The notes under the pieces were generated by a model. That model was given only the letters and a program-made list of their open reading frames with translations, did no database searches and was not told where the DNA came from. The position numbers and the translations under genes are program-made. Positions 1 through 38,339 of a DNA stretch of 38,339 nucleotides are shown here, piece after piece. The stretch comes from Thermoplasmata archaeon (GTDB lineage Archaea; Thermoplasmatota; DTKX01; VGTL01): NCBI GenBank assembly GCA_038851035.1, contig JAWCLH010000027.1:1-38339 (forward strand), written 5' to 3'. Position 1 is the stretch's first letter. Each line of letters begins with the position of its first letter.

Positions 1-203
1 TTTTTTTTTTGGGCCAAAATTTAAATATTCTCTCCGGGCCGAGGAAATCAGCTCCGGTCCGCTCTTATTTTAACAACAGGCATTTCAGCTCGCGCCTCGC
101 GAGGGAGCCCTTTCAGGAACCCCTTCCGGACGGGGGATGAGCCCCCGGGTCCCCAGTATGGTGGAGCGATAAAACTATCTCCCCCCTGACAGTTGCACCG
201 CCG
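1..203. other. Left-edge non-coding region upstream of metG
   Basis: No convincing gene is visible. It opens with a run of ten T, which could be the end of a terminator for a gene outside the window, followed by an AT-rich box (AATTTAAATATT, about 18-29) resembling an archaeal TATA element. That box is too far from the metG start to give a short leader, so it may serve a longer leader or nothing. A short inverted repeat (GGGGG at 132-136 and CCCCC around 142-146) is also present. Confidence 0.5.
169..176 (+). promoter_or_regulatory. Possible TATA box for metG
   Basis: The sequence ATAAAACT lies 34-41 nt before the ATG at 210. In archaea transcription usually starts about 26 nt after the TATA centre, which would give a leader of roughly ten nucleotides. 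No Shine-Dalgarno sequence precedes the start, which fits near-leaderless expression. The match is weak. Confidence 0.3.
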
Positions 204-209
204 GTGGCG

Positions 210-2888
210 ATGGCGCCCGAGAAAATCCTGATCGGCGTTGGCTGGCCCTACGCCAACGGCTCCCTCCATCTGGGCCACGCCGCGGGCTCCCTCCTACCCG
301 CCGACATATTCGCCAGATACAACAGGCTCAGGGGCAGGAGGGTCCTGATGGTCTCCGGCTCGGACGAGCACGGGACGCCTATTACGGTGACGGCGGAGAG
401 GCGGGGGCAGACGCCGGCGGAGGTGGCGGAGGCCTATCACAAGGAGCACGTTGACACCCTGGAGAAATTTGGGATAAAATTCGACCTCTTCTTCAGGACT
501 TCGGACCGGGGCCACAAGGAGGTCGTCTGGGACATATTCCGGACCCTTCTGGAGAAGGGCTATATTTACAAAAAGGAGGTCGAGGCGCTGCACTGCGCCA
601 GATGCAACCGCTTCCTGCCCGACAGGTACGTCGAGGGCGTGTGCCCGCGCTGCGGCGCAGACGGCGCGCGCGGCGACCAGTGCGAGGCCTGCGGCCGGAC
701 CCTCGACCCGACGGAGCTCGTCGAGCCGAGGTGCAGGCTCTGCGGCTCCGCGCCGGAGGCGAGGCGCACCGAGCACTTCTTCCTCAGGCTCAGCGCCCTC
801 CAACCCGCGCTCGAGGACTACCTGCGCGACAGGACCCACTGGAGGCCCAACACCATCAACTTCACACGGAACTGGCTCCGGGAGGGCCTCAGGGACAGGG
901 CGATCACGAGGGACCTGAGCTGGGGCGTCGAGATTCCCCTCCCGGGCTATGAGAGCAAGAGAATCTATGTGTGGTTCGAGGCGGTCATAGGCTACCTCTC
1001 GGCGTCGAAGGAGTGGGCGAGGAGGAGGGGGAGGCCGGAGGAGTGGAGGGAGTTCTGGCAGGACCCAGCGGCTAGGCACTACTACTTCATCGGGAAGGAC
1101 AATGTTCCCTTCCACACGATCGTGTGGCCCGGAATTCTAATCGGCTACGGAGGCCTGAACCTCCCTTACGACGTCCCGGCCAACGAGTTCCTTTCCTTCG
1201 GTGGCGAGAAGTTCTCGAAGAGCCGGGGCGTGGGCATAGAGCTCCCCGCCTATCTGGCGCGCTTCGACCCCGACCCGATGCGCTACTACCTTACAATCAA
1301 TATGCCCGAGCTCCACGACACCGACTTCAGCTGGGAAGAGTTCGTGCGCAAGAACAACGACGAGCTCGTCGGCACGCTGGGCAACTTCATCAACCGCGTC
1401 CTGACCTTCACATTCAAGCACTTCCAGAGGGTCCCGGAGCAGGCGGCGGAGGAGGAGCTCGACAGGGAGCTCTTCAGGGAGGTCGAGGCCGCCTATCATG
1501 CCGTGGAGAGGCACCTCGAGGCCTGCGAGTTCAAGAGCGCCCTGAAGGCGATAATGAACCTCGCCCAGTTCGGCAACAGGTACATCGACACGAGGGCCCC
1601 CTGGAAACTGATTCGCGAGGACAAGACTAAGTGCGGCGGCGCGCTCCACAACTGCCTGAGGCTCACAAAGGCGCTCTGCGTCCTGATGGAGCCATTCCTC
1701 CCGTTCACGGCGAGAAGGCTCTGGGCGATGCTCGGGGAGGAGGGGGACATCGAGGCCGCGCGCTGGGAGGATGGAAAGGGCGAGCTCCCGGAGGGCCGGA
1801 GGCTCCCGAAACCGGAGCCGCTCTTCAGGAAGCTCGAGCTGGACGAGGTTCTTGGGGCTCCGGCGCGCGCCCCGGCGGGGTCGGCGGAGGGTGGTGATGG
1901 GGCGAGTCAGGGGTCCGGAGGAGCGGTAGCTGGGGTGGTGACGGGAACGAAAGGAGCTGGAGGAGGGAGTGTGATTAAGGGAGGGGGGGCGGGAGCGAAT
2001 AGAGCGGAAGGAGAAAGCGCGATGAAGGGAGCGGGGGAGGGGATGGGAAAGAAGGGAGCTGGAGGAGAGAGTTTGGTGAAGGGAGAGAAAGAGGGGTCGG
2101 GGGTGAAGGGAGCAGAGGGAGGAGGTGTGGTGTGCGGAGCGGAGGCTGGGGAGCCCGCTTCCCCTGAGGCCGCGCTGGAGAGCGGTAGGTGGTTCGACCG
2201 GGCCTCGCTGAGGGTGGGGAAGGTTCTGGAGGTCGCGGCCCACCCATCGGCGGACAGGCTCTATATCTGCAAGGTGGACATTGGAACCGAGACAAGACAG
2301 CTCGTCGCCGGAATGAGGCAGCATTATAGAGAGAGCGAGCTCGCCGGGAGGAGCGTGGTCGTCGTCACAAACCTGGAGCCCGCGAGGCTCAGAGGGGTCG
2401 AGTCCAATGGGATGATTCTCGCCTTCGACGAGGAGGGTGGAAAGAGAATCGCTCTCGTCGTTCCCGCGGGCGACGCGGCGCCCGGCGAGAGGGTTCTGGC
2501 GCTCGGCAGGCCTCCCGGAACCCCAGCGAAGTCAATGAGCATAAAGGAGTTCGGCAGAATCGATATGCGCGCCGGGACGGTTCTGTCGGTCCGGGGGGCG
2601 GGGGATGGGGGGAGCGCAGAGGGGGAGACAGGAGGGGTGGCGGAGGGAGAGGGTGTGGGGGGAGGTACAAAAGGTGTGAGGGGGGAGGCGGGACCGGAGC
2701 AGATGGCCGGGTGGAGGGCGGAAGTAGAGGTCGGTGGAAGGATTGTGGAGGTCGGGGCTCCGAAGGGGCTGGGGGTGGGCATGTGCGTAGCGGTTCTGAT
2801 GGTCTCCCCTCCGGCGATTCTGGTCACGGAGAAGGGGGTCCTCCTGACCTCTGAGAGATCGATTTCGAGCGGCGCGAGAGTCAGGTAA
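210..2888 (+). CDS. metG: Methionyl-tRNA synthetase with two C-terminal tRNA-binding OB folds
   Basis: Charges tRNA-Met with methionine in the cytoplasm. Residues are counted from the GTG at 204; the ATG at 210 (MAPEKILIGV) fits the family start better. The class I catalytic core has the HIGH signature as HLGH (22-25) and the KMSKS signature as KFSKS (336-340). Four Cys pairs forming zinc knuckles lie at 131/134, 147/150, 160/163 and 177/180. After the anticodon-binding helical domain (to about 545) comes a Gly/Lys/Glu-rich linker (about 551-655). An EMAP/Arc1p-type tRNA-binding domain follows (about 660-770), then a second, more divergent one (about 777-890) interrupted by another Gly-rich insert (about 798-837). 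At 894 residues it is longer than usual archaeal MetRS because of the inserts and the second OB fold. The PHP gene follows 11 nt downstream. Confidence 0.96.
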   Translation: MAPEKILIGVGWPYANGSLHLGHAAGSLLPADIFARYNRLRGRRVLMVSGSDEHGTPITVTAERRGQTPAEVAEAYHKEHVDTLEKFGIKFDLFFRTSDRGHKEVVWDIFRTLLEKGYIYKKEVEALHCARCNRFLPDRYVEGVCPRCGADGARGDQCEACGRTLDPTELVEPRCRLCGSAPEARRTEHFFLRLSALQPALEDYLRDRTHWRPNTINFTRNWLREGLRDRAITRDLSWGVEIPLPGYESKRIYVWFEAVIGYLSASKEWARRRGRPEEWREFWQDPAARHYYFIGKDNVPFHTIVWPGILIGYGGLNLPYDVPANEFLSFGGEKFSKSRGVGIELPAYLARFDPDPMRYYLTINMPELHDTDFSWEEFVRKNNDELVGTLGNFINRVLTFTFKHFQRVPEQAAEEELDRELFREVEAAYHAVERHLEACEFKSALKAIMNLAQFGNRYIDTRAPWKLIREDKTKCGGALHNCLRLTKALCVLMEPFLPFTARRLWAMLGEEGDIEAARWEDGKGELPEGRRLPKPEPLFRKLELDEVLGAPARAPAGSAEGGDGASQGSGGAVAGVVTGTKGAGGGSVIKGGGAGANRAEGESAMKGAGEGMGKKGAGGESLVKGEKEGSGVKGAEGGGVVCGAEAGEPASPEAALESGRWFDRASLRVGKVLEVAAHPSADRLYICKVDIGTETRQLVAGMRQHYRESELAGRSVVVVTNLEPARLRGVESNGMILAFDEEGGKRIALVVPAGDAAPGERVLALGRPPGTPAKSMSIKEFGRIDMRAGTVLSVRGAGDGGSAEGETGGVAEGEGVGGGTKGVRGEAGPEQMAGWRAEVEVGGRIVEVGAPKGLGVGMCVAVLMVSPPAILVTEKGVLLTSERSISSGARVR
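1854..2168 (+). repeat. Purine-rich low-complexity tract inside metG
   Basis: About 300 bp of almost pure G/A on the coding strand, encoding an imperfectly repeating KGAGG/KGEG-type linker between the synthetase body and its tRNA-binding tail. A second G-rich tract at about 2593-2712 has several G runs close together and is inserted within the second OB-fold domain. Both keep the reading frame. Confidence 0.75.
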
Positions 2889-2899
2889 GGGGAGGAGCG

Positions 2900-3583
2900 A
2901 TGGTCCCCCGCTCATGGCGCTATGATCTCCATGTGCACTCCACATCATCTCCAGACGGTCATGTAAGACCCGCCGAGCTCGTCAGGCTGGCAGCGCGGGC
3001 TAGCCTCAGCGGTATCGCCCTGACAGACCACAACTCCATGGAGGGCATCGCTGAGGCCGAGGAGGAGGCGCGCGGCCTTCGTGGCTTTCTGGTCGTTCCT
3101 GGCATCGAGGTTTCGAGCGCGGGGGGCCATATAATAGGTCTCGGGCTAAGGGAGAGGGTGCCTGAGGGAATGGGCGTGGAGGAGACGGTCGAGGCCATTC
3201 TGTCCGCAGGAGGGATGCCCATAGCGGCCCACCCTTTCAGGAGCTTCACCGGACTTGGCGAGAAGGCAGTGCGCTCCGCGCGCTTCGAGGCGATCGAGGT
3301 GCTCAACGGCCGCTCCCCAAGGCGCAAGAACCTGCGCTCGCTGAGGCTCCGCGAGGAGCTCGGTCTCGGCGCCAGCGCGGGGAGCGACTGCCACCGCTAC
3401 TATGAGCTAGGTAGGTGCTTTATCGTCCTCGACTCCGACCCGGGCGGCGCTGATGGACTCATCGAGAGCGTCAGGAAGGGGAGGGCGGCCGCGTCGGGGA
3501 GGTCCGCGAGCTTCACCGAGGTCGCGGCCACTGTCTCCAGAATTGGCCGGGACTGGCTCAGGCGTGGGGGGAGGAGAATATGA
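2900..3583 (+). CDS. PHP-domain metal-dependent phosphoesterase
   Basis: A 227-residue protein of the PHP superfamily, related to the stand-alone TrpH/YciV-type phosphoesterases that hydrolyse small phosphorylated or nucleotide substrates with bound divalent metals. The metal-binding motifs are visible in order: DLHVHS (9-14), TDHN (42-45), the E of PGIEVS (70), AHPF with H111, and SDCH (162-165). The ATG is preceded by a good ribosome binding site (GGGGAGGAG). It lies 11 nt after the metG stop, so cotranscription is likely. The substrate cannot be told from sequence; nucleoside 3',5'-bisphosphates or short oligonucleotides are known for relatives, and histidinol phosphate is less likely. Confidence 0.88.
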   Translation: MVPRSWRYDLHVHSTSSPDGHVRPAELVRLAARASLSGIALTDHNSMEGIAEAEEEARGLRGFLVVPGIEVSSAGGHIIGLGLRERVPEGMGVEETVEAILSAGGMPIAAHPFRSFTGLGEKAVRSARFEAIEVLNGRSPRRKNLRSLRLREELGLGASAGSDCHRYYELGRCFIVLDSDPGGADGLIESVRKGRAAASGRSASFTEVAATVSRIGRDWLRRGGRRI

Positions 3584-3707
3584 TGATAATGCTCCGGGAG
3601 GAACCCCGGGGCGATGGAGGAGCCGGCCTGTGGATGCGCGTAGCGGTGGGTGGGCGGGGTAATGGAAGAATGGAGCATTGAAGGGATGGAGCAATGGAAG
3701 AAGCGGG

Positions 3708-3734
3708 GCTGGCCTGCCAGCGGGCGCGTCTTTT
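3708..3734 (+). terminator. Hairpin plus T-run after the PHP gene
   Basis: A perfect inverted repeat GCTGGC-CT-GCCAGC (3708-3721) is followed by a TCTTTT stretch ending at 3734. It lies in the convergent 190-bp gap between the PHP gene and the minus-strand proline-rich gene. On the minus strand a C-rich stretch followed by TTTTT (complement of 3741-3745) may end transcription from the other side. Earlier in the gap (3593-3609) is another hairpin, CCGGG-AGGAA-CCCCGG. The rest holds short purine-rich direct repeats (ATGGAGCA-type, 3669-3695) and no gene. Confidence 0.4.
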
Positions 3735-3773
3735 GATTCGAAAAAGCCGGGCGGGGAAGAATCGGGCGAGCGC

Positions 3774-4592
3774 TCAATCCGTGGCCACAGGGGATTGTGG
3801 AGCCGCTCCCCGGGCGGATCTTTTCTTTTTAACGAAATCAATAATTAAGCCCAGCCAGATAAGTAAGATGAATCTGGGCAGGGCGAGCAGAATCCAGATC
3901 AGGATATCGACGACCGTCGCGGCCAGAACGACCCCCTTTTTCTCCGGCGAATAGTATTTCGCCAGAGCGCGCATGGGGAACTTCCGGGGGTCCCACAGGT
4001 ACTTCCAGAAGCTCCTGAGGTTGATCGGGCTTGGCTTCTTCGGCTTCTGGGGAGCGGGCCCAGCGGGCTCGCCGAGGGAGATTGTGGCGGGTGCTGGGGT
4101 GGGAGGGGGCGCGGGGGCCGGGGGCGCTCTTTCGGGCGCGCCGGGTGTCGAAGGAGCAGATGGCTGGGGAGGTGGCGCCGTCGCAGCTTCCGCGGGGGGC
4201 GGGGGCGCTGAAGAGGGGGACGCCACTGAGGGCGGTGCGCTGGGCGCCACTGCCCCCTTCCCCGCGGCGGGCCTCTCCTCCACGACCTCGACTGGCGGGA
4301 AAATGCTGGGGACCTCCAGCTTCTCGCTGTATTTCGCCTCGTATCTCTCGAGAAGGCTCCTCCTCCGCTCAACGTCGCCCATTCTGTCGATTCTTCGCTC
4401 GATTTCCCTCATCAGCTCAAGGCTCACGCGGGTCTCGGGCACCACAGGGGGCGGAGGGGATGAGGGGGTGGATGGGGGCGCGGCAGGAGCGCTGGCGCCG
4501 GCGGCGAGCTTCGCCTCTTCTTTAGCCAAGCGCCTCTCCCTCCTCCGGGCGAAGTAGCCCTTCCTTTCCCCGGCAGACTCCTCCTCACCCAT
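3774..4592 (-). CDS. Proline/alanine-rich membrane protein of unknown function
   Basis: Not recognised as a known family. Numbered from the upstream GTG at 4607 (277 residues), the protein has a basic N-terminus (RRRERRLAKEE), a charged helical segment (about 60-97, resembling a short coiled coil), a long Pro/Ala/Ser-rich probably disordered stretch (about 110-185), and a C-terminal part with conserved-looking aromatic and basic residues (195-222). A hydrophobic segment that could span the membrane once or as a hairpin (about 225-258) ends in KKKR. The ATG at 4592 is chosen because a GGGGAAGG sequence precedes it; the GTG at 4607 is possible and would be nearly leaderless. The opposite strand has long open frames, but they are shadows of the Pro/Ala-rich repeats. 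It is divergent from archease. Confidence 0.72.
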   Translation of the reverse strand: MGEEESAGERKGYFARRRERRLAKEEAKLAAGASAPAAPPSTPSSPPPPVVPETRVSLELMREIERRIDRMGDVERRRSLLERYEAKYSEKLEVPSIFPPVEVVEERPAAGKGAVAPSAPPSVASPSSAPPPPAEAATAPPPQPSAPSTPGAPERAPPAPAPPPTPAPATISLGEPAGPAPQKPKKPSPINLRSFWKYLWDPRKFPMRALAKYYSPEKKGVVLAATVVDILIWILLALPRFILLIWLGLIIDFVKKKRSARGAAPQSPVATD

Positions 4593-4630
4593 CGCCTTCC
4601 CCTTCACTGAGGATAACGCAGAGGGGTTTC

Positions 4631-4640
4631 TTAATATTTG
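4631..4640 (-). promoter_or_regulatory. TATA-like box for the proline-rich membrane protein
   Basis: On the minus strand the sequence reads CAAATATTAA. Its centre predicts a transcription start near 4609, at or just before the GTG at 4607 and 17 nt before the ATG at 4592. Confidence 0.45.
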
Positions 4641-4650
4641 CTGAGCGGAT

Positions 4651-4660
4651 AAGATTTAAG
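4651..4660 (+). promoter_or_regulatory. TATA-like box for archease
   Basis: AAGATTTAAG is centred about 32 nt before the ATG at 4688, predicting a nearly leaderless transcript. With the opposing box at 4631-4640 it makes an 80-bp divergent promoter region. Its distance supports translation from 4688 rather than from the internal ATG at 4994. Confidence 0.45.
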
Positions 4661-4687
4661 TCCGAAAATGAATTCAAACGCGGTCTG

Positions 4688-5446
4688 ATGACCGAGAGAC
4701 GGCGAGTGCGGTCCCGGAGGAAGAGGGCGAGAGAGGAGGAGAGGGATGGGGATAAGGATGAGGAAGAACTGAACGCCGAGAAAGGTTTGGATGGGGGTGC
4801 GGATTGGGCGGAGGAGGGGAACCTCGGCTCACTCGGGACGAACGGGGGCCCTGACGGCGGCGAGAAATGGGGAGCCGAGGAAGACGGGGAAGGAAGGGGT
4901 GCCGGTCCCGCACCACACGCGCGACAAGGGAGGGGCGCCGAGACCGCCGAGGGGAGGCGAATTCTTGAGCTTCTGAAAAAGCACGAGAGCGTCATGGAGC
5001 CGCCTCGGAGGAGGGGTGCGCGGCCACGGGCGAGGTTCGAGCTCCTCGAGCACACAGCGGACGTCGGGGTCCGGGCCTACGGGACAACCTTACACGAAGC
5101 CTTCGAGAACGCAGCCCTGGGGATGTTCAGCATCATCACTAACCCCGAGGATGTGGCGCCCGTCCAGGAGTTCACCGTCGAAGCTACCGCAGAGGATCTG
5201 AAGGGGCTTCTGCACGAGTGGCTCTCAAGGCTCCTCACGCTATCCCAAATCAACGGCGTTCTTTTCTCGGAGTTCAGCGTGGAGCTTTCTGGTGGGGAAA
5301 AGGGGGTAACGCTCGAGGCCCGAGCGTTCGGGGAGCCGGCCGACCCATCCCGACACGCATATAAGACCGAAATAAAAGCTGTCACGCGCCACATGCTGGA
5401 GGTCCGGGAGGATCCCCCCACGGTGACGGTCCTATTTGACATATAG
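4688..5446 (+). CDS. Archease with long disordered N-terminal extension
   Basis: Archease activates the RtcB tRNA-splicing/RNA-repair ligase by promoting guanylylation and metal loading. The archease fold covers about residues 115-252: it starts with FELLEHTADVGVRAYG, continues through the LLHEWLSRLLTL helix region, and ends with the typical HAYKTEIKAVTRHMLEV segment followed by a short VTVLFDI strand. The family is usually about 140 residues. Here roughly 100 Arg/Glu/Gly-rich residues precede it and are probably disordered. The internal ATG at 4994 (residue 103) would give a normal-length protein, but the upstream TATA element and the open frame favour 4688. RtcB is not in the window. The stop codon overlaps a palindrome in front of the next gene. 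Confidence 0.9.
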   Translation: MTERRRVRSRRKRAREEERDGDKDEEELNAEKGLDGGADWAEEGNLGSLGTNGGPDGGEKWGAEEDGEGRGAGPAPHARQGRGAETAEGRRILELLKKHESVMEPPRRRGARPRARFELLEHTADVGVRAYGTTLHEAFENAALGMFSIITNPEDVAPVQEFTVEATAEDLKGLLHEWLSRLLTLSQINGVLFSEFSVELSGGEKGVTLEARAFGEPADPSRHAYKTEIKAVTRHMLEVREDPPTVTVLFDI

Positions 5447-5468
5447 CGTTTACGCTAACTTATATATG
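5444..5468 (+). promoter_or_regulatory. Palindrome and TATA box upstream of the KaiC-like gene
   Basis: A perfect inverted repeat TAGCGT-TT-ACGCTA (5444-5457) directly abuts a TATA-like element CTTATATATG (5459-5468). The TATA centre predicts a start near 5490, about 19 nt before the ATG at 5509. The palindrome occupies the BRE/upstream activator position and overlaps the archease stop codon; it is a candidate operator. Confidence 0.45.
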
Positions 5469-5508
5469 GGGGAAATGGTATTCTGAGGGCACACAGGGGT
5501 TGGTTGGG

Positions 5509-6231
5509 ATGACTGCCCGAAATAAGATAAAGACCTACATCAGGGGGTTCGACGAGCAGCTCGACGGTGGAATTCCGGAGTGCAGCGTTGTTCTCATTGT
5601 CGGAGAGCCCGGGACGATGAAGTCCTCCGTGGCCTTCAGCATCCTCTACAACAACGCCAAGAATGAGAAGATCAAGGGCCTGTACATCTCGTTGGAGCAG
5701 AGCCGGAGCTCTCTGCTGGACCATATGGAGGGGCTGGGGATGGACCTCGCCGCGGTGGAGGACTATGTCCATCTCTTAGACCTCGGGCTCATCCGCAAAA
5801 ACCTGAAGATGCTTGGCGACCAGACCTGGATGCACGTCTTCAAGATGTACGCAGAAAACCTGAAGAACAGCACCGACTACTCACTCCTGGTCATCGACTC
5901 CCTGCCGGTGCTTGAGCTGCTGGCGCAATTCAAGGAGCCGAGGACCGAGCTCTTCCAGTTCTTCGAGTGGCTGAGGGAACTCGGCATTACCACCTTCCTG
6001 ATATCAGAAATCTCCGCAGACTCCAAATCCTACGCCAAGCACGACGAGGACTTCCTATCCGACGGCATCATCCATCTGAAGATGGAGAAGGTGGACGACG
6101 TGAACATCCAGAGGAGGATAAGGGCCGTCAAGTTGAGGAGCTGTAACCACAGCCCCAACTACTTCACCCTCCTCTTCAGCGACGGCGTCTTCCAGACGAC
6201 GAAGGTCATAGGAGAATCCTCGTTCAAGTAG
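5509..6231 (+). CDS. Single-domain KaiC/RAD55-like RecA-fold ATPase
   Basis: A RecA-superfamily P-loop ATPase of the KaiC/RAD55 group that is common and often multi-copy in archaea, usually with unknown partners. Counted from the ATG at 5509 (MTARNKI), it opens with the family's GFDEQLDGGIP substrate-domain signature (13-23). The Walker A motif is GEPGTMKS (32-39) and Walker B is within SLLVIDSLP. Near the C-terminus a RRIRAVKLRSCNHSP stretch resembles the arginine-containing motif of KaiC-like proteins. Only one KaiC domain is present, whereas true clock KaiC has two. A TTG three codons upstream (5500) is a possible but less likely start. It has its own promoter and is followed by gltX. A role in signalling or motility control is only a guess. 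Confidence 0.85.
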   Translation: MTARNKIKTYIRGFDEQLDGGIPECSVVLIVGEPGTMKSSVAFSILYNNAKNEKIKGLYISLEQSRSSLLDHMEGLGMDLAAVEDYVHLLDLGLIRKNLKMLGDQTWMHVFKMYAENLKNSTDYSLLVIDSLPVLELLAQFKEPRTELFQFFEWLRELGITTFLISEISADSKSYAKHDEDFLSDGIIHLKMEKVDDVNIQRRIRAVKLRSCNHSPNYFTLLFSDGVFQTTKVIGESSFK

Positions 6232-6232
6232 T

Positions 6233-6270
6233 CCGCTCCTTATAAATAGCGGAATAATCAATAAATATCC
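6233..6270 (+). promoter_or_regulatory. gltX promoter region with two TATA-like boxes
   Basis: Two AT-rich elements lie here: TTATAAAT (6240-6247) and ATAAATAT (6261-6268). The second is placed to start transcription about 8 nt before the gltX ATG. The first sits inside an inverted repeat, CCGCT (6233-6237) and AGCGG (6248-6252), which could be an operator or the end of the upstream KaiC-like transcript. Confidence 0.45.
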
Positions 6271-6298
6271 GCAGGCCGCTTTATCGCTGGCTCTATCC

Positions 6299-8086
6299 AT
6301 GAATGACGAAGAAAACCGCAGACTCGCTCGCAGAATCGCCTTCCTAAACGCCACGCGCTATTCTGGGCGGGCGAGTGAGAAGGCTGTGCTCTCAAAACTT
6401 CTGTCGGAGAGGCCGGAGCTAAGACCGCGCGCGAGGGAGCTGGCCCCTCTGGTCAGAGAGGTCGTGGCGGAGGTTAACAGCCTGAGCACCGAAGCTCAGA
6501 GAGAGGCTTTGGCGAGGGAGTTTCCGGAAGAGGGTCGGGAGGCGGCGGTAGGAAAAGGGGGCGAGAGGGCCGGGAGGCGGCCGGAGAGGGGGCTACCTCC
6601 GCTCGAGAATGTGAGGGGGAACGTCGTGATGCGCTTCGCGCCAGGCCCCTCCGGCCCGCTGCACATTGGCCACACGCGGGCCGCGATACTGAATGACGAG
6701 TATGCCCGCATGTACGGCGGGGAGCTCATCCTGCGCATCGAAGACACGGACCCGGACAGGGTGATGCCAGAAGCCTACGACATGATTCCGGAGGACCTAG
6801 AATGGCTGGGCGTGCGTATCACGAAAAAGGTGATTCAGAGCGACCGCTTCGAGATATATTATGAGCACGCGCGCAGATTGCTCGAGATGGGCGCGGCCTA
6901 TGTCTGCCTCTGCGAACCGGACGAGTGGAGGAGGCTGAAGGAGGCCTCGAGGCCCTGCCCCCACAGGGACGCCCCGAGCGAGACCAACCTCCACCTCTGG
7001 GAGCTGATGCTCGACCGTCACTTCAGGGCCGAGAAGGCGTCGCTGGTGGTAAAGACCGATATCTCCCACCCGGACCCCGCCATCAGGGACTTCGTCGGGA
7101 TGAGGGTGGTGGATACCCCACACCCGCGCACTGGCGACAGATACTGCGTCTACCCCCTGATGAACTTCAGCGTCGCTATTGACGACAGAACCCTCGGGCT
7201 CACCCACGTGCTCAGGGGCAAGGACCATCAGAAGAACACTCTGCGCCAGGCCTACATCTTCCGGTACTTCGGCTGGGAGATGCCCGAGTACATCCACTAT
7301 GGACGGATAAGCATCGAGGACACTGTTCTGAGCAAGTCGGAAATCGAGAGGGGCGTGAGGGCCGGCATCTACACCGGCTGGGATGATGTCAGACTCGGCA
7401 CCGTCAGAGCACTTGCGAAGAGAGGAATTCGTCCTGAGGCCATCAGAAGGTACTGGCTGGAGGTCGGGACGAAGGACGTCGACATCCAGTTTTCTTGGCA
7501 GAACCTCCAAGCCATCAACCGTCAGCTCGTCGACGAATCGGCGGACAGGTTCTTCTTCGTCTGGGACCCGGTGCCGCTGTGGATAACCGGCGCTCCGCCC
7601 CTCGAGGGCCACGCGCCCGTGCATCCGGGGCATCCGGAGAGGGGGCTAAGGAGGGTGGCGCTGAGCGAGGCGCCCTCAGCAAGCTCGGTGGAGAGTTTTC
7701 TCTCGGCGAGGCCGGAGCTGCCGGAGGCGCTGAGTGGGCAGGTTGTCCTCGTGTGCAGGGAGGACGTCGAGGCCCTTCAGCCCGGCACCCGGCTCCGCCT
7801 GAAGGACCTCTGCAACATCGAGCTCCGGGACAGGTTTGAGGCTCGGTACATCGGTGACGACCTAGGAATTCTGAAAGAGGGGGCGAGAATTATACACTGG
7901 GCCGCGCTGAGTGCGGTTCCCTGCGAGGTCCAGATGGAGGACGGGAGCTGGAGGCGCGGCGTGGCGGAGGCTGGGGCCCGCGAGGCGGTTGGCAAGTTGG
8001 TCCAGTTCGAAAGGTTCGGTTACGTCAGGCTGGATAGGTTCGATAATGAGCTGGGGAGGCTCGTGGGGTATTTCGCGCACAGATAG
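6299..8086 (+). CDS. gltX: Glutamyl-tRNA synthetase, archaeal (GlnRS-like) type
   Basis: Attaches glutamate to tRNA-Glu and, in archaea lacking GlnRS, also to tRNA-Gln for later amidation (non-discriminating enzyme). At 595 residues it is close to archaeal GluRS length. The N-terminal helical domain (1-75) is followed by a Gly/Arg-rich linker (about 76-100). The class I Rossmann core starts with FAPGPSGPLHIGH, with the HIGH motif at 122-125 and RIEDTDPDR at 146-154. The KMSKS counterpart is VLSKS (343-347), as is usual in this branch. The C-terminal half is the beta-barrel anticodon-binding domain of the archaeal/eukaryotic type rather than the bacterial helical cage. The ATG has no Shine-Dalgarno sequence but a well-placed TATA box. 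Confidence 0.95.
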   Translation: MNDEENRRLARRIAFLNATRYSGRASEKAVLSKLLSERPELRPRARELAPLVREVVAEVNSLSTEAQREALAREFPEEGREAAVGKGGERAGRRPERGLPPLENVRGNVVMRFAPGPSGPLHIGHTRAAILNDEYARMYGGELILRIEDTDPDRVMPEAYDMIPEDLEWLGVRITKKVIQSDRFEIYYEHARRLLEMGAAYVCLCEPDEWRRLKEASRPCPHRDAPSETNLHLWELMLDRHFRAEKASLVVKTDISHPDPAIRDFVGMRVVDTPHPRTGDRYCVYPLMNFSVAIDDRTLGLTHVLRGKDHQKNTLRQAYIFRYFGWEMPEYIHYGRISIEDTVLSKSEIERGVRAGIYTGWDDVRLGTVRALAKRGIRPEAIRRYWLEVGTKDVDIQFSWQNLQAINRQLVDESADRFFFVWDPVPLWITGAPPLEGHAPVHPGHPERGLRRVALSEAPSASSVESFLSARPELPEALSGQVVLVCREDVEALQPGTRLRLKDLCNIELRDRFEARYIGDDLGILKEGARIIHWAALSAVPCEVQMEDGSWRRGVAEAGAREAVGKLVQFERFGYVRLDRFDNELGRLVGYFAHR

Positions 8087-8130
8087 GGCGATTCTATTCC
8101 CTGCCCGTGCCAAAAAGCCCCTGTCTGCAC

Positions 8131-8141
8131 AAGTATTATTA
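8131..8141 (+). promoter_or_regulatory. TATA-like box for the CARDB surface protein
   Basis: AAGTATTATTA is centred near 8137, predicting transcription from about 8163. That lies downstream of the first possible ATG (8159) and so supports translation from the ATG at 8195. Confidence 0.4.
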
Positions 8142-8194
8142 TCGCCCGGCGCGATAACATGGAACCGGTGGTAGTCCTGTGTAACCTCTCGCGC

Positions 8195-9310
8195 ATGACG
8201 ACCGCGGCCGCCCTGGTAGCGCTGGCCCTTCTTCCGCCCGCCCTCACAGCCCGCCCCCACCAGCCCGACGTCTCAATATCCCCCCAGGACATCGTCTTTT
8301 CCAACGACTACCCGCAGACCGGGGAGGTTGTCTATATCAATGTGACAGCCCACAATCTCGGGGACATCGACTCGGGGGTGGTGACTGTGAAGTTCTATAT
8401 CGACACCATACCATATCCCCCCGACAAGATGATTGCGAACATCGAGCCCAACGGAACCGCCACCGCCTCGACGACCTGGCTCGCTGCCGTCCCCAAGACA
8501 TACACCGTTCGGGTGGTCCTTGAGTGCTCGCTGGATGCGAACAGCGCCAACAACGAGGCCTCTAGGACACTCACTGTCTCGATGCCCGGGGGGTCGCTGA
8601 CGGTCTCGGCCCGGCTCGAGCCTGAGCGCTGCAGACCCTCGCAGCTCTTCTACGTCAACGGGACGGTGAAAATCGTGAACGCACCAGTGACGGGCGCCTC
8701 TGTGACCGTGACTGTTAAGCCCCAGGGTCCGACGGGTACAACCACAACGAACGCCGAGGGCGCTTTCAGCGTGAACTTGACCGCGCCTGAGGCAGGAGGA
8801 AGCTATGCTGTGGAGACCACCGCGAGCTCTGGGACCCAGAGAGGAACCGACACAGACACCCTTACCGTGATAATGCCCGACCTCACAATCGCGAGCCTGG
8901 TCTTCTCTCCGGAAAACGCGACGGAAGGGAAGGCGGTCGAGCTAGTCGCGCTCGTCCGCAACTCCGGCACCGACGCCGCCGACAATGTGAGCGTCGCTTT
9001 CTTCAGGGGCACGGTCAAAATAGGGACAAAGAGCGTCGGAGAGCTCGGGCCCGGGAACCAGAGCGAGGTGAGAATCTCCTGGACGGCCATCAGGGGAAGC
9101 CACGAAATCAGGGCCGAGGCCGACCCCGACAAGAGAATCGCGGAGCTGGACGAGGCGAACAACTCCCTCTCCCGGACCCTTGAGGTGAGGGAAAAGGGGG
9201 AGGGGGAGGGCAGGGGTTTCCTCCCCTTCGCAGCAGCTCTCTCCGCCGTGCTTATTATCGTGGCTCTAGTCGCGCTGATGCTGTGGAAGAGGAGGAGAAG
9301 GGCATGCTAG
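8195..9310 (+). CDS. Membrane-anchored CARDB-domain surface protein
   Basis: A probable cell-surface protein. From the ATG at 8195 the first 20 or so residues (MTTAAALVALALLPPALTA) form a clean signal peptide; the ATG at 8159 would add 12 residues in front and start before the predicted transcript. In numbering from 8159, a CARDB (cell adhesion related, Ig-like) domain covers about 36-142. A central beta domain resembling carboxypeptidase-regulatory or bacterial Ig-like modules follows (about 145-238), then a second CARDB domain (about 240-344) ending in the typical EADPDKRIAELDEANNS. The tail has a GRGF motif, a hydrophobic helix (about 355-376) and KRRRR, like a PGF-CTERM tripartite tail but without the proline. 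Several N-x-T/S sites are present. The binding partner is unknown. Confidence 0.82.
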   Translation: MTTAAALVALALLPPALTARPHQPDVSISPQDIVFSNDYPQTGEVVYINVTAHNLGDIDSGVVTVKFYIDTIPYPPDKMIANIEPNGTATASTTWLAAVPKTYTVRVVLECSLDANSANNEASRTLTVSMPGGSLTVSARLEPERCRPSQLFYVNGTVKIVNAPVTGASVTVTVKPQGPTGTTTTNAEGAFSVNLTAPEAGGSYAVETTASSGTQRGTDTDTLTVIMPDLTIASLVFSPENATEGKAVELVALVRNSGTDAADNVSVAFFRGTVKIGTKSVGELGPGNQSEVRISWTAIRGSHEIRAEADPDKRIAELDEANNSLSRTLEVREKGEGEGRGFLPFAAALSAVLIIVALVALMLWKRRRRAC

Positions 9311-9529
9311 TCTAGTCTAAAGCGGATTGACCAACGTTTCGTCTCGCTCTCACCAGAAATTGCGACAGGGGCGCTCGGGGGACTGGGGACGCGGGAGCTC
9401 CACCGCCTCAATTGGGGCCGCGGTGTTTAGAGCCCGTGTCTGGGCGGGGAGAGGCGCGGTCGAATTCCCCACCCTTTTAATAGAAAACCCCCGCTCAAGT
9501 TTAATAGCCCCCTCCCACATTATGGGGCG
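9311..9529 (+). promoter_or_regulatory. Intergenic region with duplicated TTTAATAG boxes before the corrinoid gene
   Basis: The first 160 bases hold nothing recognisable. Near the end the octamer TTTAATAG occurs twice, at 9476-9483 and 9500-9507, exactly 24 bp apart. The second is placed to start transcription at about 9528, making the ATG at 9530 leaderless. The first could be an alternative promoter or an upstream element. No Shine-Dalgarno sequence is present. Confidence 0.45.
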
Positions 9530-10162
9530 ATGGACCTCCAGGAACTCGCCGGCGCCGTCATCGAGGGTGACGCGGAGAGGGTCACGGAACTGGTCCGCGC
9601 ACTGCTGGCGCGGGGTCTCGCACCATCGAGAATCGTCAACGAAGGCCTCATCGCTGGAATGAACACAGTCGGCGAGAGGTTCAAGGAGGGCGAGTTCTTT
9701 ATACCCGAGGTGATGATGTCAGCGCGCGCAATGCACGCTGGACTCGGAATCGTGCGCCCCCTGCTCACAAAATCGGAAGAAGCGGGGAAGGGCACGGTCG
9801 TGATATGCACTGTGAAGGGCGATGTCCACGACATCGGCAAGAACTTGGTTGCGATGATGCTCGAGGGCGCCGGGTTCAGGGTCATCGACCTAGGCACGGA
9901 TGTGCCTCCTGAAAGAATTGTGGAGGTGGTGAAAAAGGAGGGTGCGGACATCCTCGCAATGTCCACGCTCCTGACCACAACCCTTCCAAGAATACCCGAA
10001 GCGATACGGGCCCTAGAAGCAGCTGGTCTAAGAAACAGAGTCAAGGTGATGGTCGGTGGGGCTCCGGTGACTCAGGCCTTCGCGGAGAAGGCGGGCGCGG
10101 ACGGCTACGCGCCAGATGCTGCACTTGCCGTGGACAAGGCGAGGGAACTTGTCGGAAAATAG
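9530..10162 (+). CDS. B12-binding corrinoid protein (MtbC/MtmC-like)
   Basis: A 210-residue methyltransferase-associated corrinoid protein. It carries a B12 cofactor that shuttles a methyl group between a substrate-specific methyltransferase and an acceptor methyltransferase. The N-terminal helical cap domain (about 1-85) contains the family stretch NEGLIAGMNTVGERFKEGE. The Rossmann-like B12 domain (about 88-208) has the cobalt-ligating motif DVHDIG (98-103), with H100 as lower axial ligand. The conserved MSTLLTTT (144-151) and VGGAPVT (175-181) loops contact the corrin tail. No methyltransferase (MtbB, MttB, MtaB or MtrH-like) is in the window, so the substrate cannot be assigned. The next gene in the same direction is a thymidylate synthase, 133 bp away. 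Confidence 0.9.
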   Translation: MDLQELAGAVIEGDAERVTELVRALLARGLAPSRIVNEGLIAGMNTVGERFKEGEFFIPEVMMSARAMHAGLGIVRPLLTKSEEAGKGTVVICTVKGDVHDIGKNLVAMMLEGAGFRVIDLGTDVPPERIVEVVKKEGADILAMSTLLTTTLPRIPEAIRALEAAGLRNRVKVMVGGAPVTQAFAEKAGADGYAPDAALAVDKARELVGK

Positions 10163-10295
10163 GGGGGGAGGACCGCTACTGCAAGAAGGGATGATGCAGG
10201 GGGTGGGGTCGCGGGACCCGCGTGGAAGAGAACAAAAAGGGAGAGGTTGGATGGGACATATGTTGTCTGGAATACCTTCGGGGTGAGGGTGGAGG

Positions 10296-11210
10296 ATGGA
10301 GGGAGGCGACGAGGAATTCCGTGCGAGGGAGGGAGAGATCCCGGTCCTCCAGGCGAGGGGGAGGACCGTCCCTGAGGCGTGGGAGAGGAGCGTCCTTCTG
10401 CTCTGGGAGAGGGGCGCGAGGATGAGGACCGAGTATGACAGGGAGGGCGACGAGCCCAGCCGAGACGCCACGATGATCATCGTTGTTGAGGACCCGATGG
10501 CCGAGCCCCGCATCCACCTGGCGTTTCCGGGCGGCATCGAGGACCTCGAGAAGTATAGGCAGGAGGTACTCTATGGCGTCCATGACCACTGGATAAAGCC
10601 CGAGGAGGGCAAGTGGACCTACACATACCACCAGAGGCTCTGCGCCTATGCCCCGGTGGAGGATCTGTCTAGTTCGACCGTGAGGAGCCCATTCAGGCCC
10701 GTCAATCAGCTCGAGTACATCGTCCGAAAGCTCTCGGAATCACCCCACTCGCGCCGGGCACAGGCGATCACATGGATCCCGACAGCCGACCCCTCGACAG
10801 ACGACCCACCATGCCTCCAGAGGCTCTGGTGCAGGCTAGTGCCCGCGGGGCCCTCTCCGCCCTCCTCCATGGATGATAGGGTGAAATATTTCTTGAACAT
10901 GAACACACACTGGCGCTCGCGCGACGCCTACAAGGCCGCCTTCATGAACATCTACGCCCTGACCGACCTGCAGCGTTGGCTCGCGGAGGAGCTCGGGAGG
11001 AGGATGGGCTGCGGGGTTGCGGTCGGGAGGTACGTGGATATCAGCGACTCCTACCATATCTACGGCTCCTACTTCCGCGAGTTCAGCGAGAGGTTCCTAA
11101 AGCTGGTCAGGGAAAGGGCTTTCGAAAGAAGGGTCTGGCGGACAGATGACAAGCGCGTTCAGGCGGCAATACAGGCTGCGAGGGAGCAGCTGGCCGCCGA
11201 GAGAGAGTAG
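10296..11210 (+). CDS. thyA: Archaeal-type thymidylate synthase
   Basis: Expected to methylate dUMP to dTMP using a methylene-tetrahydropterin or folate. The family signatures are visible in order: the arginine pair and nearby residues in HSRRAQAITW (151-160), the catalytic cysteine C173 in DDPPCLQ, the RSRD motif (207-210) followed by AFMNIYAL, and DSYHIYG (251-257), which contacts the deoxyribose. Archaeal members have this PPCLQ context instead of the bacterial PPCH. The first 60 residues are divergent. The ATG has a GGGTGAGG ribosome binding site 7 nt upstream. A related dCMP or dUMP hydroxymethylase cannot be excluded from sequence alone. The adjacent corrinoid protein may indicate a shared one-carbon theme, but this is only proximity. 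Confidence 0.8.
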   Translation: MEGGDEEFRAREGEIPVLQARGRTVPEAWERSVLLLWERGARMRTEYDREGDEPSRDATMIIVVEDPMAEPRIHLAFPGGIEDLEKYRQEVLYGVHDHWIKPEEGKWTYTYHQRLCAYAPVEDLSSSTVRSPFRPVNQLEYIVRKLSESPHSRRAQAITWIPTADPSTDDPPCLQRLWCRLVPAGPSPPSSMDDRVKYFLNMNTHWRSRDAYKAAFMNIYALTDLQRWLAEELGRRMGCGVAVGRYVDISDSYHIYGSYFREFSERFLKLVRERAFERRVWRTDDKRVQAAIQAAREQLAAERE

Positions 11211-11221
11211 CCAGTTCTCAA

Positions 11222-11248
11222 CGCCCCGGCACCTTTGCTCGTGGGGCG
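11222..11248. terminator. Possible hairpin between convergent thyA and ychF
   Basis: CGCCCC (11222-11227) and GGGGCG (11243-11248) form a perfect six-pair stem with a 15-nt loop in the 116-bp convergent gap. There is no strong T-run after it on either strand, so a terminator role is tentative. Confidence 0.3.
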
Positions 11249-11326
11249 AGGCTTCCTCTCGGTCTCGGCCCAGCGCGCGCTGCCCCTTTCGCTAAGGTAA
11301 ATTTCCGGGCGTGGCGCGGAGCTGTG

Positions 11327-12520
11327 CTAGGTCCCAGCCACTATTTTTATCACATCGCCATCCTGGAGGGTGTAGTCTGCCCCTACGACTCGCCTTGTCC
11401 GGGCGTTGATGGCCCTTATGAATTTCTTTCCGAGCTCTGTGTGGACCTTGAAGGCCAGGTCCCTAGCGGTGCTGCCGCGCTTCATCAAGAAGGCGTCTGG
11501 TAGGACTCGCCCGTCCTTGTCCGTGAGCTTCCCCTCGTCCTCCACGGGATAGACCACTATCATGTCCAGTAGCCTGAAGAAGGCCTCCTCCACGCATTTC
11601 TGGACTCCGGTCCCGTGCTCGCTCCCGGAGAGAAACTCCTGAACCCTCTCCAGACCCTTTTTCTGGGCGGGAGTGAGTTTGGAGGGCTCGAGAATGGAGA
11701 ACTCGCGCGCGCCTGGTGTATATTGTATTAAGCCCGCCTTCGCCGCCCTGCGGAGTCCCAGTTCATATTCCGCCGCAGTCGGCACAACGAGGTGGTCCGG
11801 GAGCTCCATCAACCGCTTCAGATTCTCTGGGGGCGCCACGTCGGCCTTGTTGGCCGCTATTATCATCGGCTTGCTCTGCCTTCTAAGCTCCGCCGCGAGG
11901 GCGAGGAGGTCCTCCGTCGTCCACTGAGCGGGTCTCTCGGGTATCGGGGCACGCTTAAGGGCGAGCTTGATTCCCACCTCCGTCATTCCCAGGCCCGCGA
12001 GTTTCTCCGCCAGAACAGACTCGATTTTCGTCCCCTCGCTCTCGACCCGCCTAGCGAGCTTCTCGAACCCCTTCCCAACAATGCCCACTATCCAGTGGTC
12101 GAGCTCTCTCTCAAGAAAGCGTACATCCTCCACGGGATCGCGGCCTCCAGGGCAGATGTTGCCGTCGGCGTCTGTGCAGCCACTTGCGTCAACGACGTGA
12201 ATCAGCGCGCTCGCCTGCCGGAGGTCATCGAGGAACTTGTTGCCCATCCCCCTCCCTTGATGAGCCCCAGGGACAAGACCCGCGACGTCGATCATCTCCA
12301 CCGCGACGAACCTCACTCCACCCTCACACCTCGAGTTCCTGGGACTGCAGAGGACTCCGAAGTCTGAGTGAGGGCAGCGGGCCCTGACGAAACCCACGCC
12401 CCTGTTGGGCTCGATGGTTGTGAAAGGGTAGCTGGCTATCTGCGCAGGGGCGAGAGTGGCTGCAGCGAAGAAGGTCGACTTGCCCACATTTGGCTTCCCA
12501 ACCACACCGAGCTGCTCCAC
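11327..12520 (-). CDS. ychF: YchF/Ola1-family nucleotide-binding protein with TGS domain
   Basis: An Obg-related P-loop NTPase of the archaeal YchF/Ola1 group. Bacterial and eukaryotic relatives bind ribosomes, and several prefer ATP. The start is taken as the GTG at 12520 (MEQLGVVGKPNVGKST), which gives 397 residues, the usual length, with Walker A GKPNVGKS at 8-15. The open frame extends 26 codons further up to 12598, but those residues match nothing expected and include the promoter. DVAG is the G3 motif and ANKAD the NKxD-like motif. The C-terminal 70 residues form a TGS domain (from about VYPVEDEG to DGDVIKIVAGT). The gene is transcribed toward thyA. Confidence 0.92.
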   Translation of the reverse strand: MEQLGVVGKPNVGKSTFFAAATLAPAQIASYPFTTIEPNRGVGFVRARCPHSDFGVLCSPRNSRCEGGVRFVAVEMIDVAGLVPGAHQGRGMGNKFLDDLRQASALIHVVDASGCTDADGNICPGGRDPVEDVRFLERELDHWIVGIVGKGFEKLARRVESEGTKIESVLAEKLAGLGMTEVGIKLALKRAPIPERPAQWTTEDLLALAAELRRQSKPMIIAANKADVAPPENLKRLMELPDHLVVPTAAEYELGLRRAAKAGLIQYTPGAREFSILEPSKLTPAQKKGLERVQEFLSGSEHGTGVQKCVEEAFFRLLDMIVVYPVEDEGKLTDKDGRVLPDAFLMKRGSTARDLAFKVHTELGKKFIRAINARTRRVVGADYTLQDGDVIKIVAGT

Positions 12521-12524
12521 AGGG

Positions 12525-12550
12525 CTTTGATGGGCATCAAAGGATATGTA
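12525..12550 (-). promoter_or_regulatory. ychF promoter with a perfect palindrome between TATA box and start
   Basis: On the minus strand TACATATCCT (12541-12550) is TATA-like and predicts transcription from about 12520, exactly the proposed GTG start, so the gene would be leaderless. Between box and start lies a perfect 8-bp inverted repeat, CTTTGATG-GG-CATCAAAG (12525-12542). A repressor bound there would block polymerase, so this is a good operator candidate. Confidence 0.55.
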
Positions 12551-12614
12551 GATTGTTGCTCCCGAAGGTCCTGGATAGGGCGGACCCCGAGAGGGCACAT
12601 TAGTCCGGGCCGTG

Positions 12615-15600
12615 TCATCGCTCGGAACGCCGCGGCCGGGTGTCAGGGCCTCGTTGCCTCTGCCTGGTGCGGAGGAGGGCGACTAGAGCAACGGCGACGA
12701 GGGCCAATCCACCCGCCGCAGCGAGAAGAAGGGCAGGCGCCCCCGCGCCCGTGGCCGCGCCCCCGCCCGGAACCACCCTTAAGCTCCAATGACCATAAAC
12801 AGAGGCGAGGCCATCCGAGACCTCCACAGAGACCGTGTAGACCCCGGGCTCCAGCCCCCTCCCGCAGACGAAGACCGGCCTATCCTCTCCCTGCACTGTC
12901 CTTCCATTAATTTTCCACGCAAATCTCAGCTCATCCCCGTCCGGATCCACTGCCTCCACGCTGAAGCTCGCGGTGGCCCCTCTTCTCAACCTCACCTCCA
13001 CAGCGCGCTCCGGGATGCATGAGACGATTCCGGGCGGCCTGTTCCTGTTCAACACCGTCACGCTCCAGTTGTGTCCGACCACCGCCTCCCCGTCGGAGAC
13101 AAGGACAGAAACCTTGTGTTCTCCGGAGGATTCGTATCCGGTCGAGTATTCGTAGACGGCTCCGGAATAAACGACACTACCGTCCAGAAGCCAGACCACC
13201 GAAATATTGTCGCCGTCAGGGTCTGCAACCACTACCCAGAAGGTCGCGCTCTCGGTCTCGTTAATCACCACCCTCCCCTCCGGGAACCAATTGAGCTCCG
13301 GCGGGCGATTCAGGTTGAGAACCCTCACCGTCCAGGTGCGGTTGACGGCGGAGGGGCCGTCCGAGACCTCGGCCCTGATCTCATAGGTTCCTCTGGAGGA
13401 GAAGTCCGTGGTGAAGAGGAAGTCCCCCCTCTTTCCCAAGGGCCGGCCGTTCACGCTCCAGACGTAGCTCAGTGCGTCTCCGTCCCGGTCGCGGGCCTCG
13501 ACCCAGAAGCTGACCCTCTCCCCTTCTATAATCTCCAGCTCGCCCGCCTCCGGACTCCAGCTCAGAATCTCTGGCGGGGTGTTCAGGTTGATGACAAGGT
13601 CGAAGACCTTGATGAGCCCCGCGGCCGAGGAATGAAGGACGACGGGCAGGAGCACCGTTCCGGTCGCGCCCGACGCCGCGAGAAGGCCATTGAGGACATC
13701 CTCCAGCCTGTTCAGCCTGACGGTCTGGTTGAACCTGCCCTCGAAGCTCCACTCTCTCGACCCGTCCCCGCCGATATCGAGCCAGGGGTCGAGAGGGCAG
13801 CTCTCGAGTAACCAAGAGATGTTCACTTCCTCGAGCACCGGACTCGATGAGCCGTTGCTGTACATGAAGACCCTGTAACGCAGTACGGGGCGGGGGCTCA
13901 GCCCCCTCACGGATGCTGGAGCGCCGTTGTTGCTACTCATCCACGTTGCGCCGTCGTCCACGCTCGCCTCCACTACCAGCCCCCCACCGTTGAGCGAGGC
14001 TCTCCAGCTCACGGCGACTTCGTCCACGGAGAACGTGAGATTCAATGGGGGGGAAGTGAGGGAACCGTTTGTAGCATACGTGGTGTAGCGGACGAAAAAA
14101 GACTCCACACTCGGGGTAAACGTCTTCTCCGCCGTGGAGAGGACCAGAGCCCACTGAACGAAGCGGGCGGGAGGGGTAGAGAGAGGGCCTGATGAGGCAG
14201 GAACGGGTTCCCAGTCAGACCATCTGGAACCGTCCGGGCCTGTCCGGATCGATACCGAGACCGAGGTTCCTGGGGGTAAAGATGCTTGCCAGCCCGCATT
14301 GTCAAGCGAGAGGGGCGTGTGGACTAGGTCGTAGGCGGGAGACAGGTAGGTGCCGCTGGTGACGTGGCCGGGGAAGCCGTAGGTCTTCGCCCAGATGTCC
14401 ATATCGTACTTGGGTCTGTTATCAACCCAAGCAACCACAAATTCATTCTCAGGGCCGCCTGCGATCACTGGGTGCATTTGGTCGGCCGGCTCCCCCTCGA
14501 CATTCTTCACATTGCAGACCACGAATTCGGGCCCCAACGGAGCTCCAGACGGCCCGAAGTGCCTGCCCAGAACGTCGAACCCATCGCCGAGGCTATGCCA
14601 GACCGCGATGAAGTTCCCGTCGTCGTCGAATACGACCGAAGGCTCGCCCTGGTCCCCGGGCTGGCTTGAGATCACCAGCTCGCCCGTAACTGGGCTCCCG
14701 CTCCTGTCGAACCTGCGGGCGAGGACGTTCGCGTCTAGGGGGTTCATCGCGTCGGCATAGGCAACTATAAAGCTTCCGGTGCCGTCCACGGCGAGTGCGG
14801 GACTGAACTGCGCCCCAGGCCGAGTACAGACCGCGATTTCCCTGCCCCCAGGCACGGGCTCGCATTCAGGGTCCAGTATTGCGGCATAGATGTCGTAGTT
14901 CCCCCCCGTGCCCGCCCTGTAGTCCGCCCAAGCAACGATGATTCTGTTATAGCCGTCCGTGGCGAGGGCGGGCTGTAGGATGTTATGCTGTGTCCAAGCG
15001 ACCTCCGTGGCGGAATGGAGGAGTTTACAGTCGGGGGTGTACTTGGCGATGTAAATGCTGGAGTAGGCCTGGCTATGGTCTGTCCATACGATGACGAAGC
15101 TGTTCTGAAGATCAGTGGCCACCTCAGGACTCGTCTGGTCCCCGGCCGTGCCGCAGACCAGCAGCTCCACCCCTAGCGGAACTCCATACGGGTCGAACCT
15201 GCGGCAATAGATGTCCCTGTCCCTGCCGCTCCGGTTATCCGCCCAAACGACTATAATGACTCCATTCAGGTCAACCGCCACAGACGGCTCCTCCTGAAGA
15301 CCCGGCGCTGTGCATACAGGTATCTCGGCGCTCACCGGCTCGCCTGAACTCGAGAACCTCCGGGCCATGATGTCTGCCGAAGGGCCGGACCCCTCCTGCC
15401 AGACTGCCACGTAGTCCCCGCTACCGTCCTGGAGCTTCGCCACCGCCACCTGGTAGCTGTCGGTTTCACCGGACTTCACTGCCACGTCCCCGCCTAGGGC
15501 TTTGAGTACACCGTCGTCCTCTAGCTCGAGCTCTCCATCCCTGACCCTCGTGCCCGAAAATGTGCCTCCGTTTGGGACGTCGAAGGTCTCGTCGATGCTC

Positions 15601-17456
15601 GTTCCGAGGGACCAGGCGTGGAGGACGGGCGTGATATTCCCGTCCTTTGTCCACAGGCGGATGCGCAGGCGTATCGATTCATGCACGCCGGGGTCGACCA
15701 TCACATGGTCGCCGGTCTTCAGGCCGCTCTGAAGGACATACCCCTCTTGCCCGTCCAGAACATCAAGTTCGAAGCCCGTGGTGTTGAAGGGTGAGCGTCC
15801 AGCGTGAGGGAGAGTGATGCAAAGGCAGACGGACCCGTACGTGGCAGCGAAGCACGGTATCTCGGGACCAGTTAGCTCCCCCGAAGTGTATGCGTAAATC
15901 GGCTCGCCGAGGAGCTTCATGTGCAGCTCGGGAGGCACGGCCCTCCAGTCGGACCACGCGATGGTGATGTTGCCTGAGGGGAGAAGGAGGCACGCGGGCG
16001 ACTCCTCGGACCATTTCTCCGCGGAGGCGAGCGCTTCCGTACCGATGGTTTCGAAGGTGAGGGTGAGCCTCTTGAAGTATACGTCCGCCCCGCCTGAGCG
16101 CCTGTCCTCCCACGCCACTACCGCACCCAGCAACTCATCTGTGGAGATAGAGGGCCGGAGCTGGTCGCCAGGAGCTGTGCATATCGGCTCCTCTGGGCCA
16201 GCGGCGCTCCCATCGGCCTCCAGCCTTCGGGCCTTTATATCGCTCCCGCACCCTCCTCTCGTGTCCTCCCAGACCACCATCCACCTCCCATCACCTAGAG
16301 CGGCGGCCGCGGGCGAGCTCTGGTTTCCATGGGCATTACAGATGGTGAAAGGGGAGGTGAGGGGCACGGCCGCGCCGTCCAGCATGACGCCATCGATATC
16401 GACGCCAGTGGAATTGGTCCAGTTCTCCCAGACCATAGCAAAGCCACCCGCAACGGTGCAGACCGAGGGCGACTTCAGGTCGAATAGCTCGTTCGAGAAG
16501 GATATCTCATCCTTGAGAGGCGCACCTGTGTAGTCGAGGAGTCGTGCCCTGATTCCGTAGGTCTTTCCGCTTCTAGAGTCCTCCCAAGCGGCGAGGAGAG
16601 TCCCCCCGGGGCCTGCAGTGACCGAAGGTTTCTCCTGCTCCCCCTCCGTTGTGCAGACGACGAACTCCTCCCCCACAGGGCTTCCCCATCTGTCGTACCT
16701 CCTCCCGAAAATGTCGAAGTCACCGTTGCGCTCGTCCTGCCACAGCACATAGAAGTTCCCGAGAGCGTCCGAGGTAATCGCGGGACTGTGCTGGTGGCCG
16801 CGCGCGTTGCATACTGCAATCTCGGGGCCGGAGGTGAAATCTGAGTAAAAGAATCTGGCATAGATGTCCAGGTCGCTCCCGGAGCGATAGTCTTCCCAGA
16901 CCATTATGAAGGTGCCGAGAGGGCCGCGGGCGATCCTGGGACGGTATTGCCCCTTATTGGTGGGCGAGACCGCGCGATCCCCCTTCAGCTCCTGGTAGAG
17001 AGGACCACGCGCCAGCCTGACGCCGTCGGAGATGTTCAAGTTCTCGGAGCGGCCTAATCGGAACTCGGCATCTGTGCTCTGGGCCCAGCGCCCCGAGGCC
17101 GGGGCAAGAGAGACGCTCCCGCCCCGCACCGTCACGTTCCGGAGGTTCTCACAGGCAAGGAAGTCCGCGTCATCAGTGTCCGTCCTGCCGCCCAAACTCC
17201 TCGTGGGCAAGCCCTGAAGGGATAGACCGGCGACGTTTATGCAGGCTGCGCCGGGAAGCGCGATACTCACAGGTGTGATGTTTCCGCCAGTAGGTCCGAA
17301 CCTCGCAATTCCCTCCACTTCGCCACTGGAAAATGTGGAGAGGCTTGTATCGCTCAGAGTGGAGGGTAGCTGTGGGAGTTGGGCGAGGCAGATAAGGAGC
17401 GCCGCTAGAAGGCGCGTGCTACAAATAGAGGGGGCATCCCACCGAGTGAAGCGCAT
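12615..17456 (-). CDS. Giant surface protein: two seven-blade propellers and three PKD/Ig-like domains
   Basis: A 1613-residue secreted, membrane-anchored protein with no function I recognise. A signal peptide covers about 1-35. Fourteen repeats of about 52 residues, each centred on a V-x-W-x-D-x-R-x-G strand-turn followed by D-I-x-x-R and V-C-T-x-x-G-x-Q, fall in two blocks of seven. The key aromatic residues are at 187, 239, 291, 343, 396, 449 and 501, and at 686, 738, 791, 843, 900 (Tyr), 953 and 1010. Seven blades each strongly suggests two beta-propellers. Between them (about 515-665) and after them (1030-1285) are beta-rich segments. Three PKD/cadherin-like domains follow (about 1290-1375, 1385-1470, 1475-1562), then a transmembrane helix (1572-1594) and a basic tail. 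The start has a TAGGAG-like ribosome binding site and shares a divergent AT-rich promoter. Ligand binding or adhesion is inferred. Confidence 0.85.
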   Translation of the reverse strand: MRFTRWDAPSICSTRLLAALLICLAQLPQLPSTLSDTSLSTFSSGEVEGIARFGPTGGNITPVSIALPGAACINVAGLSLQGLPTRSLGGRTDTDDADFLACENLRNVTVRGGSVSLAPASGRWAQSTDAEFRLGRSENLNISDGVRLARGPLYQELKGDRAVSPTNKGQYRPRIARGPLGTFIMVWEDYRSGSDLDIYARFFYSDFTSGPEIAVCNARGHQHSPAITSDALGNFYVLWQDERNGDFDIFGRRYDRWGSPVGEEFVVCTTEGEQEKPSVTAGPGGTLLAAWEDSRSGKTYGIRARLLDYTGAPLKDEISFSNELFDLKSPSVCTVAGGFAMVWENWTNSTGVDIDGVMLDGAAVPLTSPFTICNAHGNQSSPAAAALGDGRWMVVWEDTRGGCGSDIKARRLEADGSAAGPEEPICTAPGDQLRPSISTDELLGAVVAWEDRRSGGADVYFKRLTLTFETIGTEALASAEKWSEESPACLLLPSGNITIAWSDWRAVPPELHMKLLGEPIYAYTSGELTGPEIPCFAATYGSVCLCITLPHAGRSPFNTTGFELDVLDGQEGYVLQSGLKTGDHVMVDPGVHESIRLRIRLWTKDGNITPVLHAWSLGTSIDETFDVPNGGTFSGTRVRDGELELEDDGVLKALGGDVAVKSGETDSYQVAVAKLQDGSGDYVAVWQEGSGPSADIMARRFSSSGEPVSAEIPVCTAPGLQEEPSVAVDLNGVIIVVWADNRSGRDRDIYCRRFDPYGVPLGVELLVCGTAGDQTSPEVATDLQNSFVIVWTDHSQAYSSIYIAKYTPDCKLLHSATEVAWTQHNILQPALATDGYNRIIVAWADYRAGTGGNYDIYAAILDPECEPVPGGREIAVCTRPGAQFSPALAVDGTGSFIVAYADAMNPLDANVLARRFDRSGSPVTGELVISSQPGDQGEPSVVFDDDGNFIAVWHSLGDGFDVLGRHFGPSGAPLGPEFVVCNVKNVEGEPADQMHPVIAGGPENEFVVAWVDNRPKYDMDIWAKTYGFPGHVTSGTYLSPAYDLVHTPLSLDNAGWQASLPPGTSVSVSIRTGPDGSRWSDWEPVPASSGPLSTPPARFVQWALVLSTAEKTFTPSVESFFVRYTTYATNGSLTSPPLNLTFSVDEVAVSWRASLNGGGLVVEASVDDGATWMSSNNGAPASVRGLSPRPVLRYRVFMYSNGSSSPVLEEVNISWLLESCPLDPWLDIGGDGSREWSFEGRFNQTVRLNRLEDVLNGLLAASGATGTVLLPVVLHSSAAGLIKVFDLVINLNTPPEILSWSPEAGELEIIEGERVSFWVEARDRDGDALSYVWSVNGRPLGKRGDFLFTTDFSSRGTYEIRAEVSDGPSAVNRTWTVRVLNLNRPPELNWFPEGRVVINETESATFWVVVADPDGDNISVVWLLDGSVVYSGAVYEYSTGYESSGEHKVSVLVSDGEAVVGHNWSVTVLNRNRPPGIVSCIPERAVEVRLRRGATASFSVEAVDPDGDELRFAWKINGRTVQGEDRPVFVCGRGLEPGVYTVSVEVSDGLASVYGHWSLRVVPGGGAATGAGAPALLLAAAGGLALVAVALVALLRTRQRQRGPDTRPRRSER

Positions 17457-17500
17457 ATCTCGAAATGCTCCTAAACGCCTCCTCCCAACGGCCTATTCTC

Positions 17501-17510
17501 TTTTTAAATA
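17501..17510 (-). promoter_or_regulatory. TATA box of the giant surface protein in a divergent AT-rich promoter region
   Basis: On the minus strand TATTTAAAAA predicts transcription from about 17480, giving a 24-nt leader that contains TAGGAG ahead of the ATG at 17456. The 17500-17600 stretch is strikingly AT-rich compared with its surroundings. Confidence 0.5.
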
Positions 17511-17556
17511 TTCGATACATATATGAACAATTCCCTACAAAAATTTTTATTAATAA

Positions 17557-17566
17557 CTTTAATAAC
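17557..17566 (+). promoter_or_regulatory. TATA-like box for the cadherin-like repeat protein
   Basis: CTTTAATAAC predicts transcription from about 17588, just before the ATG at 17601. This supports the 17601 start over the upstream in-frame ATG at 17523. Confidence 0.45.
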
Positions 17567-17600
17567 TACAATGATATTACATATAGCTGAGGTTGTTGAT

Positions 17601-19934
17601 ATGAAAACAGGCACAGCTGTGGTCGCAAGTCTCGTGATTGCACTCTCTGCAGTCCTGACAGCCGCGCCTGCGTCCGCCTGCCATGGGCAGACGGTCGAGG
17701 TAGTGGGCTTGAACACCTCCTGGACCGATAACAATATGTCCCCAAACACAGTCACCCTTGAGCCGCCGACCCAGACCGTAACACCTGGACAGTCGTACGA
17801 GTATCACATCAAAATGACTCTCACCCCGGGCTGCGGCTCGAATTACTTCCTCTACGCCTCCCTCGGCACCGTGCCCGCGGGCTGGAGGGCGACCTACACC
17901 ACCGGCCCGGGCGGAACCGGGGACGATCTAAGCAATGTGGATAACAAGGCGTGCGGGAACGGGAACGTCGTGATAAATGCTTATTTAAACGTCACGGCTC
18001 CGGATTGGGCTGGGGAGGGAGAGACGGCCATAATAACCGCCATGATCGGCGCGGACGACAACGCCCGTAACGACAAAGACCTGGTCTATGTGAAGACCAG
18101 AACGAAGGTTCATATACCTGACCCGCCAGTGGTCGTTGCCAACCCCATTCCAGACTTCGAGATGCCGGAGGACACCGAGGACAGCACACGCATAAACCTC
18201 GCAACGGTCTTCAAGGACACCGACAACGACCCGATCACCTTCGGCGTGAACACCCCCAACCACTTCACCGTCAAGATTCTCGGCGATGGGCGCGTAACAA
18301 TAGCCCCGAACAAGGACTGGAACGGTATGGAGGTGCTTAGCTTCTGGTGCACAGATGGTATCACCAGGGCCTACGACGACGTAGCTGTGACCGTCACGCC
18401 CGTCCCAGACCCGCCGGTGGTCGCCGCCCCGATGAAGGACTTCGCCATCCCCGAGGACGGGGAGGACGGAACCACCGTCACGCTCAGCAGGGTCTTCTAC
18501 GATGCCGACGTTCCCTACGGCGACAGGTTGACCTACACATTCACTGGTCAGGAGAACATTAGCGTCACAATCAAAGCGGACACGAAGGTTCTCTTCAGAC
18601 CGCCTCCTGGGTGGTCCGGAAAGGAGACGATCGTCTTCACGGCCAGGGACCTCTCAGGGGCGAGTGTTTCTGATGACGTCGAGGTTCTGGTGACGGACTC
18701 CAGCCGCCCACCATATATCAGGATGTCGGTCAGAGATGTGACAATAAAGGAGGATGGGAGCGACTCCTCGATAGACCTCAAGGAGGTCTTCGCGGACTCC
18801 GACGCCGACAGCGTGCTTGAGTTCGGCTGCGAGGGCGCGTCGTCGATTCACGTGGAAATCTCAAACGGCGTGGTTACCCTAACCCCGGCCCCGAACTGGA
18901 ACGGCGTCGAGGTGCTCCAGTTCTGGGCCTCCGATGGAATGTTCAGCCCCGTGTTCGACGATTGCAAGGTGACTGTGACTCCGGTCAACGACCCGCCATT
19001 CCAAAAAGAGCCCCTGAGCATCGAGTTTGAGGAAGACTCCTCTCCCGATACGATTTTCCTAGATAAATACTTCGGGGATGTGGACGGCGACAAGCTGACC
19101 TACTCCACTAGGTCCCCCCAGGGGCTGACGGTCACCATCTACTCCCGGACGAACGAAATGTCCCTCTCCCCGGCCCTGAACTTCAACGGCGAGCTCACAA
19201 TTAGCCTGAAGGTCAGCGACGGGCAGGACGAGATTCAGGTAACCGTCCCAGTGAGAATTATCTCCGTTGATGACCCACCGATAATAACCGACTGGCTCCC
19301 CGGCGGGAACGTGGTCTGCACCGAGGGTGACGAGCTAACCTTCAAGGTCAGCGCTGTTGATGTGGACGGCGACGAGCTCGGCGTGCTCTGGGAAATCGAC
19401 CAGTGCTTCACCCACCTGAAGAGGTTCGAAGACAAGTTCGAGATTAAGGTAAAGGCTCTCGCGGAGAACGGCCTCGGACCCGGCACCTGGACCTTGACGG
19501 CGTGGGTGGATGGCGGCGAGAAGGCCTCCGTCCCCCACTCGTGGAGCGTTACCGTGAGGCACGGAAACCGCCCCCCCTCCACTCCGGTCATAACATCCCC
19601 GGACCCCTCGAAGAACTACACCTCCGCACAGGAACTTACATTCTCGGCGAGCTCCGAGGACCCCGATGGGGACCTCCTGAGCTACAGATGGCTCATAGAC
19701 GGCGTCGAGGTCTCCACCAGCCAGAGCTTCTTGACGAAGCTCCCCGTGGGGCTCCACAAGGTCAAGGTCACGGTCTCCGATGGGAGGGGAGGAGTTGCGG
19801 ATTCACAAGAGATGATGATAAATATCCTCAAGCCGCCGAAGAGGGGCGGCGCGGGTAGCACCCCCGGGTTCGAGGCTCTAGCGCTGGCCAGTGCGCTGGC
19901 GGCCACGGTAGTTCTCCTCCGCAAGAGGAAATAG
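17601..19934 (+). CDS. Cadherin-like repeat surface protein with PGF-CTERM-like sorting tail
   Basis: A 777-residue surface protein counted from the ATG at 17601, which begins a canonical signal peptide (MKTGTAVVASLVIALSAVLT, cleavage near ASA-C). The frame is open from 17523, but those 26 residues come from the AT-rich promoter. An N-terminal beta domain (about 30-180) is followed by four cadherin-like 90-95-residue repeats (about 182-272, 274-371, 373-466, 468-560), each with an E-D-x-x-D/S start, NWNG-type turn, SDG and a closing PVNDPP-type linker. Two PKD/Ig-like domains follow (about 562-660, 662-745). The end is tripartite: a TPGF motif (754-757), a hydrophobic stretch and RKRK. This matches PGF-CTERM signals processed by archaeosortase A and replaced by a lipid anchor. 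Acidic DxDxD turns suggest calcium binding. Confidence 0.87.
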   Translation: MKTGTAVVASLVIALSAVLTAAPASACHGQTVEVVGLNTSWTDNNMSPNTVTLEPPTQTVTPGQSYEYHIKMTLTPGCGSNYFLYASLGTVPAGWRATYTTGPGGTGDDLSNVDNKACGNGNVVINAYLNVTAPDWAGEGETAIITAMIGADDNARNDKDLVYVKTRTKVHIPDPPVVVANPIPDFEMPEDTEDSTRINLATVFKDTDNDPITFGVNTPNHFTVKILGDGRVTIAPNKDWNGMEVLSFWCTDGITRAYDDVAVTVTPVPDPPVVAAPMKDFAIPEDGEDGTTVTLSRVFYDADVPYGDRLTYTFTGQENISVTIKADTKVLFRPPPGWSGKETIVFTARDLSGASVSDDVEVLVTDSSRPPYIRMSVRDVTIKEDGSDSSIDLKEVFADSDADSVLEFGCEGASSIHVEISNGVVTLTPAPNWNGVEVLQFWASDGMFSPVFDDCKVTVTPVNDPPFQKEPLSIEFEEDSSPDTIFLDKYFGDVDGDKLTYSTRSPQGLTVTIYSRTNEMSLSPALNFNGELTISLKVSDGQDEIQVTVPVRIISVDDPPIITDWLPGGNVVCTEGDELTFKVSAVDVDGDELGVLWEIDQCFTHLKRFEDKFEIKVKALAENGLGPGTWTLTAWVDGGEKASVPHSWSVTVRHGNRPPSTPVITSPDPSKNYTSAQELTFSASSEDPDGDLLSYRWLIDGVEVSTSQSFLTKLPVGLHKVKVTVSDGRGGVADSQEMMINILKPPKRGGAGSTPGFEALALASALAATVVLLRKRK

Positions 19935-19999
19935 AGAGAAGGCCCCGGACAAAGGGAGATGCGGCGCGGAAGAGAGGTTGATGGAGGGAATTCTCCACT

Positions 20000-20008
20000 A
20001 AATATTTA
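20000..20008 (+). promoter_or_regulatory. TATA box for the first activator ATPase
   Basis: AAATATTTA is centred about 33 nt before the ATG at 20037, predicting transcription from about 20030 and an almost leaderless message. This places the true start at 20037, not at the earlier in-frame codon at 19959. Confidence 0.5.
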
Positions 20009-20036
20009 TCGAACCTTCATTATCGGTGCTTCCGTC

Positions 20037-20804
20037 ATGACCGCAGCCGGGGTTGATGTCGGTTCAATAGCCACCAAAGCTGTTCTCCTCGCCGATGGCA
20101 GAATGCTCGCACACGCTACCAGACCGACCGGCCTAGACGCCGCGGGCGCCGCGCTCGGGGCGCTTGAGGAGTGCTGCGGGGCCGCTGGAGTCTGCAGGGA
20201 GGACCTGGTAGCGATTGTGGCGACGGGCAATGGAAGGAAGGCGATTCCTTTCGCAACGAAGGAGGTCTCCGAGATAATGGCCTTCGCGAAGGGGGCCCGG
20301 CACCTCCTGCCGCAGGTGAGGACCGCTATCGACCTAGGTGGCCAGGGAATTCGAGTTATTTCAATGAGCGAGCAGGGGACGGTGGTCAAGTTCCTGACCA
20401 ACGACAAGTGCTCGACGGGCACGGGCTGCTTCCTCGAGGTGATGGCGGCGGCGCTTGACACAAAGACTGAGGAGCTTGGGAGGCTCGCGCTCGCCTCGAA
20501 GGTGCACCACAACATCAGCAACACCTGCACCGTGTTTGCGGAGTCGGAGGTGGTATCGCTCGTCGCGAGGGGGAAGAACAGGGAGGACATCATCGCCGGC
20601 CTCCTCGACGCCATGGCGGCCAAGGTAAAGACGATGGTCAACCAGCTCGGGCTCAGGAGGGAGGTCTTCTTCGGCGGCGGAGTGGCGAGGAACGAGGGGG
20701 CCGTGAGAGCATTAGAGGGGGCGCTAGGGGTCCCGCTCCATGTGCCCGATAACCCGGACGTCATAGGGGCACTCGGCGCGGCGCTCAGCGCGGGGGTGAG
20801 GTGA
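20037..20804 (+). CDS. HgdC/YjiL-family [4Fe-4S] activator ATPase, divergent copy
   Basis: An ASKHA-fold ATPase of the BadF/BadG/HgdC family. Active members form a homodimer bridging one [4Fe-4S] cluster and use ATP to fire single low-potential electrons into a partner reductase or dehydratase. From the ATG at 20037 it has 255 residues. The phosphate-1 motif GVDVGSIATKAV (5-16), cluster cysteines C125 (NDKCSTGTG) and C164 (NTCTVFAESEV), and the adenosine loop GGGVARN (213-219) are present. Two usually conserved spots differ: GGQD is GGQG (G104 instead of Asp) and TGYGR is TGNGR (63-67). C131 is an extra cysteine near the cluster. These changes may weaken ATP hydrolysis. The second copy follows 66 nt downstream, so they are likely cotranscribed and could form a heterodimer. 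Confidence 0.88.
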   Translation: MTAAGVDVGSIATKAVLLADGRMLAHATRPTGLDAAGAALGALEECCGAAGVCREDLVAIVATGNGRKAIPFATKEVSEIMAFAKGARHLLPQVRTAIDLGGQGIRVISMSEQGTVVKFLTNDKCSTGTGCFLEVMAAALDTKTEELGRLALASKVHHNISNTCTVFAESEVVSLVARGKNREDIIAGLLDAMAAKVKTMVNQLGLRREVFFGGGVARNEGAVRALEGALGVPLHVPDNPDVIGALGAALSAGVR

Positions 20805-20870
20805 GGTGGCCGGCGGGTGCATGGTGCGGGGCTCCGGCGCGGCGCGGATGCAGGCGGTGGAGGGGTGGCC

Positions 20871-21671
20871 GTGATAACCGCTGGAGTGGACGTTGGCTCG
20901 ACCTACACGAAGGTCTCAATTCTGGCCGATGGTAAGGTCGTCGGCTACGCAGTCGTGCCAACGGGCGCGGACGCGGAGGCGGCGGCGGCGGAGTGCCTCA
21001 AGAGAGCCCTCGAGATGGCGAGGCTGAAGAGGCCGGACGTGCAGTACATCGTCTCCACGGGCTATGGAAGGAAGCTTGTCCAGCTCACGATAGCCAATGA
21101 GTCCGTCAGCGAGATAATGGCCAACGCTGCCGGAACGAGGTTCATCGCTGCGGACAAAGGCATACGCACCATTTTGGACATCGGAGGGCAGGACACGAAA
21201 ATAATATCCCTTGATGCAAAGGGGAACATGGTCAAGTTCCAAATGAACGACAGGTGCGCCGCCGGAACCGGCCGCTTCCTCGAGGTCATGGCTAGGGTTC
21301 TCGAGATACCACTCGACCAGCTCGGCCCGGAGAGCCTGAAGTCCAAGAACCCGGTCACAATCAGCAGCACCTGTACCGTCTTCGCAAAGTCCGAGGTGGC
21401 GTCGATGCTCGCGCGCAGGGTGCCCAAGGAGGACATCGCCGCAGGAATCCATAAGTCAATGGCGGAGAGGATGGCGATAATGGCGAGGAAGGTCGGTGTG
21501 GTGGAGAGGGTCTTCTTCGACGGGGGTCCTGCGAGGAACATCGGTATGCGGAAGGCGATGGAGGACGAACTTAAGGTGAAGCTCGTGGTCCCGGAGATGC
21601 CGCAGATAGTGACCTCGATAGGCGCCGCGCGAATCGCCGCGGAGAGGGCGGCAGCTAAGGGGGCGGGGTAG
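20871..21671 (+). CDS. HgdC/YjiL-family [4Fe-4S] activator ATPase, canonical copy
   Basis: The second ASKHA activator, 266 residues from the GTG at 20871, which has a GGAGGGGTG ribosome binding site immediately upstream. The open frame begins at 20817, but the extra 18 residues are Gly/Arg-rich and do not belong to the fold. All hallmark motifs are intact: GVDVGSTYTKV (5-15), TGYGRK (63-68), DIGGQDTK (103-110), cluster cysteines C129 (NDRCAAGTGRF) and C168 (STCTVFAKSEV), and GGPARNIG (218-225). It is expected to be the working ATP-dependent electron donor, most plausibly for the double-cubane-type reductase encoded about 7 kb downstream on the same strand. No HgdA/HgdB dehydratase pair is nearby. 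Confidence 0.92.
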   Translation: MITAGVDVGSTYTKVSILADGKVVGYAVVPTGADAEAAAAECLKRALEMARLKRPDVQYIVSTGYGRKLVQLTIANESVSEIMANAAGTRFIAADKGIRTILDIGGQDTKIISLDAKGNMVKFQMNDRCAAGTGRFLEVMARVLEIPLDQLGPESLKSKNPVTISSTCTVFAKSEVASMLARRVPKEDIAAGIHKSMAERMAIMARKVGVVERVFFDGGPARNIGMRKAMEDELKVKLVVPEMPQIVTSIGAARIAAERAAAKGAG

Positions 21672-21689
21672 GCGCTTTTACGCGCCCGC

Positions 21690-21708
21690 AAATATATATG
21701 CGCGCATA
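21690..21708 (+). promoter_or_regulatory. Promoter with palindrome for the beta-helix/polyferredoxin/reductase unit
   Basis: The TATA-like AAATATATAT (about 21690-21699) predicts transcription from about 21721. It overlaps a perfect 12-bp palindrome TATGCGCGCATA (21697-21708). The 14-nt leader holds a strong ribosome binding site, GAGGAGGA. This looks like the promoter of a separately regulated transcript starting at 21735. Confidence 0.5.
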
Positions 21709-21734
21709 CAATTCTGTTTCAGAGGAGGAATTAG

Positions 21735-23855
21735 ATGAAAATGAAAAATGGAGCAAGGGCAGCCGCTGCACTTATAATGGTGCTCGCCCTTCTGCCCGGA
21801 CCCGCTGGGGCTGTTGAGGGCAGGGGAGCGCCTGTGATTCAGGACCTGACCCAGCTGACCCCGGCCCCCCTCCACGGTGAACAGCTCGTCTTCAGGGCCT
21901 GCTGCACCGACCCCGACGGCGATGGAATTCGGGAGAGCCTTCTGATTCTCGATGGCATCGCCCTGCAAATGGCCGAGAATGACCCGGCCGACATTGACAC
22001 CACCGACGGGAAGCTCTTCAGCCTCAACTGGAGCGCCAAGGGCGGCAGCCACATCTACGCCTTCGCCTTCTCCGACGGTACGGACTGGACCAACACGACC
22101 CTCCATGAATTCGAGGTCCTCTGGGCCCCGCCCTCCGGCGACTGGGAGGTCCGGGAGGAACTGAGTGTGGCCAACGCAACCATCGAGCTCAGGGGGAACC
22201 TGCTGGTCAGAAGCGGCGGGACGCTCGAGCTCAGCAACACCACAATAAAAATCAACGGGGACGTGGACGGGAGGTACGGCGTTCTTGTGGAGCGGGGGGC
22301 GAGCCTCGCTCTGCGCAATGGCTCCAAGGTGACGAAATCGACGGGGGCCAAGGCCTACACATTCCGCGTCATGCCCGGCGGGACACTCCGGGTCATCGAC
22401 TCGGAGATATGGTACGCAGGCTACGAGAACCCGTCGGACAACAGCGCCATGGGCATTTTCGTCGAGGGCGACACGACAATCGAGCATTCCACAATCGTCA
22501 GCGGCGCCAAGGGCATAATAGCGGAGAACTGCGACCTCGTGATGCGCAACACCACCCTCAAGGAGGCCTTCAGGCGCAACGTAGAGGCGACAAACGCCTC
22601 CATCACCATGGAGGACTGCCTTGTCTACTCCTCGAGGGACGCCTGCAACGTGGAGTTCTTCAGGGGCACAAAGTCATTCATATCCCGATGCACCATCCAG
22701 AAGAACGGCCATAACGGCATCTGGATGAGGGATGGAGCGAGAGCAACGGTCACCGGCTGCCTCATCACTGATTCCAATCAGAACGGCATCTGGATGGACA
22801 ACGGGTGCGAGCTGACCGTCTCTGACACTGTCATCGAGACGAGCAGGGAGAATGGACTCTGGGTCAACGGCTCCTCGACCGTCACCGCGACCAACATTAC
22901 CATCCGCAACTGCCTCATGAACGGGACGTGGGTGAGCGGCGGCAGAATCACGATGATCGGGTCCAGAATCGAGGGGAACGAGCTGCACGGCTTCGCGGCC
23001 TTCGACGGCTGCGAAGTCACATTCAGGAGCAATTTCGTTAACAACAGCAGGAGGCACAACTACGAGACCACCAACTGCACCACCCTGATGGAGGACTGCG
23101 TCTTCGGGCCGAGCAGGGACGCCTGCAACGTCGAGTTCTTCGCTTACTCAAAGGCCACGGTCCGGAGGACCACCATAACGGGCGCTGGCCACAACTGCTT
23201 CTGGTTCCGCGACTACGCCGAAATCACCATAGAGGACTGCAACCTGAGCGCCAGCCCGAACAATGTTATCTGGTGCGACGTCGGCTGCAGGCTCACGGTC
23301 CGCAACTCCACCCTGAGCGGCGTCCCGCTCGACGGAATCAACTGCTCCAACTCCACCGTGACCGTCGAGGGCTGCACGATAAAGGACTGCGGGGGCTTGG
23401 GAATCAACTCCGTCAACTGCTCCCTGTCCGTCACGGGATGCACATTCAGCGGCAACACCATGGGGCAGGTTCTGGCGCGGAGCTACCTGAGCGTGAGGGT
23501 GCTGGACCCGAGGGGCCGGCCCATCTCCGGAGCGAGCGTGAAGATAACAGACCAGGAGAGGCGGGAGGTGTTCTCCGGGAAGACCGGGGACGACGGAACG
23601 ACCGGGGCTCCGCTTCTGCTCACCGGCTACAGAATCGACAATGATGGTAAAAGGACGGACTTCAGCTACACAATAAAGGCGACGAAGGGGGACTATGAGG
23701 GAACCCTGAAAACGGTCCTCGCCACAGGAAAAGGCGTGGAGCTCAGGGTGAAGGAGAAGCCGAAGCCAGGCCCCGGTTTCGAGCTCGTCGGTCTTCTGGC
23801 GGCGCTGGTCGTCGCAGCCGCGCTTGCCGGCGGGAGATTGAGAGGGGGCGAATAG
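21735..23855 (+). CDS. Right-handed beta-helix surface protein with PGF-CTERM-like tail
   Basis: A 706-residue secreted protein starting at an ATG with a strong GAGGAGGA site. Signal peptide about 1-27, then an Ig-like domain (about 30-130). A GDWEV entry motif leads to a long right-handed parallel beta-helix (about 135-590) built of 20-25-residue rungs rich in Asn, Thr and Cys, such as NGIWMRDGARATVTGC. The helix contains an internal duplication with an offset of about 160 residues. A carboxypeptidase-regulatory-like beta domain follows (about 592-668). The end is tripartite: PGPGF (678-682), hydrophobic stretch, and RLR. This suggests archaeosortase processing. No catalytic residues of pectate lyase type were recognised. 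The next gene starts 15 nt downstream, so this protein probably belongs to the polyferredoxin/reductase transcript. Confidence 0.88.
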   Translation: MKMKNGARAAAALIMVLALLPGPAGAVEGRGAPVIQDLTQLTPAPLHGEQLVFRACCTDPDGDGIRESLLILDGIALQMAENDPADIDTTDGKLFSLNWSAKGGSHIYAFAFSDGTDWTNTTLHEFEVLWAPPSGDWEVREELSVANATIELRGNLLVRSGGTLELSNTTIKINGDVDGRYGVLVERGASLALRNGSKVTKSTGAKAYTFRVMPGGTLRVIDSEIWYAGYENPSDNSAMGIFVEGDTTIEHSTIVSGAKGIIAENCDLVMRNTTLKEAFRRNVEATNASITMEDCLVYSSRDACNVEFFRGTKSFISRCTIQKNGHNGIWMRDGARATVTGCLITDSNQNGIWMDNGCELTVSDTVIETSRENGLWVNGSSTVTATNITIRNCLMNGTWVSGGRITMIGSRIEGNELHGFAAFDGCEVTFRSNFVNNSRRHNYETTNCTTLMEDCVFGPSRDACNVEFFAYSKATVRRTTITGAGHNCFWFRDYAEITIEDCNLSASPNNVIWCDVGCRLTVRNSTLSGVPLDGINCSNSTVTVEGCTIKDCGGLGINSVNCSLSVTGCTFSGNTMGQVLARSYLSVRVLDPRGRPISGASVKITDQERREVFSGKTGDDGTTGAPLLLTGYRIDNDGKRTDFSYTIKATKGDYEGTLKTVLATGKGVELRVKEKPKPGPGFELVGLLAALVVAAALAGGRLRGGE
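22570..23400 (+). repeat. Internal duplication in the beta-helix gene (480-bp offset)
   Basis: The near-identical stretch GGGACGCCTGCAACGT plus GAGTTCTTC occurs at about 22637 and again exactly 480 bp later at about 23117. Flanking rungs align at the protein level across roughly 110-140 residues, for example GHNGIWMRDGA with GHNCFWFRDYA. It looks like an old duplication of several beta-helix rungs. Confidence 0.65.
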
Positions 23856-23870
23856 GGGGGAACCGGGGCT

Positions 23871-24977
23871 GTGAAGGGGAGACGACTCCAGCGGGCCGTG
23901 GCCCTGATGGCCACGATGGGTCTGACCGCCCTCGCGCTTCTGCCACCGACCGCCAGCGCCGCTCCAAAGCTCGTGGTCTATGAGCTCAGGGTCGAGCCCG
24001 AGCCGTCGATTCAGGGCCCGGAATTGCCGATAGTGGTTACGGCCAGGGTGGGCTGCGGGGGTGCGTGCTGCTATGTGGTCTACGGCCGGGAAATGAGGGC
24101 CGAGCTTATCCTTCCGGAGAACTTTACCCTTGTCGACGGACCTCGCGTCCAGTGGCTGACCAGCCCCGGCCATCCTCAGGGGACGGTAGCGGCGCAGCCC
24201 GGCGGGGGCCTGACATGGATAACCCCGCGATGGGAGGTGAGGGGCTCCAGCCTCGGCACTTACAACCTCTCGGTGAGAATCACAGGCACGAACGACGCCG
24301 GCGACAGCATCAACGTGACCTCCCCGGCCGAGGTGACGATAGCCTCCGGTGCCGCGATTTCATCACCGATTTTCCCGCATAGGCCGGTCGTGGGGAGGGA
24401 GACGGTTCTGCTCGTCAGCGTTAGCTCCCGCAGGGGGGTCGGCTCGGTCACGCTCTTCTACAGCGCGGACAACAGGACATGGAGGAGCTCTACCATGGAA
24501 CCGGTCGGGGGAGACTTTTATAAGGGCTCCCTTCCCCCCCGCCAGCGCGAGATGAGTTATATAATTTACTTGGAGTCTGTTGACACGGCCGGCGAGACCT
24601 TCCGCACCGGCCTCTACACTGTCAGGGTCCGGGACCCCGAGAGGGCCGCGGGGGTCTCGAGCGCCGCGACCCTCATCGTCGCGGCCGGCTCTTTCGCGGG
24701 CCTCTTCCTGATTCTCTACTTCGGGACACGCACACCCCTCCACGTCCGAGCCCGGGGAATCCTTTTAGTCGGGAGTCGCGCGATGGAGGAAGTCCCGCGG
24801 GACAGGGAGGGCCTGAGGGCGGCGCAGAGGAGGCTGGTGGCGCTCAGGTGGAGAGTTCTGGCGATTCTGGTCGCCGTCATGATAGTCCTCTTCCTGATTT
24901 CGCTGCTCACGGGCCAGCTGGAGAGGGTGGTCAGCCACACCACCAACCCGCAGGAGGCCGTCATCAGGTGGTGGTGA
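23871..24977 (+). CDS. Secreted-domain protein with two C-terminal membrane helices
   Basis: Not recognised as a named family. The 368-residue product starts at a GTG 15 nt after the beta-helix gene with a G-rich stretch before it. A signal peptide (about 1-31) is followed by an N-terminal beta-sandwich-like domain (about 33-155) with a cysteine cluster GCGGACCY (C62, C66, C67), and a second Ig-like domain (about 160-255) with a sequence like VGSVTLFYSADNRTW. Two hydrophobic helices (about 264-284 and 328-348) bracket a basic, probably cytoplasmic loop of about 43 residues. Its place between the beta-helix protein and the polyferredoxin fusion suggests a membrane accessory of that unit. The polyferredoxin gene starts 85 bp downstream. 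Confidence 0.75.
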   Translation: MKGRRLQRAVALMATMGLTALALLPPTASAAPKLVVYELRVEPEPSIQGPELPIVVTARVGCGGACCYVVYGREMRAELILPENFTLVDGPRVQWLTSPGHPQGTVAAQPGGGLTWITPRWEVRGSSLGTYNLSVRITGTNDAGDSINVTSPAEVTIASGAAISSPIFPHRPVVGRETVLLVSVSSRRGVGSVTLFYSADNRTWRSSTMEPVGGDFYKGSLPPRQREMSYIIYLESVDTAGETFRTGLYTVRVRDPERAAGVSSAATLIVAAGSFAGLFLILYFGTRTPLHVRARGILLVGSRAMEEVPRDREGLRAAQRRLVALRWRVLAILVAVMIVLFLISLLTGQLERVVSHTTNPQEAVIRWW

Positions 24978-25062
24978 GGGGGGTGGTGTCGTGCGATTGC
25001 TGGAACTGGATGAGGCTCGATATGTGTCCAAGGAGTGAGAATGGAAAATGAGGTGAGGCCGA

Positions 25063-28000
25063 TTGACCGCTGGGGTTGAGGAGGAAGGTGCAAAGGGCCC
25101 CGGGAAGAGAGACAGCCGCGCCCTCTCACTTTCTTCCCTCTTTCTCATCGCCTCCGGAGCCGGATGGCTCCTCTCGGGCCTCCTCAATCTGGCGGCGCTG
25201 GCTGCGACGCAACTCGGCCGCGGCAGGGTCGTCCCGGGCGCGATGTACCCCCTCCTCGATGTGGACGGCTGGATGTTCTTCCTCCTCTGCGTCCTCTCTT
25301 TCTCGCTGATGGGCGTGATCGGTTTGGGGGCCGGTTGGGGCGTCCTGAAAAAAAGGTACTGGGCGCGATCCCTCGCGCTCTCATTCTCGATTATGGCCGC
25401 GGTCAGCGGCGCTCTACTAGCGACCTACACATATCCCGCTCCGGGCGTCCTTCTCGCCCTCGCCCACCTCGTTTTCGTGGTGTATCTCGTCCGCTCGAGA
25501 GAAATGGAGAGGGCCTTTCCCGTGTGGGTGAGCAGGCACGCGCGCGGCGCCTCCCAGTTCTCCCTCCTCTTCCTCCTGAACGCGACCGCGGTCGGCTCCC
25601 TTATCATCGCGCCCATGCTGCCCCTGCTCCGCTTCAGGCACATGTCCGGGGGCACATACGGCGTCCCGCTCTGCTCGCTTGGCTCGATATCCCGTTGCCT
25701 GAGCGGGAACTGGGCCGACCTCCTCCTCGCCCCCGTGCTCCTGATCGCGGTGCTGATGCTCGTCGGCCTTCTCGTCGGAAGAGCGCTCTGCGGCTGGGCC
25801 TGCCCGATAGGCTTCCTCCAGGACCTAGCCGCACGCGTCAAGGGGCTAGCGGGCGCGGGCGACGTCGAGCCCTCGATGAGGGCGCACGAGCTCCTCAGGC
25901 TCGTCAAGTACGCCGTCCTGCTCTTCGTGCTGCTCCTGGCGCTCAACATCGGGATAGCCAGCGTCCTCAGCCCGGACGCAAAGGGCGAGCTCGCCTCCGG
26001 CCTCTCGGGTTTCCCCCTGTTCCAGTCTGGGGCGACGCCCTGCGAGGCCTGCCCCGCACCCATCACGGGCTACTTCCTCCCGGACGACCTCATCACTAAC
26101 GGTCTGGCGGGGAGGTTTGTGATGACGCCCGAGGCCGCGCTCAGGCTCTTCGTGCTCGCGGGCTTCGTCATCGGCGCGCTGCTGATGCCGCGCTTCTTCT
26201 GCCGCTACTTCTGCCCTGCGGGGGCGATGGCCGCGCTGTTCAACAGGGTCAGCGCGCTCTCGATAGAGAAGGACCAGGAGAGGTGCACGGACTGCGGCTA
26301 CTGCGTGACCGCCTGCCCCATGCGCATCACCCGCCTGAGGGACGAGCGCGTGGACTCGAGGGTCCACGACACCGAGTGCACCTTCTGCCTCGAGTGCGTG
26401 GACAGATGCCCGGAGCGCGCCCTCTCCCTGAGCTTCCAGGGCAGGAGCGTCTACAGCGGTGGCAAGGAGTGGTGGCTCAGGACGCTCAGGGAGACCGGGC
26501 CGCCCTCCGGGGAGCTGGAGGAGACCCCTGCCCCTCCCACAGCCAGCCCGCCGGCGATTGGCGGGGGAAGGGGAGCACAGCCGCCGGGAGATGAGGGGAG
26601 GAGGGGGGCAGCCGCCCTTCTTGCGCTCCTGATTGCCGCTTCTCTCGTCGCCCCGGCTCTCGTGTCCACGGATGTCTCCGGGAGGGAGTACGGCCCCGGC
26701 AACCTGCCCCCCGCGAACCACCGCGGCGACCGCACCCTCTCATCCGGCGATAGGCTCATCGTCAGGGCTTCGGAGCTCACCATCAACGGCAGCTTGATTC
26801 TAGAAGAAAACGCCTCTGTGTTGATCTCGGAAGGCTCCACGGTCACAATAAACGGCGACCTCTGGCTCTCGGGGAAGTCGTCCCTGCGCATCGAGAACTC
26901 GACGCTGAGAATTCGGGTCCCCGAGGAGCCGCCGATGAGAATCGAGGAGCTCTACCTGGCCCCCAGCGGCTTCGTCCTAGTCGAGGAGGACGCCTCGATG
27001 TGGCTCTCGGGCGCCAGGCTCGAGGTCTCGAGGCTCCGGGAGACCCTGATGCAGGGTATCGTGAGTCCTGGCTTCGGGCGAATCGGGGAGAGCTACACCT
27101 ATAGAATAACCTACACCGACCCGCAGGAGCGGCCCCCGGAGCGGCTCGTCGCGGTTATAGACGGCGAGACCCTCAACATGACGCAGGAGGACCCCGACGA
27201 CACCACCTTCCGAGACGGCGTGGTTTACAGGTGTGAGGCGGTCCTCCCCGCGGGCAACCACAGTTACCACTTCGAGTGCGAGGGCCCCGACGGCCCCCTG
27301 CGCTACCCGCGCGAGGGCGAGATTCCGGGACCGCACGTCGGCACGGACGAGCCGATTTTTCTCTTCGGCTCGGAGATGCTCGTCAGCTTCGGGACCGTCG
27401 AGGCGCTCTCCTCGACGATAGACATGGAGGCGACCCTATACACCCACATGGACTCCAGACTCACCCTTGAGCGCTCGTCCCTGAGGTGCGGTCTCACCAT
27501 CGAGATAAACCCGCTCTGCGTCTTCACCGAGTCGAACGTGCCGAGCATGGTCGTCAAGGAGAGAACGGGAGCGGTCAAGGTGATTCTGCGCGACTGCACC
27601 GTGGGCACCGCGGTCATCGAGAGCGTCTCCGGCGTCCTCTTTGAGCGATGCACCGTCGAGACCCTGGACATGCAGTCCGAGTCCCGGACCACGGTGATTG
27701 GCTCGACCGTCAGGTTCCTCAGCGCCGGCGGCAACGCCTCCGCCCTCCTCGACGCATCCACGGTCACCGCGACCGAGTTCCCCCACATGCGGCTCGGGGG
27801 GGACTGCTGCGTGACTGCCATCAATGGGACCCGCCTCGGGCTGGTCCACATGCACGAGCGCGCCCGGCTCTACCTGACCGCGTCCGAGGTGGGGAGGCTC
27901 GAGGCGCATGACGACGCACGGGTGTGGAGCGAGGGCGCGGCCATAGAACAGCAGGAGCTCTCAGGCAACGCGACAATCCTCAACACCATGAGGATAAGGG

Positions 28001-28680
28001 CGACCGTGAACGGCAGGCCGGCCGTCGTGGAGGTGGAGGTGATCTCCCCGGGCGGCGAGCTGCTGGTCTCCACGACCACCCGCGAGGACGGCTCCAGGAG
28101 CTTCGCGGTGCCGACGCGCATCGTCCGCCCCAGCGGCACGGAGGAGCTGGAGCGCTGCACGATAAGGGTGAGGTACATGTCGCTCGAGAGCGTGACGGAG
28201 CACAACCTGAGCGGGAGCCCGGAGGTCAATGTCTCGCTCGAGGACCTCATGCCGCCGCGCATCGAGGACATCGAGTTCGACCACTACTTCAGGACGGAGG
28301 GCGAGGCGCTGGTCAGGGCGCGTGTGAGCGACGGGAGCGGCTCGGGCGTGAGCCGGGTGGAGGTGGCGTACTCCGTGGACGGTGGTAGGGAGAGATGGGC
28401 CAAACTCTTCCATATCGGCGGTGGCCTGTACGAGGGGACACTGACAGGCCTCAAGGGGGCGAGCGAGGTGAGGTTCAGGGTAGTGGCGAGCGACTGGATG
28501 AACAACACAATGTCGTCCCCGCCGAGAGCGGTTGGCGTGGGCGCGCCCCGGTGGGCGTGGGGCGCGGCGCTCGCGCTTGTTGCGGCCTTGCTCGCGCTTG
28601 CGGCGGGCTGGGCGCTGCTGGAGCGCCTCAGACTCAAGAGGTTCGTGAGGGGCGGGGGGCCCCGCGAGGCGGAGAGGTGA
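25063..28680 (+). CDS. NapH-like membrane polyferredoxin fused to extracytoplasmic beta-helix
   Basis: A 1205-residue fusion not known to me as a described family. The N-terminal half has about five to seven membrane helices (within 21-390) and the CxxxCP pairs of the NapH/NosR/CcoG-type family: C243/C247 (CGWACPIGF) and C380/C384 (CRYFCPAGA), plus C327xxC330. Two ferredoxin-type [4Fe-4S] motifs follow: C408, C411, C414, C418 and C439, C442, C445, C449. After a Pro/Gly-rich linker and a membrane helix (about 516-534) comes a beta-helix/Ig-like region (about 555-1060), including a carboxypeptidase-regulatory-like module, an Ig-like domain (about 1065-1155), and a final membrane helix (about 1164-1187) with a basic tail. 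The TTG start has AGGTGAGG 4 nt before it; no ATG or GTG is available nearby in frame. The reductase gene starts 5 nt after the stop, implying coupled translation. It probably moves electrons at the membrane. Confidence 0.88.
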   Translation: MTAGVEEEGAKGPGKRDSRALSLSSLFLIASGAGWLLSGLLNLAALAATQLGRGRVVPGAMYPLLDVDGWMFFLLCVLSFSLMGVIGLGAGWGVLKKRYWARSLALSFSIMAAVSGALLATYTYPAPGVLLALAHLVFVVYLVRSREMERAFPVWVSRHARGASQFSLLFLLNATAVGSLIIAPMLPLLRFRHMSGGTYGVPLCSLGSISRCLSGNWADLLLAPVLLIAVLMLVGLLVGRALCGWACPIGFLQDLAARVKGLAGAGDVEPSMRAHELLRLVKYAVLLFVLLLALNIGIASVLSPDAKGELASGLSGFPLFQSGATPCEACPAPITGYFLPDDLITNGLAGRFVMTPEAALRLFVLAGFVIGALLMPRFFCRYFCPAGAMAALFNRVSALSIEKDQERCTDCGYCVTACPMRITRLRDERVDSRVHDTECTFCLECVDRCPERALSLSFQGRSVYSGGKEWWLRTLRETGPPSGELEETPAPPTASPPAIGGGRGAQPPGDEGRRGAAALLALLIAASLVAPALVSTDVSGREYGPGNLPPANHRGDRTLSSGDRLIVRASELTINGSLILEENASVLISEGSTVTINGDLWLSGKSSLRIENSTLRIRVPEEPPMRIEELYLAPSGFVLVEEDASMWLSGARLEVSRLRETLMQGIVSPGFGRIGESYTYRITYTDPQERPPERLVAVIDGETLNMTQEDPDDTTFRDGVVYRCEAVLPAGNHSYHFECEGPDGPLRYPREGEIPGPHVGTDEPIFLFGSEMLVSFGTVEALSSTIDMEATLYTHMDSRLTLERSSLRCGLTIEINPLCVFTESNVPSMVVKERTGAVKVILRDCTVGTAVIESVSGVLFERCTVETLDMQSESRTTVIGSTVRFLSAGGNASALLDASTVTATEFPHMRLGGDCCVTAINGTRLGLVHMHERARLYLTASEVGRLEAHDDARVWSEGAAIEQQELSGNATILNTMRIRATVNGRPAVVEVEVISPGGELLVSTTTREDGSRSFAVPTRIVRPSGTEELERCTIRVRYMSLESVTEHNLSGSPEVNVSLEDLMPPRIEDIEFDHYFRTEGEALVRARVSDGSGSGVSRVEVAYSVDGGRERWAKLFHIGGGLYEGTLTGLKGASEVRFRVVASDWMNNTMSSPPRAVGVGAPRWAWGAALALVAALLALAAGWALLERLRLKRFVRGGGPREAER

Positions 28681-28685
28681 TTCCG

Positions 28686-30089
28686 ATGGAGGGAGGTGAG
28701 AGGGAGATTCCGGAGGGCCGGGAAGCGCCGGCGGAGGAGACCGGCGAGCCGGGGGGCGGCGGGATGGAGGGAGGAGGGAATGGAGAAGTGGGAGGGGGAC
28801 GCGCGGAGGAAGCGACGCGGGGGCCCGGGGACGAGGGGAGCGGCCCCGCGCCTGAACTCAGCCCCACGGTTCAGGAGGTCGCGGGGCGGATTGAGGAGGA
28901 GGTCTCGGAGATGGAGCGCTCCGGCTCCGGCCTCGAGGGGATGAGGTACTTCTACGGGCTCGCCCGGGGCCTCTTCACGAAGAGGGTCGAGGAGCTGCGG
29001 GCGCTGAAGGAGCAGGGGAAGAAGCTCATCGGCGTATTCTGCAACTTCGTGCCCGAGGAGCTTGTGATCGCCGCCGGCGCTGTGCCCATCAGGCTCTGCT
29101 CCGGCTGCCAGGAGCCGATCGCCACGGCCGAGGAGGTCCTTCCCAGGAACTTCTGCCCCGCGATCAAGTCGTCGCTGGGGATGCTGATGGTCCAGTCGCC
29201 CCACTTCCAGCTCGCGGACCTGCTCATCACGCCGACCACCTGCGATGGGAAGAAGAAGATGGCCGAGGTTCTGGCGGAGTACAGGCCGACCTGGGTCCTC
29301 GAGGTTCCGCACACCACCCTCACCACGCAGGCCCGCCAGCTCTGGGCAAACGAGCTGGCGATGCTGAAGAGGAATCTGGAGCAGTTCACCGGAAACAGAA
29401 TCACGAGGGCGGGGTTGCGCGCCGCGATCGAGCTGACCAACCGCCGGAGGGCGCTGATTCGGAGGCTATACGAGGCGCGGAAGAGGGAGGACGTGCCGAT
29501 ATGGGGCAGGGACGCGCTCCTGGCCACAAACCTCTGGTTCCACGACGACCCCGCGAGGTGGGCGGCGCAGATGGAGAGGCTGTGCGACGAGGTCGAGAGG
29601 AGGGAGAGGGGGGTGGCCGACAGGAAGGCCCCCAGAATTCTCCTGACGGGCAGCCCGGTGATTCTGCCGACCTGGAAGCTGCCCAGACTCATAGAGGAGT
29701 CGGGAGGCGTTCTGGTCGCGGACGAGATATGCACTGGCGCGAAGGTGGTCTGGGACCCGGTGTACGTGAAGGACTACTCGATGACTGGGATGCTTCTCGG
29801 CCTCGCCGACCGCTACCTGATGAACTCCTGCGCCTGCTTCACCCCGAACCGCTCGCGTGTCGAGAGGCTGCTCCAGTTCGCGCAGCAGTTCAGGGCGAGC
29901 GGGGTGGTCTACCACGTGCTCATGGGCTGCTACATATACAGCATCGAGGCGCGGCACATAGAGAGGGCCCTGATGGAGAAGGGGACGCCGATGCTCACAA
30001 TCGAGACCGACTACAGCACAGAGGACGTGGAGCAGATTCGCACCCGCGTGGAGGCTTTTCTGGAGATGATAACGAGCGCGAGGGTGTGA
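28686..30089 (+). CDS. Double-cubane-cluster-type ATP-dependent reductase (YjiM/DCCP, HgdB superfamily)
   Basis: A member of the 2-hydroxyacyl-CoA dehydratase/BcrB-HgdB superfamily, closest in motifs to the stand-alone YjiM/double-cubane cluster proteins. Those homodimers hold an [Fe8S9] cluster and accept electrons from an HgdC-like ATPase to reduce small molecules. The ATG at 28686 follows a GGAGAGGTG site; residues 1-75 are Gly/Glu-rich and probably disordered. The core (about 85-467) has FCNFVPEELVIAAG (C119), CSGC (138/141), EEVLPRNFCPAIKSS (C157), TTCDGKKKM (C186), EICTGAK (C349), CAC (382/384) and MGC (C415). EEVLPRNFCPAIKSS and TTCDGKKKM are characteristic of the stand-alone group. 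No second dehydratase subunit is encoded nearby. The physiological substrate is unknown even for studied relatives. Confidence 0.88.
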   Translation: MEGGEREIPEGREAPAEETGEPGGGGMEGGGNGEVGGGRAEEATRGPGDEGSGPAPELSPTVQEVAGRIEEEVSEMERSGSGLEGMRYFYGLARGLFTKRVEELRALKEQGKKLIGVFCNFVPEELVIAAGAVPIRLCSGCQEPIATAEEVLPRNFCPAIKSSLGMLMVQSPHFQLADLLITPTTCDGKKKMAEVLAEYRPTWVLEVPHTTLTTQARQLWANELAMLKRNLEQFTGNRITRAGLRAAIELTNRRRALIRRLYEARKREDVPIWGRDALLATNLWFHDDPARWAAQMERLCDEVERRERGVADRKAPRILLTGSPVILPTWKLPRLIEESGGVLVADEICTGAKVVWDPVYVKDYSMTGMLLGLADRYLMNSCACFTPNRSRVERLLQFAQQFRASGVVYHVLMGCYIYSIEARHIERALMEKGTPMLTIETDYSTEDVEQIRTRVEAFLEMITSARV

Positions 30090-30725
30090 ATGGGGCCACG
30101 GCTCGAGCAATATGAAGAGAGATACGGCAAGCTGCTCATTGAGAATTTCACAAGACCCAACTTGATGCTTTTCTCTCTGGTATGGCTCCCGGTTCCCTCC
30201 GGTTTACTGGTGGGGATATTTTTCACTACTATCGATTTCTCAGGTCATCCAGCTCTTTCCAAAGTTCCGCAGTGGTTTATTAAATCATTAGGTGTGTCAT
30301 GTCTCATCTCGGTCATGTTCCTGGTATATCGCTCAAGGAGGATTCTCTTCAGCCACGGGAAATGCCTCTTCGAGAAAGGCATTCTGCTGGACGGGGCCTG
30401 GGTTTTCAATGATGATGACAATTTCCTGTTTTTCAACGAAATGAATCTCGCGCTCATCGCACCTACGAACCAAACGGCATTGAGGACGATGATGAGAATA
30501 CACACCGCCGGTGCTGGTAATTCATTAGAGGCAGAGGATTCTAAATCGGGTTACTCCAGATTGATTATGAATCATGAGGCAGATGGTCTTCTCGGCCAGC
30601 TCGTGATTGTGAGCGGGCACCATTTTCGGTACGAGTATATAAAAGTACCATTAAAAACCATAAGGCGCCTCCAGAAATTCCGGAAATGTTCAGGGAAATC
30701 GCCCTTAAAAACCACGTGGAATTGA
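30090..30725 (+). CDS. Two-TM protein, paralogue of the next gene
   Basis: Not recognised. The ATG directly follows the reductase stop codon, so it is in the same operon. The 211-residue product has an N-terminal ENFTRP motif (18-23), two hydrophobic helices (about 25-48 and 62-80), and a cytoplasmic part with KCLFEKGILLDGAW (91-104) and NFLFFNEMN. The arrangement of short strands ending in a helix (YIKVPLKTIRRLQKF) is reminiscent of PH-like membrane-associated domains, a weak guess. The last 13 residues (KCSGKSPLKTTWN) look unnatural. A shift to the overlapping frame would continue the helix as QKFREMFREIALKNHVEL, so a frameshift is possible. GC content is clearly lower than in the preceding genes. 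Confidence 0.6.
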   Translation: MGPRLEQYEERYGKLLIENFTRPNLMLFSLVWLPVPSGLLVGIFFTTIDFSGHPALSKVPQWFIKSLGVSCLISVMFLVYRSRRILFSHGKCLFEKGILLDGAWVFNDDDNFLFFNEMNLALIAPTNQTALRTMMRIHTAGAGNSLEAEDSKSGYSRLIMNHEADGLLGQLVIVSGHHFRYEYIKVPLKTIRRLQKFRKCSGKSPLKTTWN

Positions 30726-31282
30726 TTGACGAATATGATCCGGCGGGGGGTCTTGCGCCGGACAGCAAACCGCTCAGATTATCTCTCGAGGAGCGCGAGA
30801 GGGAGTTCGGGCGTATGGTCTATGAGAATTTCACGCGCCCGAGCGGCGTCTCAGGAAGGCACGGGGCCTGCCTTTTCGAGCGCGGGATTCTCCAGCCCGG
30901 AACCTGGCCCCATGAATTCGATACTCCTGACGAGTTCATTTTTTTCAGAACCCTCTGGAAAATATTGATCTGCCCGTTGCGGGAAATGATGCTGGCCCTC
31001 CTCGACGAGATGGATAAAGTATATGAAGAGCATATGCCCGGGATAAAGAAAGAGAGGCTCCACTCCATGAAACCCAACGGGATGAGATGCGCGGGGTGCG
31101 AGAGCGAGATTTTCTTTGTTTTCAAGCTCGCCCGCGCCGAAATGATTTCATACTCCGCGAAGGATTTTATCGATTTGCCAGAGTTCATCCGGCTCGTACG
31201 CCCTCTGGCGGATATGTACTGTGTCCGGGTGGAGATCGGGCCGCACCTTATAGGTGAAATCGGAGGAGCTCCGCTGAGCTGA
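30686..31282 (+). CDS. Soluble paralogue of the preceding two-TM protein
   Basis: Not recognised. The 198-residue product overlaps the end of the previous gene by 40 bp in another frame. It repeats the paralogous signature: YENFTRP (46-52) followed by ACLFERGILQPGTW (61-74) and DEFIFF. In the upstream gene the two motifs are separated by about 66 residues containing both membrane helices; here only eight residues intervene, so the helices have been lost or were inserted in the other copy. The C-terminal part has a CxxC (MRCAGCESEIFF). Residues 1-35 could instead be the true C-terminus of the upstream protein joined by a frameshift, with this paralogue starting later; no convincing internal start was found. 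Confidence 0.55.
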   Translation: MFREIALKNHVELIDEYDPAGGLAPDSKPLRLSLEEREREFGRMVYENFTRPSGVSGRHGACLFERGILQPGTWPHEFDTPDEFIFFRTLWKILICPLREMMLALLDEMDKVYEEHMPGIKKERLHSMKPNGMRCAGCESEIFFVFKLARAEMISYSAKDFIDLPEFIRLVRPLADMYCVRVEIGPHLIGEIGGAPLS

Positions 31283-31286
31283 AAAG

Positions 31287-31315
31287 GTCGGCTCGTACGT
31301 CTAGGAGCCTCCGAC
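31287..31315. terminator. Possible hairpin between converging operons
   Basis: GGCTC (31290-31294) and GAGCC (31305-31309) pair, with GTC (31287-31289) and GAC (31313-31315) extending the stem across a bulge. It lies in the 65-bp gap between the plus-strand reductase operon and the minus-strand PKD protein. No T-run follows, so the role is uncertain. Confidence 0.25.
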
Positions 31316-31347
31316 AAGGCGGTGCGCTTGGCCCGCCCCCTCCCAAT

Positions 31348-34077
31348 TTATCCCCTCCCATGCCTCCTCCATAACAGGGCCAGAATGACTGTGGCGACAA
31401 TCAGGACAGACCACATCCAGAAAAGGAAGGTCTCGCGAGAGATTTCAACCGCCCGCACGGTTATCTTGAAGCTCTTCTCGGCCAGCGCGCCGTCGTCATC
31501 GCGCACCGCCACCTTGACCAGATATTTGCCCGGCTTCGTAAAAGTATAGTTGACAACGGTGCCGTTGATGGTCTTATTTTTAATCAGCCAGCTCACGGCA
31601 ACGATGCGGCCGTCGGGGTCGAAGGAGCCTGAGGCGTCGAGAAATGCTCTCTCGTCGGCCATGAGCTTTTGTTCGTATTTGAGCCCAATCACAGGGCCTC
31701 TGTTCCGCACATTTATCGTTATGTTGGTCACATTCTCATCAAAATCATCATCTATGACCCTCAGTTTTACTTCATAGGTCCCGTCGTCCCTGTACTCGTG
31801 GCTCACGTTTTCGCCCACCGCAGTGGTTCCATCGCCGAAGTCCCAGATAAAGAGCTTGACAGAGCCATCCACGTCCCTCCCCGTGGCGGTTAAGTTGATT
31901 TTCTCGAAGGTGAGGGGGGACATGGAGGAGACATTTATCGCCCCCTGCGGCGGGATGTTTTCAATGATTATCTGCTTTCTTGCAATATTGCTCATTGCGC
32001 TGTTATCGTCGATTACATAGAGGGTGATTTGAAAGGTGCCTTTTATCCTGTAGCGGTAGATTGGGTTCGGCTCGCTGCTGGTCTGGCCATCGCCGAAGTC
32101 CCAGAAATACTGTACTATCGTCCCGTCCATGTCGAAGACCTCGGGCGTGAAGGCGATGTCGTCGAGAACGGTGGCGGTGGTGAGGGATGTATTGAAGTTG
32201 GCCAGCGGGCCGCGGTTTATGACATAGATTTTAAACTCAGTCGAATTGGACGCGCCGTCGTCGTCCCAGGCGGTGAAGCGGATGGTGTAGATGCCGGATT
32301 TGGAATAATTATATACCGTGTAATATAATTTACTATAATTACCGTCGCCGAATTCCCAGCAAACTCCCATTACTTTTCCATCGAGATCATACGCATATTC
32401 TGACGAGAGATTTAAGTCTTCAAAAGTCAATATTATATTTTTATTTATGGTATTGTTTATCATTGGTGGACGGTTTAAAACGACTATCTCTATATAGCTC
32501 CAATCACTTTCCATATCTAATTCATTTTTTATTTTTAATCCCGCTCGATATATTCCATCATTAAAATAATGATGTTTTATAATTGACTCATTAATCCAGC
32601 CTGATTTAGCCCCATCACCAAAATCATATAAATATTTAATATCGAAATTCCAATAATTTAATGAAAAAAATGAAATGGTTTCATATGTAAATACAGGATT
32701 TTTAGATACTCCAATTGTCGAAATTAAATTTTGAGTTGAATCGACTATTTTCATTTGAAGATTATAAAAATCTTTTTGGGAATTTGTACTTAACCATATA
32801 CACCATAGCATTTTAAATTTATAATTCTTGATAGCATTTAGAGAAATGAAACACTTTGATTCCCTTGTAATAGGGTCTATATCATAATCGAACCAATTGT
32901 TTTCGGCAATGGTTGCTTTATTGATAATTTCATTATTTTTTAGTAAGAAATAATTTATTCTTTCATTGCTTGATGAACTATTATCAATATAAATTATATG
33001 TAGATTATTATTCCAATGATAAATTTTCGATTTAGTAATATTTTGAGTATTATTTATTATTGTTATATTGTTTAATATATTTTTCTGGATATTATATTCT
33101 TTTATAATCCATTCATCTCTATATTTTGGATATTTAAATTGATACTGAGGTCCTGGAGAATTAACAAACAATGTATTATCAGAGGTAGTTATTACTATTG
33201 ATTCCATTCTTAAATTAACAATATCAATAATGTTAACCCAATTATATGTATAGATGATATCCAATATATTATTAGATGATTCTGATATGTTGATAATTAA
33301 AGAACCGGATTGATTTGATTGGTTTATTTCTATTAAATAAAAAGGATATCCTGGTTCAACTCCAAGCTTATACCAAAGTTTGAAACCTATATTTAATTTA
33401 TTATTCCATATAAAAAAATAATAAAGAGTAGAAGATAAAGGACATCTTGAGTATGGAAATTGTTCCAAGAAAATCGGTATGGGTTGAGATAAATTATTTA
33501 ATAAAGGATCATATATTATTAAATTAAGAATGGGATAAATATCGTAAGGCTCATCTTTGTCTTGACAATTCCATGAAACATAGATTTTATTATTATAATT
33601 AATAATTTTCAAATCAATATTTTCTTGAATGACATCGTTTGAAATGATTAATGTTTCTTCCAAGGTGAGATTCAAAGACATGGGTCGTAGTAGAATAGTA
33701 AAAGAGTCATTTAATTTCTCTAACCACGTAATATAAATGATATCGAAACACTGACAAGCTCGAGGGCTATAATAGGTTCCCCTGACTTTGCTCTCAGTAA
33801 CTTGATATTCTTTTGAAAAAATAATTCCATCAAAGAATTTGAAGCATATCTGTTCATTCCCGTTTGAAAGACTCTTAACCCATAAAAAACCTAAATATAT
33901 TTCGTTTCCTCCTAAGTGATATTCAAAAACATATGGCTGAAAATATTCTTTCCCGCTTATTATTATATAATTATTAAGGTCACTATTTTGAGCGATCGAA
34001 AAAGAATCATTTACTTTAAAAGTAATTAAAAAGAGCCAAAGAATAATAATTAAACTTATAATTTTTTTTAAATTCAT
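31348..34077 (-). CDS. PKD-domain surface protein with composition switch
   Basis: A surface protein of about 909 residues; the GTG at 34086, one base after the upstream stop, would add three residues. Residues are counted from 34086. The ATG at 34077 begins a signal peptide (MNLKKIISLIIILWLFLITF). Residues about 35-450 are beta-rich with many W and Asn and resemble a degenerate propeller, but I cannot name the fold. Five PKD domains follow (about 455-540, 545-630, 631-715, 716-800, 801-883), four with a clear W/Y-D/E-FGDG motif. A transmembrane helix (about 887-906) and RRHGRG end the protein. The sequence coding for residues 1 to about 595 is strongly AT-rich, and the rest is GC-rich like the genome; the switch falls inside the second PKD domain. 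It is probably cotranscribed with the transglutaminase-like gene. Confidence 0.85.
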   Translation of the reverse strand: MNLKKIISLIIILWLFLITFKVNDSFSIAQNSDLNNYIIISGKEYFQPYVFEYHLGGNEIYLGFLWVKSLSNGNEQICFKFFDGIIFSKEYQVTESKVRGTYYSPRACQCFDIIYITWLEKLNDSFTILLRPMSLNLTLEETLIISNDVIQENIDLKIINYNNKIYVSWNCQDKDEPYDIYPILNLIIYDPLLNNLSQPIPIFLEQFPYSRCPLSSTLYYFFIWNNKLNIGFKLWYKLGVEPGYPFYLIEINQSNQSGSLIINISESSNNILDIIYTYNWVNIIDIVNLRMESIVITTSDNTLFVNSPGPQYQFKYPKYRDEWIIKEYNIQKNILNNITIINNTQNITKSKIYHWNNNLHIIYIDNSSSSNERINYFLLKNNEIINKATIAENNWFDYDIDPITRESKCFISLNAIKNYKFKMLWCIWLSTNSQKDFYNLQMKIVDSTQNLISTIGVSKNPVFTYETISFFSLNYWNFDIKYLYDFGDGAKSGWINESIIKHHYFNDGIYRAGLKIKNELDMESDWSYIEIVVLNRPPMINNTINKNIILTFEDLNLSSEYAYDLDGKVMGVCWEFGDGNYSKLYYTVYNYSKSGIYTIRFTAWDDDGASNSTEFKIYVINRGPLANFNTSLTTATVLDDIAFTPEVFDMDGTIVQYFWDFGDGQTSSEPNPIYRYRIKGTFQITLYVIDDNSAMSNIARKQIIIENIPPQGAINVSSMSPLTFEKINLTATGRDVDGSVKLFIWDFGDGTTAVGENVSHEYRDDGTYEVKLRVIDDDFDENVTNITINVRNRGPVIGLKYEQKLMADERAFLDASGSFDPDGRIVAVSWLIKNKTINGTVVNYTFTKPGKYLVKVAVRDDDGALAEKSFKITVRAVEISRETFLFWMWSVLIVATVILALLWRRHGRG

Positions 34078-35960
34078 AATTTCCACATTAATAAAATGAA
34101 TTTAGTATTATAAGGTCTTTGTCATTATCAAAGTCTTCAATAGTGTTACCATTAGAAGACGAAATGACTCTCTCTCCATTTGGTAACCAATATGATGAAA
34201 ACGTAAAAGCTCCATCAGCATCAGGAGGTCCATATATGTAATAATTTCTAGTTGAGATACCAACAACATTCTTATTAGGTAGTTCTGTCGGATCTAGAAC
34301 AAACCACGCATATTCTCCTGTATTAGTTGGTCCCCAATATTCTACCCATACATGATAATCACCTACAGAAGTCCATGTTCCAACGACCGTACGCGAAGGT
34401 ACACCGAGCGACCTTAATAATGAACATGCCATATTAGCATAATCCCCGCATTCACCCTCGAATTGGTCCTTTGATTTTTTTTCTTCTTTTCCCGATATAG
34501 CATTATCAATATCTTCTTCAGTTATTGCATATTGTACATGATAATGTTCAAAAATGTATTTAATATCTTTAGTAGGTGCACTTCCAGACGTTTTATATCT
34601 CATTATGTAATCAACAAAATTTGTTATATATTTTGCAGCATTATGAGAATTAATTGAACCGATAGAAATTTTGCTAGCGATAGAAAAAACAATTACTTCT
34701 AATTGGTTTAACTTATAGGTTGGATAATTTGGGAAATTTGTCTTATGTTCTTCAACACGGAATTTTATATTCTCTTCATAACCATCACAATACATAGATT
34801 CAGTGAAGTATTTATATGATATGTTATCATAGTTGTAATTATAACATTTTAATCCTTCCTCTGTTAAACTAGAATAATCATAATTTGTATTCTCTACATA
34901 TTTCGGGAATTCAAAAATTAAATTTATTGGAAAAACAGCAACTATAGGATGAAAATGAATTTTTAGTTTTGGATATTCTCCATCAGAAGAATAAAAGGTT
35001 TCGGTATAGTAGATTGTAAAATAAACTGTACCAATACAATGTGATTTGCTTATTGTAATTTCCCATTTTGTTCTTTGCTCACCGTTTTGATTTAGATAAT
35101 GTATTGTATTAATACTATAATAAGTATCTATTGTACCATCTGGACCAATGAATATTGGTCTTGGGCCGTCCGGGTGGAATTTTGTCTTGTATGGATTTGA
35201 ATACCATAACACTGTGGAATAAGGATAATACCCATTTGAATATATATAAAATTTAATATCTTTTATATCGTTATTATTTATACGCTCACCACGTCTAATT
35301 ACAGCACCATAAATTGGTGTAGCTATTAGCTCGTTATTATCCCCTTTAATCCAGCATTTATATAGTTCTGTATTAAAGGAAGATTGATATTTTATATAAA
35401 GTAGATTTGGATTATAATAAAGGCTGTCATCTCTTCCTCCGGTCCCAGAGCCGTATATTTCACTATCATACCAATCCGAAATGCCATTACAATTTAAATC
35501 GTTTACTTTTGGATTCTGCCATCCCATATACGATAAATAAATATTAAAAATTGTTTTTAAATAAGATGATGACTCAATATTTAAATAAAAATTTATATTT
35601 TTTAATTCATTTTCGTCCCCTAAATAATATCCAAACTGACTATTCGCATAAATATAATTACCATTATCGGTTTTAATTTCTGCATATGTATTATTAAATA
35701 ATTTTACATTGGAGAGATGGCTATATTGTACATTAATATCATTGTCAAATGAGCCAATATATCCTCTTAAATAAATAGCTCTATTGATATCACAATTATA
35801 ACTGATATTAATAGGGTATTGACCTTCTTTTGGAAATTGAATTACATTAACATTAATATTGATTGCATCTGATGATACAAATACGATTTTAAATTCACTC
35901 GCATTTATATAAATCCCGCTTCCATCTGCATCATTGTAGTATTTCCAGATGAAATCATAA
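32300..35960. other. AT-rich block spanning two surface-protein genes
   Basis: About 3.66 kb with low GC content (by eye around 30%) flanked by sequence of about 50-60% GC on both sides. Its edges lie inside reading frames, not at gene ends: the left edge in a PKD domain of the 31348-34077 gene, the right edge near residue 770 of the 34088-38339 gene. Codons shift to AAT, ATA, TTA and AAA. Both frames stay open across the edges. Confidence 0.8.
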
Positions 35961-38339
35961 TGACCCGCTAGAAGCGGCGAGGATTCGACTTCCAGCTGAC
36001 CATACCCGGACCATGGGCCCCCCATCGAATTTCCATTTTCGTCGTATATATAAGCATCATAAAACAAATCGTCATTATCATTCTCCATTGAGACCTGGTC
36101 ATAGCTCCTTAGCAGGACCTCTATTGCCCCCTCCTCCTCATTGATTATGTGCGCGCAGAAGCTCATCCCATCCTGATACACGCCCGAAGAGAAAGCTCCA
36201 GCAATCCCCTCCGGAACCCTCATCCTGAAATCGGTCATCCAGACATGGTCCCACTCGCTCTCATTTCTGAGCATGATCACATGCTCCTCGCACGCCATAT
36301 CCGGACCGATGTTCCTCAGCTTCGAAACATTCGAGAGGCCATCCTTTTTTACAATGATTGTGTAGGGTGTCTTGAAGAATGTTCCTGTCTCACCTCCTGC
36401 GCCCTCCATTTCGAATATCTTGCCCTCTATTGTCACAATGCCGCTTGCGTCTGTGGTTCCCGAGTAAATCTGGCTCTGCTCGAGGTCCTTCACAAGAACC
36501 TGGGCGTCCGGAACATTCTCCGACCCCTCGTCAATGACACGGAAGACCATATTCCCCCGGGCGCTCAGTGTTCCGTCAACAACATCCACCTTCGAGCGGT
36601 TGAAGTCGCAGTCCGTCATGACGACATTGGACCCCTCAATCCTGATGTCAGCGCCATTGTTGTTGATGATGATTGAGTCTGTGATTGATATATCGGATGA
36701 GATTATCTGCATCCCGTACTCATTGCAGTAGTGAATTCCGATGTCTGAGATTTCCACGTTCGGAGAATTTATTATCAACCCATTGTTCAAATAGGCAAAT
36801 GTAGCGTTGGTGATTGTTGCGGTACCGAGGACTTCGATATCGAAGTAACTATTCTCCACGCCGGAGAAGAAGAGCGTGTTGTTGATTACGGCCGTGGAGC
36901 CCTGCTCCAGCGATATTTCATGCTCGCCCGTCCAGTCGCTGTTGACCTGGACGGTGACGTTGTCGGCGCTTATATCTCCATTTAACGAGAGATTGCCGGT
37001 GATGTTCAGATAAGTAACTTTGATATCCAAACAGCCCTCCACCTCTACATCATTTCCCGTTATTGTTGTATTGTATGTCTCCAGGGCGCCCTCGGAGGAA
37101 ATCACAATATCTCCCTCGACCACCTCCAGAATTCCGTTGTCGAAGGTCAGGCGCGATGAAATGGAAAGGCTATCGGCAACTACAGCCATACCGTCATATT
37201 CCGTCTCCGTGCTGACGCTCCAGTCCTCCTTCCTCTCGTCACATACCAGTATCTGGTGATAGACGATATTATTGGTCTCACTGTCCTCGGTGATATTTTC
37301 GCTCGAATCAATTTTAACGACGATATAGTGATATCCGGTCTCGTTTAAAGTCGCATTGACTCCCAGAAGGCCCGTTTCGCCCCATGCACCCAGCCCGCCC
37401 ACTGTCAGGTTCTCTATCAACGTCTCGCTCTCTGTGTTATTCAGATAGAAACTGATGTTGAATGCTGAGCTGGCGCTTTCGTATCCATCATTGTAGATGG
37501 TAGCGTTTATGCAGATTGTGCTGCTGACCAGCGGATAATCGTCGGACACGTCGAGGTGTATCAGCATCAGGTCCAGCCTCGGGAACTCGAAATAGACGAG
37601 CTGGCTCTGGTTCATCGTTCTTTCTTCGGATTTCGTTATGTTTAGCTTTTGTGCAGTTATATTGTGCGGCGTGTGATTGACGGCCCCCGAGCTGCCCTTC
37701 GTGCAGTACCTGGCCTGAATCAGCGCATGGCCCGAATCAAGGGTCCTGTTGAGCACTTCCAGCCCGCCGTCCTCCTTTATTATTGCGCTCCCGCCGCTAA
37801 TAAAGCTTCCGCTCCTGTCTTTTAAATTCACCTCGAGATAGTTCCTCATATGAATGATTGAGGTGGAGTCCACGCTGACCTCCCCGCTGAGCAGGGCGCA
37901 GCCCACGGAGGTGATGTTGCTGTTCTCGAGCTCCACTTTTGGAGATGAGACCTCCTCAAAGCTCACGCCGGCCATGCAGGCCCTCGTGTCCTCGAACCTG
38001 ATTCCCTCACTTGTGGCATTTGTTATTGCGTCCCCCCGGAGCGCCAGAATGAGGTATTTGACCGAGATATTGTCCATGAGAACTCTTCCCGTAGTCTCGG
38101 AAGTGAACCTGAGCGGTATGGAGTCGGTTGAGCTGATATATTGCTCCTTCAGCGCATCATTCATCCTGTCGACCAATATATGGCTGGAGAGCTTCGAGAC
38201 CCGGCCATAGAACTCCCCGCTCGCGCCCCAGTCGCCCGCCGGGTCCGGGCCTATGAACATGGTTACATTCTTCAATCTGCTTTCGACTTGATAGCTAATG
38301 CTCAGTTGATATATGACGGGCGAGGATGTGCCTCTTGTC
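34088..38339 (-). CDS. Partial surface protein: CARDB, beta-helix and transglutaminase-like domain
   Basis: The 5' end lies beyond the right edge; the frame stays open to 38339, so the TTG at 38275 is not a real start. Numbering from that codon (1395 residues): a beta-rich start (1-225), a CARDB domain (about 230-345, ending DSETNNIVYHQILV), a beta-helix entered by an EDWSV motif (about 350-600), a carboxypeptidase-regulatory-like module (about 600-690), and a long AT-rich-encoded region (about 770-1395) of unassigned beta structure. Near the C-terminus is a transglutaminase-like/cysteine-protease core: C1276 in GECGDYANMACSLLRSLGVP, H1308 in DYHVWVEYW and D1328 in VLDPTEL. Such domains hydrolyse or crosslink peptide amides. 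No C-terminal membrane anchor follows, so retention would need another feature. The next gene starts one base after its stop. Confidence 0.85.
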   Translation of the reverse strand, partial: TRGTSSPVIYQLSISYQVESRLKNVTMFIGPDPAGDWGASGEFYGRVSKLSSHILVDRMNDALKEQYISSTDSIPLRFTSETTGRVLMDNISVKYLILALRGDAITNATSEGIRFEDTRACMAGVSFEEVSSPKVELENSNITSVGCALLSGEVSVDSTSIIHMRNYLEVNLKDRSGSFISGGSAIIKEDGGLEVLNRTLDSGHALIQARYCTKGSSGAVNHTPHNITAQKLNITKSEERTMNQSQLVYFEFPRLDLMLIHLDVSDDYPLVSSTICINATIYNDGYESASSAFNISFYLNNTESETLIENLTVGGLGAWGETGLLGVNATLNETGYHYIVVKIDSSENITEDSETNNIVYHQILVCDERKEDWSVSTETEYDGMAVVADSLSISSRLTFDNGILEVVEGDIVISSEGALETYNTTITGNDVEVEGCLDIKVTYLNITGNLSLNGDISADNVTVQVNSDWTGEHEISLEQGSTAVINNTLFFSGVENSYFDIEVLGTATITNATFAYLNNGLIINSPNVEISDIGIHYCNEYGMQIISSDISITDSIIINNNGADIRIEGSNVVMTDCDFNRSKVDVVDGTLSARGNMVFRVIDEGSENVPDAQVLVKDLEQSQIYSGTTDASGIVTIEGKIFEMEGAGGETGTFFKTPYTIIVKKDGLSNVSKLRNIGPDMACEEHVIMLRNESEWDHVWMTDFRMRVPEGIAGAFSSGVYQDGMSFCAHIINEEEGAIEVLLRSYDQVSMENDNDDLFYDAYIYDENGNSMGGPWSGYGQLEVESSPLLAGHYDFIWKYYNDADGSGIYINASEFKIVFVSSDAININVNVIQFPKEGQYPINISYNCDINRAIYLRGYIGSFDNDINVQYSHLSNVKLFNNTYAEIKTDNGNYIYANSQFGYYLGDENELKNINFYLNIESSSYLKTIFNIYLSYMGWQNPKVNDLNCNGISDWYDSEIYGSGTGGRDDSLYYNPNLLYIKYQSSFNTELYKCWIKGDNNELIATPIYGAVIRRGERINNNDIKDIKFYIYSNGYYPYSTVLWYSNPYKTKFHPDGPRPIFIGPDGTIDTYYSINTIHYLNQNGEQRTKWEITISKSHCIGTVYFTIYYTETFYSSDGEYPKLKIHFHPIVAVFPINLIFEFPKYVENTNYDYSSLTEEGLKCYNYNYDNISYKYFTESMYCDGYEENIKFRVEEHKTNFPNYPTYKLNQLEVIVFSIASKISIGSINSHNAAKYITNFVDYIMRYKTSGSAPTKDIKYIFEHYHVQYAITEEDIDNAISGKEEKKSKDQFEGECGDYANMACSLLRSLGVPSRTVVGTWTSVGDYHVWVEYWGPTNTGEYAWFVLDPTELPNKNVVGISTRNYYIYGPPDADGAFTFSSYWLPNGERVISSSNGNTIEDFDNDKDLIILNSFY

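Follow-up and report, generated by a model that had tools for sequence, protein, structure and literature searches.

An archaeal NapH-type polyferredoxin fused to an extracytoplasmic beta-helix domain in a double-cubane cluster protein operon

We have found that a NapH-type polyferredoxin and a beta-helix ectodomain are encoded as one chain in the window, by which we mean the whole 38,339-nucleotide stretch of Thermoplasmata archaeon DNA analyzed here, and that the gene lies in an operon with a double-cubane cluster protein (DCCP) and two ATP-dependent activases. What stands out most in this system is that outer, beta-rich proteins are repeatedly paired with a cytoplasmic ATP-driven reductase, and this DCCP context is of wider interest than the fusion considered by itself. 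A first-pass annotation of the region had proposed the fusion, which is borne out, but had left out four N-terminal helices and the DCCP/activase context.

The fused protein

The fusion gene (25063..28680, + strand) has a TTG start and an intact frame of 1205 codons specifying, in order, four N-terminal helices, a NapH-type core, a Pro/Gly-rich linker, a ninth helix, an outer domain of ~620 aa and a tenth helix. The N-terminal 150 aa (25063..25512, +), in which hydropathy predicts the four helices (residues 20-150), are found only in the protein of the fusion's own family and are absent from the NapH proteins of G009, G020 and G079. The NapH core (25513..26457, +) contains, as the first reading of the sequence had it, two CxxxCP membrane motifs (CGWACP at residue 243 and CRYFCP at 380) and two ferredoxin [4Fe-4S] motifs (CTDCGYCVTACP at 408 and CTFCLECVDRCP at 439). 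This combination is the hallmark of the NapH family, and all 12 of its cysteines are present. The same half of the protein is matched by the Pfam profiles Fer4_5 (1.1e-12, two stretches) and Fer4_10 (1.2e-9). The likeness to ferredoxin-type NapH/MauN proteins (TIGR02163, PRK09477) extends to the Fer4_5 CxxxCP pairs, the two [4Fe-4S] motifs and the membrane helices. However, the fusion scores below the NCBIfam napH cut-offs (86.7 against 213.05 bits and 80 against 234 bits), has the four extra helices and the outer beta-helix, and is partnered by DCCP instead of nap gene products, with no NapG, NapA or NapC gene among the flanking genes searched in the window. Following the core, a linker predicted to be cytoplasmic (26458..26601, +; low pLDDT) leads to helix 9 (26602..26682, +), which takes the chain outward, and the protein ends in helix 10 and a positively charged cytoplasmic tail (28549..28653, +); both helices are seen by hydropathy and in the AlphaFold2 model.

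There is no in-frame ATG, GTG or TTG codon between residues 446 and 534, and the outer half therefore lacks any evident start codon from which it could be translated separately with a complete signal helix. Since third-position GC is also alike in the two halves (0.873 and 0.890), a single translated chain is the simplest reading. The same architecture, for which a search of related genomes had been proposed, is present in the MAG VGTL01 (isolate M_DeepCast_200m_m1_298), where a homologue spanning residues 25-1196 lies in one frame with no stop at 59% identity, and where the order of genes (PKD protein, beta-helix protein, IgL, fusion, DCCP) is that of the window. The fusion is present in both genomes of its family examined (n = 2). 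The two proteins are most alike in the NapH core (76% identity); the linker (48%) and the outer domain (47-57%) are intermediate, and the last helix and tail agree at only 24%. A full-length homologue with the same gene order in a separate MAG means that the fusion is not an artefact of an assembly joint. An assembly or frame error, in favor of which we found nothing, can be rejected with near certainty given that the independent assembly of another genus has the same one-frame protein, and the fusion of the two halves in one chain is confirmed.

Hydropathy identifies ten hydrophobic helices at residues ~23-46, 67-95, 103-122, 124-146, 164-189, 212-249, 274-306, 356-381, 514-540 and 1163-1189. 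The distribution of positive charges predicts that the ferredoxin part is inside and that residues 541-1163 are outside, with Cys204 and the CxxC at residues 327-330 facing outward. This predicted topology agrees with the earlier view of cytoplasmic Fe-S clusters coupled to an outer domain, and the neighboring genes do encode surface proteins of similar type. An AlphaFold2 model of residues 6-1205 (mean pLDDT 68.7, pTM 0.44; the C-terminal half modeled by itself was worse, at pLDDT 60.5) shows beta-helix rungs, with pLDDT mostly 84-96, at residues ~542-657 (26686..27033, +; mostly above 85) and ~778-966 (27394..27960, +). Between these stretches lies an Ig-like insert (27028..27354, +), modeled at low confidence. 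Its module is frequent among the surface proteins of these archaea and corresponds to residues 825-897 of the Paenibacillus xanthanase 6fhj (E 3.5e-11). Two beta-sandwich domains follow (residues ~971-1142; 27973..28488, +; AlphaFold2, with a weak Big_7 match). The outer part had been described as about 600 residues of beta-helix and Ig-like structure; this holds for the mixture, but only roughly 300 residues are beta-helix in the model. The beta-helix has no Pfam match, so whilst a domain search recovers the ferredoxin half as anticipated, the beta-helix is a prediction of AlphaFold2. Foldseek matches of the whole model are weak, the best for the solenoid being autotransporter-type beta-helices (TibA, 4q1q: prob 1.00, TMt 0.50, E 0.015), and the C-terminal half gives one short Ig-like match.

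The outer domain contains no haem, flavin or CxxC motif, and the cysteines common to both homologues are four in number and isolated. Domain profile searches of the fusion gave no FMN-binding or thioredoxin match. These observations give little support to the earlier suggestion of extracellular electron exchange through this domain, and haem-based electron export via the fusion is rejected, there being no CxxCH in the outer domain.

The DCCP operon across genomes

The DCCP gene (28677..30089, +) overlaps the stop codon of the fusion (GTGA). It scores 421.2 bits against NF040772, above the curated cut-off of 350, and aligns with the solved DCCP structures 7yyl/6eno (E about 4e-95), keeping their cysteines in the lCsG, nfCp, ttCdg, eiCt, CaCftp and mgCy columns. 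On the upstream side is a PGF-CTERM cadherin/PKD surface protein (17523..19934, +) whose N-terminal domain is shared with the operon protein of G009 and G020. Next come two acyl-CoA dehydratase-type activases of the BcrAD/HgdC type (19959..20804 and 20817..21671, both +), which match TIGR00241 at 1.9e-67 and 6.2e-75 with scores of 227 and 252 against a cut-off of 125.4. These are followed by a secreted beta-helix protein with a C-terminal PGF motif and helix (21735..23855, +; Beta_helix 1.4e-42) and by IgL (23871..24977, +), a membrane protein with a GxCCYxxY motif that is kept directly upstream of NapH and in which, in an alignment of members from five genomes, the CCY is invariant.

Across 390 genomes of the phylum, NapH is encoded directly upstream of DCCP on the same strand at 18 of 21 close DCCP loci. 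The exceptions are G297 and G090, which have DCCP and activase only, and contig C123 of G079, whose DCCP is sister to that of the window and whose matching NapH operon is on another contig of the same genome. This placement of the NapH operon (C64, L109) and the matching DCCP (C123, L155) on separate contigs suggests a split operon. NapH is near 2 of the 29 DCCP loci in a bacterial comparison phylum, where flanks were only about 1.5 kb and some shorter; a third case was seen in another comparison. A tree was built of 56 DCCPs, where the NapH-linked proteins together with that of G079 C123 form one clade (100/100) and the 31 unlinked ones, bacterial DCCPs among them, form another (99/97). DCCP-linked NapH proteins likewise group together (80/81), and five of them, the window's included, make up a group with 100/99 support; the branching orders of the two trees largely match. 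Both trees are midpoint-rooted and consist of rows chosen according to the observed linkage, the Carboxydothermus enzyme not being among these rows.

The corresponding position in further NapH-DCCP operons is taken by outer proteins of other kinds, among them PQQ_2 and FG-GAP proteins in family f53 and a propeller-like protein in f2. In family f11 (L159, L160, L161 and L162) consecutive genes for secreted beta-propeller-type proteins immediately precede the NapH-DCCP pair and the activases, four of them in L162 (PQQ_2, PQQ_2, WD40 and FG-GAP). The outward cysteines are missing from some DCCP-linked NapH proteins, and we accordingly reject an outward CxxC as a general property of this group. 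A second NapH-DCCP-activase locus in the family (L164:1-4400; G001 C16) has no beta-helix but a small CcdA-like membrane protein upstream, and a similar CcdA-like gene is present in G360 and G293. The NapH proteins of G002 and G003 (L115:2245-4044 and L116:1112-2911) have an N-terminal outer domain of their own with several cysteines; that this is a fused IgL is rejected (hhalign probability 0.2%).

The biochemically known DCCP is that of Carboxydothermus hydrogenoformans (6ENO, 7YYL), for which PMC7306483 and PMC11971306 describe an ATP-dependent, activase-like reductase as the source of electrons and, in vitro, the reduction of acetylene, azide and hydrazine. It carries a rare [8Fe-9S] cluster, and its physiological substrate is still unidentified according to PMC11971306. 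The window operon resembles this DCCP-DCCPR system in its DCCP homologue (over about 378 aa) and in its ATP-dependent activases, but differs in having the membrane NapH and surface proteins and in having two activases.

Origin of the outer half

The halves of the fusion are separate genes of one operon in three other families. G009 (L110) has a gene for a 725-aa membrane-anchored outer protein, followed by IgL, NapH and DCCP; G079 (L109) repeats this order for outer protein, IgL and NapH; and in G020 (L111), where the contig edge leaves only the end of the outer protein in view, IgL, NapH and DCCP come after it. The fused outer half is homologous to the operon proteins of G009 and G079 (hhalign probability 98.7%, E 1.7e-16, 380 columns), in a match that extends through the final helix and tail. 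With profile columns 460-690 the operon gene is the only genome-wide match in G009 (1.3e-18) and in G079 (1.2e-8), the remaining profile matches in these genomes being to the common Ig-like insert. Since the outer half is a homologue of a separate operon gene, the two halves are partners that have been joined in the fusion's family. The first-pass annotation had asked whether relatives always carry the halves separately; this is so in the three other families, but not in either genome of the fusion's own.

Taken together, the fused gene and its unfused counterparts in other operons constitute a Rosetta-stone link from a cytoplasmic ATP-dependent reductase to cell-surface proteins, which we did not encounter in the literature searched. 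The same search yielded no paper on NapH with DCCP, which is weak evidence as most subscription papers were out of reach.

Proposed function

The reading we favor, to which we would give about an even chance, is that an ATP-dependent DCCP reductase has this protein as its membrane subunit for electron transfer, fused to one of the reductase's extracytoplasmic partners. Electrons would enter the NapH core at the membrane, either from a quinol-type carrier or from the outward thiols Cys204, Cys327 and Cys330, which are candidate entry points though not universal in DCCP-linked NapH proteins. The CxxxCP motifs and the two [4Fe-4S] clusters at the inner face would hand the electrons to the activase pair, which would spend ATP to push them into the predicted [8Fe-9S] cluster of DCCP, and DCCP would then reduce a small cytoplasmic substrate. 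There is no separate ferredoxin gene among the operon genes examined, which would make the ferredoxin part of NapH the natural donor; with its conserved position beside a defined clade, NapH is a concrete electron donor candidate for DCCP. Because redox motifs are absent from the outer beta-helix, we prefer for it a role as an outside scaffold or docking module, which may hold the complex to IgL, the secreted beta-helix protein and the PGF-CTERM protein. NapH cannot be obligatory for DCCP chemistry, since two DCCP and activase pairs in the phylum occur without it. It also counts against this reading that the NapH proteins characterized so far are known to export electrons taken from quinol, whose potentials would be too high for activase reduction unless energy is added. 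More tentatively, these operons may represent a distinct membrane-bound DCCP reductase subfamily in which NapH and outer beta-helix, Ig or beta-propeller proteins tie ATP-driven low-potential reduction to the archaeal surface, either responding to it or drawing electrons from it, with the fusion as the most integrated form.

Electrons might instead flow outward, with the NapH core supplying an extracytoplasmic acceptor that the beta-helix keeps in place, in extracellular electron exchange or thiol reduction to which DCCP and the activases would be the linked cytoplasmic step. This is the direction in which classical NapH-like proteins work (PMC8238504, PMC9012536), and it would suit the outward Cys204 and CxxC of the core. 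The flavinylated NapH-like systems, NosR and PceC (PMC8238504, PMC5928378) also combine a NapH core with an extracytoplasmic domain in one chain, and NapH-FMN_bind proteins are common and well documented (PMC8238504), so that the earlier statement that NapH types lack such an outer domain was too strong. Nearer to hand, two genomes of the phylum (G356 and G321) encode NapH-thioredoxin-like-Ig fusions of 930-960 aa (L112:4633-7422 and L113:7747-10629) with a CSAC/CPGC motif, a second CTYC/CVNC motif, an Ig-like domain and a last helix. They share with the window protein the NapH core, a helix, a large outer part, the Ig-like domain and the last helix, and are parallel fusions whose own outer part is likely redox-active. 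However, the outer domains of the flavinylated systems bind FMN and those of G356 and G321 are thioredoxin-like with no DCCP near, whereas the outer domain of the fusion is a beta-helix lacking any such redox motif. We therefore regard outward flow as unlikely, albeit the strongest of the competing accounts.

Alternatively, neighboring operon genes may simply have been joined neutrally, with each half acting as before and the tether having no special role. The occurrence of both halves elsewhere as separate neighbors would allow this, as would the lower conservation of the linker and last helix. Against it, two genera have retained the fusion, with 59% identity between them, and its outer domain sits behind NapH, not before IgL as the separate gene does. 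This possibility, too, seems improbable and ranks next.

Lower again in our estimation is a maturation or sensing device which, by analogy with NosR and the beta-helix protein NosD, might assemble or monitor an extracytoplasmic metal center or the state of the envelope. The neighboring secreted beta-helix protein does match NosD (PF05048, 1.2e-11) and the fusion weakly matches NosR (3.2e-11, far below the cut-off), but the NosD profile is one that beta-helices match in general, the fusion has no FMN-binding domain, and the operon contains no nos genes or metalloenzyme.

Other features of the window were noted in passing. Between 31300 and 36500 the GC content drops from ~65% to ~30% over two very large minus-strand surface-protein genes, one with PKD repeats and the other with a transglutaminase-like core and CARDB. 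At 9530-11210 a gene for a stand-alone corrinoid (B12-binding) protein adjoins a divergent thymidylate synthase-like gene, and at 204-2888 a methionyl-tRNA synthetase-like ORF has a long Gly/Ala/Ser-rich low-complexity insertion ahead of its C-terminal domain.
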